This document shows positions 1 to 64,000 of a stretch of DNA of 64,000 bases, piece by piece. The DNA is taken from positions 2,728,001 through 2,792,000 of the forward strand of contig NZ_FMHU01000001.1 in assembly GCF_900091415.1 (NCBI RefSeq), written 5' to 3'. A program made the translations under genes and the position numbers. The notes under the pieces are model-generated. The model did no database searches, was not told the DNA's origin, and was given only the letters and a program-made list of their open reading frames with translations. This DNA is from Micromonospora inyonensis. GTDB taxonomy: Bacteria; Actinomycetota; Actinomycetes; Mycobacteriales; Micromonosporaceae. The stretch's first letter is position 1. Each line of letters opens with the position of its first letter.

Positions 1-423
1 CTGCTGTGGACGGTCTCGATCGTCGTGCTCGGCGGCGAGGTGGTCCTCGCCGTCGACGGCCGGCTGCCGGCCGTGCTGCTCTGCGCGGTGCTGGCCCTGC
101 TCTCGCTGCTGCGCGCCCGGCCGCTCGTCAGCCGGCTCCAGCGGATCCCGGTGCTGGTCGCCGGTTCCCTCGGCCTGGCGCTGACGACGGCGGCGGTCTT
201 CCCCCAGCTGGCGGCGCCGCTGCGCCTCGGGGCGCTGCTCGGCGCTCTGGTGGTGGTGGCGGTCGTCAGCCTGGTCTACGGGCTGGCCGTGGCCGGCAAG
301 CACATCTCCCCGGTGTGGGGGCGGGTGCTGGACATCCTGGAGATCCTCGTGATCGTCGCGGTGGTGCCGCTGGCCGCGTGGGTCTGCGGCCTGTACGGCT
401 GGATCGTCAACATCAACCCGTGA
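1..423 (+). CDS. eccD: Type VII secretion integral membrane protein EccD, C-terminal end (partial)
   Basis: The reading frame is open from the first base, so the N-terminus lies outside the window. The visible 140 residues are almost all hydrophobic and form about four membrane spans, ending in a short hydrophobic tail, as expected for the last helices of the 11-span EccD channel subunit of the ESX complex. The name rests mainly on context: eccE and eccB follow directly. The stop overlaps the 3' end of the oppositely oriented eccE by 11 bases. An unrelated polytopic protein cannot be excluded from this piece alone. Confidence 0.75.
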   Translation: MLWTVSIVVLGGEVVLAVDGRLPAVLLCAVLALLSLLRARPLVSRLQRIPVLVAGSLGLALTTAAVFPQLAAPLRLGALLGALVVVAVVSLVYGLAVAGKHISPVWGRVLDILEILVIVAVVPLAAWVCGLYGWIVNINP

Positions 424-1573
424 CGAGTGCGACGCTGCCGGTCGCCGTGTCCGCCACGGCGACCGGCGCGCACGCGTAGGCCGCCGGCCCGTGCCACCCG
501 TCGAGCTGGCGGGACACGAACGAGTGCCGCCGCGCCACGTCCTGGACCGTCTTCAACAGGTCGTCGGCGCGGCTGTCCGGGGAGGCGACCCGGAGCAGCG
601 GGACGCCGGCCCGGCCGCCCGAGTTGATCGTCACGGACAGGGTGTGCGACATCACCGGGATGGCGGTCACCGCGTCGGCCAGCGCGCCGACCGGAGCATC
701 CGGTCGGCCGCGCAGTTCCAGGCAGCGCTGCGTCCAGCCCCGGCCCGCCAGGCCCGTCCAGCTCTCCACCTGCGAATCGGGTGCCACGTCGAGCCCGGCC
801 GCGGTGAGCAGGGCCGCCGTCAGCTCGTCCGGGTCGAGCATCCGGTAGGCCAGCCCCGCGCCGGTGAGCGCCTTGCCGATCCGGCCCGCGGCCGCCGCCA
901 GGGTCCGGCGTACGCCGTCGATGCCGCCACCCCGGTTGACCGCCTCGGTGCGGGCGTCCGCGACCCGGAGGCGGGCGGCCACCCAGACGTCCCGGCGGTA
1001 GGCGGCCGGTCGACCCGGGTTCGGGTACCAGACCAGGCTGCGCGCGACCACCTGGGTGGACGAGGCCGGCCCGGTCGACCCGGCCAGCACGCGTACCACC
1101 TGGTCGATCGCCGCTCCGGGCAGCGGCCCGGCCGTTCCGCCCGGCACGGTGACCACGCAGGCCACGAACCAACCCTGGTCGTCCTGCCCCAGACCCAGCC
1201 GGTTGCCCCGGTCCTCGAATCCGGTGACGGTCAGGTCCGGGGCCAGCGCGGACAGGCGCGGATCGGCCGTCGCCGGGGACAGCGCGGCCCGTCGGGCGGC
1301 CCGCTCCCGCCGCCGCAGCCGGCGACGCAGCGCACGGTCCTCGTACCACCAGCGGCCGCCCCGCCGGGCGAAGGTCGCCAGCACCACCAGGAGCACCAGC
1401 GCGGCCACCGCACCGGTCACCCAGACCTGCCCCTGCGACACCGCGCCCACGGTCAGCGCGCCGACCTCCAGGACGACGAGCTGGCCCACGGTCACCGGAC
1501 CGAGCCGGCCACGGCGGGGCCGGTCGGCCCGCGCGACCACCGTGCGACCGCGCGCCGCTTCTACCTGGGTCAT
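413..1573 (-). CDS. eccE: Type VII secretion protein EccE
   Basis: A 386-residue protein with two membrane spans near residues 27-66, then a basic stretch and a long soluble domain, the layout of EccE, a peripheral subunit of the ESX membrane complex. The soluble part has short family-like stretches such as SLVWYPNPGR. The start is an ATG; the divergent eccB begins 159 bases away, so the gap probably holds promoters for both. EccE normally lies on the same strand as eccD; here it faces eccD and overlaps it tail to tail by 11 bases. Identification is from topology, size and neighbours rather than a catalytic motif. Confidence 0.78.
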   Translation of the reverse strand: MTQVEAARGRTVVARADRPRRGRLGPVTVGQLVVLEVGALTVGAVSQGQVWVTGAVAALVLLVVLATFARRGGRWWYEDRALRRRLRRRERAARRAALSPATADPRLSALAPDLTVTGFEDRGNRLGLGQDDQGWFVACVVTVPGGTAGPLPGAAIDQVVRVLAGSTGPASSTQVVARSLVWYPNPGRPAAYRRDVWVAARLRVADARTEAVNRGGGIDGVRRTLAAAAGRIGKALTGAGLAYRMLDPDELTAALLTAAGLDVAPDSQVESWTGLAGRGWTQRCLELRGRPDAPVGALADAVTAIPVMSHTLSVTINSGGRAGVPLLRVASPDSRADDLLKTVQDVARRHSFVSRQLDGWHGPAAYACAPVAVADTATGSVALVTG

Positions 1574-1732
1574 CGCTGTGTTCCTCCTCTGGATCGCCGG
1601 TCGCCCCGACGTCCGCCGCCGGTGTACGGACGGCGAATCCCGTCGTCCGTGGGGGGCCCTTATCGTAGGGAAGCCCGGAACGGCCGTCGGACCTGTTCGT
1701 CCGGGAGCCCCCACCCCTGCCGGAGGTAGTGC

Positions 1733-3313
1733 ATGCGGACCCGCCGTGACCAGGTTCAGGCGTACCGGTTCGTCACCCGCCGCATCGTCTCGGCCCTGCT
1801 GTCGGGCGATCCGGAGACGACCGACCTGCCGATGCGACGGTTGGGCCTGGCGGTCTTCGGCAGCGCCATGGTCGCGGCGATCGTGCTCGCCGGCGCGGGC
1901 GTGTACGGCCTGGTCACCAAGGGTGGTGCCCCGCTCGAGCCGAACACCCTGGTGATCGAGAAGGAGACCGGGGCGACCTACGTCTTCGTCGACGGGCGGC
2001 TGTACCCGACGTTGAACTACGCGTCTGCCCGCCTGATCCTCGGCGACGCCTCCGCGCCGGTCCGGTCGATGTCCCAGGCGTCCATCCGGGAACGCCCCCG
2101 TGGCCGGATGGTCGGCATCGTCGGCGCTCCCGACGACCTGCCGGACCGGTCGGCGCTGGTCGGCCTGCCCTGGTCGGTCTGCAACACGCCGGACACCGTC
2201 AACACGCGCCGGTCGACCACCCGGCTGGTCGTCAACCAACAGATCTCCGGTGGCTCGCCCCTCGGCGACCAGGCGATTCTGGTCGCGGCCGGTAGCCGGC
2301 GCTACCTGCTGTCCCGCAACACCCGGATGCAGATCATCGGCGGCGATGCGGCGATCGCCGCACTGAGGATGACCTCCGTCCGGCCGATCGAGGTCGGTCA
2401 GCAACTGATCAACGCGGTGCCGGCCGGGCCGCGGTTGAGGGCGCCGATCCTCTCCGGGGACAACGAGCGCAGCCGGGTGGAGGTCGGTACCGGCTCGTCC
2501 CGGGTCGGGCAGATCTTCCGTGCCGCCGACCAGCACTACGTGCTGACCAAGAACGGCCTGGTGCCGATCGGCGAGATCACCGCGTTGCTGTTGCGCAAGG
2601 ACGGGGGCGAGGTCACGGACATCACCCCGGAGCAGGCGGGCCGGGCGCTCAGCGACCAGCGCCTCGAGGAGGAGGGCATGCCGCAGAAGCTGCCCGAGTT
2701 GCGACAGGCGGGGCTGCTCCGGGCGTCGGTCTGCGCGACGTACCGGGCGGGTCCGGCGGGCGAGCGCACCACGACGATCGAGGTGTTCGACCGTACGCCA
2801 CCCGAGCTGTCGCCGTCCGCGCCCGGCTCGATCGAGGTGCGCCAAGGTGACCGGGACGAGGTCCGGACGGCGGAGCGGGTGGTCGTGCCGGGCGGCAAGG
2901 GAGCCCTGGTGCAGGCGATGCCCGGAGTCGGCGAGGGCGGGCAGGGGGCGGCGGCCTCCACCGTCTACCTGGTCACCTCCCAGGGGATCCGTTACCCCCT
3001 CGGCACCCGCTCCGGCGACGCGATGGCCGCCCTCGGCTACGGCGGGGTGACCCCGCTCGCCGTCCCGGCCTCGCTGCTGGCCCTGATCCCCATCGGGCCG
3101 GTCCTGGAACGCGACGCGGCCCGCGACTACTTCGACCCCGGCACGCCCTCCGCCACCCGCTCCGGGCAGCCCACACCGTCCGGATCCCCCAGCCCGCGGC
3201 GGACCGGCGAGTCCACCGGGGACGACGGTCCGGGGGAGAGCGAACCCAGTGGATCGGCCAAACCCACCTCCGGCTCCTCCCCGTCGCCCGGCGACGAGCC
3301 GGGTGACGGTTAG
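1733..3313 (+). CDS. eccB: Type VII secretion protein EccB
   Basis: A 526-residue membrane-anchored subunit of the ESX translocon. The N-terminus (RDQVQAYRFVTRRIVSALL) is the cytoplasmic segment typical of EccB. A single membrane span follows at residues 38-61, then a large extracytoplasmic domain of repeated beta-rich units with family motifs such as TLVIEKETGATY and LYPTLNYASARLI. Two cysteines (in SVCNTPD and ASVCATY) could form the disulfide known in the family. The last 50 residues are a Ser/Pro/Gly-rich tail. The ATG is preceded by GGAGG at good spacing. A GC hairpin follows the stop. Confidence 0.93.
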   Translation: MRTRRDQVQAYRFVTRRIVSALLSGDPETTDLPMRRLGLAVFGSAMVAAIVLAGAGVYGLVTKGGAPLEPNTLVIEKETGATYVFVDGRLYPTLNYASARLILGDASAPVRSMSQASIRERPRGRMVGIVGAPDDLPDRSALVGLPWSVCNTPDTVNTRRSTTRLVVNQQISGGSPLGDQAILVAAGSRRYLLSRNTRMQIIGGDAAIAALRMTSVRPIEVGQQLINAVPAGPRLRAPILSGDNERSRVEVGTGSSRVGQIFRAADQHYVLTKNGLVPIGEITALLLRKDGGEVTDITPEQAGRALSDQRLEEEGMPQKLPELRQAGLLRASVCATYRAGPAGERTTTIEVFDRTPPELSPSAPGSIEVRQGDRDEVRTAERVVVPGGKGALVQAMPGVGEGGQGAAASTVYLVTSQGIRYPLGTRSGDAMAALGYGGVTPLAVPASLLALIPIGPVLERDAARDYFDPGTPSATRSGQPTPSGSPSPRRTGESTGDDGPGESEPSGSAKPTSGSSPSPGDEPGDG

Positions 3314-3319
3314 CGCAGG

Positions 3320-3337
3320 CCCGGCCGGACGGCCGGG
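3320..3337 (+). terminator. Hairpin after eccB
   Basis: Perfect inverted repeat CCCGGCC / GGCCGGG with a 4-base loop, starting 7 bases after the eccB stop. No T-run follows, as is common in actinomycetes. It separates eccB from the two secreted-protein genes downstream. Confidence 0.5.
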
Positions 3338-3407
3338 TCGCCTGACGTGCCTCGGTCAACTACGCTGAGGCCCGCGACGAGACCCACGACGACCACGGGG
3401 ATGCTGC

Positions 3408-3776
3408 ATGGGTACGAAGACCAGGGTCGACGTACTGTCCTTGGAGGATTTCCACCGGCGGCTGGCCGGTCGGATCACCGAGGCCGACCAACTGCTCAAG
3501 AAACTGAACACGGAATTGCAGTGCCGGCCGCCCGCGCTCGGCGCGTTCGCCGACGCGGTCAGCAGCACGCGGCAGTACACCGACCTGCACACCCGGTACG
3601 TCGACCGCGTGAAACGGCTCCGGCGCTCCCTGGTGGCGGTGCAGGAGGCAACCCAGAAGATTCTCGACAACTACCGCACGACCGAGGCGCGGAACAAGGC
3701 CAACGCCGCCGACATCGCCAGGGTTCTCGGTAGCGTCGACGATCCGCTCGGCCTGGAGGGGACTCCGCGTGTCTGA
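3408..3776 (+). CDS. Small WXG100-like candidate ESX substrate
   Basis: A 122-residue, mostly helical protein without signal peptide or membrane span. It has the size and two-helix look of ESX substrates or partners. Near its end it carries YRTTE, which fits the YxxxD/E export signal of type VII substrates. It overlaps the next gene by 8 bases, so the two are probably translated together and may pair as a heterodimer, as PE/PPE and EsxA/EsxB pairs do. There is no WxG turn in this protein; the partner has WSG. Function is inferred from motif and position. Confidence 0.65.
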   Translation: MGTKTRVDVLSLEDFHRRLAGRITEADQLLKKLNTELQCRPPALGAFADAVSSTRQYTDLHTRYVDRVKRLRRSLVAVQEATQKILDNYRTTEARNKANAADIARVLGSVDDPLGLEGTPRV

Positions 3777-5001
3777 CGAGTACGTACAGCGCTACCAGCC
3801 GGTCAGCCACGAGCAGCTCTACCAGGGCGTGCAGGCTGGCGACGCCGAGCAGATCGACACCCTCGCCACGGCGTGGAGTTCGATGAAGGACACGGTCGAC
3901 GGGCTCGGTCGCGCCCTGCGGGAGGACCTCGACGCCCTCGACCGGACGTGGAGCGGCGACGCCGGCGACGAGTTCCAGCGCCGGGTCGGGCTCGTCGTCC
4001 AGTACTCGACCAACCTGGCCAGTGGAATGGGCTCGGTCCACGAGGGGCTGTCGCTGATGTCGGGGCCGTTGCGGACGGCACAGCGGCAGGCCGAGAGCCC
4101 GGAGGAGACCGACGACCACGACAAGACGATCGGCGGCGCCGCGAAGGGCTCGCTCTTCGGTCCGGGCGGAGCGGTCATCGGGGCGATCGCCGGGCACCTC
4201 CAGGACCAGGAGGAGAAGGAGAAGGCGCACCAGCGGATGGTGAAGGTGGTGGCCGAGTTGGCCGCCAGTTACGACCTCTCCACCTTCGACCGGTGGAGCC
4301 CGCCACCCCCGCCGCCGGTGGACACCCCGGGCGGGGTGGGCGAGACCACGTACAACCCGCGCAGCGGACCGGGCGCGACCACGCCGAGCAGCGTGCCGGA
4401 CAGCGGTTCCCCGGCGCACACCGGCACCAGTCGGGCCGACGGTGTGCGCACGGTCGGGCACGCCGACATCGACGGGGGCGGTCTGTCACGCGACCCGGAC
4501 ACCGGCCTCCACGCGTCGACCGGTCCGGGTGCGGGCACCTCGCTGGCCGGGGCCGGTCCCTCCCTCGGGAGTGGGGCACTGCTCGCCGGGTGGGCGGCCG
4601 GGGCGGGCGGCATGGTGGCGAGCACGGCGGGCGGCACCCGGACCTCCGGCGCGGGCGGTGGTCCGTCGTGGGGCTCCTCGACCGCGGTACCGGCAGGTGG
4701 GGTGCTCGGTGCCGGTGCGCTGGCCGCCGGTGCCGGTGGTGCTGGTTCCTCCCCGGTGGCCCGTCCCGCGGGCGGTGGCACCGGGCTGGAGAGCAGGGCG
4801 GCGGTCGGCGGAGGCCGGGCCGGCGCCGGGCGGCCGGGTGCGGCCGGGGCGCTGCGCCCCGGTGTGCTCGGTGGTGCGCCCATGTCCGGCGGGGACGACG
4901 ACGAGCCCGGCACCCGCAGCACCTGGCTGACCGAGGACGACATGGACTGGCGGGGTGGCGCGGAAGCCACCCCTGCGATCCTCGGGACGGACGACAACTG
5001 A
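3769..5001 (+). CDS. PPE/WXG-like protein with long Gly/Pro/Ala-rich tail
   Basis: A 410-residue protein in two parts. Residues 1-170 are helical and include a helix-turn-helix centred on TWSGDAGDEFQRRV, matching the WxG turn of WXG100/PPE substrates, followed by a short glycine-rich hydrophobic stretch (GGAVIGAIAG) and a charged segment. From about residue 175 it becomes proline-rich, then a very Gly/Ala/Ser-rich low-complexity tail, ending in an acidic stretch. It overlaps the preceding small gene by 8 bases and probably forms a secreted pair with it. The tail resembles those of cell-wall or surface-exposed ESX proteins, but its role is unknown. Confidence 0.7.
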   Translation: MSDEYVQRYQPVSHEQLYQGVQAGDAEQIDTLATAWSSMKDTVDGLGRALREDLDALDRTWSGDAGDEFQRRVGLVVQYSTNLASGMGSVHEGLSLMSGPLRTAQRQAESPEETDDHDKTIGGAAKGSLFGPGGAVIGAIAGHLQDQEEKEKAHQRMVKVVAELAASYDLSTFDRWSPPPPPPVDTPGGVGETTYNPRSGPGATTPSSVPDSGSPAHTGTSRADGVRTVGHADIDGGGLSRDPDTGLHASTGPGAGTSLAGAGPSLGSGALLAGWAAGAGGMVASTAGGTRTSGAGGGPSWGSSTAVPAGGVLGAGALAAGAGGAGSSPVARPAGGGTGLESRAAVGGGRAGAGRPGAAGALRPGVLGGAPMSGGDDDEPGTRSTWLTEDDMDWRGGAEATPAILGTDDN

Positions 5002-5006
5002 GGCAA

Positions 5007-5060
5007 CGACGGCGGAGGCGCGACCACCGGTGGATCCGGCGGATCGCGCCTCCGTCGTCG
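5007..5060 (+). terminator. Long inverted repeat closing the type VII locus
   Basis: 17-base arms at 5007-5023 and 5044-5060 match at 16 of 17 positions with a 20-base loop. The first arm starts 6 bases after the stop of the PPE-like gene, so this is a likely terminator for the secretion locus. Confidence 0.55.
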
Positions 5061-5155
5061 CACGTCCGGCGGGTCGCGCCTCCTCGACGGCGGGTCCTGC
5101 CGACCGCCGGTGCGGCGGGAACGACCTGCTCCGAAGCGTTGCCCGGAAGCCTCGG

Positions 5156-5185
5156 TTGACCCTACTGTGTATCGCACAGTAGTGT
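5156..5185 (+). promoter_or_regulatory. padR promoter with embedded operator
   Basis: TTGACC at 5156-5161 and TAGTGT at 5180-5185 form a -35/-10 pair with an 18-base spacer. Inside lies a perfect inverted repeat TACTGTG-N5-CACAGTA (5163-5181), the kind of dyad bound by PadR-family repressors. The -10 ends 7 bases before GTG at 5193, so the transcript is predicted to be leaderless. The layout predicts autorepression by blocking RNA polymerase. Seen directly: the sequences. Inferred: binding and start site. Confidence 0.7.
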
Positions 5186-5192
5186 GCGGCGC

Positions 5193-5525
5193 GTGGACAC
5201 CACCCAGCTCCTCAAGGGCGTACTGGATCTCGCGGTCCTCGCCGTGCTCCGGGAGGAGGACGGCTACGGCTACGACATCCTGCGCAGGCTGCGCGCGGCC
5301 GGGCTGGAGGAGGTCGGGGACGCCTCGGTCTACGGCACGCTGCGGCGACTCTTCGCGGCCGGCCTGCTGACCGCCTACGTCGTGCCGAGCGAGTCCGGTC
5401 CGCACCGGAAGTACTACTCGCTGAACGCGGCCGGGCGGGACCAGCTGCGCCGGTCGGGCAAGCTCTGGCGCTCGTTCGCCACCACCATGGACGCACTGCT
5501 CGACGATCGGGGGACGGCGGCATGA
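5193..5525 (+). CDS. PadR-family transcriptional regulator
   Basis: A 110-residue winged-helix protein. The N-terminus DTTQLLKGVLDLAVLAVL, the GYDILRRL helix, the recognition segment around SVYGTLRRL and the wing HRKYYSLNAAG are typical of PadR proteins; the short C-terminal helix makes it a small PadR of subfamily 2. The GTG at 5193 is preferred over one at 5184 because it matches the family start and sits 7 bases after a -10 box. The gene overlaps the next by 4 bases (ATGA). PadR proteins in such pairs usually repress the adjoining membrane-protein gene in response to an unknown signal. Confidence 0.88.
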   Translation: MDTTQLLKGVLDLAVLAVLREEDGYGYDILRRLRAAGLEEVGDASVYGTLRRLFAAGLLTAYVVPSESGPHRKYYSLNAAGRDQLRRSGKLWRSFATTMDALLDDRGTAA

Positions 5526-6556
5526 CCGTCATGGAGCAGGAGATCACGGCGTACGTCGAGCGGGTCCGGGCCGCGTTGGCCGACCTGCCCCCGGCGCGGC
5601 GGGACGAGTTGACCGAGGACCTTCCGGAGCACCTCGCCGAGGTCGCCGCCGAGAGTGGGGGCTCGCTGGTCGACCGGCTCGGCGAGCCCGAGGCGTACGC
5701 GGCGGAGCTGCGGGCCGCTGCCGGTGCCCCGGTGCACCCCGGACGCAACCTGGACCAGCGGGTCGCCGGGCTCGTGGTCGGGCTCCGTGCCCGGCTGCGC
5801 GTCCTCGACGTCCGGCTCGGGCCGCCGCTGGGGTACGCCGCAGCCTCGGACTACCTGAGGCTGCTCCGTCCCGCCTGGTGGCTGGTCCGGGCCTACCTCG
5901 CCGCCATGCTGGTGGCCGTGGCCACCGGTGGCAGCCCGGGGGTGCTGCCCCGGCTCGGTGGAAGCAACCTGGGCGGCCTGGTGCTCCTGGCCGGGTGCGT
6001 GGTCGGCTCGCTCTGGCTCGGCCGCAACGCCGACCGGCTCTCCCGGTGGCCGCGCCGACTGGTGCTCGCCGGCTCGCTGGGGATGGTCCTCTTCGGCCTG
6101 GTCGGGGTCACCACCGTCGACGGCCGGGCCCGTTGGGGCGGGTACGACGGCTACGACTCGGTGTCCGTGGACGACCAGTACTCGCACATCCAGGACGTCT
6201 TCGTGTACGACAGCGAGGGCCGGCTGGTGCGGGATGCCCGCCTCTTCGACCAGAACGGTGCCCCGATCCGGCTCGGCTGGCCGGACTGCCGTCAGTCGGA
6301 TCCCGAGCCGATCGACGACCCGATGCGGCAGCCGTACCCGTACTGCCCGGAGCGGGCCCCGTTCCAGTTCCCTACGCCGGATGCGACGCCCACCGGCCCG
6401 ACCGCGACGCCGGGTGCCGCCCCGGGCGGTGCGGTGCGACCGGACGCCACACCGAGCGGTACGGCGTCGCCGGGCGACCCGGCGAGCCCGAGCGGCCCGG
6501 CGACCCGGAGCGATGCGCCGACCCCGACCTCGACGGAGTCCCGTCCCGCCGGCTGA
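5522..6556 (+). CDS. HAAS/DUF1700-like membrane protein, partner of PadR
   Basis: A 344-residue protein. Residues 5-70 form the helical HAAS-type domain (EITAYVERVRAALADLPPARR, broken here for brevity at position 20, followed by acidic helices) that typically accompanies PadR regulators. Three membrane spans follow around residues 118-200. An outside domain comes next with a Tyr/Asp-rich stretch and two cysteines, then a Pro/Thr/Ser-rich linker to the end. It overlaps padR by 4 bases and is surely co-transcribed and under the dyad upstream. The tail ends in linker, which is odd: an LppU-like domain lies just downstream in another frame, so a frameshift may have cut an originally longer protein. 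Confidence 0.72.
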   Translation: MTVMEQEITAYVERVRAALADLPPARRDELTEDLPEHLAEVAAESGGSLVDRLGEPEAYAAELRAAAGAPVHPGRNLDQRVAGLVVGLRARLRVLDVRLGPPLGYAAASDYLRLLRPAWWLVRAYLAAMLVAVATGGSPGVLPRLGGSNLGGLVLLAGCVVGSLWLGRNADRLSRWPRRLVLAGSLGMVLFGLVGVTTVDGRARWGGYDGYDSVSVDDQYSHIQDVFVYDSEGRLVRDARLFDQNGAPIRLGWPDCRQSDPEPIDDPMRQPYPYCPERAPFQFPTPDATPTGPTATPGAAPGGAVRPDATPSGTASPGDPASPSGPATRSDAPTPTSTESRPAG

Positions 6557-6612
6557 GCCGACAGTTCCGTGGCGCGGCGGACGGGTCCAGGGCGCAGCCA
6601 GGAGGCTACGAC

Positions 6613-6915
6613 GTCGCGGACCGCCTGCTGACCCCGGACCGGACCGCCGACGCCCGGGTGGGGGACTGCCTGGCCGCGCTGCCCGACGTGGCCGAGGGCG
6701 GGCAGCGCCGGGCCGCGGAGGCGCGGGTGGCCGCATGCGCCTCTCCGGACGCCGCGTACGACGTGGTCGGGCGGCTCGACGGGCAGACCGAGGAACAGGT
6801 GCGCGACGGCCGTCGGTGCGAGCCGTTCGTCGCCGAGGGCGGCACCTACTACACCTACAGCAGCATCCCGCCCGGCGGCACGGGGTACCTGCTCTGTCTG
6901 GTGCCCCACCGCTGA
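6613..6915 (+). pseudogene. LppU/SCO3897-like domain without a usable start
   Basis: About 100 codons show the pattern of septum-formation/LppU-like extracellular domains: VGDCLAAL, RVAACASPDAAYDVVG, CEPFV and YLLCLVPHR, four cysteines in all. No ATG, GTG or TTG with a signal peptide precedes it. A perfect AGGAGG at 6600-6605 sits 7 bases before a GTC codon at 6613; the first in-frame GTG is at 6658, inside the domain. The same frame is open back into the PadR partner gene. Either the start was lost, or the domain was the C-terminus of that membrane protein before a frameshift. A non-standard start is possible but less likely. Confidence 0.5.
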
Positions 6916-7055
6916 GCCGATGGCTCCCCGGAGCAGTTGAACAGGAGGTGAATCCCACTCCGTCGGTGTCTTTCCCGGGCGGCCGGCGCGTGGCACGCTA
7001 CCGGCAGGTACCCGCGCGACCAGCCAACGGTGACTGACCGCTAGGAGGATGCCCG

Positions 7056-7742
7056 ATGGGTGAGATGGTGACCTACCGCCACGACGGTGCGACGGGTGAG
7101 GGCTACCTCGCGATACCCTCCGGCGGTGCGACCAGCCCGGCGGTCATCGTCATCCAGGAACGGTGGGGTCTCGTCCCGCACATCACCGCGGTTGCCGACC
7201 GGTTCGCCGAGGCCGGGTTCGTGGCGTTCGCGCCGGACCTCTACCACGGTGCCTCGACCGACGACGCGGAGGAGGCGAAGCGGCTGATGACGGCACTGCG
7301 GATGGACGACGCGGCGGCCGACATCGCCGCCGCGGCCGCTTACCTCGCCGACCGTCCCGAGGTCACCGGCGGGATCGGCTGTGCGGGCTTCTGCGCCGGG
7401 GGCAGCCTGGCGCTCTGGTCCGCGACCATCTCCGACCGGATCGTCGCCACCGCCGGCTTCTACCCCGTCCTGCCCTGGGAGAAGATGCGCCCCGAGTGGG
7501 TCGACTACGCCGGCAAGGCGGCGGTCATCCACTGCGCCGAGGCGGACGGCACCTCCGCCGCCGAGGGGGTCCAGACCGCCCGGCAGGCGATCGAGTCCGC
7601 CGGTGGCACCTGCGTCCTCCACGACTACCCGGGTACCGCGCACTCGTTCTTCAACGACGACCGGCCGGAGGTCTTCGACCAGTGGGCCGCCGCCAGCGCC
7701 TGGGCCCGCACCCTCGAACTCTTCCGGAGCCGGCTTGGCTGA
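7056..7742 (+). CDS. Dienelactone hydrolase family protein
   Basis: A 228-residue cytoplasmic alpha/beta hydrolase. The nucleophile elbow is GFCAGG with Cys113, as in carboxymethylenebutenolidase, rather than the usual serine. The catalytic His196 lies in GTAHSFFND and the conserved Glu36 in QERWG, so the triad looks complete. The ATG follows GGAGG at ideal spacing. The stop overlaps the next gene by 8 bases if that gene starts at TTG. The family hydrolyses cyclic dienelactones or related esters; the actual substrate here is unknown, and no aromatic degradation genes lie nearby. Confidence 0.88.
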
Positions 7743-8475
7743 GGCCCGTACCGCCGAGGAGGTGGCCGCCCGCGCGCGGCGGGCGGCCGACCTGCCCGAC
7801 CTCGACGGCGCGATCGGTGGGTGCTTTGCCTGCCCGCGCCTGGTCGCCTGGCGGGAGGAGGTGGCCCGGACGAAGCGGGCGGCCTTCCGGGACCAGGAGT
7901 ACTGGGGTCGACCGGTGCCCGGACTCGGGGTTTCCGACGCCCGCATCGCGATCCTCGGCCTCGCCCCCGCCGCGCACGGCGGCAACCGCACCGGGCGGAT
8001 CTTCACCGGGGACCGTTCCGGGGACGTCCTCTTCGCCGCGCTGCACCGGGCCGGACTGGCCAACCAACCGACCAGCGTCGCCCGGGACGACGGACTGACC
8101 CTACGGGCGACCCGGATCTTCTCCGCGGTGCGCTGTGCCCCGCCGGACAACAAACCCACCCCCGGCGAGCGGGACACCTGCGCGCCCTGGCTGCACCGCG
8201 AACTCGACCTGGTCCGGCCCACGCTGCGCGTCGTGGTCGCGCTGGGTGCGTTCGCCTGGGCCGCCTGGTGGCCGGCGTTGCACGCGGTGTACGGCGTCCG
8301 GCCGCCCAGCCCGCGACCGGCGTTCGGCCATGGGGCACACTGGTCCGGCACGGCCGTACCGGAGGTGCTGGGCTGCTACCACGTCAGTCAGCAGAACACC
8401 TTCACCGGACGGCTCACACCACAGATGCTGGACGAGGTGTTCACCCGGGCGAAGCAGGTGGCCGGGGTGGACTGA
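7735..8475 (+). CDS. udgB: Uracil-DNA glycosylase, family 5 (UdgB)
   Basis: A 246-residue DNA repair glycosylase. Four cysteines for the 4Fe-4S cluster are in place (C30 and C33 in CFACPRLV, then AVRCAPP and RDTCAPW). Motif A is [14 protein letters not shown], the family 5 form lacking the polar catalytic residue of families 1-4, and the C-terminal motif is [14 protein letters not shown]. Family 5 enzymes remove uracil, hypoxanthine and other deaminated bases, useful in a high-GC genome prone to cytosine deamination. The TTG start at 7735 is chosen because GGAG lies 5 bases upstream and a later GTG (7762) would cut conserved sequence spacing. Confidence 0.9.
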
Positions 8476-8495
8476 CACTGTGCGGGGCGGTGACG

Positions 8496-9233
8496 ATGGA
8501 TTTCAGCGTGCTGCGCCGATGGTGGCCGGTCCTGGCCGTGGCTGTGCTGCTCGCCGTCGTCGCGGTTGCCGCCGCGCACTCCGCGCTCGGTGCGACCAGA
8601 ATCCCACCCGCCGCGGAGAACGTCCCGTTCATTCCGGAGTACCCGGAGGCGCAGCCCTCCCCGTCGTTCCCGGTCGAGCCCCGGGAGGCGGCCCGCGAGA
8701 CCGCCGCGCGCATCCCCGGCTGGGTCACCACCGCCGCGGTCGTGCTGCTGGGGGTTACCGCCCTGCTCGCCCTCGGCTACGCGCTCTGGACGGTGGTGCG
8801 CGGTGCCCTGCGCCGGACCAACCGGCGCGGACTGCCCGCCGCGCGACCCCGCCGGTCAACCGAGGGGACGGCCCGGGAGGTGGTCGCCGCGCTCGACGCC
8901 GGCCTGATCGAGCTGGACGACCGGTCCACCGACCCGCGCACCGTCGTGATCGCCTGCTGGGTGCGGCTGGAGGAGGCCGCCGCGACCGCCGGCGTGTCCC
9001 GGCGGGCCGGTGACACCCCGACCGACCTGGTCAGCCGCCTGTTGCGCGGGGACACCGACAGCGGTGTCCCGGCGATCGTCAGCGCCGACGTGCTGGCCGA
9101 GTTCGCGCACGTCTACCGGTCCGCCCGGTACGACACCCGCACCGTGGACGACCGGATGCGCGACCAGGCCCGGGCGGCGCTGCGCCGGATCCGGGCCGAG
9201 CTGACCGTCTTCGCCGACGAGGTGCCGACGTGA
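8496..9233 (+). CDS. DUF4129 domain membrane protein
   Basis: A 245-residue protein with an N-terminal span (residues 9-27), a Pro-rich outside loop, a second span near residues 77-100 and a cytoplasmic DUF4129 domain with TAREVVAALDAGL, ACWVRLEEAA and RSARYDTRTVDD. DUF4129 genes regularly sit with MoxR and DUF58 genes, as here, and often with transglutaminase proteins (absent here). It is first in a five-gene run with short overlaps. A GTG six bases earlier (8490) is an alternative start. Confidence 0.85.
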   Translation: MDFSVLRRWWPVLAVAVLLAVVAVAAAHSALGATRIPPAAENVPFIPEYPEAQPSPSFPVEPREAARETAARIPGWVTTAAVVLLGVTALLALGYALWTVVRGALRRTNRRGLPAARPRRSTEGTAREVVAALDAGLIELDDRSTDPRTVVIACWVRLEEAAATAGVSRRAGDTPTDLVSRLLRGDTDSGVPAIVSADVLAEFAHVYRSARYDTRTVDDRMRDQARAALRRIRAELTVFADEVPT

Positions 9234-9853
9234 GCATCGACTCAGCCCCGCGTGGCGGCTTGACCAGCGACTCAGCCCCGCGCGGCGCCGCGAGCATCGA
9301 CGACCTGCTCCGGTTCGAGGAGGAACCGGTCGGCCGGCCGGAGCGACGCCGGGGCGGCTGGCTGCGTTGGCTGCTGCGGACCGTGGTGGTCACCGGTGCG
9401 GCCACGGCGGTGCTGGTCGCCGTGCTCAGGGCGATCGGCTTCACCGTCTCGTTGCCGGTGCTGGTGGCCGGGGTGCTCGCCCTGCTCGGCGTCCGGACGG
9501 TCACCGGCCGGCTCGCGCCGCCGCCGTCGTCCCGCCGAAGCACGCGGGTGACCGGCGCGGACGAGGCACCGCCCGCCGGGGACGCGCTACGGGTCGCCGT
9601 CGACGGCTGGGCCCTGCCCCTGGAGTGGGCCACCAGCAAGCCGGAACGGTTCACCGAGGTCGTCCTGCCCCGGATCGCCGAGCTGGCCGACGAACGACTG
9701 CGTCACCGGCACGGCGTGACCCGCGACAGCGACCCGGCCCGTGCCCGTGCCCTGCTGGGCGAGCGGCTCTGGACCTTCCTCGCCGTACCCGGCCGCCGCC
9801 CCCCGTCGCCGCGCGACCTCGCGGCGATCGTCGCCGAACTGGAGAAGATCTGA
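9230..9853 (+). CDS. Membrane protein of the MoxR/DUF58 operon
   Basis: A 207-residue protein of unknown function. Two spans near residues 49-87 separate a short cytoplasmic N-terminus from a cytoplasmic C-terminal domain (ALRVAVDGWALPLEW onward). The N-terminus repeats DSAPRG twice within 20 residues, reflecting a short DNA duplication at 9239-9287. It overlaps the DUF4129 gene by 4 bases and ends 1 base before the MoxR gene, so it is co-translated. Comparable unnamed genes occupy this spot in other actinomycete MoxR operons. Confidence 0.75.
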   Translation: MSIDSAPRGGLTSDSAPRGAASIDDLLRFEEEPVGRPERRRGGWLRWLLRTVVVTGAATAVLVAVLRAIGFTVSLPVLVAGVLALLGVRTVTGRLAPPPSSRRSTRVTGADEAPPAGDALRVAVDGWALPLEWATSKPERFTEVVLPRIAELADERLRHRHGVTRDSDPARARALLGERLWTFLAVPGRRPPSPRDLAAIVAELEKI

Positions 9854-9854
9854 G

Positions 9855-10862
9855 ATGAACGACGTGGACCGGATCGTCACGCCCGCCGAGGCCGGCCGGC
9901 TGGCCCGCGCGGTGCTCGACGCGGTGGGCTCGGTCGTGGTCGGCAAGCGCGACGCGTTGGAGCTGGTCCTCGCCGGAATCCTGGCCGGTGGGCACGTGCT
10001 GCTGGAGGACCTGCCGGGGCTGGGCAAGACGCTCACCGCGCGCTGCTTCGCCCAGGCCCTCGGCCTGGACTTCCGTCGGTTGCAGTTCACCCCCGACCTG
10101 CTGCCCGCCGACGTCACCGGGTCCTTCCTCTACGACCAGCGCAGCGGCGACTTCACCTTCCGGGCCGGTCCGATCTTCACCAACCTGCTTCTCGCCGACG
10201 AGATCAACCGGACCCCGCCGAAGACCCAGTCCGCGCTGCTGGAGGCGATGCAGGAGAAGCAGGTCTCGGTGGAGGGCGTCACCTACCGGTTGGACGAGCC
10301 GTTCCACGTGCTCGCCACCGCCAACCCGATCGAGTACGAGGGCACGTACCCCCTGCCTGAGGCGCAGCTCGACCGGTTCCTGCTCCGGGTCTCCTTCGGC
10401 TACCCGGAGCGCGAGGAGGAGTGGGAGGTGCTGCGCCGGCGCATGGCCCGCCGCCGGGAGGAGGCGGAGATCAAGCCGGTCGTCGACGCGACGACGCTGC
10501 GTGCCATGCAGGCCGCCCTGGAGGACGTGGCGGTCGAGGACTCCGTCGGCCGGTACATCGTCGAGCTGACCGCCGCCACCCGCGACCACCCGTCCGTGCT
10601 GGTCGGTGCGTCGCCGCGCGGATCGCTGGCGCTGCTGCTGCTGGCCCGGGCCCGGGCCGCGTTCGGCGGCCGTGACTACGTCGTGCCGGAGGACGTCAAG
10701 GACGTCGCGGTGCCGGCCCTCGCACACCGGATCACGCTCCGCCCGGAGATGTGGCTGCGCCGCGTCGACCCGTCGTTCGTCGTGGGCGAGGTCCTCGACG
10801 CCACCCCGGCGCCGGCCAGCGGCGCGCTGCCCAGCTACGCCGCCGGTCGGGGCGGACGTTGA
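9855..10862 (+). CDS. MoxR-type AAA+ ATPase
   Basis: A 335-residue AAA+ ATPase. Walker A is DLPGLGKT, Walker B LLLADEINRTPPK, sensor 1 is in LATANPIEYEGTYPLPEAQLD-type sequence and sensor 2 in ASPRGSLALL, the full MoxR signature. MoxR ATPases act as chaperones or metal-insertion helpers, usually together with DUF58/VWA-like proteins encoded next door, as here. The ATG lies one base after the previous stop and the next gene starts inside its own stop (TTGA), giving tight coupling. The target complex is unknown. Confidence 0.93.
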   Translation: MNDVDRIVTPAEAGRLARAVLDAVGSVVVGKRDALELVLAGILAGGHVLLEDLPGLGKTLTARCFAQALGLDFRRLQFTPDLLPADVTGSFLYDQRSGDFTFRAGPIFTNLLLADEINRTPPKTQSALLEAMQEKQVSVEGVTYRLDEPFHVLATANPIEYEGTYPLPEAQLDRFLLRVSFGYPEREEEWEVLRRRMARRREEAEIKPVVDATTLRAMQAALEDVAVEDSVGRYIVELTAATRDHPSVLVGASPRGSLALLLLARARAAFGGRDYVVPEDVKDVAVPALAHRITLRPEMWLRRVDPSFVVGEVLDATPAPASGALPSYAAGRGGR

Positions 10863-12238
10863 CCGGTACGCCCGCCGGGTCGCCCCCGGATCCGCAGCCC
10901 CCGTCCGCCTGGGTGCCGACACCGGCGCTCGGCCGGGCGGTGCTGCTCACCGGCCTGCTGCTGGTCGCCGGAGTGGTGCTCGGCCGGGTCGACCTGGTGG
11001 TGCTGGCCGCCCCGTTCGCGCTCGGCACCGCGTACGCGCTGCGCCGCCGGCCGGCCGCCCCGCCGCAGGTCTGGCCGCAGGCCGCCGAGGGGTACCTCGT
11101 CGAGGGCGGTGACCTCACCGCGACGGTGACGGTGGGTAACCCTGACCGGGTCGGCTACGACCTGGCGGTGGTCCGGACCCGGGTGTCGCCGTGGCTGCGG
11201 GTCGAGCGGTCCGGGTTCGACGCGGAGGCCCCGCACCAGGGGCCCGCCGACCGACCCTTCGCCACCTTCGTCCCGGCCGGTGAGGCGGTCGACCTGACGC
11301 TGGCCGGCACCGCGTTGCGCTGGGGGCGGCACCCGGTCGGCCCGGCCGGCGCCGGGGCCGCCACCGCCGACGGGCTGCTGGTCTCCCGGGTGGTCGTGGC
11401 CGAACCGGCCCGGCTGACGGTGTACCCGAAGACCGAGCCGTTCGAGGCGGTCGAGGCGATGCCCCGGGCCGCCGGACTGGTCGGCGCACACCATTCCCGT
11501 CGCCCCGGCGAGGGCGGCGAGCTGGCCGGGGTGCGCGTCTTCGCCCCGGGCGACCGGCTCCGCCGGATCGACTGGCGGGTCTCGTTACGGGCGAAGCAGC
11601 TGCACGTCGCGGCGACCCTCTCCGACCGGGACGCCGAGGTGGTGCTCCTGATCGACGTGCTCGCCGAGGCGGGGCGCTCCGGTGGCATCAACGGCACCGC
11701 CTCGGTGCTGGACACCACGGTCCGGGCCGCCGCCGCGATCGGCGAGCACTACCTGCACCGGGGCGACCGGGTGGCGATGCTGGAGTTCGGCCCGACCGCG
11801 CGACGGCTGCGTCCCGCCACCGGCCGCCGGCAGTACCTCACCGTGCTGGAGTGGCTGCTCGACGTCACTGCCGAATCCCGGCCGGACGAGGCGGACGACC
11901 AGGTCTTCGGCCCGCAGTTGCTCTCCTCGGACGCGCTCGTGGTGGTGCTCACCCCGCTGTTGCAGGAGCGGTCCGCGCAGATGCTCGCCCAGCTCGCCCG
12001 CTCCGGTCGGTTCGTGGTCGCGGTCGACACCCTCCCCGCCGACCTGCCGTCGCCGGGCGGGCGGCGGGACTGGGCCGAGGTGGCGTTCCGGCTCTGGCGA
12101 CTGGACCGGGACGTGATGGTCGAGCAGTTGCGCGAGCACGGCGTACCGGTGGTGCGCTGGGCCGGGGCCGGCAGCCTGGACCAGGTGCTCCGGGACGTGG
12201 CCCGCCTCGCCACCGCCCCCCGGGCAGGCAACCGGTGA
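10859..12238 (+). CDS. DUF58 domain protein
   Basis: A 459-residue protein starting at TTG that overlaps the moxR stop by 4 bases. Two spans near residues 25-65 are followed by a beta-rich outer part and then the DUF58 domain with its hallmark FAPGDRLRRIDWRVS, next to a VWA-like fold (VVLLIDVLAEAG). DUF58 proteins work with MoxR ATPases at the membrane. One leucine in SLRAK is encoded by TTA (11585-11587), a very rare codon in this genome and one that needs the tRNA-Leu(UAA) found at 16.2 kb, so translation may depend on development stage. Confidence 0.9.
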   Translation: MTGTPAGSPPDPQPPSAWVPTPALGRAVLLTGLLLVAGVVLGRVDLVVLAAPFALGTAYALRRRPAAPPQVWPQAAEGYLVEGGDLTATVTVGNPDRVGYDLAVVRTRVSPWLRVERSGFDAEAPHQGPADRPFATFVPAGEAVDLTLAGTALRWGRHPVGPAGAGAATADGLLVSRVVVAEPARLTVYPKTEPFEAVEAMPRAAGLVGAHHSRRPGEGGELAGVRVFAPGDRLRRIDWRVSLRAKQLHVAATLSDRDAEVVLLIDVLAEAGRSGGINGTASVLDTTVRAAAAIGEHYLHRGDRVAMLEFGPTARRLRPATGRRQYLTVLEWLLDVTAESRPDEADDQVFGPQLLSSDALVVVLTPLLQERSAQMLAQLARSGRFVVAVDTLPADLPSPGGRRDWAEVAFRLWRLDRDVMVEQLREHGVPVVRWAGAGSLDQVLRDVARLATAPRAGNR

Positions 12239-12804
12239 GCGCGGTGGAACAGGTCGTCGCCCGGGTGCGGGCGGCACGGCAGGCGGCCCGCCGGGCCACC
12301 CTGCTGCCGTTCCTGGTCCGGGTCGGGGTGTTCCTCACCGTGCTGGTCGGCTTCACGGTGGCGTTCCCGGTCGACGTCTGGTTCGGCGACGCCCTGCCGG
12401 CGCTGCTGGTGACCGCGCTGCTGCCCGCGCTCGGGCCACGGCGGTTCTGGCCGACGTTCGCCGCCCTGGTCACCGTCGCCGGCTGGCTCCACGGCACGTT
12501 CGACCAGGGGGAACCGATCGCGCTGTGGCGACTGCTGCTGCTGACCGCCCTGCTCTACCTGGGGCACAACCTCTGCGCGCTGGCCGCACTGCTGCCGTAC
12601 GACGCCGTGGTGGACCCGGCGCTGGTGGCTCGCTGGCTGACCCGTACCGCCGGGGTGGTCCTCGTCGCCGGAGTCGCCGGAGTGCTGCTGCTGACCGTCG
12701 CCGGGGTCGGCGGGGACCGGGGGATGCTGCCGGTGACGGTCGGCGGGCTCGGCGTAGCGGTCGTGGTGACGGCGTTGCTGGGATGGCTGCTGCGCCGCCG
12801 GTGA
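12235..12804 (+). CDS. Polytopic membrane protein, last gene of the MoxR operon
   Basis: A 189-residue protein of unknown function with a short basic N-terminus and five or six membrane spans, ending in LLGWLLRRR. The GTG start overlaps the DUF58 stop (GTGA), so it belongs to the same operon. No catalytic motif is visible. It probably forms part of the membrane complex served by the MoxR ATPase, an inference from position only. Confidence 0.8.
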   Translation: MSAVEQVVARVRAARQAARRATLLPFLVRVGVFLTVLVGFTVAFPVDVWFGDALPALLVTALLPALGPRRFWPTFAALVTVAGWLHGTFDQGEPIALWRLLLLTALLYLGHNLCALAALLPYDAVVDPALVARWLTRTAGVVLVAGVAGVLLLTVAGVGGDRGMLPVTVGGLGVAVVVTALLGWLLRRR

Positions 12805-12898
12805 AACCGACCGGAGCGCGATGGTCACGCAGGTCACATGGGGTGCTCCGTCACAGAGAAGGGCCGCGAACGCGATTACTCCGACCGGTCGGGGAAAG

Positions 12899-14239
12899 AT
12901 GGCAGACGTGAACCCGAAGCGGATCCTTGTGGTAGGCGCCGGGCACGTCGGGCTGTACGCGGCCCTGCGCCTGGCCAAGAAGCTGAACTCACGTGAGGCC
13001 GAGGTCATCGTCGTCGACCCGCAGCCGCACATGACCTACCAGCCCTTCCTTCCGGAAGCGGCGGCCGGCAACATCTCTCCTCGGCACAGTGTGGTGCCGT
13101 TGCGACGGGAGTTGCGCAAGTGCACCATCGTCGCGGGCGCGGTGACCCGGATCGAGCACTCCCGCAGGACCGCCACGGTGCAGCCGATCACCGGCCCGGT
13201 ACGCGAGATCCGGTACGACCACGTGATCGTCGCCCCCGGGTCGGTCTCCCGGACCCTGCCGATTCCCGGCCTGCACGAGCACGGGATCGGCTTCAAGACC
13301 ATCGGGGAGGCCATCTACCTGCGCAACCACGTCCTCGACCGGTTGGACGTGGCCGCGGCCACCACCGATCCGGACGTGCGCCGTCGCGCACTGACCTTCG
13401 TCTTCGTCGGCGGCGGGTACGCCGGCATCGAGGCGCTGGCCGAGATGGAGGACATGGCCCGGGACGCGCTGAAGTACTACCCGGAGCTGACCCCGGCGGA
13501 CATGCGCTGGGTGCTGGTCGAGGCGACCCAGCGGGTGCTGCCCGAGGTCGACCGGGACATGGGCGCGTACACGGTCCAGCAGCTGCTCAAGCGGAACATG
13601 GACATCCGGCTGGACACCCGCCTGGAGTCCTGCGTCGACGGGATGGTCACGCTCTCCGACGGCGACAGCTTCCCCTCCGACACCATCGTCTGGACCGCCG
13701 GCGTGAAGCCGTCGCCGGTGCTGGACGCCACCGACCTCCCCCGCGACGAGCGGCGGCGGGTCACCTGCCTGCCCACCCTCCAGGTGGTCGACTCCGACCG
13801 GGTCGTCGAGGGCGCCTGGTCGGCCGGTGACTGTGCGGCGGTGCCCGACCTGACCGGCCCGCCCGGGTCGTACTGCTCGCCGAGCGCGCAGCACGCGGTA
13901 CGGCAGGCCACCCGGATGGCCGACAACATCGCTGCGGTGATCCGGGGCCTGGAACCGGTCAACTACCGGCACAAGCACGCGGGCAGCGTGGCCAGTCTCG
14001 GCCTGTACAAGGGCGTCGCCCAGGTGTACGGCATCAAGATGACCGGCTGGCCGGCGTGGTTCATGCACCGGACGTACCACATGAGCCGCATCCCCTCGCT
14101 GAACCGCAAGGTGCGCGTGGTGGTCGACTGGACGCTGGCGTTCTTCCTCCGTCGGGAGGTCGTCGCGCTCGGCCAGCTGCACGAACCGCGCGAGGAGTTC
14201 GTCGAGGCGTCCCAGCCGGTGGCCAGCCCGCGCGCCTGA
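12899..14239 (+). CDS. ndh: Type II NADH dehydrogenase (NDH-2)
   Basis: A 446-residue FAD enzyme that passes electrons from NADH to the quinone pool without pumping protons. The FAD-binding site is RILVVGAGHVGLYAALRL (residues 7-24) and the NADH-binding site FVFVGGGYAGIEALAEM. The family motifs TYQPFLPEAAAGNI and VWTAGVKPSP are present, as is WSAGDCAAV before the quinone-side region. The C-terminus carries an amphipathic segment likely to hold the protein on the membrane. ATG 12899 is preceded by GGGGAAAG; a GTG 9 bases later is possible. A palindromic repeat ends the transcription unit. Confidence 0.92.
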   Translation: MADVNPKRILVVGAGHVGLYAALRLAKKLNSREAEVIVVDPQPHMTYQPFLPEAAAGNISPRHSVVPLRRELRKCTIVAGAVTRIEHSRRTATVQPITGPVREIRYDHVIVAPGSVSRTLPIPGLHEHGIGFKTIGEAIYLRNHVLDRLDVAAATTDPDVRRRALTFVFVGGGYAGIEALAEMEDMARDALKYYPELTPADMRWVLVEATQRVLPEVDRDMGAYTVQQLLKRNMDIRLDTRLESCVDGMVTLSDGDSFPSDTIVWTAGVKPSPVLDATDLPRDERRRVTCLPTLQVVDSDRVVEGAWSAGDCAAVPDLTGPPGSYCSPSAQHAVRQATRMADNIAAVIRGLEPVNYRHKHAGSVASLGLYKGVAQVYGIKMTGWPAWFMHRTYHMSRIPSLNRKVRVVVDWTLAFFLRREVVALGQLHEPREEFVEASQPVASPRA

Positions 14240-14247
14240 GGTGGCAT

Positions 14248-14301
14248 GGTAGGAGGGGTCCCCTGTTACCGCTTTCTGTCCTGCAAGGGACCCCTGCTAC
14301 C
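14248..14301. repeat. Palindromic intergenic repeat, copy 1
   Basis: 15-base arms GGTAGGAGGGGTCCC (14248-14262) and GGGACCCCTGCTACC (14287-14301) pair with one mismatch. The loop begins with the conserved asymmetric motif CCTGTTACCGCTTTCTG. It lies between convergent genes and could end transcription from both sides. Two relatives lie at 56.5 and 58.4 kb. Confidence 0.85.
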
Positions 14302-14324
14302 ACCCGACGACGGCGCGACGTCGA

Positions 14325-16133
14325 TCAGAAGCGCCAGGTCCAGGCGTCGGCGACCCGGGTCGCCGGGCCGTAGAGCTGCTCCAGCGTGCCGCGTAGGCTC
14401 CCGGCGTGCCGCTCGTCAGCGGCGAGCACCACGCAGGACGCGTTCCAGAAGGCGATGTCCCGTGCCGCCTGCCGGCGTTGTCCCTCGCTGACCACCGGCT
14501 GCTCGCCGTGCCGGGCCACCTCCGCCAGCAGCGCCGACGTGGGTCGCTTGTACGTGCCCATCGCCGCCGTGCCGTCCCGTCCGTACGAGCCGATGAAGAA
14601 GCCCTCGGGCAGGGCGAACTCCGCGTCCGCCGCTGCCGCCCACCGCATCGGCCAGGGCTCCTTCGGGGTGGGCGCGGGCACCGGCACCAGCACCCCGCCG
14701 GGGCGTACGCAGTCACGCCAGTGCCCGGCGGTGATGAACTCCGGCACCGGCGGCCGGTCCTCGGTGGCCAGCGGGGTCGGTGCCGCCGGTAGCAGCGCCG
14801 CCACCACGGCGGCCGGGACGACCGCGCGCCAGCGACCCCCGGCGTGCCACGCCCGGTCGACGGCGAGCACCAACACGGTGGCCAGCAGCGGGAGCACGGC
14901 CAGCGCGAAGCGCATCGGCAGCGCGCCGTCCACCACCGGCACGTCGAGCAGGAACCGGTACGGTCCCGGAACACCGGTCCGCTCCCCGTCGACCACCACG
15001 TCCGGCCCGAGCGACAGAGCGCCCATGACCAGCGTGGCGACCACGCAGGCGACCGCCAGCGGCTGCCGACGCAGCCAGACCGCGCAGGCCGCGCCGACCA
15101 GCAGCAGCGGCCAGCCGAGGAAGGTGTTGTACTCGGCGGGACCGGTGGTGAGCCGGGCCGCCGAGTCCTCGCCGGCGACCGAGAGCGGCGAGAACGTCCA
15201 CCAGCTCGTCAGGTCGGCCGAGAAGTAGTACGGGCTGAACATGCCGTCGGCCACCCCCTGCGGCCCGGCGAACTGGAACCACAGCGGGTAGGCGAGCGCG
15301 ACCAGGGCGACTCCGGTGGCGAGCAGCATCCCCGCGAGGAAACCCGGGAACGTACGCCGGGCGAGTCGCCGGTCGGCGGTGGCGTAGGCGACGGTCGTCA
15401 CCGCGAGGGTCAGCGCGGCGAGGAACAGCACCTCCTCGCCGACGAAGACCTGCGTGACCACCACGACGGCCAGCCCCAGGGCAGAGACGACCAGCCGCTG
15501 GTCCCGCAGCATCCGGACGACCAGCCAGACGATCACCGGGACCAGCCACTGCGCGGTCATGTGCAGGTGGCTGTTGGTCTGCGACACGATGCCCGGCCCG
15601 AAGCCGCAGAGGCCGGCGCCGATCGCGGCGGCCAGCCGGCCGGCCCGCAGCACCCGGACGTAGAGCGCGTACCAGGCGATCGCGGTGCCGGCCAGGTTCA
15701 GGCCGGCGAGCAGCGCGAACGTGGTCGGCGCGCCGAAGGCCAGGGTGACCGGGGCGAAGAGCACCCCGAGCGCGATGACCGAGGTGTTGGCCATCAGGTT
15801 GACCCCGTCGGGGGCGTTGAGCCGGTGGGTGAGCAGACCGAGGTCACCGAGGAGTGCACGGGAGTCGACGGCCAGGAAGAACTCGTAGAGGGTCTGGTCC
15901 TCCGGGTTGAGCGCCAGCGTCCGGCCGGACGGGTCCGGCCAGAGCCCGTGGGTGAGCACTCCGGCGAGGACCAGGAAGCCCAGACCGACCAGCAGGTCCA
16001 CCCGGTTCCGGTGGGCCGCGGCGACGAGCCGGGCCCGCCGGGGGACGGACACCGTGTCGACGGCCGGGGTGGCGTCCCGGCCGTGCCCGGCGTCCTGGTC
16101 GGCACAGGCTGCGCTGCTCACGGCCTCGACCAT
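14325..16133 (-). CDS. Polytopic membrane protein, possible GT-C glycosyltransferase
   Basis: A 602-residue protein with roughly eleven membrane spans and a soluble C-terminal domain of about 150 residues. The first outer loop after span 1 contains NPEDQTLYEFFLAVD; acidic residues there are typical of GT-C enzymes that use polyprenyl-phosphate sugars, but there is no family-defining motif I can name. The ATG at 16133 is used; extending further upstream would run into the tRNA gene, which is not credible. It probably acts in cell-wall or glycan assembly, an inference from topology only. Confidence 0.65.
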   Translation of the reverse strand: MVEAVSSAACADQDAGHGRDATPAVDTVSVPRRARLVAAAHRNRVDLLVGLGFLVLAGVLTHGLWPDPSGRTLALNPEDQTLYEFFLAVDSRALLGDLGLLTHRLNAPDGVNLMANTSVIALGVLFAPVTLAFGAPTTFALLAGLNLAGTAIAWYALYVRVLRAGRLAAAIGAGLCGFGPGIVSQTNSHLHMTAQWLVPVIVWLVVRMLRDQRLVVSALGLAVVVVTQVFVGEEVLFLAALTLAVTTVAYATADRRLARRTFPGFLAGMLLATGVALVALAYPLWFQFAGPQGVADGMFSPYYFSADLTSWWTFSPLSVAGEDSAARLTTGPAEYNTFLGWPLLLVGAACAVWLRRQPLAVACVVATLVMGALSLGPDVVVDGERTGVPGPYRFLLDVPVVDGALPMRFALAVLPLLATVLVLAVDRAWHAGGRWRAVVPAAVVAALLPAAPTPLATEDRPPVPEFITAGHWRDCVRPGGVLVPVPAPTPKEPWPMRWAAAADAEFALPEGFFIGSYGRDGTAAMGTYKRPTSALLAEVARHGEQPVVSEGQRRQAARDIAFWNASCVVLAADERHAGSLRGTLEQLYGPATRVADAWTWRF

Positions 16134-16225
16134 AGTGCCGGGAAGGTATCGGGGTACGCCGGGTTGGGTGAGACCGGCTACCGTGACACTGCACTGCCGC
16201 GTGTCGACGCGCCGGTGGGTCACCC

Positions 16226-16309
16226 GCCCGGGTGGTGGAAAGGCAGACACGGCCGCCTTAAAAGCGGCTGCCGCAAGGCGTGCGGGTTCGACCCCCGCCC
16301 CGGGCACCA
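16226..16309 (+). tRNA. bldA: tRNA-Leu (anticodon UAA), bldA type
   Basis: An 84-base cloverleaf with encoded CCA. The acceptor stem GCCCGGG pairs with CCCGGGC (16299-16305); the anticodon stem GCCGC/GCGGC frames the loop CTTAAAA, giving anticodon TAA; there is a class II variable arm (GCC-GCAA-GGC) and a T arm GCGGG-TTCGACC-CCCGC. It decodes UUA, the rarest codon in such genomes. In Streptomyces this tRNA is bldA and controls development and secondary metabolism. I found UUA codons in three genes here: DUF58, the IS4 transposase and the gene at 29.6 kb. Confidence 0.95.
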
Positions 16310-16414
16310 GACTCTCAGCTTCCCTTCAGCCTGGTGATCACCAAGAGGTCGGCCCGGCGGTTTACCCTGGACAGGCACGTTTACCGTGCATCGACCCCCT
16401 GAGGGAGGCTGAAA

Positions 16415-17245
16415 GTGAAGACCTCGAACCCGGTGCTCGCCCGGCTCGGCCAGGCGGCTGAGCGGGAGCGGGCGGCCGGGTACGCCCCGGCCGGGCCGTA
16501 CGGTCAGCCCGGTTACCCCCAGCAGTACCCGGGTGCGGGCTACCCGGCGGCCCCCGGTTACCCGGCCGCACCGCCCACCGTGACGCCGATGTCGCTCGAC
16601 GACGTCGTGGTCAAGACCGTCCTGCTCCTCGGCATCCTCGGTGCCTCCGCCGCGGCCGCCTGGGTGCTCGTGCCCGACGCGCTGGTCGGTGTCGCCTGGA
16701 TCGGGGCCGCCGTCGTCGGCCTCGTGCTCGGCATGATCATCTCCTTCTCCCGGATGGCCAACCCGGCTCTCGTCGTCACGTACGCGGTCGTCGAGGGCGT
16801 GTTCGTCGGCATGGTGAGCAAGGCCTTCGAGTCGCTCTACGACGGCATCGTGCTCCAGGCCACCACCGCCACCTTCGGCGTGTTCTTCCTGATGGCCATG
16901 CTCTACAAGGCGCGCGTCATCCGGGCCACCCCGAAGTTCGTGCGCGGCATGATCGCGGTGATGGTCGGCCTCTTCGCGGTGATGCTGGTCAACCTGGTGC
17001 TGGCGCTGTTCGGCATCGAGACCGGGCTGCGGGACGGCAGCCCGCTGGCCATCGGCTTCAGCCTGGTCTGCATCGTGGTGGCCTCGCTCAGCTTCGTGTT
17101 GAGCTTCCACGAGGTCGAGGAGGGCATCCGGATGGGGCTGCCCCAGCGTTACTCCTGGGTGGCCGCCTTCGGCATCCTGGTCAGCCTGGTCTGGCTCTAC
17201 ATCGAGATCCTGCGCCTGCTGAGCTACTTCCAGGGCGACGACTGA
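16415..17245 (+). CDS. Bax inhibitor-1/YccA family membrane protein
   Basis: A 276-residue protein. Residues 20-55 are a Pro/Gly/Tyr-rich cytoplasmic stretch with repeated GYP units, as in many actinomycete homologues. Seven spans follow, with the BI-1 landmarks GMIISFSRMANPALVVTYAV, KARVIRATPKF and a final HEVEEGIRMGLPQRYSW segment before the last helix. BI-1 proteins are ion or calcium leak channels linked to stress survival; the bacterial role is poorly known. GTG 16415 follows a strong GAGGGAGG. A terminator hairpin follows. Confidence 0.9.
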   Translation: MKTSNPVLARLGQAAERERAAGYAPAGPYGQPGYPQQYPGAGYPAAPGYPAAPPTVTPMSLDDVVVKTVLLLGILGASAAAAWVLVPDALVGVAWIGAAVVGLVLGMIISFSRMANPALVVTYAVVEGVFVGMVSKAFESLYDGIVLQATTATFGVFFLMAMLYKARVIRATPKFVRGMIAVMVGLFAVMLVNLVLALFGIETGLRDGSPLAIGFSLVCIVVASLSFVLSFHEVEEGIRMGLPQRYSWVAAFGILVSLVWLYIEILRLLSYFQGDD

Positions 17246-17269
17246 GCAGTCAGTCAACGGTCGATCGAC

Positions 17270-17307
17270 CGGTGCGCCCGTCCCCGACTCCGGGGGCGGG
17301 CGCACCG
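17270..17307 (+). terminator. Strong hairpin after the BI-1 gene
   Basis: 16-base arms (17270-17285 and 17292-17307) pair with one G-T pair and a 6-base loop, 24 bases after the stop. A typical GC-rich terminator without a T-run. Confidence 0.7.
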
Positions 17308-17498
17308 TCGTCGCGGGGGCGGGACGAGCGGATCCGGTCGCATCCGGCCCGCCGGTCGCCCCGATCCGCCGCAGGACCCGGACCGACCGGCCGCAGGACC
17401 CGGACCGACCGCGTCCGTGGCCGTCGGCGCGGCCGTAGACTCCCTCCGGTGAGCAGTGCGCAGGCCGGGGCGTACCCGGTGGACCAGGCCGGTGCCCG

Positions 17499-17843
17499 GT
17501 GAACCCGGTGTCCGGCGACCCGGGCCCGAACACCGAGCTGGAGCAGGCGGTGGAGCTGCTGGTCCGGCAGGTCGGGCACTGGCAGCCGCCCCGGTGGTCG
17601 GCGCTGGCCGCCGACGGCAACGTCTCCCGTGCCGACCTGGTGCACAAGCTCGTGCAGGAGGTCGCCAACCTGGCCGCCGACGCCGAGGGCCAGCCGCGAC
17701 GCACCGTGCCCCGGCTGGACAACGACCTCGCCCTGCCCGACCAGCTCCGGGTGGTCGCCGCCGACCTGGTCGCCGCGGCCCCCGCGCCCGAGGCGCTGGC
17801 CCGGGCCGCCGCCGAGGTGACGGCGACCCGGACCGCACTCTGA
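17499..17843 (+). CDS. Small conserved hypothetical protein
   Basis: A 114-residue soluble, helix-rich acidic protein with a conserved-looking core (ELLVRQVGHWQPPRWSALA, RADLVHKLVQEVANLAAD). No signal peptide or membrane span. I do not recognise a function. The GTG start is suggested by an upstream 17-codon reading frame (17450-17503) whose stop overlaps it as GTGA, so translation may be coupled. It stands alone between a terminator and the convergent thiolase gene. Confidence 0.65.
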   Translation: MNPVSGDPGPNTELEQAVELLVRQVGHWQPPRWSALAADGNVSRADLVHKLVQEVANLAADAEGQPRRTVPRLDNDLALPDQLRVVAADLVAAAPAPEALARAAAEVTATRTAL

Positions 17844-17892
17844 GGCGACCGCCGGGCGCGGGCGGTGAGGTGGCGCAGCCGCCCGGATGCGG

Positions 17893-19155
17893 TCAGGAGA
17901 GGCGTTCGAGGACCATCGCCATGCCCTGACCGCCGCCGACGCACATGGTCTCCAGGCCGATCGACTTGTCGTGCCAGTCGAGGGCGTTGAGCAGGGTGCC
18001 GGTGATCCGGGCTCCGGTCATGCCGAACGGGTGCCCGACGGCGATCGCGCCGCCCATCACGTTCAGCTTCTCCAGGGGGATGTCGAGCTGCCGGTACGAG
18101 GGGATCACCTGGGCGGCGAACGCCTCGTTGATCTCCACCAGGTCGACGTCGTCGATGGTCATGCCGGCCCGCTTCAGCGCCTGCCGGCTCGCCTCGACCG
18201 GGCCGAGCCCCATGATCTCCGGGGAGAGCGCGGTGACGCCGGTGGAGACGATCCGGGCCAGCGGGGTGATGCCGAGGTCCCGGGCCCGCTGGGCGCTCAT
18301 GATCACCACTGCGGCGGCACCGTCGTTGAGCGGGCAGCAGTTGCCGGCGGTGATCCGGCCGTCCGGGCGGAACACCGGCTTCAACCCGGACACGCCCTCC
18401 AGGGTCACCCCCGGACGGGGCCCGTCGTCGGTGCTGACCACCGTGCCGTCCGGGGTGGTGACCGGGGTGATCTCCCGGGCCCAGAAGCCGTCGGCGATCG
18501 CCTTCTCGGCGAGGTTCTGGCTGCGAACGCCGAAGGAGTCCATGTCGGCGCGGGTCACGTCGTACGCCTGGGCCAGGTTCTCCGCGGTCTGCCCCATGGC
18601 GAGGTAGATGTCGGGCAGCTCACCGGCCTCGCGCGGGTCGGTCCAGACCTCCGCGCCGCCGGCCGCCCGCCGGACCGAACGCTCCTGGGCCGCCGCGAAC
18701 CGTGGGTTCTCCCAGCCCCCGCCGACCAGCGCCTGCGCCTCCGGCGGCAGGGCGTCGGAGTTGCCCCGGGCGTACCGGGAGACGCACTCGACCCCGGCGG
18801 AGACGAACACGTCCCCCTCGCCGGCCCGGATCGCGTGCATCGCCATCCGGGTGGTCTGGAGGGAGGAGGCGCAGTACCGGGTGAGGGTCGCGCCGGGCAG
18901 GGTGTCCAGCCCGAGCAGGGTGGCGACCACCCGGGCCATGTTGAAGCCCTGCTCGCCGCCGGGCAGGCCGCAACCCAGGTAGAGGTCGTCGATCTCGCGT
19001 GCGTCGAGCTGCGGGACCTTGTCCAGCGCGGCCCGGACGATGGTCGCCGCGAGGTCGTCCGAGCGGACGTCGCGGAGGGAACCCTTGTGCGCCCGGCCGA
19101 TGGGGGAGCGGGCGGTGGCGACGATGACGGCGTCGCGGGACGACTCAGTCGGCAT
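17893..19155 (-). CDS. Acetyl-CoA C-acetyltransferase (thiolase)
   Basis: A 420-residue thiolase. The acyl-accepting Cys95 sits in RYCASSLQT, the catalytic His in GGAIAVGHPFGMTGAR, and the second Cys in MCVGGGQGMA; NEAFAA is also present. All residues needed for reversible cleavage of acetoacetyl-CoA or longer 3-ketoacyl-CoA are intact. Substrate length cannot be told from sequence, and no beta-oxidation partner (FadB-type) is adjacent, so fatty-acid degradation versus PHB or isoprenoid supply stays open. The ATG is followed by a divergent stretch of 82 bases to the next gene. Confidence 0.92.
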   Translation of the reverse strand: MPTESSRDAVIVATARSPIGRAHKGSLRDVRSDDLAATIVRAALDKVPQLDAREIDDLYLGCGLPGGEQGFNMARVVATLLGLDTLPGATLTRYCASSLQTTRMAMHAIRAGEGDVFVSAGVECVSRYARGNSDALPPEAQALVGGGWENPRFAAAQERSVRRAAGGAEVWTDPREAGELPDIYLAMGQTAENLAQAYDVTRADMDSFGVRSQNLAEKAIADGFWAREITPVTTPDGTVVSTDDGPRPGVTLEGVSGLKPVFRPDGRITAGNCCPLNDGAAAVVIMSAQRARDLGITPLARIVSTGVTALSPEIMGLGPVEASRQALKRAGMTIDDVDLVEINEAFAAQVIPSYRQLDIPLEKLNVMGGAIAVGHPFGMTGARITGTLLNALDWHDKSIGLETMCVGGGQGMAMVLERLS

Positions 19156-19237
19156 GAGCCAACGTTAACCCGTCGGTAACTTGCGGTGGAATGTGGCGCA
19201 CGTCCCACCACGGACTGGGCGAGACCGTACGGCGGCC

Positions 19238-20041
19238 TCAGCGGGACGAGGCGACGGCCGCGGCGGCGGCCACCGCCGGGAGCAGCGCGTGCGCCCAGAC
19301 CCGGTAGCCGTCGGCGGAGGGGTGGTACCCGTCGTGGCAGAGCGTGCCGGCGTCGGCCCGGAAGACTGCCCCGGTCTCGGCGGCGAGATCCACCACCGTG
19401 CCGCCGGCCTCCAGCACCGCCACGGTCTGCGCCCGCGCGGTGCGCCGCCCGGACCAGCCGATCACCTGGCGCAGCGGCGGGGCGACGGCCCGGACCGCGC
19501 CGAGGTCGGGGCAGGTGCCGACGACGACCTCCACCCCCGCGTCGCACAGCCGGCGAACCGCGCCGCCCAGGTACGCCGCCGCGTCGGACGGCCGGCGCAG
19601 GGTCGTCGCGTCGTTCGCCCCGATCAGGATCACCGCCACGTCCGGGCGGGCCCCGAGCAGGGCCCGGGCCACCTGGGTGGCCAGGTCGGTGGAGCGGGAT
19701 CCGGAGACCCCGACGCTGGACAGGTGCACCCGTCGGCCAGCCGGCCCCTCGGCGAGCAGGTGGGCCAACTGGCCGCCGACCGTCTCGTCGAACTCCTGCA
19801 CGCCGACGCCGAGGGCGGCCGAGTCACCGAGCAGGACCAGCCGCAGCGGGGGTGCGTCCGCCGACCCGACCGTCGCCCGCAGGGCGAGACCGAGTTCCGG
19901 CTCGGCGTACCGGCGGGTGCGGGCGACGAAGGCCTCCCCGGCCAGGACGGCCGCGCCGCCCACCGTGCCGGCCAGCAGGGAGAGGGCCGCGACCCGGCCC
20001 ACGTGGGCCGCCCGTTCGGCGCGGGTGTTCCGCTCGTTCAT
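19238..20041 (-). CDS. SGNH/GDSL-family hydrolase, anchored
   Basis: A 267-residue esterase-like protein. An N-terminal hydrophobic helix (residues 17-38) serves as membrane anchor or signal. Block I is VLLGDSAALGVG, block III ILIGANDATT and block V GYHPSADGYRVW, giving the Ser/Asp/His triad of SGNH hydrolases. It overlaps the upstream gene by 4 bases (ATGA); both encode the same fold, so this is a tandem duplication that has diverged. Likely outside the cytoplasm; substrate unknown. Confidence 0.86.
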   Translation of the reverse strand: MNERNTRAERAAHVGRVAALSLLAGTVGGAAVLAGEAFVARTRRYAEPELGLALRATVGSADAPPLRLVLLGDSAALGVGVQEFDETVGGQLAHLLAEGPAGRRVHLSSVGVSGSRSTDLATQVARALLGARPDVAVILIGANDATTLRRPSDAAAYLGGAVRRLCDAGVEVVVGTCPDLGAVRAVAPPLRQVIGWSGRRTARAQTVAVLEAGGTVVDLAAETGAVFRADAGTLCHDGYHPSADGYRVWAHALLPAVAAAAAVASSR

Positions 20042-21207
20042 GATCGTCCCTCCACTGCTGTCTCCGTGCCCCCGGCCGGTCGGACCGCGTCGCCTGTCTC
20101 GGGGCTCTGCGCCGGTCGGACCACGCCGTCCGTCCGTGGTGCGCCGGACGGCGGGACCGCGTCGGCGGCGGGGTGGGGCACCGGCTCACCCGCGTGGGCG
20201 GGAAGCGCGCCGACCGCCACGAAGGCCCGCCGCCGCAGCTGCGCCCAGCGCCCGGCGGGGCCCCGGTCGCGCCCGCTGACCTGGGTGCCGCTGACCTCGG
20301 TGCCCGGGTGCCGGACGGCCTCCTGCGCCGCCTGGGGCAGCGACCGTACACCCTCGCCGCAGGTCAGTGCCGGCCGGCGGTCCTGGCCCGCGCCGAGCGC
20401 CGAGAGGACCGTCGGCAGCAGCGCCGACGCGGCGACCGCGTACCCCTCGGCGGACGGATGGAAACGGTCCCACGCGAACATCCGGCCCGGTTCCGCCGCG
20501 AACCGGGGGCCGAGCAGGTCACCGAGGGAGACCGTCCAGCCACCGGCCTCGACCACCGCGACCGTCTGGGCGGTGGCGAGCTGCCGACCCCAGCGCCGGG
20601 CCAACCAGCGCAGCGGCGGCTGGATCGGCTGGATCGTGCCGAGGTCGGGGCAGGTGCCGACGACCACCTCCGCGCCGGCCGCGCGCAGGTCGCGGACCGC
20701 GTCGGTGAGATAGCGCACCGCGACGGCCGGCGGGGTGCGGTTGGTGACGTCGTTGCCGCCGACCAGGATGACCGCGAGGTCCGGCTGCTGTTCGAGGGCG
20801 GCCTCGACCTGGTGTTTCAGCCCCGCCGAGAGACTGCCGACGACGGCGAACCGGTGCAACCGCACCGGCCGGTGCAGCCGACGGGACAGGCCGGTGGCGA
20901 GCAGTGCGCCGAGGGTCTCCCGGCGCCGGTGCACGCCGTAGCCGGCGGCGGAGGAGTCGCCGAGGATCACCATGGTGAGCGGCGGGCCGGGGAGCTTGGG
21001 GCCGTAGACGCCGTCACAGCGGGGTGGCGGTGCCTCGGCCATCGGGATCGTCCGGCGGGCCTGCTTGGCCTGGCCGAGGAGGATGCCGGTGGTGGTGACG
21101 AAGGCCGCCACCGTGGCACCCGCGCCGATCGCCGTGTAGCGGACGACCTGCCGGGCGCGTCGCCAGCGCGTACCGGTGGGTACGACGGATCCCGCCACCT
21201 CCTCCAT
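20038..21207 (-). CDS. SGNH/GDSL-family hydrolase with long C-terminal tail
   Basis: A 389-residue homologue of the gene that follows it. Residues 25-45 form a membrane helix, then block I VILGDSSAAGYG, block III ILVGGNDVTN and block V DRFHPSAEGYAVA give a complete catalytic set. Unlike its neighbour it carries about 110 extra residues after the hydrolase domain, low in complexity and rich in Pro, Gly, Arg and Ala. It is first in the two-gene unit. The family acts on acyl esters; cell-surface lipids are plausible substrates, an inference. Confidence 0.86.
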   Translation of the reverse strand: MEEVAGSVVPTGTRWRRARQVVRYTAIGAGATVAAFVTTTGILLGQAKQARRTIPMAEAPPPRCDGVYGPKLPGPPLTMVILGDSSAAGYGVHRRRETLGALLATGLSRRLHRPVRLHRFAVVGSLSAGLKHQVEAALEQQPDLAVILVGGNDVTNRTPPAVAVRYLTDAVRDLRAAGAEVVVGTCPDLGTIQPIQPPLRWLARRWGRQLATAQTVAVVEAGGWTVSLGDLLGPRFAAEPGRMFAWDRFHPSAEGYAVAASALLPTVLSALGAGQDRRPALTCGEGVRSLPQAAQEAVRHPGTEVSGTQVSGRDRGPAGRWAQLRRRAFVAVGALPAHAGEPVPHPAADAVPPSGAPRTDGVVRPAQSPETGDAVRPAGGTETAVEGRS

Positions 21208-21399
21208 GAGCCGACAGTACCGCGCGGGAGCGACACGTCGCTGTCCCCGCGATGGCGCTCCGGTGCCTGGCAGCGGGACATTCTGGGTACGTCATCCATC
21301 GACCGCCGGCCGTCCGGGCCGACCGCCCGGACCGGCCTCGCGGCACCGGCGGCGGTTGCGCCGGCCCGGCACGCTGGTCGCGGAGAGAGGGGCACTGAC

Positions 21400-21756
21400 A
21401 TGGCGAGGACGTTGAAGCGGAGTGCGGCGTTCGCCGCGTTGGCCCGGGCACTGATGGCCGGGGCACGGGGTGGCCCGTCCCTGGGCGCCCGGGTGGCGGC
21501 GCTACCCCGGATGATCAAGGCCACCGCGCGCGGCGAGTACGACGGCGGCCTCCGGCTGGCCCTGATGACCGCGGCGGCGGCGTACGTCGTCTCCCCGGTC
21601 GACCTGGTGCCGGAGCTGTTCCTGACCGTGCTCGGCCTGGTCGACGACGCGGTGATGGTCACCTGGCTGGCCGGGAGCGTGCTGGCCGAGACGGAACGGT
21701 TCCTGGAGTGGGAGGCCCGCCGCGCGTCCGTGATCCCTGGGAGTGTCCTGTCCTGA
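21400..21756 (+). CDS. YkvA/DUF1232 family protein
   Basis: A 118-residue protein with the DUF1232 core: MTAAAAYVVSPVDLVPE followed by a hydrophobic segment and VDDAVMVTWL. The SPxDLxPE motif and the following acidic pair define the family, a short membrane-associated domain of unknown function. ATG 21400 is preceded by GGAGAGAGGGG. The next gene starts 74 bases downstream on the same strand. Confidence 0.85.
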   Translation: MARTLKRSAAFAALARALMAGARGGPSLGARVAALPRMIKATARGEYDGGLRLALMTAAAAYVVSPVDLVPELFLTVLGLVDDAVMVTWLAGSVLAETERFLEWEARRASVIPGSVLS

Positions 21757-21830
21757 CGCCACGTACGCTGGGCGTCGACCAACCGTCGCCCGGCGCCGCT
21801 GCCGGCACCGGAGGAGAAGGGCACAACGAG

Positions 21831-23201
<1,371 letters not shown>

Positions 23202-23204
23202 GCA

Positions 23205-23240
23205 TGGTGACCGGCCCGTCCCGCGACGGGCCGGTCACCA
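23205..23240 (+). terminator. Terminator of cbs
   Basis: A perfect 16-base inverted repeat (23205-23220 and 23225-23240) with a 4-base loop, starting 4 bases after the cbs stop. Confidence 0.75.
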
Positions 23241-23282
23241 CCCAGTCCAGGCCGCCGCGTCTCCCAACCCGTAACTGATCCT

Positions 23283-23657
23283 GCCCAGCTCACGTGCATC
23301 GAGGCGGTACCCATTCGGGCCATTACGGGCGATGCGACTCTCGGCGACGAGTTCCTCGATCGGCTACGCCATGATCCGGACATCTTCCTCTCCCCGGTCA
23401 GCCTGTGGGAGATCACCGTCAAGCAGAGGGCGGGGAAGCTCGCCGGCCCCCCTGACGTGGCCGAGCGGGTAAGGGACATGGGATTTCGGGAACTTCCGGT
23501 TACCCACGCCCATGCCATCGTCGCCGGCCGCCTGCCAGCGCATCACCGCGATCCCTTCGACCGCATGCTGGTGGCGCAGGCGACCGCCGAAAGGTTGACC
23601 CTGGCCTCCCGCGACGTGTCGATGGCGCTGTATGAGGTGGATGTCCTGAAGGTGTGA
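23283..23657 (+). pseudogene. VapC-type PIN toxin remnant
   Basis: About 125 codons match the C-terminal three quarters of a PIN-domain ribonuclease: PVSLWEITVKQRAGKL, FRELPVTHAHA, LPAHHRDPFDRMLVAQA and LTLASRDV, which hold the later acidic residues. The N-terminal segment with the first catalytic aspartate (usually LLDTH near the start) is missing, no start codon is available in frame before the conserved part, and no antitoxin gene is adjacent. It is therefore a 5'-truncated relic, probably inactive. Confidence 0.75.
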
Positions 23658-23695
23658 GGCACGTCAGCCCCGTGAAGCAGGGGCCGACGTGTGTC

Positions 23696-24007
23696 CTAGA
23701 AACGGTAGGCGTCCCGTCGGTGGCGGATCGAGGGGATCTCCACGACCCGTTTGGCCTCGTTGATCCGGTAGATGATCCGGTACGTGCCGCGGCGGGCGGA
23801 GTGAAAGCCGTCGAAGGGCTCGTCGAGTGGTTTGCCAGCCCGATAGGGGTTGACCGCTATCGCGTGCTCGATGGTCTCCGTCGCCGCGACCGCGACCTCC
23901 AACGGCAGATCCTCGTGCAGGTTGCGGCGGGCCTGCCGAGAGAACATCACGGTGTACGGGCTGGGCGCTTCGCTAGTGCCGTCGCCCCGCCCGCCTTGCG
24001 AAGGCAT
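23696..24007 (-). CDS. RelE/ParE-family toxin
   Basis: A 103-residue protein of the RelE fold: YTVMFSRQARRNL, the PYRAGKPLDEPFDG loop, ARRGTYRIIYRI and the basic C-terminus IRHRRDAYRF, positions typical of mRNA-cleaving RelE toxins. About 15 N-terminal residues precede the usual start. It overlaps the antitoxin gene by 4 bases (ATGA), giving translational coupling. Together they form a type II toxin-antitoxin module next to the left end of the accessory region. Confidence 0.87.
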   Translation of the reverse strand: MPSQGGRGDGTSEAPSPYTVMFSRQARRNLHEDLPLEVAVAATETIEHAIAVNPYRAGKPLDEPFDGFHSARRGTYRIIYRINEAKRVVEIPSIRHRRDAYRF

Positions 24008-24291
24008 CAGGCCGCCCTACCGCGACGCCGCTCCAACTCGGCGCGAACCTCGTCCATCGAGAACGTGTCGTCGGCCGCGAAATCCTCCCGCGACTGGCGC
24101 AGATCCGCGAGGGCCTCGTTGTCGGAGAGCAGGTCGAGCGTCTCCCGCATCGACTCGTACTCGGCAACCGAGATCAGCATCACGTCGGCACGGCCGTTCC
24201 TGGTGATCGTGAAGTGGTCGTGCTCCCGAGCGACGCGGTCGGCAAGCTCGGCGATCCGGGCCTTGGCTTCCGTGATGGGAATGGTCTCCAT
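24007..24291 (-). CDS. Phd/YefM-family antitoxin
   Basis: A 94-residue antitoxin. The N-terminal METIPITEAKARIAELADRV and the middle VMLISVAEYESM are Phd/YefM landmarks for dimerisation and DNA binding; the acidic C-terminus should wrap the RelE toxin. ATG 24291 is preferred over a GTG at 24300 because it matches the family start, stands 7 bases after a TAGAGT -10 box and leaves the operator free. It is first in the two-gene unit. Confidence 0.85.
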   Translation of the reverse strand: METIPITEAKARIAELADRVAREHDHFTITRNGRADVMLISVAEYESMRETLDLLSDNEALADLRQSREDFAADDTFSMDEVRAELERRRGRAA

Positions 24292-24294
24292 AGC

Positions 24295-24314
24295 GACCAC
24301 TCTAAAGACTGGTC
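24295..24314 (-). promoter_or_regulatory. Operator and -10 box of the toxin-antitoxin operon
   Basis: A 20-base imperfect palindrome with arms GACCA-N-TCT and AGA-N-TGGTC overlaps a TAGAGT -10 element that ends 7 bases before the ATG, so the transcript is predicted to be leaderless. This fits autorepression by the antitoxin. Confidence 0.55.
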
Positions 24315-24351
24315 AGAATTATGGCCACCTTATTCGATCCGCTCGACCGAA

Positions 24352-24398
24352 GGCACGCCGTGTGCGGGGCTCGAACCCGCGACCGAGGGATTATGAGT
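24352..24398 (-). repeat. tRNA 3'-end fragment, left attachment-like site
   Basis: Read on the minus strand this contains the right side of an anticodon loop (CAT) followed by a T arm GCGGG-TTCGAGC-CCCGC, but no 5' half, so it is not a working tRNA. Bases 24370-24398 match 32337-32365 at 28 of 29 positions in the same orientation. I read the pair as left and right attachment sites of an integrated element. Confidence 0.6.
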
Positions 24399-24435
24399 TA
24401 GATTTCCCGCGTGATCGCCAGTCCGAAGACGTGTT

Positions 24436-24469
24436 GAGGGGTGCCTATCCGTCCTGGTGGGCACCCCTC
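24436..24469 (+). terminator. Hairpin near the left attachment-like site
   Basis: Perfect 10-base arms GAGGGGTGCC and GGCACCCCTC with a 14-base loop. It lies between the TA module and the PPC gene, flanked by two imperfect direct repeats (24407-24430 and 24489-24512). Confidence 0.45.
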
Positions 24470-24572
24470 ACCGTGGTTCCCAATCTAGCCGCGTGACGAT
24501 CAGTCCGGAGGCGTCCGGGCTCACACGGGGCTCACCTTGTACTCACGTGAGCCCGGCTAGCGGGGTCGCCGT

Positions 24573-24917
24573 CTACTGCCCCTCAGGTAGGGCCAGGGTG
24601 TAAGCGTGGACGAAGAAGCTTTCCACTCGCGCCCAGTGCAGGTGACCGGCGAGAGCTTCGTCACCCTGCCGGCCGAGAACCACATGCACGTGAACTTTGC
24701 CGTCTCGGATTTCTCCGGTTCCACTTAGCTCGAATGGCTGCCGGTACTCGCTGATAACGTCAGTGCCGGCGTCATCAGCGAGCATATTGCTGATTGCGCA
24801 GCTATCGACAGCACCAATGAGGGACACGATAGCCCCGTTGACAATCCCTTCTTCTGCGGCTCGCCGGGTGAGCGTTTCGATCAGCTCTTCACCGGTCTTG
24901 ACGCTTAGCAGCTTCAT
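24573..24917 (-). CDS. PPC domain (DUF296) protein
   Basis: A 114-residue protein covering one complete PPC domain: KTGEELIETLTRRAAEEGI, NGAIVSLIGAVDSC and the strand DGKVHVHVVLG with paired histidines, then GHLHWARV. In bacteria PPC proteins form trimers with a metal-binding histidine cluster; in plants the domain occurs in AT-hook DNA-binding proteins. The ATG at 24917 lies 5 bases after the stop of the upstream XRE gene, so the two are one operon. Lower GC than the surrounding core genes. Partner or ligand unknown. Confidence 0.8.
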   Translation of the reverse strand: MKLLSVKTGEELIETLTRRAAEEGIVNGAIVSLIGAVDSCAISNMLADDAGTDVISEYRQPFELSGTGEIRDGKVHVHVVLGRQGDEALAGHLHWARVESFFVHAYTLALPEGQ

Positions 24918-24922
24918 GCGTC

Positions 24923-26206
24923 TTATCCAATCGCCAGGGGGGTAGTGCCCGCCAGAACGGCGGCATATGCTCGCAAATTTTCGCGGCACGCTTCTTGCTG
25001 CACTGCGGACATTAGCGCCGAGCGAGCGCCTGAGTCATTGTGGCAGTTAGCAAGCAGTACGGCGCTACACCAGCGGGCGGCGGCATCGCGTGCGTTTGCA
25101 AGCTCGTTCGATAGTTGACGCGATGCCACTTCGATTATGCCGCTACTCGCGCCGGGCGTCTGATTGACTGCTTGCGCTACTGCTTCACTGACTACATGGC
25201 TTGCCTGTTCCCAGGGGAGGTTGAGAACGCGGCTGGCTACAGCGGTCAGGTAGAGATGTCGGGCGTCTTGGTCGGCGCGCAGTGTGCATATCGCGGCGTC
25301 GCCGAGCTCCGGGGCTCCGACCTTGGCGAGTATCCCGGCAGAGTTGACCCTGAGAACCGCCGTTGCGCCTCGGCGCATCCATGCGGTCAACCCTCGCCGT
25401 GCTCCGTCGTCGTCGGCCGCCAGGGCGCTGATAGTCAGATCGGTCGCGTGGCTGGTTTGCGCGGTTGCGAGAAGGTGTCCGCTGCCCTGTGCGATGTCGC
25501 CAAACACGCGGTGGGCGACTAGGACGTCGGTCAGCGCCGGGTCTGTGAAGCGGTATGCGCCTTCCGTCGTTTGCATGACGTGTGGGTGCCTGCTCAGGCG
25601 GGATGCGATCGAGCCGGGTATCTGCAACGGGTCCAACTCGTCCTTGCGGTGCTGCCATAGGTGCCATGCGAACCACTCAACGGCCTCATGGTCTGCCAGC
25701 GACAGCTCGCGTATTGGTCGGCCGCCAAGGAAGCCGCTTACGGCAGTAGCGGCAGTGGTGCCAAGTAGCTGACGCCGGTTCACTTCGTTCCCATTTCCGT
25801 CCAGGTCCCCGGCAGCGGTCGGCATGGCGAACCACAACCGATCCTCCGGTATGCGTAGCGCGGTCGCCCATTGCACCAAACGATCAAGGTGAACGATGGG
25901 CGGACCAGTTTCTATCCGACTTAGCTGAGCCTGGCTCATGCCAACCCACGAAGCGGCTCGGTCCTGGGATATGGGATGCCGCCCATGGTGGGGGTGGGTT
26001 CGCCACGCTCGGATCACTCGGCCCATGTGGCGGCTTTGCAGCGCTTCCCTTAGAACGACCTCATCCCAGAAGTCGGCCGGCACATCTGGGGCGGCATGAG
26101 GTTGGTGCCGACCGTAGGAGGAGCAGGGCGAGCAGCGGCCGGTGGCGTTGTCACGCGCGAGCCGTGTGCCGCATCGGCAGTATCGCGCCTCGTGGGTCGC
26201 TGTCAT
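24923..26206 (-). CDS. XRE-family regulator with N-terminal zinc-ribbon
   Basis: A 427-residue regulator. Residues 10-28 hold four cysteines (CRC and CSPC) spaced like a zinc ribbon. A helix-turn-helix follows near residues 75-115 (ISQDRAASWVGMSQAQLSRI). The remaining 300 residues are helical, TPR-like, including RRQLLGTTAATAVSGFLGG, a twin-arginine-like stretch common in this actinomycete regulator class. It shares an operon with the PPC gene and diverges from the small Cys-motif gene at 26.5 kb. Codon use is less GC-biased than in the core genes, consistent with transfer. Confidence 0.82.
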   Translation of the reverse strand: MTATHEARYCRCGTRLARDNATGRCSPCSSYGRHQPHAAPDVPADFWDEVVLREALQSRHMGRVIRAWRTHPHHGRHPISQDRAASWVGMSQAQLSRIETGPPIVHLDRLVQWATALRIPEDRLWFAMPTAAGDLDGNGNEVNRRQLLGTTAATAVSGFLGGRPIRELSLADHEAVEWFAWHLWQHRKDELDPLQIPGSIASRLSRHPHVMQTTEGAYRFTDPALTDVLVAHRVFGDIAQGSGHLLATAQTSHATDLTISALAADDDGARRGLTAWMRRGATAVLRVNSAGILAKVGAPELGDAAICTLRADQDARHLYLTAVASRVLNLPWEQASHVVSEAVAQAVNQTPGASSGIIEVASRQLSNELANARDAAARWCSAVLLANCHNDSGARSALMSAVQQEACRENLRAYAAVLAGTTPLAIG

Positions 26207-26353
26207 CGGGGCGTCCTTGTGTGGCAGCCGGAGCTAGATCCTAGGTCGTGCTGCTCCAAGATCCCATCCGAGCGCCGGTTGCGCTTATGCATCGGACGCA
26301 TATTGACATCCGTCCTTCGTCATGTTGCCCACGGCTGGGGCTCCGGCATCGTG

Positions 26354-26370
26354 TCGCTAACGATAAGCGA
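26354..26370. promoter_or_regulatory. Dyad in the 315-bp divergent intergenic region
   Basis: The gap 26207-26521 between the XRE gene and the small Cys-motif gene has one clear dyad, TCGCT-N7-AGCGA, and a TTGACA hexamer at 26305-26310 without a convincing -10 partner. The dyad is a candidate operator for the XRE protein. I see no further gene in the gap. Confidence 0.35.
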
Positions 26371-26521
26371 TCGAGCAGTTACAACGCTCCAGGTTCCCCG
26401 TTGGTACGTGACTGATGGCTCCGTGCTGACGGGTGACGGCGGGCACGCCGCGCGGCTGCGGAACCTGCATCCCTCCGCACCGCGCGGCGTGCTCGGCCCT
26501 GGCATGGAAGGTGGTGAGAAG

Positions 26522-26767
26522 GTGACGACCTACCCCGGTGGCGGACAGGTCGATGCCGCGCAGGCTGCGCTTGAACGGCATGCGGTGTCGAGTGCTGATG
26601 GTCGCTGTTTGGGCTGCGGAACGCTTGGACCGTGCACGGTGCATGAGCAGGCCATGCAGGTGTTCTGCCTCTCGCTGCGGCTGCCGAAGCGGGTGCCCGG
26701 AGCGACGCGGCCAGAGCTGATCGGCGCACGTCGTGTCGGCGTTCCAGCGTTGCTGGCGGTGAAGTAG
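26522..26767 (+). CDS. Small protein with Cys motif
   Basis: An 81-residue protein of unknown function. The central segment GRCLGCGTLGPCTVHEQA holds three closely spaced cysteines and a histidine, enough to bind zinc; the end is basic (RLPKRVPGATRPELIGARRV). GTG 26522 follows GGTGGTGAGAAG; an ATG at 26504 is the alternative. Similar small proteins accompany XRE regulators in actinomycetes. It diverges from the XRE gene and precedes a hairpin and another HTH gene. Confidence 0.6.
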   Translation: MTTYPGGGQVDAAQAALERHAVSSADGRCLGCGTLGPCTVHEQAMQVFCLSLRLPKRVPGATRPELIGARRVGVPALLAVK

Positions 26768-26797
26768 GTGACCGCCCCGGAGGCCGGGCTGATGCCG

Positions 26798-26822
26798 GCG
26801 CACACCGCTGCGGAGTGTGCGC
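26798..26822 (+). repeat. Hairpin repeat, copy 1
   Basis: Perfect 8-base arms GCGCACAC and GTGTGCGC around the 9-base loop CGCTGCGGA. A second copy with the identical loop and compensating stem changes lies at 27602-27626. Each copy lies upstream of an HTH gene, so it could be a leader element or a terminator of the gene before. Confidence 0.6.
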
Positions 26823-26921
26823 CGGCTCAGCCGTCTACTCGTCGGGCGGGCGGTGCCGGAAGTGACCCTTTCGGTGTTACTTGTGTAGCGGGACAAGAAC
26901 GATCATGGACGGACTTTCATC

Positions 26922-27572
26922 GTGGTGTATCAGCCCGGACCAAATGACCTGCTGCGCGCGGCGCGGCTGGCGTTGCGGTCGCCTTCTGGGTCGGGTCGGC
27001 CGATGTCGCGTCAGGAGTTGGCCGAGGCGGTCAATGCCTGGTTGTACGAGCACACGGGACGCCAGACCGATATCGCTTCCCGCTACATCGGCCGTCTTGA
27101 ACGCGGCGACACTCGATGGCCGTCGGCGCATTACCGCACAGCCCTGCGTGCTGTGTTGGCAAAGGCCAGCGACGCTGAGCTTGGCTTCTTCGTCATCCAG
27201 GGGCACGCCAAAGATCACGACAAGAGCGTGGTGGGACAGGCTCCAGCCACCGAGTGGCCTGACGTTGCGGCCGACGTTTGTCCGGCGAGTTCGCCAGCAG
27301 TGGCTACCGATCAGGGAGCTGACAGCGGGCCACCGGTGGCGTCGGCCGGTGCGGCGGCGGTGCGGGTCAGCGTCGGCTCGGGCGCGGCCTCGGTGGTGTG
27401 GCACGAGGGGTCGCCCGGCTGCATCACGTTGGTGGCCGGGCCGCTCCGGGTGCTGATCGACGTGTCGGGCGTCGGTGTTGGTCCGGTCGCCGCTGTTCCG
27501 GCTGTGGCCGTTGGGGATGCGGCGGGCAATGGGGCGCGGGTGTACTCGCTGGCCGAGCGACGGGCGCAGTAG
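26922..27572 (+). CDS. Helix-turn-helix regulator
   Basis: A 216-residue protein with an N-terminal XRE-like domain (residues 28-80: MSRQELAEAVNAWLYE, SRYIGRLERGDTRWPSAHY), in which YIGRLERGDTRWP is the recognition helix and following turn. The C-terminal half is Ala/Val/Gly-rich with no recognised domain and may be flexible. GTG 26922 is immediately followed by another GTG at 26925. There is no strong Shine-Dalgarno sequence. It sits in the accessory region, after hairpin copy 1. Confidence 0.72.
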   Translation: MVYQPGPNDLLRAARLALRSPSGSGRPMSRQELAEAVNAWLYEHTGRQTDIASRYIGRLERGDTRWPSAHYRTALRAVLAKASDAELGFFVIQGHAKDHDKSVVGQAPATEWPDVAADVCPASSPAVATDQGADSGPPVASAGAAAVRVSVGSGAASVVWHEGSPGCITLVAGPLRVLIDVSGVGVGPVAAVPAVAVGDAAGNGARVYSLAERRAQ

Positions 27573-27574
27573 CG

Positions 27575-27703
27575 ATGGCTGCCGTTACGCCGTCATACCA
27601 AGTGCGCACCGCTGCGGAGTGCGCGCCGGCTTGGCCGCGGGTTCGCTTCTCGGAGGCGGGTGGTGGGCCGCAGGCCGCGATTGCCACTCCGGGACGACTA
27701 GAG
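27575..27703 (+). pseudogene. 5' part of an HTH gene split by the IS element
   Basis: An ATG reading frame of 43 codons runs into the left end of the IS element. If the element and one copy of the 8-bp duplication are removed, it joins in frame to the HTH gene at 29227, giving a protein of about 165 residues. Equally, the HTH gene may start at its own GTG (29227) and this part be leader. The segment contains hairpin copy 2, so the coding status is uncertain. Confidence 0.45.
27602..27626 (+). repeat. Hairpin repeat, copy 2
   Basis: Arms GTGCGCAC and GTGCGCGC pair over 8 positions (one G-U in RNA) around the loop CGCTGCGGA, identical to copy 1. Flanking bases (ACC before, GCCGGCT after) also match: 27608-27631 and 26804-26827 agree at 23 of 24 bases. 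Confidence 0.55.
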
Positions 27704-27717
27704 GCAACGCCGCTCGG

Positions 27718-29094
27718 TTAAGGTCCGGCGGGTGTTTCGCAATGGTTTGTGATGATGTCGATTGCGATGGTGGCTTTGTAGCTGCGCCGGTCTATGTTGG
27801 GTCCGCGGGCTTGGTACTTGGAGTTCGAGCGTTTGATCATCCGGGTTTTCACCCGGATCCGGCGGTCGGGTAGCAGGTGCGCCAGGACCACGCGGCCGAT
27901 GGCGCCGACCAGGTCGATGACGGTGTCAGCGATGACGCCGGCGGCGTTGGTGATCTGGTCGCGGGCGGTGTTCAGGGCGATGGTGAAGCTGGCCCGGTCG
28001 GGGCTGGTGGCGGGCTGGCTGTCGGTGGCATCGGTCATAGCGGTGCGGAGGACCTGGTAGACGGTGAGCAGGGCGTAGATCTCCTGGTCGATGCCGTCGG
28101 GGGTGCGGGCACGCAGGACCCGGCCGCCGAGGATGCTGGATTTCAGCTCCAGATAGGCGGTTTCGATCTCCCATCTGCGGTGATACAGCTTCATCAATTC
28201 GCCGGCGGGATGGGTGTGCGGGTCGAGCAGGGTGGTGATCAGCCGGTAGCCACCGGTGCGGATGCCGTCGGTGGTGGTGACGCTGATCTGGGCGTCGATG
28301 ACCCGCACCCGTACCGTGCCGATGGTCGAGAGCCAGGACCCGTCGCGGTAGCGGGTGATCACGGGCAGGCGGCGGCCGTTCTTGCAGCGGATCAGCAGGT
28401 CGGCCCTGGTCGCGGCGAGTGTGGTGATGAGGTCGGCGGCGGCATAGTTACGGTCGGCCAGCAACAGCATCCCGGCCCGCAGGCTACGGGCCAGGGTGCG
28501 GGCCTGGTCGAGTTCACCGGTGCTGACCGGGCCGAACACGGCGTCGATGATCGAGCGGGTGCCGCAGGTCAGCAGGACACTCAGCCTCACTGCCGGGTAG
28601 CCGGCCCCGCCGTGGTTACCCCGTTGTTTGCGGTAACGGTCCCGGACCGCCTCGGCGTCGGCTACCGACATCATGGTCCCGTCGATCGCGGTCACCAGCA
28701 GCCCCCGCCAGCGCACGGCATGGTTCGCCGTGGTGACGGCCGGGCCACGGAGCAGATCGAACAACGCCCGCAGCGGCGCGGACCCGAGCCGCTGCCGTGC
28801 CTCACGTAACGTCCCCGAGGACGGCTCGGCCAGGCCCAGCCCGGCCAGACCGGCGGTCAGTTTCTGCCACACCTGCCCGTAGCCGAGTTCGGCGAACAGA
28901 CAACCTGCCAGAACGAGATAGACCACCACCCGGGCCGGCAGCAGTCGGATCCGCTGCTGCGTACGGCGGGTCGCAGCGAGGATCTCATCGACCATCTCGA
29001 AGGGTATGAACTGGGTCAACTCACCCAGATGACCCGGTGCGAACACACCCGCGGCTACCCTCACCGTACGGGTTATGGCAATCTGATCAACCAA
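27718..29094 (-). CDS. IS4-family DDE transposase
   Basis: A 458-residue transposase with all three catalytic acids: Asp in TAIDGTMM, Asp in LLLADRNYA, and Glu in the YREK signature YHRRWEIETAYLELK (Y-2-R-3-E-6-K). An N-terminal helical domain comes before the RNase H fold. The start is TTG at 29094, lying at the foot of a long hairpin. The stop codon TAA falls within the left inverted repeat. One leucine (in GTLREA) is a TTA codon at 28807-28809, unusual here. It looks fully functional. Confidence 0.93.
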   Translation of the reverse strand: MVDQIAITRTVRVAAGVFAPGHLGELTQFIPFEMVDEILAATRRTQQRIRLLPARVVVYLVLAGCLFAELGYGQVWQKLTAGLAGLGLAEPSSGTLREARQRLGSAPLRALFDLLRGPAVTTANHAVRWRGLLVTAIDGTMMSVADAEAVRDRYRKQRGNHGGAGYPAVRLSVLLTCGTRSIIDAVFGPVSTGELDQARTLARSLRAGMLLLADRNYAAADLITTLAATRADLLIRCKNGRRLPVITRYRDGSWLSTIGTVRVRVIDAQISVTTTDGIRTGGYRLITTLLDPHTHPAGELMKLYHRRWEIETAYLELKSSILGGRVLRARTPDGIDQEIYALLTVYQVLRTAMTDATDSQPATSPDRASFTIALNTARDQITNAAGVIADTVIDLVGAIGRVVLAHLLPDRRIRVKTRMIKRSNSKYQARGPNIDRRSYKATIAIDIITNHCETPAGP

Positions 29095-29156
29095 AGCGGA
29101 GTTCCTGGTCTCGAGGGTGTCTTGGAGTGACTCACCTCAATACCGGAACTCCGCTT
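29094..29156 (-). promoter_or_regulatory. Inverted repeat over the transposase start
   Basis: 12-base perfect arms at 29094-29105 and 29145-29156. On the mRNA the stem covers an AGGA sequence and ends at the TTG start, so it should hide the start when transcription enters from outside. IS10 and IS50 (also IS4 family) use the same protection. Confidence 0.5.
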
Positions 29157-29226
29157 CCTCATGCCCGAACGACACACCCCTCGACAGCCACCACAACGCC
29201 TTAACCGAGCGGCGTTGCGACTAGAG

Positions 29227-29592
29227 GTGGCTACGCCTGAGGTAGTGGCGGACTCGTGCCGATCGTTGGGGCGCGTCCTGGCGGAGTCGCGGCGATCGGT
29301 GCGCGTGACGCAGGACCGGTTGGCCGTCCTGGTGGGATGGTCGCGCAGTTCCATCGCCAATGTGGAGGTGGGGCGTCAGACCGCCCCACGTGCGTTCTGG
29401 ATGGCCTGTGACGTGGCGTTGGGGCGCGAGGGTGCGTTGCTGGCGGCGTGGGGCCGTACGGACGCTCTGGCGCGTCGGCTGAGGGAGCAGGAGAAGGAAG
29501 CCCAGATTCGTCAACTCCTCACCGCTCCGTCGCCTGGGTTCGTCTGCCGGGCGTTGTACCGCCTGTTGGCGGAGTCGGGATGGTCACCGTGA
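29227..29592 (+). CDS. Helix-turn-helix regulator next to the IS
   Basis: A 121-residue XRE-type protein from GTG 29227: a complete HTH (VTQDRLAVLVGWSRSSIANV) then ALGREGALLAAWGRTD and a charged helix. The frame is open back into the IS to 29161, but those codons are IS sequence. The GTG is directly after the target duplication. Either the IS landed just before the gene, cutting its promoter, or it split a longer gene whose 5' part is at 27575-27703. The stop overlaps the next gene's GTG. Confidence 0.6.
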   Translation: MATPEVVADSCRSLGRVLAESRRSVRVTQDRLAVLVGWSRSSIANVEVGRQTAPRAFWMACDVALGREGALLAAWGRTDALARRLREQEKEAQIRQLLTAPSPGFVCRALYRLLAESGWSP

Positions 29593-29882
29593 CGCGCCGT
29601 CCGCACACCCCGATCCGGCCCATCTGGCTATGTCGTGCGTGCGGCCATCCCTGGCCGTGCGGGGAGGCCAAATTAGCGCTGCTGGCCGAGTACGGGCAGA
29701 ACCGGGTGAGCCTGTTCGTATACCTGGCCGGCGCATTTGGTGACGCCGTGGACGACCTGGGCAAGCTGCATTCAGGGGAGACACCGATCAGCGGTGAACT
29801 GTTTGACCGGTTCCTCTCCTGGCCGAGCGCGTCCAGTTCCGCTTATCGAACCGCCCGCATCGAGGGCTCGTCACCGACCTGA
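29589..29882 (+). CDS. Small protein with CxxCGxPWPC motif
   Basis: A 97-residue protein of unknown function. Near the N-terminus WLCRACGHPWPCGEAK has three cysteines and a histidine, a likely zinc site; the rest is helical (LLAEYGQNRVSLFVYLAGAF, DLGKL, LFDRFLSW). GTG 29589 overlaps the HTH stop as GTGA, so the two are coupled; ATG 29580 is the alternative. Contains a TTA leucine codon (29673-29675). The HTH plus small Cys-protein pairing echoes the pair at 26.5-27.5 kb. Confidence 0.68.
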   Translation: MTRRPHTPIRPIWLCRACGHPWPCGEAKLALLAEYGQNRVSLFVYLAGAFGDAVDDLGKLHSGETPISGELFDRFLSWPSASSSAYRTARIEGSSPT

Positions 29883-30124
29883 CGAAGGGGTTTTTGCCTG
29901 GCTATGTAGATGCGCAGAGAATCTGCGTCCGGAAGCGTGCAGGACAGCCGCTTGCCGCTGGAATAATCAATTCCGCGCGGCTATTTAGAGCTGCCCAATG
30001 GCGATATTCCGAAAGTGTGTCAGAAAGCCGACAATCAATTGATAGATCCGCCTCAGTGGGCGATTGTCGAAGCAGCTCGGTTACTTGGTGATCCGCTTAA
30101 CCTGCGAGCCTGAGAAACCGAGTT

Positions 30125-30177
30125 CTCGCACATTTCGTGTGCGAGGTACGGCTTGCGGTGCGGCAACACCGCAAGCC
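30125..30177 (+). promoter_or_regulatory. Two-hairpin leader before the secreted-protein gene
   Basis: Stem 1: CTCGCACA-TTTCG-TGTGCGAG (30125-30145), 8 perfect pairs. Stem 2: 11 perfect pairs with arms 30150-30160 and 30167-30177 and loop CGGCAA. They end 33 bases before the ATG at 30211. The rest of the gap 29883-30210 is AT-richer than its surroundings and holds no gene I can support. The pair could be a regulatory leader, or a terminator followed by a promoter. Confidence 0.5.
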
Positions 30178-30210
30178 GATTCGTCCTCTCCCCTAGACGA
30201 AGGAGTGTCG

Positions 30211-31008
30211 ATGAGGACTCCGTCAAGACTAGCGGCTGCGCTGGTGCTTGCCTGCGTGGTCGCCGTCGCCAACGGCAGTGTCGCTGCGGCCCAGCCGGCA
30301 GCGTCGGAAGTGGGTTCGGCGGGCACGGTGCTGACTGTGGGGGCCGCCGGCTCCGATCAGTGCTCCGTGGACGTCACGGCTCGCAAGGGTGCTTGGGTCT
30401 GCCCGGACGCCGCCTCGTCGAGCCGGCCGAAGAACTGGACTGGCAAGACGGCGGAGCAGGCGGCGCCCATGTCCGGCGTGTGCTCGGCGCTGGGCTGCTA
30501 CTACTACTACGACAGCACCATGGCCTACTTCGATGGCGCGGGTCAGTACGGCTACGGAGGCACCAAGCTCGGTGACGTGTACCTCTACGTCGAGGACTAC
30601 TTCTCCGGCGGCAGCAGCACGTCCAAGCGCTTCCAGTTCGAGTCCACCCGAGGTATCAGAACCATCAACGCATCCGGCGAGCGGCTGTACTTCAGCAGTG
30701 CGCACCCCGAGGGGTACCCGGTGAGCGGCGGCGGGACCTTCAAGACCTGGGGCGTGCACGGACCCTACGCGGCGGGAACGCTCGTAACCGCCTTCGGATC
30801 GACCGGCTACACCGCCTACGAGGGCTCCGTGGCCTGGGCGGGGATCGCTCACCAGTTCCAGTGGACCGACCCGTCGAGCGCCTACCCGGGCACCTGGTAC
30901 ATGTGGTGGAAGAGCCCGAAGTTCCAGCGACAGAGCAGCGGGCAGTACACCGTGTCCAACCCGCCCGCGATGGGCTCCTCCTGGTACGGATCCGGCTGGA
31001 ACCAGTGA
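30211..31008 (+). CDS. Secreted protein of unknown function
   Basis: A 265-residue protein with a clear signal peptide (MRTPSRLAAALVLACVVAVA, cleavage probably after AAAQP-AA near residue 30). The mature part has four cysteines (QCSVDV, WVCPD, GVCSALGC), then a Tyr/Gly/Trp-rich beta-like region: GCYYYYDS, QYGYGGTKLG, VYLYVEDYFSG, YPGTWYMWWKSP. No known catalytic motif. ATG 30211 follows GAAGGAG. The aromatic-rich sequence suggests a carbohydrate- or surface-binding beta protein, but that is only an impression. Confidence 0.75.
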   Translation: MRTPSRLAAALVLACVVAVANGSVAAAQPAASEVGSAGTVLTVGAAGSDQCSVDVTARKGAWVCPDAASSSRPKNWTGKTAEQAAPMSGVCSALGCYYYYDSTMAYFDGAGQYGYGGTKLGDVYLYVEDYFSGGSSTSKRFQFESTRGIRTINASGERLYFSSAHPEGYPVSGGGTFKTWGVHGPYAAGTLVTAFGSTGYTAYEGSVAWAGIAHQFQWTDPSSAYPGTWYMWWKSPKFQRQSSGQYTVSNPPAMGSSWYGSGWNQ

Positions 31009-31112
31009 GGTTCCATCACCGCCGGCCATGACCGGCACGGCCGCCGTTGCCCGCTCCTGGGTGGCGGCGGCCTACGCGTATTCGCGGCTCTGGGCCGATA
31101 GAGCGTGCGACC

Positions 31113-31529
31113 ATGATTGACATGGCTGAGCCCCGCAAAGTGCAGCGCCACTGGAACACTGAGCTGACAGAGGCAGCACCGGAGCAGCGCATCGGTACGC
31201 CCCGACCGGGCCACGGCACCATCTACGTGCACCTCAGCGGAGCCGGTGAGCGGGAACGTCACACGGTCTGGGCCGCCACTTGGGAAGACCCCTTCGACCA
31301 GCCGGGCGAGAACGGGGAGGTTGCCGGTATCGCCACGCGGGAGGGCAGCCGGGAAGAGGTCTTGGCCTGGGTCCGGTCTCAGCCGGCGGTAACCCTGCTT
31401 CTGGCTCACCCGGATGAGGGGTGGATACCCCTTCCCGCCAACGACGATGACGTGGTGCTCCACGAGCCCGAGCATCGGATTAAGCGACGCCCGCGACCGG
31501 GCGACCCTGACGGGCCGACCGCCTCATGA
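31113..31529 (+). CDS. Hypothetical protein
   Basis: A 138-residue acidic soluble protein with no recognised domain. Readable core: HGTIYVHLSGAGERERHTVW, REEVLAWVRSQPAVTLLL, and a charged tail. The C-terminal half hints at a short alpha/beta unit. ATG 31113 or 31122 could be the start; no clear Shine-Dalgarno precedes either. It is a single gene between the secreted protein and the integrase relic. Confidence 0.5.
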   Translation: MIDMAEPRKVQRHWNTELTEAAPEQRIGTPRPGHGTIYVHLSGAGERERHTVWAATWEDPFDQPGENGEVAGIATREGSREEVLAWVRSQPAVTLLLAHPDEGWIPLPANDDDVVLHEPEHRIKRRPRPGDPDGPTAS

Positions 31530-32002
31530 CGGAGATCGAACCTGCCGCCGTCGTGGTTTGTGGTCCTCGCGGGGAAAAATCTAGAAGAATCTTTGTTGAT
31601 CAAGGCACATTTTGCGCTCTGGCGGTCCCTTATCAGTAAGCGAAGGCCCTTGCGCCCGGCGGCGAGACATCGACTGAGAAGGAGGGGATCACCGATGCCG
31701 GTCGCGCGCCTTCGGAGGGGCAGGAGTGTTGTCCCGGCGTGCATCACGGCGCTCTACCACAGGACTCAATGGCAAGCCGGCTTGCCGGCGCGGCAGCACC
31801 TCAGAGCCGGGCCGCAGTGATGCTGGCGGCATCGGCGGGCGGGTAGCTGGCGGCGTGGTCCTGATGGCGCTCGCCGTGTGCACGGTGGTGGGTTCGCCTC
31901 GGCCGCCTGTGGCGCAGTCGGGCGAGCCAGGGTTGGCGTAGCGCGGTGCGGGTTCAGGTCCGCCCATTGGCGGCTGGTGCTCAGTGCTCCGGCCCGCTGT
32001 GG
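31530..32002 (+). other. Gene-poor stretch with one short candidate ORF
   Basis: This 470-bp stretch holds no gene I can firmly support. It begins with an AT-rich patch (31570-31610). At 31679 AAGGAGG stands 9 bases before ATG 31695, opening a 41-codon basic reading frame (to 31820) with no recognisable domain. The rest is probably eroded sequence from the missing front of the integrase gene or its neighbour. Confidence 0.35.
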
Positions 32003-32319
32003 GCCGGTCTGCCGCCGATCCGTCTGCATGATCTGCGACACGGGGCGGCCACGATCGCGCTCGCGGCCGGCACCGAGATGAAGGTGGTCCAGGAGATGTT
32101 GGGCCACTCCTCGATCTCGCTGACGTCCGATACCTACACCTCGGTCCTGCCGGAGCTGGCGGGGAAGCGGCCGAAGCAGCCGCCCTCCTGGTACCGCGCC
32201 AGCGCTCCAAGCGCCCCGCCGGGCTCACCTCGGGCTCACAGCAACCCCCATCATCGAAGCCCGGCAGTGGAAAAGATCGCAAAACCAGCAAATACCAGCA
32301 GGTCAAACGGTCTTACTGA
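32003..32319 (+). pseudogene. Tyrosine recombinase (integrase) C-terminal relic
   Basis: The readable part holds the last catalytic residues of a phage-type integrase: HxxR in RLHDLRHGAATIALAAG, His in MLGHSSISLT and the nucleophile Tyr in DTYTSVL. The N-terminal two thirds, including the first catalytic Arg, is absent. Right after VLPELA the frame is lost: a one-base shift restores EAAEAAALLVPRQRSKRPAG and ends at a TGA at 32317, two bases before the right attachment-like repeat. Truncated and frameshifted, so inactive. Its position next to the repeat is where an integrase of an integrative element belongs. Confidence 0.8.
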
Positions 32320-32320
32320 T

Positions 32321-32374
32321 GGTGGGGCGGACGGGACTCGAACCCGTGACCGAGGGATTATGAGTCCCCTGCTC
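32321..32374 (-). repeat. tRNA 3'-end fragment, right attachment-like site
   Basis: On the minus strand this reads as the last 54 bases of a CAT-anticodon tRNA: anticodon stem-loop GGGGA-CTCATAA-TCCCT, T arm ACGGG-TTCGAGT-CCCGT and acceptor half CCGCCCC plus ACC. The matching 5' half (a GGGGCGG stem and D arm) is not present, so it is not functional. It shares 28 of 29 bases with the left copy and touches the integrase relic. Confidence 0.65.
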
Positions 32375-32389
32375 CGGTTCCCCCGCTGG

Positions 32390-32908
32390 TCAGAGGGGAC
32401 GGGCGTAGCGGAGCTGCCGGGTGACGACCGGGCCGAAGTGCTCGTCGCGTTCCCGGCCGTCCGGGGTCCAGCCGCCGCGCTCGTAGAAGCGACGGGCGTG
32501 CGTGTTGTCCCGCAGCACCCAGAGCACCGCGCGGTCGTACCCCCACGAGCGCATGGTGTGCAACGCGTCGACCATCAACTCCCGGCCGGTGCCGCGTCCC
32601 TGCTCGGTCGGGTCGAGGTGGATCGCGCAGAGCAGGCCGGCGCCCGGGTCGACCCGACCGTCCACGCCGTCCGGGCCGACGTAGGTGAAGCCGACCAGCC
32701 GGCCGTCCCGTTCGGCGACGGTCAGCAGGTGGTCGTCGCGCTCGTACGACCAGCGCTGCGTCCAGTAGTCACCCATCATCTCCGGCGTCGGGACGGCCAG
32801 CGCCTCCGGCGGCAGGAATGACGAGTACGCGGCGACCCGGGAACGCTGGTGCAGGTCGCCGACCGCCATCAGGTCGTCGGCGACGGCGTGGCGGAGAGTG
32901 AGCGTCAC
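32390..32908 (-). CDS. GNAT-family N-acetyltransferase
   Basis: A 172-residue GNAT enzyme that would transfer an acetyl group from acetyl-CoA. The acetyl-CoA loop is [11 protein letters not shown] and the end has [18 protein letters not shown], both typical. Substrate unknown. GTG 32908 overlaps the stop of RNase Z (GTGA), so the two are co-translated. The gene ends 16 bases from the right tRNA fragment and marks the return to core chromosome. Confidence 0.87.
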
Positions 32909-33837
32909 CCCGGCGAGGCTACCCGCCGGGGCGGCACCGCGACCGTGCCCAGGTCCTCGGCGATCACCAGGTCCCCGGTGAAGTGCTCGCGGGCCTCGGC
33001 GGCGAACCGGGCCGGGTCGGCGTACCGCTGGGAGAAGTGGGTGAGCACGAGCCGGCGTACCCCCGACTCGGTCGCGACCCGCGCGGCCTGGGCGGCGGTG
33101 AGGTGCCCGACCTCGGCGGCGAGCGTGGCCTCCGAGTCGAGGAAGGTCGACTCGATCACCAGCAGGTCGGCGTGCTCGGCGAGCGCGTACACCGCGTCGC
33201 AGAGGCCGGTGTCCATCACGAAGGCGAAGCGCTGGCCGGGCCGGGGCACGGCGACCTCGTCGCGGTGCACGCGGCGTCCGCCGACGTCCAGGTGGCCGAC
33301 GCGGATCAGCTCCCCGACGGCCGGGCCACCGATGCCGTACGCGGCCAGCCGCTCCGGGAGCATCCGGCAGCCGTCCGGTTCGACCAGCTGGTAGCCGTAC
33401 GTCTCGATCGGGTGGCGCAGCCGGCGGGCGGTCAGGGTGTGGCCGCCGCGCAGGGCGATCCGCTGACCGTCCGCGTCGACCGGTTCGCAGGCCAGCTCGG
33501 CGGTCTCGTGGAAGCTGGTGGCGTGCCGCAGCCGGGCGAAGTATTCCGCGCCGCCGGCCGGGAAGTGCACCGCCACCGGGTGCGGCACCCGGTCCAGGGA
33601 GAGGCGCTGGATGATGCCGGGCAGTCCGAGACTGTGGTCGCCGTGGAAGTGGGTGACGCAGATCCGGGTCAGGTCGGTGGCGGTGACCGTGGTGTGCAGG
33701 AGCTGCCGTTGGCTCCCCTCGCCCGGGTCGAAGAGGATCACCTCGTCGTCCCAGCGCAGCACGTACCCGTTGTGGTTGCGCTGCCGGGTCGGCGTCTGAC
33801 TGGCGGTGCCGAGCACCGTCAGCTCGCGCATCGACAC
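32905..33837 (-). CDS. rnz: Ribonuclease Z-type MBL-fold hydrolase
   Basis: A 310-residue metallo-beta-lactamase-fold enzyme. The zinc motif [10 protein letters not shown] (His63, His65, Asp67, His68), the later HPIETYG, MDTGLCD and the C-terminal LTHFSQRY match bacterial RNase Z, which trims tRNA 3' ends. [20 protein letters not shown] at the start is the actinomycete form. GTG 33837 (giving MSMREL) has GGAGGG 8 bases upstream and fits the family better than ATG 33831. The gene overlaps the following GNAT gene. Confidence 0.87.
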
Positions 33838-33861
33838 GGCGTACACCCTCCGTACAGGGGT

Positions 33862-33925
33862 CGACCCCCGGGGCTTCCGCGCTGACGCGCGGGCCGGCTG
33901 GACTGGGCCGGCACCCCGGGGGTCG
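33862..33925 (-). terminator. Inverted repeat between the M42 peptidase gene and rnz
   Basis: The 316-bp gap 33838-34153 contains a perfect 12-base inverted repeat, CGACCCCCGGGG (33862-33873) and its complement (33914-33925), 40 bases apart. It may end the NAGGN operon or fold in the rnz leader. I see no gene in the gap. Confidence 0.4.
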
Positions 33926-34153
33926 GGTGGCTGTCTTGGATTCGCCGCACCGCTGCCACACGGTCTCGACGATCTTCTGTGCCCGCCCCGGAGGACGGAC
34001 GGTCGACTGTCAAGGACAGCGGCTAGCGGACAGCCACCTCACGAGTCCGATAACTACACAAGCTTCGGATCACCTCCCTTCACGTGTACCGCCACGCTAT
34101 CCACTTCCCGACTCCGGCGGCAACGGTTTTACGTCACCTCATGTCCGAGCAGG

Positions 34154-35386
34154 TCAGGCCGGGTCCGGGCCGGGGTGGTCGGTGGTGCCGGGACCGGTGG
34201 CCTCAGCGATGCCGATCGGCCCCTCGCGGGGCCCCTCCTCGGACGCCGGCTGCACCGCCAGCGACGGGAAGTCGGCCAGGTCGCCCTCGGGCTCGGCGTC
34301 CCACTCCGGGAAGACCAGGTCGCTCTGGAGGTAGAGGCAGAGCAGCTGGGTCAGGTGGCGCAGGCCGTCCAGGTGGGTGCGCTCGTGGCCGTGGGTGGCG
34401 TCCACCCCGAAGCCGAGCAGCGCCACCCGGGCGTGCGCGCCCGCCTCGACCGCCGCCGCCACGTCCGAGCGGTAGTAGTCGAAGACGTCCCGCACCAGGT
34501 CGACGCCGTGCTCGGCGGCGATCGAGGCGAGGTTGCGGGTCAGGTGGTAGTCGAACGGGCCGACCCCGTCGCCCATCGCCAGGGTCGCCGCGGTTTCCCG
34601 GGACTGCTGCCCCGGAGCGACCACCGCCGCGTCCACCGAGACGATCTCCGCGACGTCCGGGTCGAGGCCGTGGCTCGCCCCGTGCCCGATCTCCTCGGTG
34701 ACGGTGACCAGCAGGTGTGCGGAGACCCGGGGCTGGACGCCCGCGTCGACCATCGCCTTGAGCGCGGTCAGCACCGCCGCCACGCCGGCCTTGTCGTCCA
34801 GGTGGCGGGACTTGACGAAGCCGCTCGGGGTGATCGTCGGGTTGGGCAGGAACGCCACGAAGTCGCCCGCGTCGATGCCGAGCGCCCGCAGCCCGGCGAT
34901 GTCCTCGACCGGCTCGTCGACCCGGACCTCCACCTGCTCCCAGCCGACGCCCTGGAGGTCGACCGCCTCGTTGTAGCGGTGGCCGCTCGCCTTCAGCGGC
35001 AGCACCTGGCCGGTGATCACCCGGTCCAGGTTGTCGGTGAAGATCCGTACGTGGGCGCCCTCGGCGAAGCGGGCGCTGTGCGTGCCGATCGACTTCAGCT
35101 CCAGCCGGCCGTTCTCCTTCAGCCGCTTCACCATCCCGCCGATGGTGTCGGTGTGCACCACGATCGCCCGGTCCGCCCCGGTGGACCGGGGGCCGGGCAG
35201 GCAGGCGCTCAGCGCGCCCCGCCGGGTCAGCGTGGAGGAGACGCCGAGGGCGGAGAGCCGCTCGCCCACGTACTGCTGCACGTGGTCGGTACGCCCCGAC
35301 GGGCTGGGGATCTCCAAGAGTTCCAGCAGCACCTGCCGCAGGTAGTCCAGGTCGAGCGGAAGCGGGGCGGGACGACGTTCGGTCAT
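34154..35386 (-). CDS. M42-family metallopeptidase of the NAGGN system
   Basis: A 410-residue peptidase with the M42 metal ligands: His in HTDTIGGMV, Asp in RHLDDKAGVAAV, the Glu pair in TVTEEIGHGAS, Asp in VSVDAAV and His in THGHERTHL. It overlaps the synthetase gene by 4 bases and is third in the operon. This three-gene set is recognised in other bacteria as the NAGGN osmoprotectant cluster; the peptidase may recycle the dipeptide, though its role is not settled. A C-terminal acidic/Pro-rich tail of about 35 residues is extra. Confidence 0.85.
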   Translation of the reverse strand: MTERRPAPLPLDLDYLRQVLLELLEIPSPSGRTDHVQQYVGERLSALGVSSTLTRRGALSACLPGPRSTGADRAIVVHTDTIGGMVKRLKENGRLELKSIGTHSARFAEGAHVRIFTDNLDRVITGQVLPLKASGHRYNEAVDLQGVGWEQVEVRVDEPVEDIAGLRALGIDAGDFVAFLPNPTITPSGFVKSRHLDDKAGVAAVLTALKAMVDAGVQPRVSAHLLVTVTEEIGHGASHGLDPDVAEIVSVDAAVVAPGQQSRETAATLAMGDGVGPFDYHLTRNLASIAAEHGVDLVRDVFDYYRSDVAAAVEAGAHARVALLGFGVDATHGHERTHLDGLRHLTQLLCLYLQSDLVFPEWDAEPEGDLADFPSLAVQPASEEGPREGPIGIAEATGPGTTDHPGPDPA

Positions 35387-37266
35387 GCCGTCGAGGATGC
35401 CGTACCCGCCGGGGACCAGAGCCGGTGCGGTGCCCGGGTGCCCGGAAACAGCAGGTCGACGAAGCGCTCGGCGGTCGGTTGGGGCTCGTGGTTGGCCAGC
35501 CCCGGCCGCTCGTTCGCCTCGATGAACACGTGTTCCGGTTGGTCCGGGGCGGTGACCAGCAGGTCCAGCCCGGTGACCGGGATGTCCAGCGCCCGGCTGG
35601 CGGCCACGCACGCCTCGGCGATCTCCGGGTGCAGGTCGCCGGTCACGTCGTGGATGGTGCCACCGGTGTGCAGGTTGGCGGTCCGTCGGACGGCGAGCAC
35701 GGTCCCCTCGGGGAGCACGTCGTGCATGCCGTACCCGGCCTCGGCGACCACCTCGCGGGTCATGTCGTCGATCGGGATGCGGGACTCGCCACCGGTGGCG
35801 GCGGCCCGGCGGCGGCTCTGCCGCTCGATCAGCTCGGTGACGTGGTGCACCCCGTCGCCGGTGACCGAGGCGGGCCGGCGGACGGCCGCCGCGACCACCT
35901 CGTGGTCGATCACCACCACCCGCAGGTCCTCGCCGGCGCGCAGCTCCTCGATCAGCACGTCCGGGCAGTACCGTCGGGCCAGCTCGACGGCCGTGCGCAG
36001 CGCCTCCGGGGTCCGCACCCCGACGGTGATGCCGTTGCCCTGCTCGCCCCGGGCCGGCTTGACCACCACCGCGCCGGTCTCGGCCAGGAACGCCTCGTCC
36101 GCGTCGTCTCCGGTGGCCGTCCGGCCGCGCGGCACGCTCAGCCCGGCCTCGGTGAGGATCCGGCGGGTCACCCGCTTGTCGTCGCAGCGGCTCATCGCCA
36201 CCGCCGAGGTCAGCTCGGAGAGCGACTCGCGGGTCAGGATGGTCCGCCCGCCGCTGGTCAGCCGCAGCTCGCCCCAGGCCGGGTCGGTCACCTCCACCCG
36301 GATTCCCCGGCGCATCGCCTCGTCGGCGACGATCCGGGCGTACGGGTTCAGCTCGTCGTAGCCGGCGGGCAGGGACGGCAGGAAGAGTCGCTCGTTGATC
36401 GGGTTCTTCCGCTTCACGCAGAGCGTGGCGGTGCGGTAGAAGCCCAGCCGCTCGTAGAGGCGGATCGCCCCGGCGTTCTCCGCCAGCACCGACAGGTCGA
36501 CGAAGGCCCGACCCCGGTCGGTGAGCCGGGCGGCCAGCTCCGTCAGGAGGGCCTGGCCGGTGCCGGGCGGGGCGTGGTTGAAGTCCACGGTCAGGCACCA
36601 CAGGCTCGCGCCGTTGTCCGGGTCGTCGAAGACCTCGACGTGGTCCACGCCGGTGATCGTGCCGACGATCTCCCCGGTGGCCGACTCGGCGACCAGGTGC
36701 AGGAAGGACGGGGTGGCGGCGTTGGCGACCAGTACGTCCACCGGGGCGGTGACCATCCCGTTGCTGGCGTAGATCCGGTTCACCGCGTCGGCGTCCGCCG
36801 TGTCGCGGAGCTGGCGGATGCGCAGTCCCGGCAGGTCCGCGCCACCGTCGGTGGCCGGCTCGCCGCCGATCGAGCCGGGACCGGGGGCCGCGTCCGGGCT
36901 CAGCGGCAGCCGGTAGGTCAGCGACGGATCGATGAACAGCTCGTCGTGCAGGCGGGAGACCAGCACGTGCGGATCGCGCAGGTAGATGCAGATGTCCCGG
37001 GAACCGGCGGCCTCCGAGCGGAGCACGTCGGCGACGTCGGCCGGGTCGCGGAACGTCTGGCCGAAGACCAGCCGCCCCCAGCCGCAGTCGAGCACCACGT
37101 CGGTACGGCCGGCGGGCGGGACCGCGTCCGGGTCGGTCGACCGGCCGGCGGGCTCGCCGGGGGCGACCGGGTCACCGCCCGGCCCGACCCGCTCCCGTCG
37201 CCGGGCCACCCGGGCCCGCTGCCCCTCGGTCAGGGCCGCCGCCCCCGTTGCCAGGGTCTCGGTCAC
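35383..37266 (-). CDS. ngg: N-acetylglutaminylglutamine synthetase (GNAT plus ATP-grasp)
   Basis: A 627-residue two-domain enzyme. Residues 150-300 are a GNAT acetyltransferase (LRIRQLRDTADADAVNRIYA, APPGTGQALLTEL, AIRLYERLGF); residues 350-610 an ATP-grasp ligase (VVVKPARGEQGNGITVGV, EELRAGEDLRVVVI, FIEANERPGLANH). This fusion acetylates glutamine and links it to a second, giving N-acetylglutaminylglutamine before the final amidation. The N-terminal 140 residues are family-specific. GTG 37266 is 2 bases after the amidotransferase stop. Middle gene of the operon. Confidence 0.87.
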   Translation of the reverse strand: MTETLATGAAALTEGQRARVARRRERVGPGGDPVAPGEPAGRSTDPDAVPPAGRTDVVLDCGWGRLVFGQTFRDPADVADVLRSEAAGSRDICIYLRDPHVLVSRLHDELFIDPSLTYRLPLSPDAAPGPGSIGGEPATDGGADLPGLRIRQLRDTADADAVNRIYASNGMVTAPVDVLVANAATPSFLHLVAESATGEIVGTITGVDHVEVFDDPDNGASLWCLTVDFNHAPPGTGQALLTELAARLTDRGRAFVDLSVLAENAGAIRLYERLGFYRTATLCVKRKNPINERLFLPSLPAGYDELNPYARIVADEAMRRGIRVEVTDPAWGELRLTSGGRTILTRESLSELTSAVAMSRCDDKRVTRRILTEAGLSVPRGRTATGDDADEAFLAETGAVVVKPARGEQGNGITVGVRTPEALRTAVELARRYCPDVLIEELRAGEDLRVVVIDHEVVAAAVRRPASVTGDGVHHVTELIERQSRRRAAATGGESRIPIDDMTREVVAEAGYGMHDVLPEGTVLAVRRTANLHTGGTIHDVTGDLHPEIAEACVAASRALDIPVTGLDLLVTAPDQPEHVFIEANERPGLANHEPQPTAERFVDLLFPGTRAPHRLWSPAGTASSTA

Positions 37267-37268
37267 GG

Positions 37269-39053
37269 TCAGGCGATTCCGTGGCTCTGGAGCCACATTT
37301 CCAGGAGTCCGAGCTGCCACAGCTTGTTTCCGTTCAACGGGGTGAGTTCGGCGTTCGGGTCGGTGAGGAGGGCGTCGACGTAGTCGGCGCGGAACAGGTC
37401 GCGGCGGCGGGCCTCCGGGGCGGACAGCGCGTCGCGGACCCGGTCGAGGACCTTGCCCTCCAGGTGGGTGAGGCCGGGCACCGGGAAGTAGCCCTTCGGG
37501 CGGTCGATGACCTCCCAGGGCAGCACCCGGCGGCCGATCTCCTTGAGCACGCCCTTGCCGCCCTGGGCGAGCTTCAGCTCGGGCGGGCAGCTCGCGGCGA
37601 GCTCGACGAACTCGTGGTCCAGGAAGGGGACCCGGGCCTCCAGGCCGTGCGCCATCGTCATGTTGTCGACCCGCTTCACCGGATCGTCGGTGAGCATGAT
37701 CTGGGTGTCGATCCGCAGGCCCGCGTCGACCGCGGTGTCCGCGCCCGCCCGGCCCAGGTGCGCGGCCACGAACTCGCGCGCCGGGTCGCCGCCGGCCAAC
37801 CGGTCCGGGTTGACCACCCGGGCCAGTCCGGCCGCGTCCCGGTCGAAGAACGCCTTCGCGTACGTGTCGACGGCGTGCGCCCGGTCGACGTCGGCCAGCG
37901 GCGGGTACCAGTGGTAGCCGCCGAGGATCTCGTCCGCGCCCTGCCCGGACTGGACCACCTTGACGTGCCGGGCGACCGTCTCGCTGAGCAGATAGAACGC
38001 CACGCAGTCGTGGCTGACCATCGGCTCGCTCATCGCCGCCACGGCCGCCTCCAGCGGCGGGACGAGATCGTTCGTGGCGACCCGGATCTGGTGGTGGTCG
38101 GTGTCGAAGGTCTTCGCGATCAGGTCGGAGTAGCGGAACTCGTCGCCCTCGCGGCCGCCGACCGCCTCGAAGCCGATGGAGAAGGTGGCCAGGCCGCGCT
38201 GGCCCTGCTCGGCGAGGAGCGCCACCACCAGGCTGGAGTCCAGGCCGCCGGAGAGGAGCACCCCCACCGGCACGTCGGCGACCATGCGTCGCCGGACGGC
38301 GGTGGTGAGCGACTCGTGGAGGGCGTCCTGCCAGTCCCGCTCGGACCAGCCGGCCCGGTCCGGGTGGCGGGTGAACGACGGATCCCAGTAGACCCGCTCG
38401 GTGACCCGGCCGTCCGGCTCGTACACCCGGACGGTGGCCGGGGGCAGCTTGGCCACGCCGCGCAGGATGGTCCGGGGCGGTGGCACGATGCTGTGGAAGC
38501 TCAGGTAGTGCGCGAGCGCGACCGGGTCGACCGTGGTGTCGATCCCGCCACCGGCCAGCAGGGCGGGCAGGGTGCTGGCGAACCGCACCCGGTCGGGGGT
38601 CTCGGCCAGGTAGAGCGGCTTGATGCCGAGCCGGTCCCGGGCCAGCACCAGGCGACCGGTGGCCCGTTCGGTGATCGCCACGGCGAACATGCCGACCAGG
38701 TGGTCGACGAAGTCGTCGCCCCACTCGGCGTACGCCTTGAGCACCACCTCGGTGTCGCCCGAGGAGAAGAAGACGTGTCCCTTGGCCTGGAGCTCGGCGC
38801 GCAGCTCCCGGTAGTTGTAGACGCAGCCGTTGAAGACGCCGGTCAGCCCGGCGGTCGAGTCGACCAGCGGCTGCCCGCTCGCCGCCGACAGGTCAATGAT
38901 CTTGAGGCGACGGTGGCCCAGGGCGACCGGCCCCTGCGACCAGACGCCGCTGCCGTCGGGGCCCCGGTCGTGCATGGTCGCCGCCATCCGCTCCACCGCC
39001 GCGACGTCGGCACGCGAGCCGTCCCGACGAAGCTCCCCAGCCAGTCCGCACAT
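37269..39053 (-). CDS. asnO: NAGGN amidotransferase (asparagine synthetase-like)
   Basis: A 594-residue enzyme of the AsnB type. The start at ATG 39053 leaves Cys2 (MCGLAGEL) as the N-terminal nucleophile of the glutaminase domain; later come RGPDGSG, FNGCVYNYRELR and SSGDTEVVL. The synthetase domain has the pyrophosphatase loop LLSGGLDSS (residues 267-274) and GQGADEILGGY. In this gene set it converts the dipeptide to its amide, NAGGN, a compatible solute for osmotic stress. First gene of the operon; its promoter must lie in 39054-39244. Confidence 0.88.
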   Translation of the reverse strand: MCGLAGELRRDGSRADVAAVERMAATMHDRGPDGSGVWSQGPVALGHRRLKIIDLSAASGQPLVDSTAGLTGVFNGCVYNYRELRAELQAKGHVFFSSGDTEVVLKAYAEWGDDFVDHLVGMFAVAITERATGRLVLARDRLGIKPLYLAETPDRVRFASTLPALLAGGGIDTTVDPVALAHYLSFHSIVPPPRTILRGVAKLPPATVRVYEPDGRVTERVYWDPSFTRHPDRAGWSERDWQDALHESLTTAVRRRMVADVPVGVLLSGGLDSSLVVALLAEQGQRGLATFSIGFEAVGGREGDEFRYSDLIAKTFDTDHHQIRVATNDLVPPLEAAVAAMSEPMVSHDCVAFYLLSETVARHVKVVQSGQGADEILGGYHWYPPLADVDRAHAVDTYAKAFFDRDAAGLARVVNPDRLAGGDPAREFVAAHLGRAGADTAVDAGLRIDTQIMLTDDPVKRVDNMTMAHGLEARVPFLDHEFVELAASCPPELKLAQGGKGVLKEIGRRVLPWEVIDRPKGYFPVPGLTHLEGKVLDRVRDALSAPEARRRDLFRADYVDALLTDPNAELTPLNGNKLWQLGLLEMWLQSHGIA

Positions 39054-39244
39054 GCCAAGGAATGCTGCCAGAGGATGGCGCACTTCGCCTGTTGAGCTGA
39101 TGGCTGCCGGGGTGGTGGGTTGCTAAAACGCGCAACCTTCGGGGGGTGGGAGTGGATCTTCGGGGCTTCCGTGTCCGTCAGGCGCGGAGTGACCCTTTTG
39201 GGAGAGCGGCTCGCTGTGAGGAACCTCCCAGCATCCGACCGTCC

Positions 39245-39289
39245 CGCCCGGTGGAGCTGCCCCGTCGGTGCGGGCAGCTCCACCGGGCG
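39245..39289 (-). terminator. Very strong hairpin, probably the old msrA terminator
   Basis: An 18-base perfect stem (39245-39262 and 39272-39289) with a 9-base loop, the strongest hairpin in the window. It lies 57 bases downstream of the displaced msrA tail and so was probably the original msrA terminator. It shields asnO from upstream transcription. The rest of 39054-39465 has no other gene. Confidence 0.8.
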
Positions 39290-39345
39290 CGGCGCGGTAC
39301 GTCCGAACGACGCCGTCGCCTACGTCCGGTCGGCGTCGCCCGCGC

Positions 39346-39423
39346 TCAGCCGGCCGTACGGGCCACGCCGACCGGGCAGCTCATCCCGTTTGGGCCGTGG
39401 TTGCAGTAGCCGTTCGGGTTCTT
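39346..39423 (-). pseudogene. Displaced C-terminal tail of msrA
   Basis: On the minus strand 25 codons and a TGA read [20 protein letters not shown] followed by ARTAG, closely matching the end of the intact MsrA ([20 protein letters not shown] and AKIA). No start or upstream msrA sequence is attached. It is the former 3' end of the gene, cut off by insertion of the toxin-antitoxin module that lies between it and msrA. Confidence 0.85.
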
Positions 39424-39465
39424 CGACCCTGGCGAACAGTGATGTACTGATTCCGCGCCTTCGAA

Positions 39466-39756
39466 TCAGCGCGACCGGTAGGCGTCGGCGCGGTGTTCGA
39501 TTGCCGTCACGGTCACCACGCGGTCGTCTTCGTCGATCTCGTAGAGGACGCGATACGTGCCCCGTCTGGCCGACCAGGTCCCCTCGAACGGTGGCAGAAG
39601 CAGCCGTTTGCCGACGCGATGGGGGTTGTCGAGGAGAGCGGTGGTGACGAACTCGTAGACGGCTGCGGCGATCTTTTCTGGCACCCGTCCGGCCAAGGCG
39701 CGTGCGGCCGGGCCGGCGACCTGAAGTCGGTAGCGGTCGGGGGCTGGGCCAGTCAC
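39466..39756 (-). CDS. RelE/ParE-family toxin (second module)
   Basis: A 96-residue RelE-fold toxin: YRLQVAGPAARALAGRVP, NPHRVGKRLLLPPFEG, SARRGTYRVLYEI and the basic end IEHRADAYRSR. It shares the domain plan of the toxin at 23.7 kb but is clearly a different lineage. It overlaps its antitoxin gene by 4 bases and lies 42 bases before the displaced msrA tail, inside the inserted segment. Confidence 0.87.
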   Translation of the reverse strand: MTGPAPDRYRLQVAGPAARALAGRVPEKIAAAVYEFVTTALLDNPHRVGKRLLLPPFEGTWSARRGTYRVLYEIDEDDRVVTVTAIEHRADAYRSR

Positions 39757-40037
39757 CGTGCCTGCTTCGACCGCTTCGTCATCAACGCCGCGAGTTCGTC
39801 GGCGTCGAGGATGTCACCGGCCTCGACGGCTGCCTTGGACTCGGCAAGTTGCCGCATGGCCTCGGCGCTGGACAGGACCTCCAGCGTCTCTTCCAACGCC
39901 GCGAGATCGTCGGCAGAGATGAGCACCGCGGCGGCGTGACCGTGTCTGGTGATCTCTATCCGCTCATGTGTCGAGGCCACCTCATCGATGAGTTCCGAAA
40001 GGCGGTTGCGGGCGTCGGTGAACGGCACAGCGGTCAT
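39753..40037 (-). CDS. Phd/YefM-family antitoxin (second module)
   Basis: A 94-residue antitoxin: VPFTDARNRLSELIDEVAST, IEITRHGHAAAVLISADDL and a charged C-terminus that should bind the toxin. ATG 40037 stands 6 bases after a consensus TATACT box, so the message is probably leaderless. First in the two-gene operon. Confidence 0.86.
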   Translation of the reverse strand: MTAVPFTDARNRLSELIDEVASTHERIEITRHGHAAAVLISADDLAALEETLEVLSSAEAMRQLAESKAAVEAGDILDADELAALMTKRSKQAR

Positions 40038-40043
40038 GCCCTA

Positions 40044-40078
40044 AGTATAGGCAGCTACTGGCGTGAAGTCTGTACAGA
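40044..40078 (-). promoter_or_regulatory. Promoter and dyad of the second toxin-antitoxin operon
   Basis: On the minus strand TATACT (40049-40044) is a near-perfect -10 for a leaderless start at 40037. A 10-base perfect palindrome TCTGTACAGA (40069-40078) covers the -35 position, a likely antitoxin operator. The local AT content is high for this genome. Confidence 0.6.
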
Positions 40079-40098
40079 TTTTCTGAGCTTGGCGGCGC

Positions 40099-40128
40099 AG
40101 ATCACCGGGCCCGTAAGCCCGGTGATCT
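40099..40128 (-). terminator. Terminator of msrA
   Basis: A perfect 12-base stem AGATCACCGGGC / GCCCGGTGATCT with a 6-base loop, 7 bases after the msrA stop. It probably arrived with the toxin-antitoxin insert. Confidence 0.7.
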
Positions 40129-40135
40129 GTAGCGC

Positions 40136-40795
40136 CTAGGCGATCTTGGCCACGCCAATCGGACAAGTCATGCCATTAGGGCCATGATTGCAATAACCAC
40201 TCGGGTTTTTCGTCGGGGCGAGGTACTGCTGGTGGTAGTCCTCGGCGAAGAAGTAGTCGCCGAGCTGGTCGATCTCCGTGGTGATCTCTCCCCGGCCGGC
40301 GCGGGCCACGATCGGGGCGAACGCGTCCCGGGATGCCTTCGCGGTGGCGGCCTGTTCGTCGCTGGTGGTGTAGATGGTCGACCGGTACTGGGTGCCGACG
40401 TCGTTGCCCTGGCGCATGCCCTGGGTCGGGTCGTGGTTCTCCCAGAAGACCTTGAGCAGGTCCTCGTACGCGATCGTCGTGGGGTCGTAGACCACCTGGA
40501 CCACCTCGGCGTGGCCGGTACGACCGGAGCAGACCTCCTCGTACGTCGGGTTGGGGGTGTAGCCGCCCGCGTACCCGACGGAGGTGGTGATCACGCCGGG
40601 AAGGCCCCAGAACAGGCGCTCCGCGCCCCAGAAGCAGCCCATCCCGAAGACCGCCACCTGCGCGCCCTCGGGGAACGGGCCCTTCAGCGGGGTGCCGAGC
40701 ACCTCGTGCCGGTCGCTGACCGGCATCGCCAGGGGCCGGCCGGGCAGGGCCTGGTCGGGCGTGATCATTTCGGCCTTCATGCGGCGCAGGAACAC
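40136..40795 (-). CDS. msrA: Peptide-methionine (S)-S-oxide reductase MsrA
   Basis: A 219-residue repair enzyme that reduces methionine sulfoxide in proteins. Catalytic Cys54 is in [35 protein letters not shown] and the C-terminal [13 protein letters not shown] with its two recycling cysteines complete the family pattern. GTG 40795 follows GGAG. Odd: the last 25 codons or so are more AT-rich than the rest, and a second, GC-rich version of the same tail lies 0.7 kb downstream. The present tail was evidently delivered with the toxin-antitoxin insert, keeping the enzyme whole. Confidence 0.92.
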
Positions 40796-40918
40796 GATGA
40801 CTCCTCTCGTATCCGTCTATCCTGCAACGCCGGCGGGTCCCACGTCCTTACCCGTTCAGCCGCCGGTCAGGCGATCACGGGCGGTCCGGGCGACGAACCG
40901 TCGGCACCCGCTGATTCC

Positions 40919-42376
40919 CTATCGAGGATCGGTTGTCAAGACGGCGGGTTGCTTGACGGTCCGTGACGGTGTCGCGGAGGATTCGGGTGGGGAAGGTCGC
41001 CTCGTTCGTACGCTTCGGGCGTCTTTTCGGTCATGTCCCGTGAGGACTTGGTGAGGGGCCTTCCCCGCCCTGCGCTTGTTGCTGCGCCGCCTGCGGCGGA
41101 TCTCCTCGGTCACGGTCCACTGCTGCGCGATGATCTGTTTCGCCTGCTGTGGGGTGACCGGGGTGCCGTCGATGTCGCAGATGACATACGGCATGCGGCG
41201 GCGCATCACGGTCCAGAGCCGTTCGGCGAGCCGGGCCGCGACCACACAGCTGGCCTTGAGGTGTTCGGCACCGCGTTCGACCATCTGCTGGTGGTAGACG
41301 CGCGCGAGCTGCGGGTCCTGCTTGCGGGCCCAGTCCGCGGCCCGGATCAGAGTGGCCCGGGCCAGCCGGGAGCCGGCCTTGGACATCGGCTGGCCCTTGC
41401 GGTCGGTGTCACCGGTCTCTGACGCGCGCGGCGCCAGCCCCAAGTAGGACTTGAAGTGCGCCGCGGTGGGGAACCGGGCGGCGTCACCGATGACCGCGGT
41501 CATCGCCGGTCCGCCGACCTCGGCCAGGCCGGGCAGGCTACGGGCCAGTTGCATCGGGTCGACCCACCGGTAGCAGGTCTCCCGCTCGGCCGCGTGCGCG
41601 GCCAGCTCGGTGGCGATGGCGCGTAGTAGCCGGACCTCGGTGGCGATCTCGGCGGCCAGGTCGGTGAACGCGACCGCCGGGTGATCACCGTAGAGGTCGA
41701 CCGCCGCTTGGGCGGCGGCCAGCCACTGCTCGGCGCGTGCCGCTCCTTGGTGGTTGTGGGAGGCCTTGACGATCAGCGCGGTCAGCCGGGCCCGGCCCAG
41801 CCGCAGCAGGGCACGCGGGTCGGCGTAGCGTTCCAGCACCGCCAGATCGGCCTTGCCCAGATCACCGGTCAGCGGGGTGCACGGCATGACCTGCCGGACC
41901 AGATCCTTGATCCGCACCTTGTGCTCGGATGCGGCCATGGTCAGCCGGTCACACGCGCGCACCCGCCGGTCCAACGCCGCCGCGGCCGCGCCCGGCAGTT
42001 CGAGGGGCCGTAGCCCGTCCGGGTCGATCAACGGCAGGCGGGCCAGGGTATCCGCGTCGATGCCGTTGGACTTCGCATGCCGCGACAGGAACCGGCGCAG
42101 ATCCGCCGCCTTCGCACTCGACACCCGGAACACCAGATGCCCCCGAGCGGTGAAGAACACCGCGATCGGCAGCCACGCCGGCCCGGTCGGCTCGATCACC
42201 ACCTCCAACCGCGTCCCCGTCGCAGCGCCGGCCAACGCCGCGGACTCGATCGCGGTCAGGCTCTCCACCGTCGGCTCGCACCGCCGCCGGCACACCTCCC
42301 GTCCGGCCTCGTCACGCACCCGTACCGTGTGCGCCGACGCGATCCCCAAATCGATACCGACCAACCTGCGCTGCAC
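40919..42376 (-). CDS. IS110-family transposase (DEDD recombinase)
   Basis: A 485-residue recombinase. The RuvC-like N-terminal domain has the DEDD acids in VGIDLGIASAH, VVIEPTGPAW and KSNGIDADTLARL; the C-terminal Transposase_20 domain has ARSLPGLAEVGGPAMTAVIG, FKSYLGLAPRASETGD and the catalytic serine in SKAGSRLARATLI. The C-terminus extends about 80 basic residues past the usual end. GTG start at 42376. IS110 enzymes recombine DNA guided by a bridge RNA encoded in the element. Confidence 0.92.
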   Translation of the reverse strand: MQRRLVGIDLGIASAHTVRVRDEAGREVCRRRCEPTVESLTAIESAALAGAATGTRLEVVIEPTGPAWLPIAVFFTARGHLVFRVSSAKAADLRRFLSRHAKSNGIDADTLARLPLIDPDGLRPLELPGAAAAALDRRVRACDRLTMAASEHKVRIKDLVRQVMPCTPLTGDLGKADLAVLERYADPRALLRLGRARLTALIVKASHNHQGAARAEQWLAAAQAAVDLYGDHPAVAFTDLAAEIATEVRLLRAIATELAAHAAERETCYRWVDPMQLARSLPGLAEVGGPAMTAVIGDAARFPTAAHFKSYLGLAPRASETGDTDRKGQPMSKAGSRLARATLIRAADWARKQDPQLARVYHQQMVERGAEHLKASCVVAARLAERLWTVMRRRMPYVICDIDGTPVTPQQAKQIIAQQWTVTEEIRRRRRSNKRRAGKAPHQVLTGHDRKDARSVRTRRPSPPESSATPSRTVKQPAVLTTDPR

Positions 42377-42661
42377 TCACCGCCTCCCAGGCACATAGAC
42401 CATCTACCTGCTCCGGCGATCCGCGCAGGTCAACACCGCACGACAGCCACGGTCCCAAGGAGGCAGAGCCCTCCGACGACGGCTCCCACTCATGTGCTGC
42501 AACCGGGCCCGGCCTCGCAGGGCCGGCCCACTTCCCTCATCCGGGGCATCCGTGGCCAGACCAGCGGTGGCAATCAGCGGTACGAGGCTCTCCCTCAGAC
42601 CCCAACTCGTCGCCACCCACCGGACCAACCGGGATGCTCATGCAATCCCAGGACCACCGGG
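42377..42661 (-). ncRNA. Candidate bridge RNA region of the IS110 element
   Basis: The 285 bp upstream of the transposase have no ORF of interest but several dyads, for example the stem around 42507-42531 (GGGCCCGGCC-TCGCA-GGGCCGGCCC, nearly complementary). In IS110 elements this left end encodes a structured RNA with two loops that pair with target and donor DNA. Position and structure fit; exact RNA ends and loops were not derived. Confidence 0.4.
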
Positions 42662-42686
42662 CTGATCAAGCACCGGAGTTCCTTAC

Positions 42687-43322
42687 ATGACCCCGGCGGG
42701 AAAAACCACTGCCCCGACCAGCCGGTCGCTGCCACCATCTCTGCTGATGCAGATCAGGGAGATGGAGCCGGGCACGGACGAGGCGGTGGCGCGGGCGCTG
42801 CTGCGGGTGCAGCGGGCCGCGTACGCGGTGGAGGCGGCGCTGATCGGCGACGACCGCATCCCCACCCTGAGGGAGACCCTCGACCAGCTGCGCGCCGCGC
42901 CCCTGCGCTGGCTCGCCGCCGTCGCCGATGACGCGGCGACCGAAGACGAGGCGACCGACCACGTGGCAACCGGTCACACGGCGGCCGATGACGCGGGGGC
43001 GGGTGGGTCCGGTGGAGGTCGCCTGGTCGGCGCGGTGGCCTGGACGGAGGACGCGACGACGGTCGACATCGACCGGCTCGTGGTCGACCCGGCCGCCCAC
43101 CGGCGCGGCGTCGGCCGGATGCTGGTCGGTGAGGTGCTGACCCGGGCCGGCGGCCGCACCGTGGTCGTCGCCACCGGCCGGGCGAACCGGCCGGCACGGG
43201 CGCTCTACGAGTCGTCCGGCTTCGTGGTGCTCGGTGACGCCGAACCCGTCCCCGGCCTCTGGATCACCCGCTACACCCGCCCAGGGCCGGAGGAGAGAGC
43301 CGCCGCGACGCGGTCGGCGTAG
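42687..43322 (+). CDS. GNAT-family acetyltransferase
   Basis: A 211-residue protein. An N-terminal helical part (residues 20-85) is followed by an acidic low-complexity linker of about 25 residues, then the GNAT core: LVGAVAWTED, IDRLVVDPAAHRRGVGRMLV (acetyl-CoA loop), and NRPARALYESSGFVVLG. Substrate unknown. ATG 42687 follows GGAG at 8 bases and lies only 20 bases from the IS110 end, so its promoter may be in the IS. It overlaps the convergent HIT gene by 52 bases. Confidence 0.83.
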   Translation: MTPAGKTTAPTSRSLPPSLLMQIREMEPGTDEAVARALLRVQRAAYAVEAALIGDDRIPTLRETLDQLRAAPLRWLAAVADDAATEDEATDHVATGHTAADDAGAGGSGGGRLVGAVAWTEDATTVDIDRLVVDPAAHRRGVGRMLVGEVLTRAGGRTVVVATGRANRPARALYESSGFVVLGDAEPVPGLWITRYTRPGPEERAAATRSA

Positions 43323-43702
43323 GACTGCGCCTCGGCATCGTCGGCGTAACGGGTCCGGGGCCAGAAGAAGCCGCGCAGCCCGTCGCCCTTCGTCCGGGGC
43401 ACCACGTGGGTGTGCAGGTGCGGCACCGACTGGGAGACCTTGTTGTTCATCGCCACGAAGGTGCCGCCCGCGTCCAGCCCGGCCTCGACCGCCACGGCGA
43501 GCCGGCGGACCAGCCCGAAGTAGCCGGCGATGGACTCCGGCGGCAGGTCGGCCAGGGTCACCAGGTGGGTCCGGGGCGCCACCAGCACGTGCCCCCGGAA
43601 CACCGGCCGGGTGTCCAGGAACGCCACCCCGTCCGCCTCGTCGGTGACCCGGAACGCCGGTACCGTACCCGCCACGATGCCGCAGAACACGCACCCGCTC
43701 AT
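43271..43702 (-). CDS. HIT-family nucleotide hydrolase
   Basis: A 143-residue HIT protein. The histidine triad is HLHTHVVP (His95, His97, His99); SGCVFCGIV at the N-terminus carries the zinc cysteines seen in many HIT proteins, and RGHVLVAPRTH lies in the nucleotide fold. Such enzymes hydrolyse AMP derivatives or dinucleoside polyphosphates. It faces and overlaps the GNAT gene at the 3' end and diverges from metB. Confidence 0.9.
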   Translation of the reverse strand: MSGCVFCGIVAGTVPAFRVTDEADGVAFLDTRPVFRGHVLVAPRTHLVTLADLPPESIAGYFGLVRRLAVAVEAGLDAGGTFVAMNNKVSQSVPHLHTHVVPRTKGDGLRGFFWPRTRYADDAEAQSYADRVAAALSSGPGRV

Positions 43703-43793
43703 CCGGGCAGGCTAATGCCGCACGTGGCCGCCGGGCCGGGTCGCGCGGCGCACTTCACGGATCGCGCACCGGCCGGGCACTAGCCTGTCGGGA

Positions 43794-44936
43794 ATGAACC
43801 ACGGTTTCGAGACGCTCGCGATCCACGCCGGCCAGGACCCGGAGGCCCGCACCGGCGCGGTGATCCCACCGATCTATCAGACCAGCACCTACGCCCAGGA
43901 CGCCGTCGGTGCGCCCCGGCTGGGTTACGAGTACAGCCGGTCCGGCAACCCGACCCGCGACGCCCTCCAGGAGTGCCTCGCCGCGCTCGAGGGCGGCCCG
44001 GTCGGCCTCGCCTTCGCCAGCGGCCTGGCCGCCGAGGACACCGTGCTGCGGACCGTCTGCAGGCCGGGTGACCACGTGGTCATCCCGGACGACGCGTACG
44101 GCGGCACGTACCGGCTCTTCGCGAAGGTCGCCGAGCGCTGGGGGCTGGCGTACACCCCGGCGAAGGTCTCCGACCCGGACGCCGTACGGGCGGCGATCCG
44201 CCCCGGCAGCACGAAGATCGTCTGGGTGGAGACGCCGACCAACCCGCTGCTCGGCATCGCCGACATCGCCGCGCTGGCCGGGGTCGCGCACGACGCGGGG
44301 GCGCTGCTGGTGGTCGACAACACCTTCGCCTCGCCGTACCTCCAGCAGCCCATCGCACACGGCGCGGACGTGGTGGTGCACTCCACCACCAAGTACGTCG
44401 GCGGCCACTCCGACGTGGTCGGTGGCGCCCTGGTCGCGGCCGACCGGGAGCTGGGCGAGCAGCTGCGCTACCACCAGAACGCGATGGGTGCGGTCAACGG
44501 CCCGTTCGACGCCTGGCTCACCCTGCGCGGCGTCAAGACCCTCGGCGTTCGGATGGACCGGCACTGCGACAACGCCGAGCGGATCGCCACCTACCTGGAC
44601 GGGCACGCGAAGGTGGCCGAGGTGATCTACCCCGGCCTGCCGTCGCACCCCGGCCACGAGGTGGCCGCCAAGCAGATGCGCCGGTTCGGCGGCATGATCT
44701 CCTTCCGGGCCACCGGTGGCGAGGAGCACGCGGTCGAAATCTGCAACCGCTCCCGGCTCTTCGTCCTCGCCGAGTCCCTCGGCGGGGTGGAATCCCTGAT
44801 CGAGCACCCGGGCCGGATGACACACGCAAGTGCCGCCGGCTCGCCGCTTGAAGTTCCCGGCGATCTCGTGCGACTGTCTGTCGGCATCGAGACGGTCGAC
44901 GACCTGCTCGCCGATCTGGAGCAGGCGCTGGGCTGA
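43794..44936 (+). CDS. metB: Cystathionine gamma-synthase / transsulfuration enzyme
   Basis: A 380-residue PLP enzyme of the Cys/Met metabolism family. PLP Lys lies in VHSTTKYVGGHSD; YSRSGNPTRDALQ, FASGLAAEDTV, DAYGGTYRL and ETPTNPLLGIADI are all present. Actinomycete enzymes of this type act as cystathionine gamma-synthase and often also as gamma-lyase, so with cbs at 21.8 kb the cell can move sulfur in either direction. Which activity dominates cannot be read from sequence. Confidence 0.9.
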   Translation: MNHGFETLAIHAGQDPEARTGAVIPPIYQTSTYAQDAVGAPRLGYEYSRSGNPTRDALQECLAALEGGPVGLAFASGLAAEDTVLRTVCRPGDHVVIPDDAYGGTYRLFAKVAERWGLAYTPAKVSDPDAVRAAIRPGSTKIVWVETPTNPLLGIADIAALAGVAHDAGALLVVDNTFASPYLQQPIAHGADVVVHSTTKYVGGHSDVVGGALVAADRELGEQLRYHQNAMGAVNGPFDAWLTLRGVKTLGVRMDRHCDNAERIATYLDGHAKVAEVIYPGLPSHPGHEVAAKQMRRFGGMISFRATGGEEHAVEICNRSRLFVLAESLGGVESLIEHPGRMTHASAAGSPLEVPGDLVRLSVGIETVDDLLADLEQALG

Positions 44937-44958
44937 CCGCTGGCTGGGGAGGGTGGCC

Positions 44959-46362
44959 GTGCAGGACATCATGCCGACCTGGGTCGGGGCGACCGCGAAG
45001 CAGATCGCCCGGGGCGTACGCCGGGGTGACGTCTCGGCGACCCAGGTGGTCGCCGACCACCTCGACCACATCGCCCGGGCCGACGCCGACCTCGCCGCGT
45101 TCCGCACGGTACGCGGCGGGGAGGCGATCACCGAGGCGGAGAAGGTCGACGAGCAGGAGGACCTGGCGAACCTGCCACTGGCCGGGGTGCCGGTCGCGGT
45201 CAAGGAGAACACGCCGGTCGCCGGCCTGCCCACCTGGCGGGGCTCGGCCGCCGTGCGTACCCCGGTCGCGGAGAGCGACCACGAGGTGGTCCGCCGGCTG
45301 CGCGGCGCGGGCGCGGTCATCCTCGGCGTCACCCGGATGCCGGAACTCGGGTTGTGGGCGGTGACCGACGACGAGACGGCCGTCACCCGCAACCCGTGGG
45401 ACCCGGGCCGGACGCCGGGTGGCTCGTCCGGCGGTGCCGCCGCGGCGGTGGCCGCCGGACTGGTGCCGATCGCGCACGCCAACGACGGTCTCGGCTCGAT
45501 CCGCATCCCGGCGGCCTGCTGCGGCCTGGTCGGGCTCAAGCCCGGCCGGGGTGTGGTGCCCTGGCAGCTCGGTGCGGAGGACTGGTTCGGCCTCGCCGAG
45601 CACGGCATGCTGACCACCACGGTCGCCGACGCGGCGGTGGGCTTCCAGGTGCTCGCCGGCCGTCCCCAGGAGAAGCTGGTGCCCCCGCAGCGGCTGCGGG
45701 TGGGTGTCTCGCTGCGCTCGCCGGTGCGCGGTATCGCCGCCGACCACCCCAACCGGGACGCGGTGGCCGCCGCCGGCCGGCTGCTCGCCGCCGCCGGCCA
45801 CGACACCGTGCCGGCCGACCCGGTGTACCCGACCGCGCTCGGGCTCAAGGGCGTCGCGACCTGGCTCGCCGCCGCCGCCGTCGACGTCCGGGCCGGTGGC
45901 CTGGAACGCCGGCACCTCCAGCGGCGCAGCCGGCGGCACGTCGCCCTGGGGGAGTGGGCGCAGCGCCGCGGCTACGTCCGCCAGGCCGACCGGGACGCCT
46001 GGCGCGAACGGTCGATCGGCTTCTTCGCCGACCACTCGGTCGACCTGCTGCTCACCCCCGCGCTGGCCAGCGCGCCGCCGGCAGCGCAGACCTGGTCGGG
46101 CCGGTCCTGGCGGTCGAACATGAGCACCAGCATCCGGTACGCTCCGTACGCCGCGCCGTGGAACATCGCCGGCCTGCCGGCGCTGGTGGTGCCGGTCGGG
46201 CGGCGTCCCGACGGCCTGCCGGTGGCGGTGCAGCTGGTCGGCCCGCCCGGCTCCGAGCTGCTGCTGCTCGGTGTGGCCGGGCAGTTCGAGATGCAGGCGC
46301 CCTGGGCGCGGCACGCCCCCGGGTACCCGCGCGTCGGAACGGGATCGCCGGCCGCCGCGTGA
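44959..46362 (+). CDS. Amidase-signature family hydrolase
   Basis: A 467-residue amidase. The Ser-cisSer-Lys triad is complete: Lys in VPVAVKENTP, Ser in DGLGSIRIPAAC and the nucleophile region TPGGSSGGAAAAVAAG. Such enzymes hydrolyse many amides; it is not a GatA, as gatB and gatC are absent and the C-terminal part differs. GTG 44959 is preceded by GGGGAGGG; 44953 (GTG) and 44971 (ATG) are alternatives. It follows metB by 22 bases and may be co-transcribed with it. Confidence 0.87.
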   Translation: MQDIMPTWVGATAKQIARGVRRGDVSATQVVADHLDHIARADADLAAFRTVRGGEAITEAEKVDEQEDLANLPLAGVPVAVKENTPVAGLPTWRGSAAVRTPVAESDHEVVRRLRGAGAVILGVTRMPELGLWAVTDDETAVTRNPWDPGRTPGGSSGGAAAAVAAGLVPIAHANDGLGSIRIPAACCGLVGLKPGRGVVPWQLGAEDWFGLAEHGMLTTTVADAAVGFQVLAGRPQEKLVPPQRLRVGVSLRSPVRGIAADHPNRDAVAAAGRLLAAAGHDTVPADPVYPTALGLKGVATWLAAAAVDVRAGGLERRHLQRRSRRHVALGEWAQRRGYVRQADRDAWRERSIGFFADHSVDLLLTPALASAPPAAQTWSGRSWRSNMSTSIRYAPYAAPWNIAGLPALVVPVGRRPDGLPVAVQLVGPPGSELLLLGVAGQFEMQAPWARHAPGYPRVGTGSPAAA

Positions 46363-46446
46363 CCGTCCAGGGCGGGCCGGCCCCGACAACTGGCCCGGGC
46401 CGTCGTGCCCGATGCCGTCACCAGGAGCAGGTGGCACCATCAGGGC

Positions 46447-47667
46447 ATGACGGAGCTGGTCGGCCTCGCCGACGTCCAGGCAGCGCGGGAACTGCTGGCC
46501 GGGGTCACCCGGGCCACCCCGATGGAGCCCTCCCGCCCGCTCACCGCCGCGCTGGGCGGGCCCATCTGGCTCAAGTGCGAGCACCTGCAACGCGCCGGGT
46601 CGTACAAGGTGCGGGGCGCGTACGTGCGGATCGCCCGGCTCAGCGCGGCGGAGCGGGCCCGGGGCGTGGTCGCCGCCAGCGCCGGCAACCACGCGCAGGG
46701 CGTGGCGCTCGCCGCCGGCCTGCTCGGCGCCACCGCCACCGTCTTCATGCCGGTGAACGCGCCGCTGCCCAAGGTGGCGGCGACCAAGGGGTACGGCGCG
46801 CAGGTGCAGCTCGTCGGCGCGACCGTGGACGAGTCCCTGGTGGCGGCGCAGACCTTCGCCGAGCGGACCGGGGCGGTGTTCATCCACCCCTTCGACCACC
46901 CGGACGTGATCGCCGGGCAGGGCACCGTGGCGCTGGAGATCCTGGAGCAGTGCCCGGAGGTGCGGACCATCGTGACCGGCGTGGGCGGGGGTGGCCTGGT
47001 CTCCGGGATCGCCGTGGTGGTCCGGGCGCTCCGCCCCGACGTACGGGTGGTCGGGGTGCAGGCGGCCGGGGCGGCGGCGTTCCCGCCCTCGCTGGCGGCC
47101 GGGGAGCCGGTGCGCCTGTCGGCCTTCAGCACCATCGCCGACGGCATCGCGGTCGGGCGTCCCGGTGACCTCACCTTCACCCACGTGCACAAGCTCGTCG
47201 ACGAGGTGGTCACGGTAAGCGACGAGGACATCTCCCGGGCGCTGCTGATGCTGCTGGAACGGAACAAGCAGGTGGTGGAGCCGGCCGGCGCGGTCGGGGT
47301 GGCGGCACTGCTCGCCGGTGCGGTCGAGGTGGGCGCGCCGACGGTGGCGGTGCTCTCCGGTGGGAACATCGACCCGCTGCTGATGCTGCGGGTGATCGAG
47401 CGCGGCCTCGCCGCAGCCGGTCGCTTCCTGCGGATCACCGTCCGGTGCGTGGACCGACCCGGACAGCTCGCCTCCCTGCTGACCCAGATCGCCGAGCACC
47501 GCGCCAACGTGGTGGACGTGGTGCACCAGCGGGTCCACCCGCACCTGCGACTCGGCGAGGTGGAGGTGGCGCTCTCGGTGGAGACCCGGGGCGCCGACCA
47601 CTCCGACACGCTGATCAGCGCCCTGCGGGCCAACGGCTACCAGGTCTTCGCCGCCCCGGAGGCGTGA
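46447..47667 (+). CDS. ilvA: Threonine ammonia-lyase
   Basis: A 406-residue PLP enzyme that converts threonine to 2-oxobutanoate, the first step to isoleucine. PLP Lys54 is in AGSYKVRGAY; SAGNHAQGVALAA and TGVGGGGLVSGIA bind cofactor. One ACT domain (residues 330-402, LRITVRCVDRPGQLASLLTQ) makes it the shorter, often catabolic-like form regulated by a single effector site rather than the two-ACT biosynthetic enzyme. No other ilv genes are near. A perfect terminator separates it from greA. Confidence 0.9.
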   Translation: MTELVGLADVQAARELLAGVTRATPMEPSRPLTAALGGPIWLKCEHLQRAGSYKVRGAYVRIARLSAAERARGVVAASAGNHAQGVALAAGLLGATATVFMPVNAPLPKVAATKGYGAQVQLVGATVDESLVAAQTFAERTGAVFIHPFDHPDVIAGQGTVALEILEQCPEVRTIVTGVGGGGLVSGIAVVVRALRPDVRVVGVQAAGAAAFPPSLAAGEPVRLSAFSTIADGIAVGRPGDLTFTHVHKLVDEVVTVSDEDISRALLMLLERNKQVVEPAGAVGVAALLAGAVEVGAPTVAVLSGGNIDPLLMLRVIERGLAAAGRFLRITVRCVDRPGQLASLLTQIAEHRANVVDVVHQRVHPHLRLGEVEVALSVETRGADHSDTLISALRANGYQVFAAPEA

Positions 47668-47716
47668 GGCCGGGCGAACGCGGCGTGCGCCGCCTCGGGG
47701 CGGGCGTGGAAACCGT

Positions 47717-47750
47717 CGGGGCGTGCGGCCCGCGTGGGCCGCACGCCCCG
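47717..47750. terminator. Shared terminator of ilvA and greA
   Basis: A perfect 15-base stem with a GCGT loop (arms 47717-47731 and 47736-47750) between convergent ilvA and greA; being symmetrical, it can serve both. Confidence 0.75.
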
Positions 47751-47778
47751 GTGGACGGCGTGGGGAAGGGTGGGCCGG

Positions 47779-48279
47779 TCAGCCAGTGAACGGCTCGAAC
47801 GACACGACGGTCACCTTGATGTCCGCGCCGCTGGGCGCGGTGTAGGTGACGGCCTGCCCGGAGCGCGCGCCCAGGATGGCCCTCCCGAGGGCCGACTCCG
47901 GGCTGTAGACGGTCAGCTCCGTGGTGGACGCGATCTCCCGCGAGCCGAGCAGGAAGGTCTCGCTGTCGTCGGCGTCGTCGTCGAAGTAGATCGTCACGAC
48001 CATGCCGGGCGTCACCACGTCGGCGCTGGGTGCCTCACCGACCTGGGCGGTGCGCAGGAACTCCTGGAGGTAGCGGATGCGCCCCTCCTGCTTGCCCTGC
48101 TCCTCGCGGGCGGCGTGGTAGCCACCGTTCTCCCGCAGGTCGCCCTCCTCGCGCCGGGCGTTGATCTCGGCAGCCATCGCCGGGCGGTTGGCGATCAGCT
48201 CGTCGAGTTCGGCCTTCAGGCGGTCGTACGCGTCCTGGGACAGCCAGGTGGCGGGCGCCTCGTTGCCAGTGGTGGACAC
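47779..48279 (-). CDS. greA: Transcript cleavage factor GreA
   Basis: A 166-residue protein that rescues backtracked RNA polymerase. The N-terminal coiled coil has the tip motif [20 protein letters not shown], whose Asp and Glu enter the polymerase channel; the C-terminal FKBP-like domain has [15 protein letters not shown]. Length and domain order are standard. ATG 48279, with a good AAGGAG sequence just upstream on the minus strand. Confidence 0.94.
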
Positions 48280-48409
48280 AGGCGTTCTCCTTGGTTGTGC
48301 GGGCTGGCTGACAGGTGAACTACCAAGTTACCAGTGCCGCACCCGGCTCCGGGCCGGCGAATACCGCCGGTGACCGCCCGGTGCCGCTGCGTGGAAGCGT
48401 TTCCGCAGC

Positions 48410-48844
48410 TCAGGACGATGGTCGGCAGCGCACGACCTCGCCGATGAAGGGGCGGGCTGACGTGGTCAGCCGGTGCCGGGTGGTGATGCTCCGCTCGTCG
48501 CCCGGGGCGGTCACCGTCACCTGTTCGCGGGCCACCTCCGCGCCGTCGACGTCGCGGGCCCGCAGCAGGCAGACCGCCGACCCGCCGGGCGGCACGGTGA
48601 CCCGGAACGCCACCACCACCTGCGTGTCGGTGATGTCGGTGTAGGTGATCACCTGGACGTCGTAGGTCGGGTCGCCGTACTGCTGGTAGAGGCGGAACGC
48701 GACCAGTCCGGAGACGGCGAGCGCGACCGCCAGCAGCACCGCGGTCAGCCACGGGCGACGCGGGCCGGGATTCCGGCGCCGACCGTACCGGCCGGGCGGG
48801 AATACCGGCGCACCCGGTGTAGTTGTGGCGTGCGTCTCGGTCAC
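48410..48844 (-). CDS. DUF4307 membrane protein
   Basis: A 144-residue protein: Pro-rich cytoplasmic start with [18 protein letters not shown], one membrane span (about residues 33-52), then an outer domain with [20 protein letters not shown] and two cysteines (AVCLLRA, VVRCRPS) likely joined. This is the DUF4307 pattern, found next to mca and greA in actinomycetes. GTG 48844 is used. Function unknown. Confidence 0.85.
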
Positions 48845-49049
48845 CGGTGGGCATCTCCTGGCGTCGTCGTCACAGGCTTCGGGAAGAATGGGCCTGGTCC
48901 ATCCTCTCAGCCCGTCCACGCTGCGATGTTGGCAGGTCAGTGCCCATGCTGACAGGTCGGCAGCCGGTCACCGGGGCTGGTGGAGATATCGGCAGCTCAC
49001 CCGCCCGGCCCGTGGGGTCCGGTGCCGGGCACAGACGAGGAGTGCGGCT

Positions 49050-49931
49050 TTGGCAGAGCAACTGCGTCTCATGGCCGTCCACGCCCATCCCGACGACGAG
49101 TCGAGCAAGGGCGCCGCGACCACGGCCAAGTACGTCGCCGAGGGGGTGGACGTGCTGATCGTGACGTGTACCGGAGGGGAACGCGGAAGCGTGTTGAACC
49201 CCAAGCTGGACCGGCCGGAGGTCTGGGCCAACATCGGCGAGGTCCGGCGGGCCGAGATGGACGCGGCGCGGGCCATCCTCGGTGTCGAGCAGGCCTGGCT
49301 GGGCTTCGTGGACTCGGGGCTGCCCGAGGGCGATCCGCTGCCGCCGTTGCCCCAGGGGTGCTTCGCCCTCCAGGACGTCGAGGTGGCGGCCGGCGCGCTG
49401 GTCCGGCTGATGCGCGAGTTCAAGCCGCACGTGGTGACCACGTACGACGAGGACGGCGGGTACCCGCACCCGGACCACATCATGTGCCACAAGATCAGCG
49501 TCGCGGCCTTCGAGGCGGCCGGTGACCCGGAGCGCTACCCGGACCTCGGCGACCCCTGGCAGCCGCTGAAGCTCTACTACGACATGGGCTTCTCCAAGAG
49601 CAAGGTCACCGCCCTGCACGAGGCGATGGTCGAGGCCGGTCTGGAGTCCCCGTACGCGCAGTGGCTGGAGCGCTGGGAGGACCGGGAGGACAAGGGCCCC
49701 CGGGTCACCACCCGGGTCGAGTGCGCGGACTACTTCCCGGTCCGCGACGACGCGCTGCGCGCCCACGCCACCCAGGTCGACCCGGACGGCTTCTGGTTCC
49801 ACGTCCCGATGGACCTGCAACGCCGCGCCTGGCCGACCGAGGACTTCATCCTGGCCCGTTCCCTGGTCGACAGCGCGCTGCCCGAGTCGGACCTCTTCGC
49901 CGGGGTTCGGGAGAGGGCCCATGCCTGCTGA
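49050..49931 (+). CDS. mca: Mycothiol S-conjugate amidase
   Basis: A 293-residue zinc amidase that cleaves mycothiol-toxin adducts so the mercapturate can leave the cell. The zinc ligands lie in VHAHPDDES (His13, Asp16) and [21 protein letters not shown] is also conserved. It resembles MshB but the length and the [10 protein letters not shown] and WFHVPMDLQ segments point to Mca. TTG 49050 fits the family N-terminus ([15 protein letters not shown]) and has GAGGAG 9 bases before. Marks the organism as a mycothiol-making actinomycete. Confidence 0.92.
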
Positions 49932-49979
49932 CCGCTCGTGGGGCTACCCTGGTCGTAGTCCGCAGACCGGAGGAGATTC

Positions 49980-50222
49980 ATGCTGACCGCCGCGCAGGTG
50001 CTCGCCCAGAACAACTTCGGGGACACCCGTACCGGTGGTCTCGCCGGCCCGATGGGCCTGTTCCTCATCCTGATCCTCGGCGCCGCCACCGTGCTGCTGA
50101 TCCGCAACATGAACGCCCGCCTGCGGCGTCTGCCGGACAGGTTCCCGGACCAGGCAGCGTCGACGGAGGTCGCGAAGAGCGAGGCAGTCGTTGATCCGAC
50201 AGAACGGTCCACGTCACAGTAG
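49980..50222 (+). CDS. Small single-span membrane protein
   Basis: An 80-residue protein with one membrane helix (LAGPMGLFLILILGAATVLL) and a charged cytoplasmic tail (NMNARLRRLPDRF). Commonly found right after mca in actinomycetes; function unknown. The ATG follows GGAGG and lies 48 bases after the mca stop, so it is probably co-transcribed with mca. Confidence 0.78.
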   Translation: MLTAAQVLAQNNFGDTRTGGLAGPMGLFLILILGAATVLLIRNMNARLRRLPDRFPDQAASTEVAKSEAVVDPTERSTSQ

Positions 50223-50451
50223 AAACCCGACGAACGCCCAGTGCGGGTGCCAGCAGCACCGCAAGGCGTTCTTGCGGGCATGATCCGGGTCAAACGGGGG
50301 CGTCGCCCTCTGTTGCGGTCCCCCGGTTTGGCTTAGCCTTCCGCCGGGGGACCATCGGCCCCCGAGCCGTGCGCGGGAGGGGGGCGCCAGTGACCAGGAC
50401 AGCACCGGCTGCCCGCCGACGGGCCGGAGAGCGGCCGGACGGAGCGGCGCC

Positions 50452-52983
50452 GTGATCCCCGATCCGGACCGCCGGGCACCGGACCGGCTCGGCCTCCGGG
50501 ACGCCCCGACCCGGGTCCGCCTGCTCATCGGTGTGCTCCTGCTGGTCGCGCTGACCGCCGCCGTGGCCGGGTTCGCCGTCCCCGCCCGGCTCTCCCCGGA
50601 CGACTCGCTGCCCCCGCTGGCCCGGCTCGGTATCGCCGTCGCGGTGTTCGGCACCGCCCAGCTGGCCCGGATCCGGTTCCGGGCCGTCGCCGGGATGGTC
50701 AGCATCACCTGGGGCGAGGCCGCCCTGATCGTCTCCCTGTACCTGGCCCCGGCCGGCTGGCTCCCGGCGGCCGCGCTGGTCGGCACGACGGTCACCTGGG
50801 GTCTGCTGTCGCTGCTGACCGACCGGCGTTCCATCGTGGACCTCGTCCGGATAGTGGCCACCGTCAGCGCCGCCACCGCCACCGCCGTGGTGGTCACCAC
50901 CGCCCTCGGGCAGCCCTTCCTCGCCCCGCCCACCCCGAGCCTCGCCCTCGCCCTGCTCGCCGGTGCCGCCACGTACCTGCTGGCCAGCGCCGCGCTCGGC
51001 GGCCTCGCCCTCGCCCTGCGGCACGACACCACCGTCGCCCCGCCGCTGCTCGCGGCGCTTCGCGGCAAGCTGCTGATGTTCGTCGGCAACGTCGTGATCG
51101 GACTGCTGGTCATCGCGCTGATCCGCCTCGACCCGCGCTGGCTGCTGCTCCTGCCGCCACCGTGCTGGCTGCTTCAGCAGACCTACCGACACCGGCTGCG
51201 CGCCGAGGACGAACGCCGCACGTGGCGGACGCTCGCCGAGACCACCGGGACGCTCAACCAGCTCGACGAGCGGGGCGTGGCCACGGCTGCGGTCACCGGC
51301 GGACTCACCCTCTTCCGGGCCGAACTGGTCGACGTGCACGTGGCCAGGGACGACGGCCGGTGGCGACGGTACCGGGGGGACGTCGGCGGCCGGGTGACCG
51401 AGCGGGACGCTGCCGCGCCGGAACCCACGTCGGCCACCTGGCACGAGCTGGCCCGTACCCTCGCCGTCGGCGCGACCCGCGTCGGTGAGCTGCGGATCCG
51501 CCTCGCCGGTTCGACCGGACCGACCGACTCCGAACAGGACGCCTTCACCGCCTTCGGCGACGCGCTGGCAGCCGCGCTGCACGACGCGGCGACCCACCGG
51601 GAGTTGCGTCGGATCACCGCGCGGTCGTCGTACGACGCCGTGCACGATCCGCTCACCGGACTGGTCAACCGGGCCGCCCTGCTCTCCCGGGGCGACGAGG
51701 CGTTGCGGCAGCTCGAGCACGGCCACCCGGTGGCGTTGCTGCTGCTGGACGTCAACCACTTCAAGGAGGTCAACGACACGCTCGGCCACGGTGCCGGCGA
51801 CCACCTGCTCCAACTGACCGCGAACCGGCTGGGTTCCCTGATCCGCCCCGGTGACCTGCTCGGTCGGCTCGGCGGCGACGAGTTCGCGCTGCTGACGACC
51901 GCCCTACCGGTGGTGGACCACGGCAGCGCCCCGATGACGTACGCGCTGCGCCGGGCCCGGGAGATCGTGGAGCGGCTCGCCGCGCCGGCCGAGGTGGCCG
52001 GGGTGCGGATGTCGACCGAGGTGTCGGTCGGGGTGGTGGTGGCCGGCGCCGGCACCGCCGACCTGGCCGAGCTGCTGCGCCGGGCCGACATCGCCATGTA
52101 CCAGGCGAAGAAGGGCGGCGGAAGCGTCGCCCCGTACGACAGCTCCCGGGACGACGCCAGCACCGACCAGTTGACCCTGCTGGCCGAACTGCGCGAGGCG
52201 CTGGCCGTCGACGACCAGCTCCACCTCGCCCTGCAACCGGCGGTCGACCTGGCCACCGGCGCGCCGACCGGAGTGGAGGCGCTGGTCCGCTGGCTGCACC
52301 CGCGCCGGGGTCTGCTCACCCCCGCCGACTTCATCGGCCCGGTCGAGCACAGTGAACAGCTCGGTGCCTTCACCCGGTACGTGTTGGACAAGGCGCTGGC
52401 CATCGCCGCCGACTGGGCCCGGGACGGGTTGGACGTGCCGATCTCGGTGAACCTCTCCGCGCGTAGCCTGCTCGATCCCCGCCTGCCCGCCGAGATCGCC
52501 GAGGCGCTGCGCCGGCACGACGTGCCACCGCGCCGGCTCGTCCTGGAGATCACCGAGACGGTGGTGATGAGCGAGCTGGAGGTGATCGACGAGGTGCTCG
52601 CCGCGCTGCGCGGGATGGGCGTGCAGATCGCCGTGGACGACTTCGGCACCGGTTTCTCGTCGCTGACCTTTCTGACCCGGGTACCGGTCGACGAGCTGAA
52701 GGTCGACCGCTCCTTCGTGATCCGGATGGCCGACTCACCGGAGGCGGCGGCGATCGTCCGGACCACCGTCGGGCTCGCCCACGAGCTGGGGCTGCGGGTG
52801 GTCGCCGAGGGGGTGGAGACCGCGGAGCAGCGGCTCGCCCTGGCCGAGCTGGGTTGCACCGCAGCCCAGGGCTACCACTTCTTCAAGCCGATGCCCGCCG
52901 ACAAGATCTCCACGGTGCTCGGCTCGCTGCTGGACCAGGCCACCGCGAACGTCTTCCCGCTCCGCGCCGACGGGGCCTCCTGA
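50452..52983 (+). CDS. GGDEF-EAL cyclic-di-GMP enzyme with membrane sensor
   Basis: An 843-residue protein. Seven or so spans in residues 20-245 form the sensor part, then a GAF-like linker, a diguanylate cyclase domain with intact GGDEF (residues 474-478) and the inhibitory RxxD site (RPGD) five residues before it, then an EAL phosphodiesterase domain with GVEALVRW (EAL 609-611), DDFGTGFSS, ELKVDRSF and VVAEGVET. Both domains look active, so the net effect on c-di-GMP must depend on signal. GTG start. The 229-bp gap before it has GC-rich dyads and no gene. Confidence 0.93.
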   Translation: MIPDPDRRAPDRLGLRDAPTRVRLLIGVLLLVALTAAVAGFAVPARLSPDDSLPPLARLGIAVAVFGTAQLARIRFRAVAGMVSITWGEAALIVSLYLAPAGWLPAAALVGTTVTWGLLSLLTDRRSIVDLVRIVATVSAATATAVVVTTALGQPFLAPPTPSLALALLAGAATYLLASAALGGLALALRHDTTVAPPLLAALRGKLLMFVGNVVIGLLVIALIRLDPRWLLLLPPPCWLLQQTYRHRLRAEDERRTWRTLAETTGTLNQLDERGVATAAVTGGLTLFRAELVDVHVARDDGRWRRYRGDVGGRVTERDAAAPEPTSATWHELARTLAVGATRVGELRIRLAGSTGPTDSEQDAFTAFGDALAAALHDAATHRELRRITARSSYDAVHDPLTGLVNRAALLSRGDEALRQLEHGHPVALLLLDVNHFKEVNDTLGHGAGDHLLQLTANRLGSLIRPGDLLGRLGGDEFALLTTALPVVDHGSAPMTYALRRAREIVERLAAPAEVAGVRMSTEVSVGVVVAGAGTADLAELLRRADIAMYQAKKGGGSVAPYDSSRDDASTDQLTLLAELREALAVDDQLHLALQPAVDLATGAPTGVEALVRWLHPRRGLLTPADFIGPVEHSEQLGAFTRYVLDKALAIAADWARDGLDVPISVNLSARSLLDPRLPAEIAEALRRHDVPPRRLVLEITETVVMSELEVIDEVLAALRGMGVQIAVDDFGTGFSSLTFLTRVPVDELKVDRSFVIRMADSPEAAAIVRTTVGLAHELGLRVVAEGVETAEQRLALAELGCTAAQGYHFFKPMPADKISTVLGSLLDQATANVFPLRADGAS

Positions 52984-53067
52984 GAGGTTTCCCCGCGTCT
53001 CGTCGTCGCGCCAGCAGGTGCGGCTGCGGCGTGCCCCACCGCTGACGCGATGACGAACCGCTCCGGT

Positions 53068-54099
53068 TCAGCCCCGGTCGAGGACGTCGTCGACGACTTC
53101 GGGAATGGCGGCCCAGTCGGCGGAGGCGACGCTGGCGTGCCGCGCGGCCAGCTCGGCCACTCGGGCGCGGGCGGCGACCGGGTCGGTGTCGCCCACAGCG
53201 GGCGGGACGTTCTGCGCGTCGGTCATCACCAGCAGGTAGTGGTTGTTGTCGTACCAGGAGGTGTCGATCCCGCCGGTGCCGTACGCGGCGGCGTCCCCGT
53301 CGAAGATCACGAACCAGGGGCGCAGGGTGGCGTCGGCGTACCGGACGCGGGGGTCGCCGGCCTGGGCCTTGTGCACGGCCGGGAACGCCTGGGCACTGGC
53401 CAGGGTGCCGGCGGCGGCCAGCGCGTTGAGGTGGCGGGCGTATTCGACGTCGGTCCACAGGCTGTCGGTCGGGTTGCCCTGCTCGACCGTGCCGGGGATC
53501 AGGTGGACGATCACCCGGCCGGCGAGCTGCTGCCGGGTCGGCCAGGCGTCGGCTCGGGCGGCGGCGTCCAGCGAGGCGTGTCCGCCGCGCAGCTCGGCGG
53601 GGCGGTAGACCCGGCTGCCCAGCCGGGCGGCGAGCACCGCGTCGAGCTGCACCGGCCCCTGCCCGGTACGGCTGCTGAACCCGGTCTTCAGTTCCAGTTT
53701 GAGGTGCAGCGGGCCGGTGTCCGGGTGGGCGGCCAGCCAGAGCTGGATGTTGTCCAGGCAGTGTTCGAGGTTCTTGTTCCGGGTGCCGGTGTAGAGCTGG
53801 TCGGCGCTGGTCGCGGCGACGCAGTTGTTGTCGTTGCCGAGCGGGTTGGAGTGGCTGACCCGCCACTGCCGGGTGATGATGTCCGGCCAGACGTCCAGCT
53901 CGATCATGCCAGGCCGGGCGTCGAGCGCCTGGGCGAGGTAGGGGTACGTGTCCCGCTCGTACGCGTTGTGGGTGTCGACCGTGGTGGCGGCCGAGACCCG
54001 GGTGGTCGGGTCGACCGCCTGGGCGGGGGAGCCGGTGACGAGCAGCGTCGCGACCAGGGCGACGGGCGTGAGCACCGACCGGGGGCGGGATCCGCGCAT
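53068..54099 (-). CDS. Secreted PI-PLC-like phosphodiesterase
   Basis: A 343-residue protein with a signal peptide (VLTPVALVATLLVTGSPAQA). The mature enzyme has the TIM-barrel phosphodiesterase look of Ca-dependent phosphoinositide phospholipase C: VDTHNAYERDTY with the catalytic His, MIELDVWP and LHLKLELKTG with the metal-binding acids, then KAQAGDPRVRYADATLRPWF. ATG 54099 follows AGGAGG at 6 bases. Such secreted enzymes act on inositol phospholipids or related glycerophosphodiesters. Convergent with the c-di-GMP gene. Confidence 0.83.
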   Translation of the reverse strand: MRGSRPRSVLTPVALVATLLVTGSPAQAVDPTTRVSAATTVDTHNAYERDTYPYLAQALDARPGMIELDVWPDIITRQWRVSHSNPLGNDNNCVAATSADQLYTGTRNKNLEHCLDNIQLWLAAHPDTGPLHLKLELKTGFSSRTGQGPVQLDAVLAARLGSRVYRPAELRGGHASLDAAARADAWPTRQQLAGRVIVHLIPGTVEQGNPTDSLWTDVEYARHLNALAAAGTLASAQAFPAVHKAQAGDPRVRYADATLRPWFVIFDGDAAAYGTGGIDTSWYDNNHYLLVMTDAQNVPPAVGDTDPVAARARVAELAARHASVASADWAAIPEVVDDVLDRG

Positions 54100-54422
54100 G
54101 CGTGCCTCCTGGGGGAGACCGGCGACAGTCGCCGGGCATGCACTGATGAAAGTCGATGAATGCGTCCCAGGGGAAGCCCCCGGACCACCCCGACCCGCTG
54201 CGAGCCGCCCCCGGCACCACCCCGGCCGTTCCGCGCCCACTCCGAGCCGCCCTGTTCCAACCGGTCCGACCCGCTCTCTCGGCCCACTCCGGGGTGCGGG
54301 ATGTCGGGGCGTCAGCCGTCGAGCTACGCCCACGTGCCGAAAATCCGGGGTCGCCGTCCCAGGTGGGGCGTTCCTCCGAGGACGGGGACGTCGGGATGCC
54401 GGTCGCTGGTTATGGTCGTGCG
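54100..54422. other. Divergent intergenic region
   Basis: A 323-bp gap between the PI-PLC gene (leftward) and the YyaL gene (rightward). Apart from the AGGAGG of the former I see no dyad, RNA or credible ORF. Promoters for both genes are expected here. Confidence 0.4.
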
Positions 54423-56474
<2,052 letters not shown>

Positions 56475-56536
56475 CCCGCCCGCGCACCAGTGCCGCACCC
56501 GGCATGAGGTCGTGCTGCCCCGCACCCGGTCGAGGT

Positions 56537-56591
56537 GGTAGGAGGGGCCCCCTGTTACCGCTTTTTGTGTAGGAGGGGACCCCTGCAAACC
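56537..56591. repeat. Palindromic intergenic repeat, copy 2
   Basis: Left arm GGTAGGAGGGGCCCC, right arm GGGGACCCCTGCAAACC, imperfectly paired, with the conserved centre CCCCTGTTACCGCTTTTTG. It lies between two genes on the same strand, so a role only as a terminator between convergent genes does not cover it. Confidence 0.8.
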
Positions 56592-56646
56592 CCGACCGGC
56601 GGCGACTGCCGGCACCTCGGACCGCCCGGATAGGCTGGGTGCCGCT

Positions 56647-57807
56647 ATGGACTCCCGTACCGGTCTCCCCGTTGTCGGCATGGTGGGCGGTGGCCAGCTG
56701 GCCCGGATGACCCACCAGGCCGCGATCGCCCTCGGCCAGTCACTGCGCGTGCTCGCCCTCGCCCCCGACGACGGCGCGGCCCTGGTCGCCGCCGACGTGC
56801 AGTACGGCGATCACACCGACCTGGCGGCGCTGCGCACCTTCGCCAAGGGCTGCGACGTGGTCACCTTCGACCACGAGCACGTGCCCACCGGGCACATCCG
56901 CGCCCTGGCCGACGAGGGGGTGACGCTCTACCCGCCGGCCGACGCGCTGGTCCACGCCCAGGACAAGCAGGTCATGCGGGAGAAGCTCACCGCGCGGGGC
57001 GCCCCGGTCCCGGCCTGGCGACCGGTCACCATCCCGGACGACCTGGTCGAATTCGGCACCGGCACCGGCTGGCCGGTGGTCCTCAAGGCGGCCCGCGGCG
57101 GGTACGACGGCCGGGGCGTCTGGCTGGTCGACGACGCCGGGCACGCCGCCGAGCTGGCCGGCACCCTGCTCGCCGCCGGCACCCCGCTGATCGTCGAGGA
57201 GCGCGTACGGCTGCGCCGCGAGCTGGCCGTGCAGGTGGCCCGCTCGCCGTTCGGGCAGGTGGCCGTCTATCCGGTGGTGGAGACGGTGCAACGCGACGGC
57301 ATCTGCGTCGAGGTGCTGGCCCCCGCGCCCGACCTGCCGGAGGAGCTGGCGATCGCCGCGGGCCAGCTCGCCATCGACCTGGCCACCGCGCTCGGCGTGG
57401 TCGGTCTTCTCGCCGTGGAACTCTTCGAGACCCCGACCGGGCTGGTGGTCAACGAGCTGGCGATGCGGCCGCACAACTCCGGGCACTGGACCATCGAGGG
57501 CGCCCGGACCTCGCAGTTCGAGCAGCACCTGCGGGCGGTCCTCGACTACCCGATGGGGGACACCTCGCTCACCGCGCCGGTCGTGGTGATGGCGAACGTG
57601 CTCGGCGGCGAGCCCGGTGGCATGGGGATCGACGAGCGGCTGCACCACCTCCTCGCCGCCGATCCGGGCGCGAAGGTGCACCTCTACGGCAAGCAGGTCC
57701 GACCGGGCCGGAAGATCGGGCACGTAACGGTACTCGGTGACGACCTCGACGACGTACGGGCGAGGGCCGCGCGGGCCGCCCGTTGGTTGCGCGAGGGCCA
57801 CCAGTGA
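56647..57807 (+). CDS. purK: 5-(carboxyamino)imidazole ribonucleotide synthase
   Basis: A 386-residue ATP-grasp enzyme of purine synthesis: it carboxylates AIR with bicarbonate and [15 protein letters not shown] at the N-terminus, [29 protein letters not shown] and [17 protein letters not shown] are all family marks. ATG 56647. Followed by purE, its partner in the next step. Confidence 0.94.
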
Positions 57808-57860
57808 CCGCGCGGGGCGAGTTCGTCGGCCCCGCTCCCGCGAACGAAGGGAAGGCCAAC

Positions 57861-58352
57861 GTGAGCACCGTCGGGCTGATCATGGGCAGCGACTCGGACT
57901 GGCCGACCATGCGGGCCGCCGCCGAGGCGCTCGACGAGTTCGGCGTGGCGCACGAGGTGGGCGTGGTCTCCGCGCACCGGACCCCGGTCAAGATGATCGA
58001 TTACGCCCGCTCCGCCGTCGACCGAGGGCTGAAGGTGATCATCGCCGGGGCCGGTGGTGCCGCCCACCTGCCGGGCATGGTCGCCTCCGCCACCCCGCTG
58101 CCGGTGATCGGCGTGCCGGTGCCGTTGAAGCACCTGGACGGGATGGACTCTCTGCTCTCCATCGTGCAGATGCCGGCCGGCGTGCCGGTGGCCACCGTGT
58201 CCATCGGCGGTGCGCGCAACGCCGGCCTGCTCGCCGTGCGTATCCTCGCCGCCGCCGATCCGGTCCTGCGGGAGCGGATGACGGCGTACCAGGCCGGGCT
58301 GGAGCAGTTGGTCGCCGAGAAGGAAGCCGCGCTCCGCGCCTCGCTGGGCTGA
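57861..58352 (+). CDS. purE: N5-CAIR mutase
   Basis: A 163-residue enzyme that moves the carboxylate from N5 to C4 of [27 protein letters not shown] and [13 protein letters not shown] are the class I PurE signatures. GTG 57861 has GAAGGGAAGG upstream; a GTG at 57804 overlapping the purK stop would add 19 poorly conserved residues. In operon with purK. Confidence 0.94.
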
Positions 58353-58402
58353 GCACACCCCGGTCACGGTGCCCACCGGACCTCGTCTGCTCTTCGACAC
58401 GT

Positions 58403-58456
58403 GGTTGCAGGGGTCCCCTGCTCCGCAATAAGCGGTAACAGGGGACCCCTGCTGCC
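58403..58456. repeat. Palindromic intergenic repeat, copy 3 (inverted)
   Basis: Arms GGTTGCAGGGGTCCCC and GGGGACCCCTGCTGCC pair at 14 of 16 positions. On the minus strand the centre reads CCCCTGTTACCGCTTATTG, matching copies 1 and 2. It lies between convergent genes purE and the giant membrane protein. Confidence 0.85.
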
Positions 58457-58497
58457 ACCCCAGCCGGGGGTGGGGAGGCAGAGGCGGCGCGGGCGGG

Positions 58498-61400
58498 TCA
58501 GCGCATGCCGCGTAGGGCGGTCTGGAGACGGTCCTGGGCGCGGCGGCGTCGCTCGTTGCTCGCGCCGAGCACGAGCAGCACCAGGCCGACCAGGAGCAGC
58601 ACCAGCCACGGCCCGAGGCTGAACAGCGCGTGCAGGGCGGCGATGCCGGTGACCACCGCGCCGACGATCACCGGGGCCTGCTGCTGGGTCATCGAACCCC
58701 AGACCAGCACGGCCACCGCGCCGAGCAGCAGGAGCACCTGCCGGAGCATGCTGGAGTCGGTGGCCAGCACCATCGCCAGGGTCGGCACGAACGCGGCGAC
58801 CAGCGCCGGCCCGTACGCCACCCAGCTGCTCAGATCCGGTCGCTCCCGCAGCTCCATCATCCCGACCAGCAGGGCGAGCGCCGCGAACGGCAGGGTGTAC
58901 GCCTCGGGCAGCGCCACGTCGGCGACCCGCATCAGGATCCACCAGGCGACGATCTCGCAGCCCACCACCGACCAGAACAGGATGCGTCGTTCGGTCGGGC
59001 GGCGACCGGGCCGGGTGGCGGCCACCCCGAGCACCGCGCCCCAGCCGGCGAGCAGGGCGGCGATGTGCCGTGGCGAGTCGAAGGCGAGGGCCAGCGCGAT
59101 CAGCGCGGCAGCGTAGCCGCTCCACTCCACGGTGGCCGCCTCGCGGTGCGCCTCAGGCCGGCGCAGCCGGGGCAGGCGGGCGGCGAACACCTGGAGGGCG
59201 GCACCGACCGCCAGCACCCCGAACGCCGACCAGACCGGAGCCAGCCCGGCGACCAGGCCGATGGTGAGCACCAGCAGCTGGGCCATCAGGGAAGCGAACA
59301 GCCAGCCGAGGATGCGGGCCCGCTCGGTGCTGCCGAACAGCGCCGCGACCGTACCGACCGCGACCGCCCCGGCGAGGGTGAAGACGGTGAGGTCGCGGGT
59401 GGCGAGGCTGCCGGCCAGCCCCGCCCCGCCACCGGCGAGCCCGATGCCGAAGGTCAGCGCCCGGGTCCAGCGCAGCGACCGGGCCCGCTCGACCAGGGGC
59501 GGCGGCGGGGTCAGCGCCAGCCCGAGCATCGCCAGGGTGAACACCGCCAGCGCGGCCAGGGTGGTCTGCGGCCAGCCCAGGCCGAACGCGACCGGCGTGA
59601 TGAGTACGGTGACCGCCAGGCCGGGCAGCACCACCGGGACCGCCCGGAAGTACTGTCCGCCGCTGAACGCGGTCGCGCCGAGCGCCGTGCAGATGGTGAG
59701 CAGCAGGGCGGTCAGCACGTGGGTCGGGTCGGCCGCCGCAGCCGGCGGGGTGAACAGCTGCGGTGGTGGCCCGTCCCAGACCTGCGACAGCGTCCCGTAC
59801 GGCTCGACCAGGGCGACCACCAGGGCCGGCGCGATCGACGCCACGGCCAGCGCGACCGGCAGGGCGGCGGCGGCCAGCGCGCCGGCCGCCGGGCTGACCC
59901 GCCAGCGCCGGTCGGCGAGGCGGTCCGGCATCCGGCGCAGCGCCCCGTCGACCAGCACCGCCCAGCGTCCGACCGGCTGGGCCGAGGTGGCCGGTGGCAC
60001 CGTGGCGGCCCGGGCCAGTTCGGCGAGGACCCCGAGCAGGGCCGCCGCCGCCGCGAAGACCCCGGCCGGCAGGCCGGTGGGGATCGCGGCGAGCGCACTG
60101 ACCGTGGCCCCGGCGGCGATGCCGAAGCTCGCGTACGGCAGGTACTGCGGCACCCGCCGCCGGAGGGCGGCCACCGCGGCCAGGCCGATGCTGGACGCGG
60201 CCAGCGCTGCGGTGAGCAGCACCTCGGGGCCGTGTCCGGCCTCGGCGGCCAGGGCGGCGACCACACCGGGGAGGGCGAGCAGGGCCGCCGCCGTGCCGAG
60301 GCCGCCGATGGTGGCCAGGTGCGGCGGCATGCCGGTGGTCTCGATCCGCTCGACCTGCCGGGCGGCGAACGTCCGGGCCAGCGCGGCGACCGTCGCCCCG
60401 ACCAGCACCACGATGCTCAGCGCCAGTGCGGTGGTCCAGGGCCGGACCAGCCCCGCGCCCACCCCGTGCAGCGCCACCAGCGCGGCCACGGTGGCCCGGG
60501 AGAGCGCGGCCCGGGGATCGGCCGCCGCGACGGCGGCCATCCCGAAGACGGTGGCGACCGTGCCGCCGACCAGCACCGGCGACCACCAGGGCAGGTCGAA
60601 CGCGGCGGCCGCGCTGATGGTGGCCAGCACCGCCGCAGCGCCGGAGACGTCGTGCTTCCATGGTTCGGGCAGAAGGATCGCGGCGGCGACGCCGAGCAGG
60701 ACCAGCGCCACCGGAGCCTGCGTGGTGGCGCCGCCGGTGGGTGCGGCCGGCCAACCGGTCAGGTCACCGGCCCAGATCGGCCCGGGTACCGCGATCACCC
60801 CGAACCCGCCCCGCAGTGCCATCCAACCGGCCAGCGCGGCGACGATCGCCCCGGCCACCGCCATGCCCAGGACCGGCCCCCGCCGCCACTCGTCCGGCAG
60901 TGTCCGGGCGGCGACCGCGACCAGCAGCACCAGCGCCGCCGCGACCACCAGTTGCGCACCGGGGGCGAGCACCGCCGCGATCCGCAGCAGGGTCGCGACG
61001 AGCGCGGCGGTGGCCGCCGCCGCAGCGAAGTCGGAGCCGTCGAGGGCGAGGTCGGCCCGGCCCCGGGCGTCGATGGCCGGCGCGAGGAAGAGCAGCAGCG
61101 CGGCGGTGAGCAGCAGCGCCGCGACCCAGGCGTCGGCGGAGGTGGTGCCGGGGGCGACGAAGGCCGCCCCCGCGACGATCACCGCGCCCAGCCCGGCGCC
61201 CACCGCCAGCGGCGGGCTGATCTCCCGCTGCGACACCTGGACGATCGCCGAGTAGCCGAGCGTGACGCAGACGGCCAGGAAACTGGAGGCGAGGATCGGG
61301 ACGGTGACCTCCCGCAGGGCGGCCGGGGTGAGCACCGGCCCGGCGGGGGTCAGCGCGGCGACGAAGGCGGCCACCGCCCCGGGCAGGGCGAACGCCGCGC

Positions 61401-63432
61401 CGCCGGCCGCCCAGGCGGTGATGGTGTCCGCTGCCGCCGCCGAGGCGACCCGGACCCGGGGGGCGAGGGTCACCAGTACCCCGCCCGCGAAGAGGGCGAG
61501 CAGCGCGGCGGCGGTGAGCGCCGGCCGGACCAGCGACGCGCCGGCACCGGCGAGCCCGACCACGGCGGCGGCGCCGACATGGGCGCGGGCGGCCCGGACG
61601 GTGCGGGCGGAGAGCCCGACCAGACCGAGACCGATGGCGGTGAGCACCAGCGGCCACGGTGCGACCGCCCAGCCCAGCCCGAACGAGGCGGGTACGGCCA
61701 ACGCGGTCACGGCGGTCCCGGTCACCGCGAACTCCCGCCGGATCTCGCCCGGGAGCGCGAGCACCGCCGCGACGGTGAGCAGCAGTGCGCTGGTGGCGAG
61801 CTGCCAACCGGCCGGGCCGGCGGCCGCGGCGAGCACGGCCGGGTACCGGTCGAGGTCGGCGGCCCAGGCGGGCAGCGCCGCGTTGACCGGGGCGAGACCG
61901 GCGTACAGCGCACCGGACCCGACGAACAACCCGGTGACGGTCAGGGCCACCGCCGAGGCGAGCTGTGGCCCGCGCCGGATCCGATCCGGTACGGCCCGGA
62001 CGGCGAGGCTGGTCAGCGCGATCACCAGGGAGATCAGCAGGATAACCTGGCCGGGCAGGGCGACCGCGGCGACCCGGCCGAGCGCACCGATCACGGCGAG
62101 GGTGGCGATCGCGGCCCCGAGGTCGGGCAGGGGTGGGCGGCGTACCGCCGTCGTCCCGACCAGGGTCACCCCGGCGGCCAGCAGGAGCACGACCGCCGCG
62201 CCGAGCGTGGCCGGCAGGGTGTCCGCGCGCAGCAGCGCGGTGACCGCGTACGCCAGGGCGAGGGCGAGCGCCACGGCGTGCAGCGCCCAGGCCAGCTCCG
62301 CCAGCCAGGGCACCGGTCGGGCCGGGGCCGCCGGCCGGACACCGGACCGGAATGCGCGGGTGTTCGTCGACGGGTCGCTGAAGACCTCGTCGGCCTCCTC
62401 GGGGGCACCCTCCGGACGGGTCACGGTCCGGGCCCGGTCGGAGGCGACCGGTGACGGGACGACCGGGCGCTCGGTGGTCAGTGGGGAACGGGCCAGCCAC
62501 AGGTCGATGGCGGCGACCACGGTGAAGACCAGTGCCCACCCGGTGGCCCCCCGCACCAGCCCGGAGGCGAGCAGTGGCAGCACCGGTTGCACGGCGAGCA
62601 CGGCGGCGAATCGGGGCACCCGCAGGCCGGTCCAGCGGGCGTAGCCGTAGCCGACTCCGGCGGTGACCGCGAAGACGAGGCCGGCGAAGACCGTGACGGG
62701 GACCGCGTCCGCGCCGGACCCGGCCACGGCGTGGAGCGCGTACCCGTCCAGCGGCACCAGGATCAACCCGACCGCGGCGATGGTCTCGGCCGTGGACACC
62801 AGCGACCGCCGCGCGACCGCAGGCGCGGCGAGCAGCATCAGCGTGGTCGCGGCGAGGAGGATGAGCAGCCGGGCCAGCGCGTCCATCGAGGACGTCGCCA
62901 CCCCCGCGAAGACCACCGCGGCGACGCCGATCAGCAGCGCGCCCAGGCCGAGCGGGATGTTCTGCACCTCCCGGGAGGACGCCTCCGGCGGATGCTCCGG
63001 GTCGTCCGCGTCGAGCCAGGTGGCGGTGGTGGTGGCCGGCGGGTCGTCCGGTGGTCGGTTGCCCTGGCGGGGCACCCGGGGCGGAGCGCTGGTGGAGTCC
63101 CCGGTCGGGACGTCCGTGGCGGCCCCGGTCGGTGCGCCGGGGGGCCGGCGCGGGACGCGGCGGCGGAGCACCCGACGGGTCTTGGTGGCCTGCTTCAGCT
63201 TCTCCTCGCCGGCGTGCGCGAGGATGTCCCGCTGGAAGAGCGCCGCCTGCATCTTCTGGGCGATCTGCCGCTGCTCGCGGGCGATCTCGGCGTCCCGCGC
63301 CTTCATCTCCGCGATGGACCGTTCGACCTCGGCGATGTGCGCCGCCCACTGTGGTTGCTCGGCCCCGCACACCGGGCAGCGGTGTGCCGGCTTGATCTCC
63401 CGACCACACGAGGCGCACTGGAAGCTAGCCAC
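58498..63432 (-). CDS. Giant polytopic membrane protein with zinc ribbon (SCO7613-like)
   Basis: A 1644-residue protein. The N-terminus FQCASCGREIKPAHRCPVCG (Cys6, 9, 19, 22) is a zinc ribbon; a charged helical segment (EVERSIAEMKARDAEIAREQ) probably forms a coiled coil, then a Pro/Arg-rich linker, and from about residue 170 to the end there are some fifty membrane spans rich in Ala, Leu and Val. This plan matches SCO7613-like actinomycete membrane proteins of unknown function. GTG 63432 has GGAGGAG at 6 bases; the longer upstream reading is not needed. It is one of the longest membrane proteins expected here. Confidence 0.85.
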   Translation of the reverse strand: MASFQCASCGREIKPAHRCPVCGAEQPQWAAHIAEVERSIAEMKARDAEIAREQRQIAQKMQAALFQRDILAHAGEEKLKQATKTRRVLRRRVPRRPPGAPTGAATDVPTGDSTSAPPRVPRQGNRPPDDPPATTTATWLDADDPEHPPEASSREVQNIPLGLGALLIGVAAVVFAGVATSSMDALARLLILLAATTLMLLAAPAVARRSLVSTAETIAAVGLILVPLDGYALHAVAGSGADAVPVTVFAGLVFAVTAGVGYGYARWTGLRVPRFAAVLAVQPVLPLLASGLVRGATGWALVFTVVAAIDLWLARSPLTTERPVVPSPVASDRARTVTRPEGAPEEADEVFSDPSTNTRAFRSGVRPAAPARPVPWLAELAWALHAVALALALAYAVTALLRADTLPATLGAAVVLLLAAGVTLVGTTAVRRPPLPDLGAAIATLAVIGALGRVAAVALPGQVILLISLVIALTSLAVRAVPDRIRRGPQLASAVALTVTGLFVGSGALYAGLAPVNAALPAWAADLDRYPAVLAAAAGPAGWQLATSALLLTVAAVLALPGEIRREFAVTGTAVTALAVPASFGLGWAVAPWPLVLTAIGLGLVGLSARTVRAARAHVGAAAVVGLAGAGASLVRPALTAAALLALFAGGVLVTLAPRVRVASAAAADTITAWAAGGAAFALPGAVAAFVAALTPAGPVLTPAALREVTVPILASSFLAVCVTLGYSAIVQVSQREISPPLAVGAGLGAVIVAGAAFVAPGTTSADAWVAALLLTAALLLFLAPAIDARGRADLALDGSDFAAAAATAALVATLLRIAAVLAPGAQLVVAAALVLLVAVAARTLPDEWRRGPVLGMAVAGAIVAALAGWMALRGGFGVIAVPGPIWAGDLTGWPAAPTGGATTQAPVALVLLGVAAAILLPEPWKHDVSGAAAVLATISAAAAFDLPWWSPVLVGGTVATVFGMAAVAAADPRAALSRATVAALVALHGVGAGLVRPWTTALALSIVVLVGATVAALARTFAARQVERIETTGMPPHLATIGGLGTAAALLALPGVVAALAAEAGHGPEVLLTAALAASSIGLAAVAALRRRVPQYLPYASFGIAAGATVSALAAIPTGLPAGVFAAAAALLGVLAELARAATVPPATSAQPVGRWAVLVDGALRRMPDRLADRRWRVSPAAGALAAAALPVALAVASIAPALVVALVEPYGTLSQVWDGPPPQLFTPPAAAADPTHVLTALLLTICTALGATAFSGGQYFRAVPVVLPGLAVTVLITPVAFGLGWPQTTLAALAVFTLAMLGLALTPPPPLVERARSLRWTRALTFGIGLAGGGAGLAGSLATRDLTVFTLAGAVAVGTVAALFGSTERARILGWLFASLMAQLLVLTIGLVAGLAPVWSAFGVLAVGAALQVFAARLPRLRRPEAHREAATVEWSGYAAALIALALAFDSPRHIAALLAGWGAVLGVAATRPGRRPTERRILFWSVVGCEIVAWWILMRVADVALPEAYTLPFAALALLVGMMELRERPDLSSWVAYGPALVAAFVPTLAMVLATDSSMLRQVLLLLGAVAVLVWGSMTQQQAPVIVGAVVTGIAALHALFSLGPWLVLLLVGLVLLVLGASNERRRRAQDRLQTALRGMR

Positions 63433-63627
63433 GAACAACTCCTCCGCCCGGTCGCCCCGCACTGTGGAATCCCACTGTGGCAGCATGCCCAAACCCGGCA
63501 CGGATTTCGACAGTTGTCGCCGCATCGCAGCCAGAAAAGTCGCGGACAGGCGCGGGGCCGGTCGCGGAGAGTGCTCCCCGACCGGCCCCGGTCACCTGGT
63601 CGGAGGTGTTCCGGCCAGGGGCAGGCG

Positions 63628-64000
63628 TCAGGGGCGACCCATGCCCCGGTACTCCCAGCCGGCCTGGATCCAGAGAGCCGAGTCCAGGCAGTTGCGGCCG
63701 TCCACCACCCGGCGCTCGGCGACGAGTTCGCCGAGGACGACCGGGTCGGCGTTTCGGAAGTCGGCCCACTCGGTGAGGACGCAGACCAGGTCGGCCCCGG
63801 TCACCGCCTCGTTCATGCTCGGCTGGTAGCTGAGTTCGGGCATCGCCCGGCGGGCGTTCTCCATGCCCTCCGGGTCGTAGACCCGGACGTCCGCGCCGGC
63901 CTTGCCGAGCAGCGCGGCGACGGCGAGCGCCGGGGCGTCGCGGACGTCGTCGGTGTTGGGCTTGAAGGTGGCCCCGAGCACCGCGATGCGGGTGCCGGTG
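63628..64000 (-). CDS. UDP-glucose 6-dehydrogenase, C-terminal part (partial)
   Basis: The gene runs off the right edge; about 123 codons of its 3' end are visible. VLGATFKPNTDDVRDAPALA is the conserved start of the UDP-binding C-terminal domain, followed by VRVYDPEGMENARR, VLTEWADFRN and a final VVDGRNCLDSALW. The family oxidises UDP-glucose (or a related UDP-sugar) to the uronic acid for surface polysaccharides. No start or NAD-binding part is in the window. Confidence 0.88.
   Translation of the reverse strand, partial: TGTRIAVLGATFKPNTDDVRDAPALAVAALLGKAGADVRVYDPEGMENARRAMPELSYQPSMNEAVTGADLVCVLTEWADFRNADPVVLGELVAERRVVDGRNCLDSALWIQAGWEYRGMGRP

Follow-up and report, generated by a model that had tools for sequence, protein, structure and literature searches.

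A gene-restoring, integrase-less toxin-antitoxin insertion at the 3' end of msrA in Micromonospora inyonensis, and its place among msrA-end cassettes and serine-recombinase elements

In Micromonospora inyonensis, a 787-bp insertion at the msrA 3' end restores the gene while bringing in a toxin-antitoxin pair and no integrase. Cassettes and serine-recombinase elements at msrA ends form a wider set, to which this insertion belongs. It was found in the window, by which we mean the whole 64,000-nucleotide stretch of DNA that was analysed. The insertion is probably a non-autonomous cassette that entered site-specifically at the msrA 3' end through the att system of a phiC31-type large serine recombinase, with the recombinase acting in trans.

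Read along the minus strand, the order is msrA, a hairpin, the Phd/YefM and ParE genes, a second msrA tail with a stop and a further hairpin. The features, in window coordinates, are as follows.

40136-40795, minus strand: msrA, whole gene (PF01625)
40211..40795, minus strand: native msrA body up to the AA core (PF01625; 545 of 583 bases identical to genome G084 over 40212-40795)
40209..40210, minus strand: inferred 2-bp crossover core AA of attL, on the gene side (from the G084 junction and a comparison of element arms)
40136..40208, minus strand: substitute msrA 3' end, cassette-borne, P' side (unaligned in G084; tail tyrosine codon TAT)
40085..40140, minus strand: terminator-like hairpin after the substitute tail (-35.5 kcal/mol, z -5.6)
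39753..40037, minus strand: antitoxin Phd/YefM, 94 aa (PF02604, E 2e-23)
39466..39756, minus strand: toxin of the ParE type, 96 aa, its gene overlapping the antitoxin gene by 4 bp (PF05016 ParE_toxin, E 1.5e-8)
39424..39451, minus strand: right-end P arm of the cassette, common to serine-recombinase elements (end profile rank 1 in its locus)
39422..39423, minus strand: AA core of attR (from the G084 junction and arm comparison)
39346..39423, minus strand: relic, the original msrA 3' end with its stop (74 of 75 bases equal to the sole G084 msrA tail over 39346-39420)
39236..39298, minus strand: original downstream hairpin (-51.8 kcal/mol, z -6.3; the surrounding 39220-39345 aligns to G084)
39424..40210, minus strand: whole inserted cassette, 787 bp (from the repeat spacing and the G084 alignment)

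The two tails form direct repeats of 65 nt (39361-39425 and 40148-40212) with 77% identity, which lie 787 bp apart. A protein search of the organism's own genome with MsrA recovers the relic at E 2.1e-9, and a 122-base DNA query around the live tail found only itself in the same genome and missed the relic. Given this E value and the 74 of 75 bases matched in G084, the resemblance of the relic to msrA is not due to chance. An earlier note on this DNA had described a toxin-antitoxin pair and a second, stop-terminated msrA tail downstream of msrA, and the repeats, the domains and the relic match bear this out; a hairpin does follow the relic, as the note also stated. Its naming of the pair as Phd/RelE holds for the Phd partner, and the toxin files as ParE and not as RelE; ParE and RelE toxins belong to the same superfamily. 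The presence of PF02604 and PF05016 in adjacent genes, both with open reading frames, is that of a type II toxin-antitoxin system, and this pair makes up the only recognised genes of the 787 bp, which contain no integration or transfer genes. An IS110-family transposase ORF lies just upstream of msrA (40919-42376, minus strand). IS110 was considered as the mover of the cassette and set aside because the cassette holds no IS110.

The direction of the exchange is given by G084, a genome of the same genus with a single msrA tail match and no Phd-ParE pair; of the loci first compared, it agrees best with the region that follows the relic. Beyond the gene body and the relic, the two loci agree over the hairpin region (88 of 98 positions, 28 gapped), in the remainder further downstream (120 of 136) and at the start of asnO (87 of 94), and the insert is exact to the core, the junction being the two As that follow CCGACG. 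Because the relic and not the live tail aligns to G084, the native end is the relic, and the live tail is a later arrival. The proposal that a cassette bringing its own msrA 3' end had entered the gene and pushed the old tail downstream is thus upheld, with a size of 787 bp, and G084 is the relative that had been predicted: it lacks the pair, and a GC-rich tail closes its msrA and leads straight into the downstream region. The same alignment speaks against another origin, in which the msrA end was first duplicated in tandem on the spot and genes were captured later. This would account for a duplicated gene end and is nonetheless extremely improbable, given that the native copy is the relic and the foreign one the live tail, that 138 of 160 genomes of the genus have a single tail match, and that unrelated cargos occupy the site.

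The left end of the cassette encodes a complete replacement tail together with its own hairpin, and at the level of sequence MsrA stays whole. Both C-terminal cysteines, which we take, by E. coli MsrA, to be the recycling cysteines of MsrA, are present in the substitute tail, and they are likewise kept in the gene-adjacent tails of 55 of the 56 measured loci (the other is masked by N) and in 50 of 76 relics. Since the substitute tail is predicted to restore the MsrA end, it would serve as half an attachment site and as coding sequence at once. The att core would lie within the lysine codon of a Lys-Asn-Pro stretch, the right end of the cassette would represent the P arm, and the old tail would become attR.

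Candidate sources of the recombinase occupy the same site in relatives. Elements of 10-11 kb are inserted at the same AA core in seven genomes (G002, G012, G109, G181, G199, G233 and G337), and each encodes a phiC31-like large serine recombinase whose gene start adjoins the relic, with msrA itself at the opposite end of all seven loci. Among the 354 family genomes, recombinase relatives of at least 64% identity have an msrA tail copy by the gene start in 7 of 7 cases. An eighth strong match (G237) is partial, has 56% identity and one stop, and has no tail nearby; it was left out of the Pfam cargo, end-profile, blastn, dyad-symmetry and spacing/codon sets. The earlier claim that no integrase is present therefore applies to the cassette, which has no recombinase of its own and is not an autonomous serine-integrase element, and does not extend to these elements of its relatives. 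The recombinase that moved the cassette may have come from such related elements using the same site and acting in trans. No relative of the recombinase reached E 1e-40 in the window's own genome, in a search that scored 9 of 30 first-look candidates. This search thus gave no present source there, which counts against supply in trans.

More distant recombinases are less clearly tied to msrA. Further genus matches at E 1e-40 or better (G065, G072, G105, G122 and a second copy in G181) share 35-44% identity, the best msrA tail matches near these five reach only E 0.003 or weaker and are unconvincing, and a search for repeats at two such loci (L099, L100) returned many weak GC-rich repeats, which are unusable. 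Phage records gave 16 matches, all from Streptomyces phages of the phiC31/TG1 kind, with a best identity of 34.9% and none reaching 60%, and plasmid records gave a single match at 24.5%. In addition to the first recombinase type (type A), three elements, in G285, G194 and G325, carry a second one (type B), and their repeat starts further upstream. The type B recombinases of G285 and G194 are 74% identical, and a partial alignment of that of G194 with the first type gives 24% identity (E 4e-6). The distance from the recombinase to the relic core is 41-67 bp in G285 and G194, and 1.8 kb in the other orientation in G325. A 13.5-kb insert in G210 holds a further serine recombinase. In G214, G217 and G348, among others, the repeat includes the HQQYL codons; this is a third type of junction, and the ORF lists looked at show no recombinase for it.

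The cassette shares its right end with the recombinase elements. A profile of the 28 bp before the core was built from six of these elements and ranked within each locus on both strands, and it places the window cassette end first of 25,948 positions in its own locus. Applied to 70 relics from 50 genomes outside the training set, it ranks 23 first and 27 in the top three; 43 of the 70 fall outside the top three, which counts against the preferred reading. One of these is G181, a type A element with a one-base gap that was left out of training and ranks 22nd; of the remaining 42, 26 have the CAGCAGTA codons just upstream, that is, the upstream junction, and the rest are decayed or unclear (including G112, G121 and G165). 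An earlier end-profile test, in which 10 of 16 small cassettes ranked first, is superseded, its background having held overlapping copies of cassette loci.

The left ends give a more divided picture. Among the left ends of type A small cassettes, 13 of 27 use TAT as the tail tyrosine codon, vs 3 of 26 readable relics (Fisher p 0.006) and 4 of 62 single-tail loci, some genomes being counted twice among the 62; the recombinase elements have TAT in G109, G199 and G233 and TGG at the same codon in the other four. The idea that the AT-richer live tail is merely foreign DNA was partly rejected, for the TAT enrichment fits a P' half-site, yet 14 of the 27 left ends lack TAT. End-to-end dyad symmetry amounts to 13-17 of 26 positions in the six recombinase elements and 8-13 of 26 in 18 small or recombinase-less cassettes, against a shuffled mean of 6.5, and for these 18 the values are no greater than those of attR (mean 10.2) or of the host halves taken by themselves (mean 9.9). 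In many small cassettes the P' half resembles the host B' half, so that these cassettes may no longer be recognised as attP.

Second tails were counted across the genus and the family. In 160 genomes of the genus, a 35-residue msrA tail query gave a match in 159 (138 single and 21 double; G146 none), and 20 of the 160 have a second tail downstream of msrA at a distance of 0.46-11.6 kb, in agreement with the expectation that duplicated tails go with insertions. In G143 (L097, contig 70) the second copy sits on a different contig from msrA. The figure of 20 is a lower bound, because the count missed the degraded relic of G020 and also G163 and G167, which have the same pair at msrA. A 29-residue query of 354 family genomes (the 160 plus 194 more) matched in 342; among the 194 genomes outside the genus, 33 have at least two tails, all of which were mapped. 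In G199 a weak third tail (E 0.004) is placed beyond the recombinase element. Extra tails were also found in 2 of 24 other genomes of the order (G048 and G050).

At the 56 measured loci there are 76 spacings, 37 below 1 kb, 23 of 1-3 kb and 16 of at least 3 kb, and the loci hold one insert in 43 cases, two in 9, three in 2, four in 1 and five in 1. Some distal relics are weak, because relics were accepted up to E 0.02. A few spacings contain no clear gene, which counts against reading them as insertions (a 456-bp gap in G080, the 179-bp spacing 3 of G290 and a 240-bp spacing in G292). The longest arrays, with four and five spacings (L124 in G290 and L119 in G323), include Fic, MazF-like, AbiEi/AbiEii and YCII-like genes. 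At three loci (L093, L094 and L095, in G107, G015 and G179) msrA has a different end, GLSFCAPSEQPANR, and G199 (in its relic) and G207 and G210 (in msrA itself) show a similar one.

Other cargo had been anticipated at msrA 3' ends and is present in many relatives, also in tandem arrays. Pfam scans of representatives identified toxin-antitoxin and other genes as cargo: ParE with or without Phd/YefM, PemK/MazF, AbiEii nucleotidyltransferase, AbiEi, Fic, YefM-YoeB, TacA1 with GNAT, lone GNAT, YCII, carbonic anhydrase, MazG, YxiG_2, AAA_21, PIN_8 and MMPL. In three of these scans, 9 of 30 proteins had no Pfam match. ParE homologs of at least 81% identity number 20 in the 354 genomes, spread over six genera with the window's included (one partial), and 18 of them lie at msrA or an msrA tail. 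The other two are in G336, with a degenerate tail by eye, and in G254, without a tail in the stretch fetched; in both (L158 and L165) Phd-ParE adjoins, by eye, a ribonuclease Z-like ORF in place of msrA. At 73-77% identity, homologs in G345, G327, G331, G326 and G328 have no msrA in the stretch fetched, and that of G292 has msrA. Weaker homologs have 51-63% identity. In G163 (L150) the start of a GNAT cassette appears by eye to be fused to a Phd-ParE cassette, as if by a deletion between stacked cassettes. The Phd-ParE pair may help the cassette persist.

It could be argued that the small cassettes arose by decay from full recombinase elements and kept nothing but a stable pair or gene; they would then be cis-mobilizable elements (CIMEs) formed by deletion, now immobile and spread by descent alone. 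Decay does exist, since insert 3 of G289 and insert 2 of G210 retain pieces of up to 108 and 111 bp, respectively, in common with type B elements, and the 11.6-kb insert of G013 has a right end of type A and no serine recombinase match. This spacer between two msrA tails (L089) also contains, by eye, IS110-/transposase-like and reverse-transcriptase-like ORFs. As a general account, decay is nevertheless unlikely. Blastn at E 1e-5 matched none of 60 inserts below 3 kb to a type A recombinase element. The small inserts are therefore not seen as cut-down type A copies, even if unsampled parents are possible. Six small inserts match type B elements solely inside the terminal 27-43 bp, the match of G292 stopping nine bases before the end. 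Furthermore, 27 of the 76 spacings measure 531-787 bp, several of them holding whole operons. The same pair also recurs across genera: in the 19 genomes with the pair, three of which were dropped from the identity comparison (G336 and G254 without an msrA body, G244 with a short match), 70 of 88 between-genus comparisons give a higher identity for the pair than for the msrA body (means 85.0 vs 79.9%). Within genera this holds for just 15 of 32 comparisons, which counts against the preferred reading, and the identities of pair and msrA correlate weakly (Spearman 0.31). The cross-genus identities are consistent with movement of the cassette across genera, the route being left aside.

Gain of the cassette by integrase-free homologous recombination between msrA genes is a still poorer candidate. 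The tails are 77% alike and the cassette lies between msrA homology and the neighbouring gene, and conversion of tails would account for the near-identical tail pairs in G080 and G112. Against this, a native-like msrA body reaches the core and the relic resumes there, and the right-end motif of the recombinase elements is common to unrelated cargo, so that we regard this origin as quite improbable; homologous recombination may move existing cassettes between close strains.

Site-specific entry by a serine recombinase has several precedents. In Dehalococcoides (PMC3146451), ssrA islands stand in tandem at a single conserved gene, and direct repeats of the 3' end of this gene flank them; an integration module that includes a serine recombinase (a CcrB homolog) is present in 16 islands, and 15 lack it and are termed possible cis-mobilizable elements. 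Both systems place tandem islands at one gene end, with and without a serine recombinase, but the Dehalococcoides target is tmRNA and the cargo dehalogenase genes, whereas the msrA set is directed at a protein gene and has 37 of its 76 spacings below 1 kb. Similarly, for SCC and the Enterococcus cassette chromosome, PMC6222049 describes large serine recombinases, the ccrAB pair, that insert at the rlmH 3' region, inverted repeats at the circle junction and in attR, remnants that keep both attL and attR, and a 32-kb element that moved. A serine recombinase aimed at the 3' region of a conserved protein gene is common to both, but the msrA elements have single phiC31-like recombinases in place of ccrAB, and the target is msrA (PF01625) and not rlmH.

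CIMEs, as described in PMC5704250, have attL and attR, contain no integration or transfer genes, which they are held to have lost, and occur in tandem with other elements. The msrA cassettes resemble them in being att-bounded, free of integration and transfer genes and in tandem at one site, but differ in that the small inserts contain no internal piece of the sampled type A recombinase elements. The window cassette is bounded by attachment sites of a known integrative element type at its 28-bp right end and AA core, and its left arm is less clear. By analogy, the cassette would work like a CIME or a recombinase-less SCC. Among actinomycete integrative and conjugative elements, 19 of 144 have serine recombinases according to one survey (PMC3218068), and the type B element of G194, with its serine recombinase and a pSAM2-type RepSA, resembles the elements described there; the words methionine sulfoxide are absent from the main text of that survey, and neither these words nor msrA appear in the main text of PMC10654092. 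Our literature searches gave no paper joining msrA, serine integrase and attB, and none joining methionine sulfoxide reductase, integration site and serine integrase, which is weak evidence of novelty, as most subscription journals lie outside their scope; among the matches listed, no title or abstract start names an msrA insertion site.

The msrA loci also resemble sedentary integrons in forming arrays of gene cassettes. Integron cassettes have attC sites and depend on a tyrosine recombinase, and they often carry toxin-antitoxin genes. Unlike in integrons, the ends of msrA cassettes are gene tails and the recombinases are of the serine type. Unusual here are the small size, the protein-gene target, the arrays and the presence of two distantly related recombinases at one gene end.

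To conclude, the reading favoured here for the window is that of a cassette served in trans, and a broader view may be offered more tentatively, as a possibility that we place below even chances: that serine recombinases use msrA, in the family and some relatives, as a platform of the integron kind, where toxin-antitoxin pairs and other single genes would circulate as minimal cassettes and two or more distantly related recombinases would serve them in trans. The conserved gene end would then be a standing attachment site, cassettes would be forced to bring a working MsrA tail, and stacking would be possible because that tail makes attL look like attB again. If true, serine recombinases would have a role that is otherwise the province of integrons, the support of arrays of minimal one-operon cassettes, here at the end of a protein gene, and the locus would offer a natural test of a recombinase site written within codons that the host must keep. 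It would also supply actinomycete genetics with msrA-targeted serine recombinases and their natural att variants, and new toxin-antitoxin and single-gene cargo would be findable by position alone.
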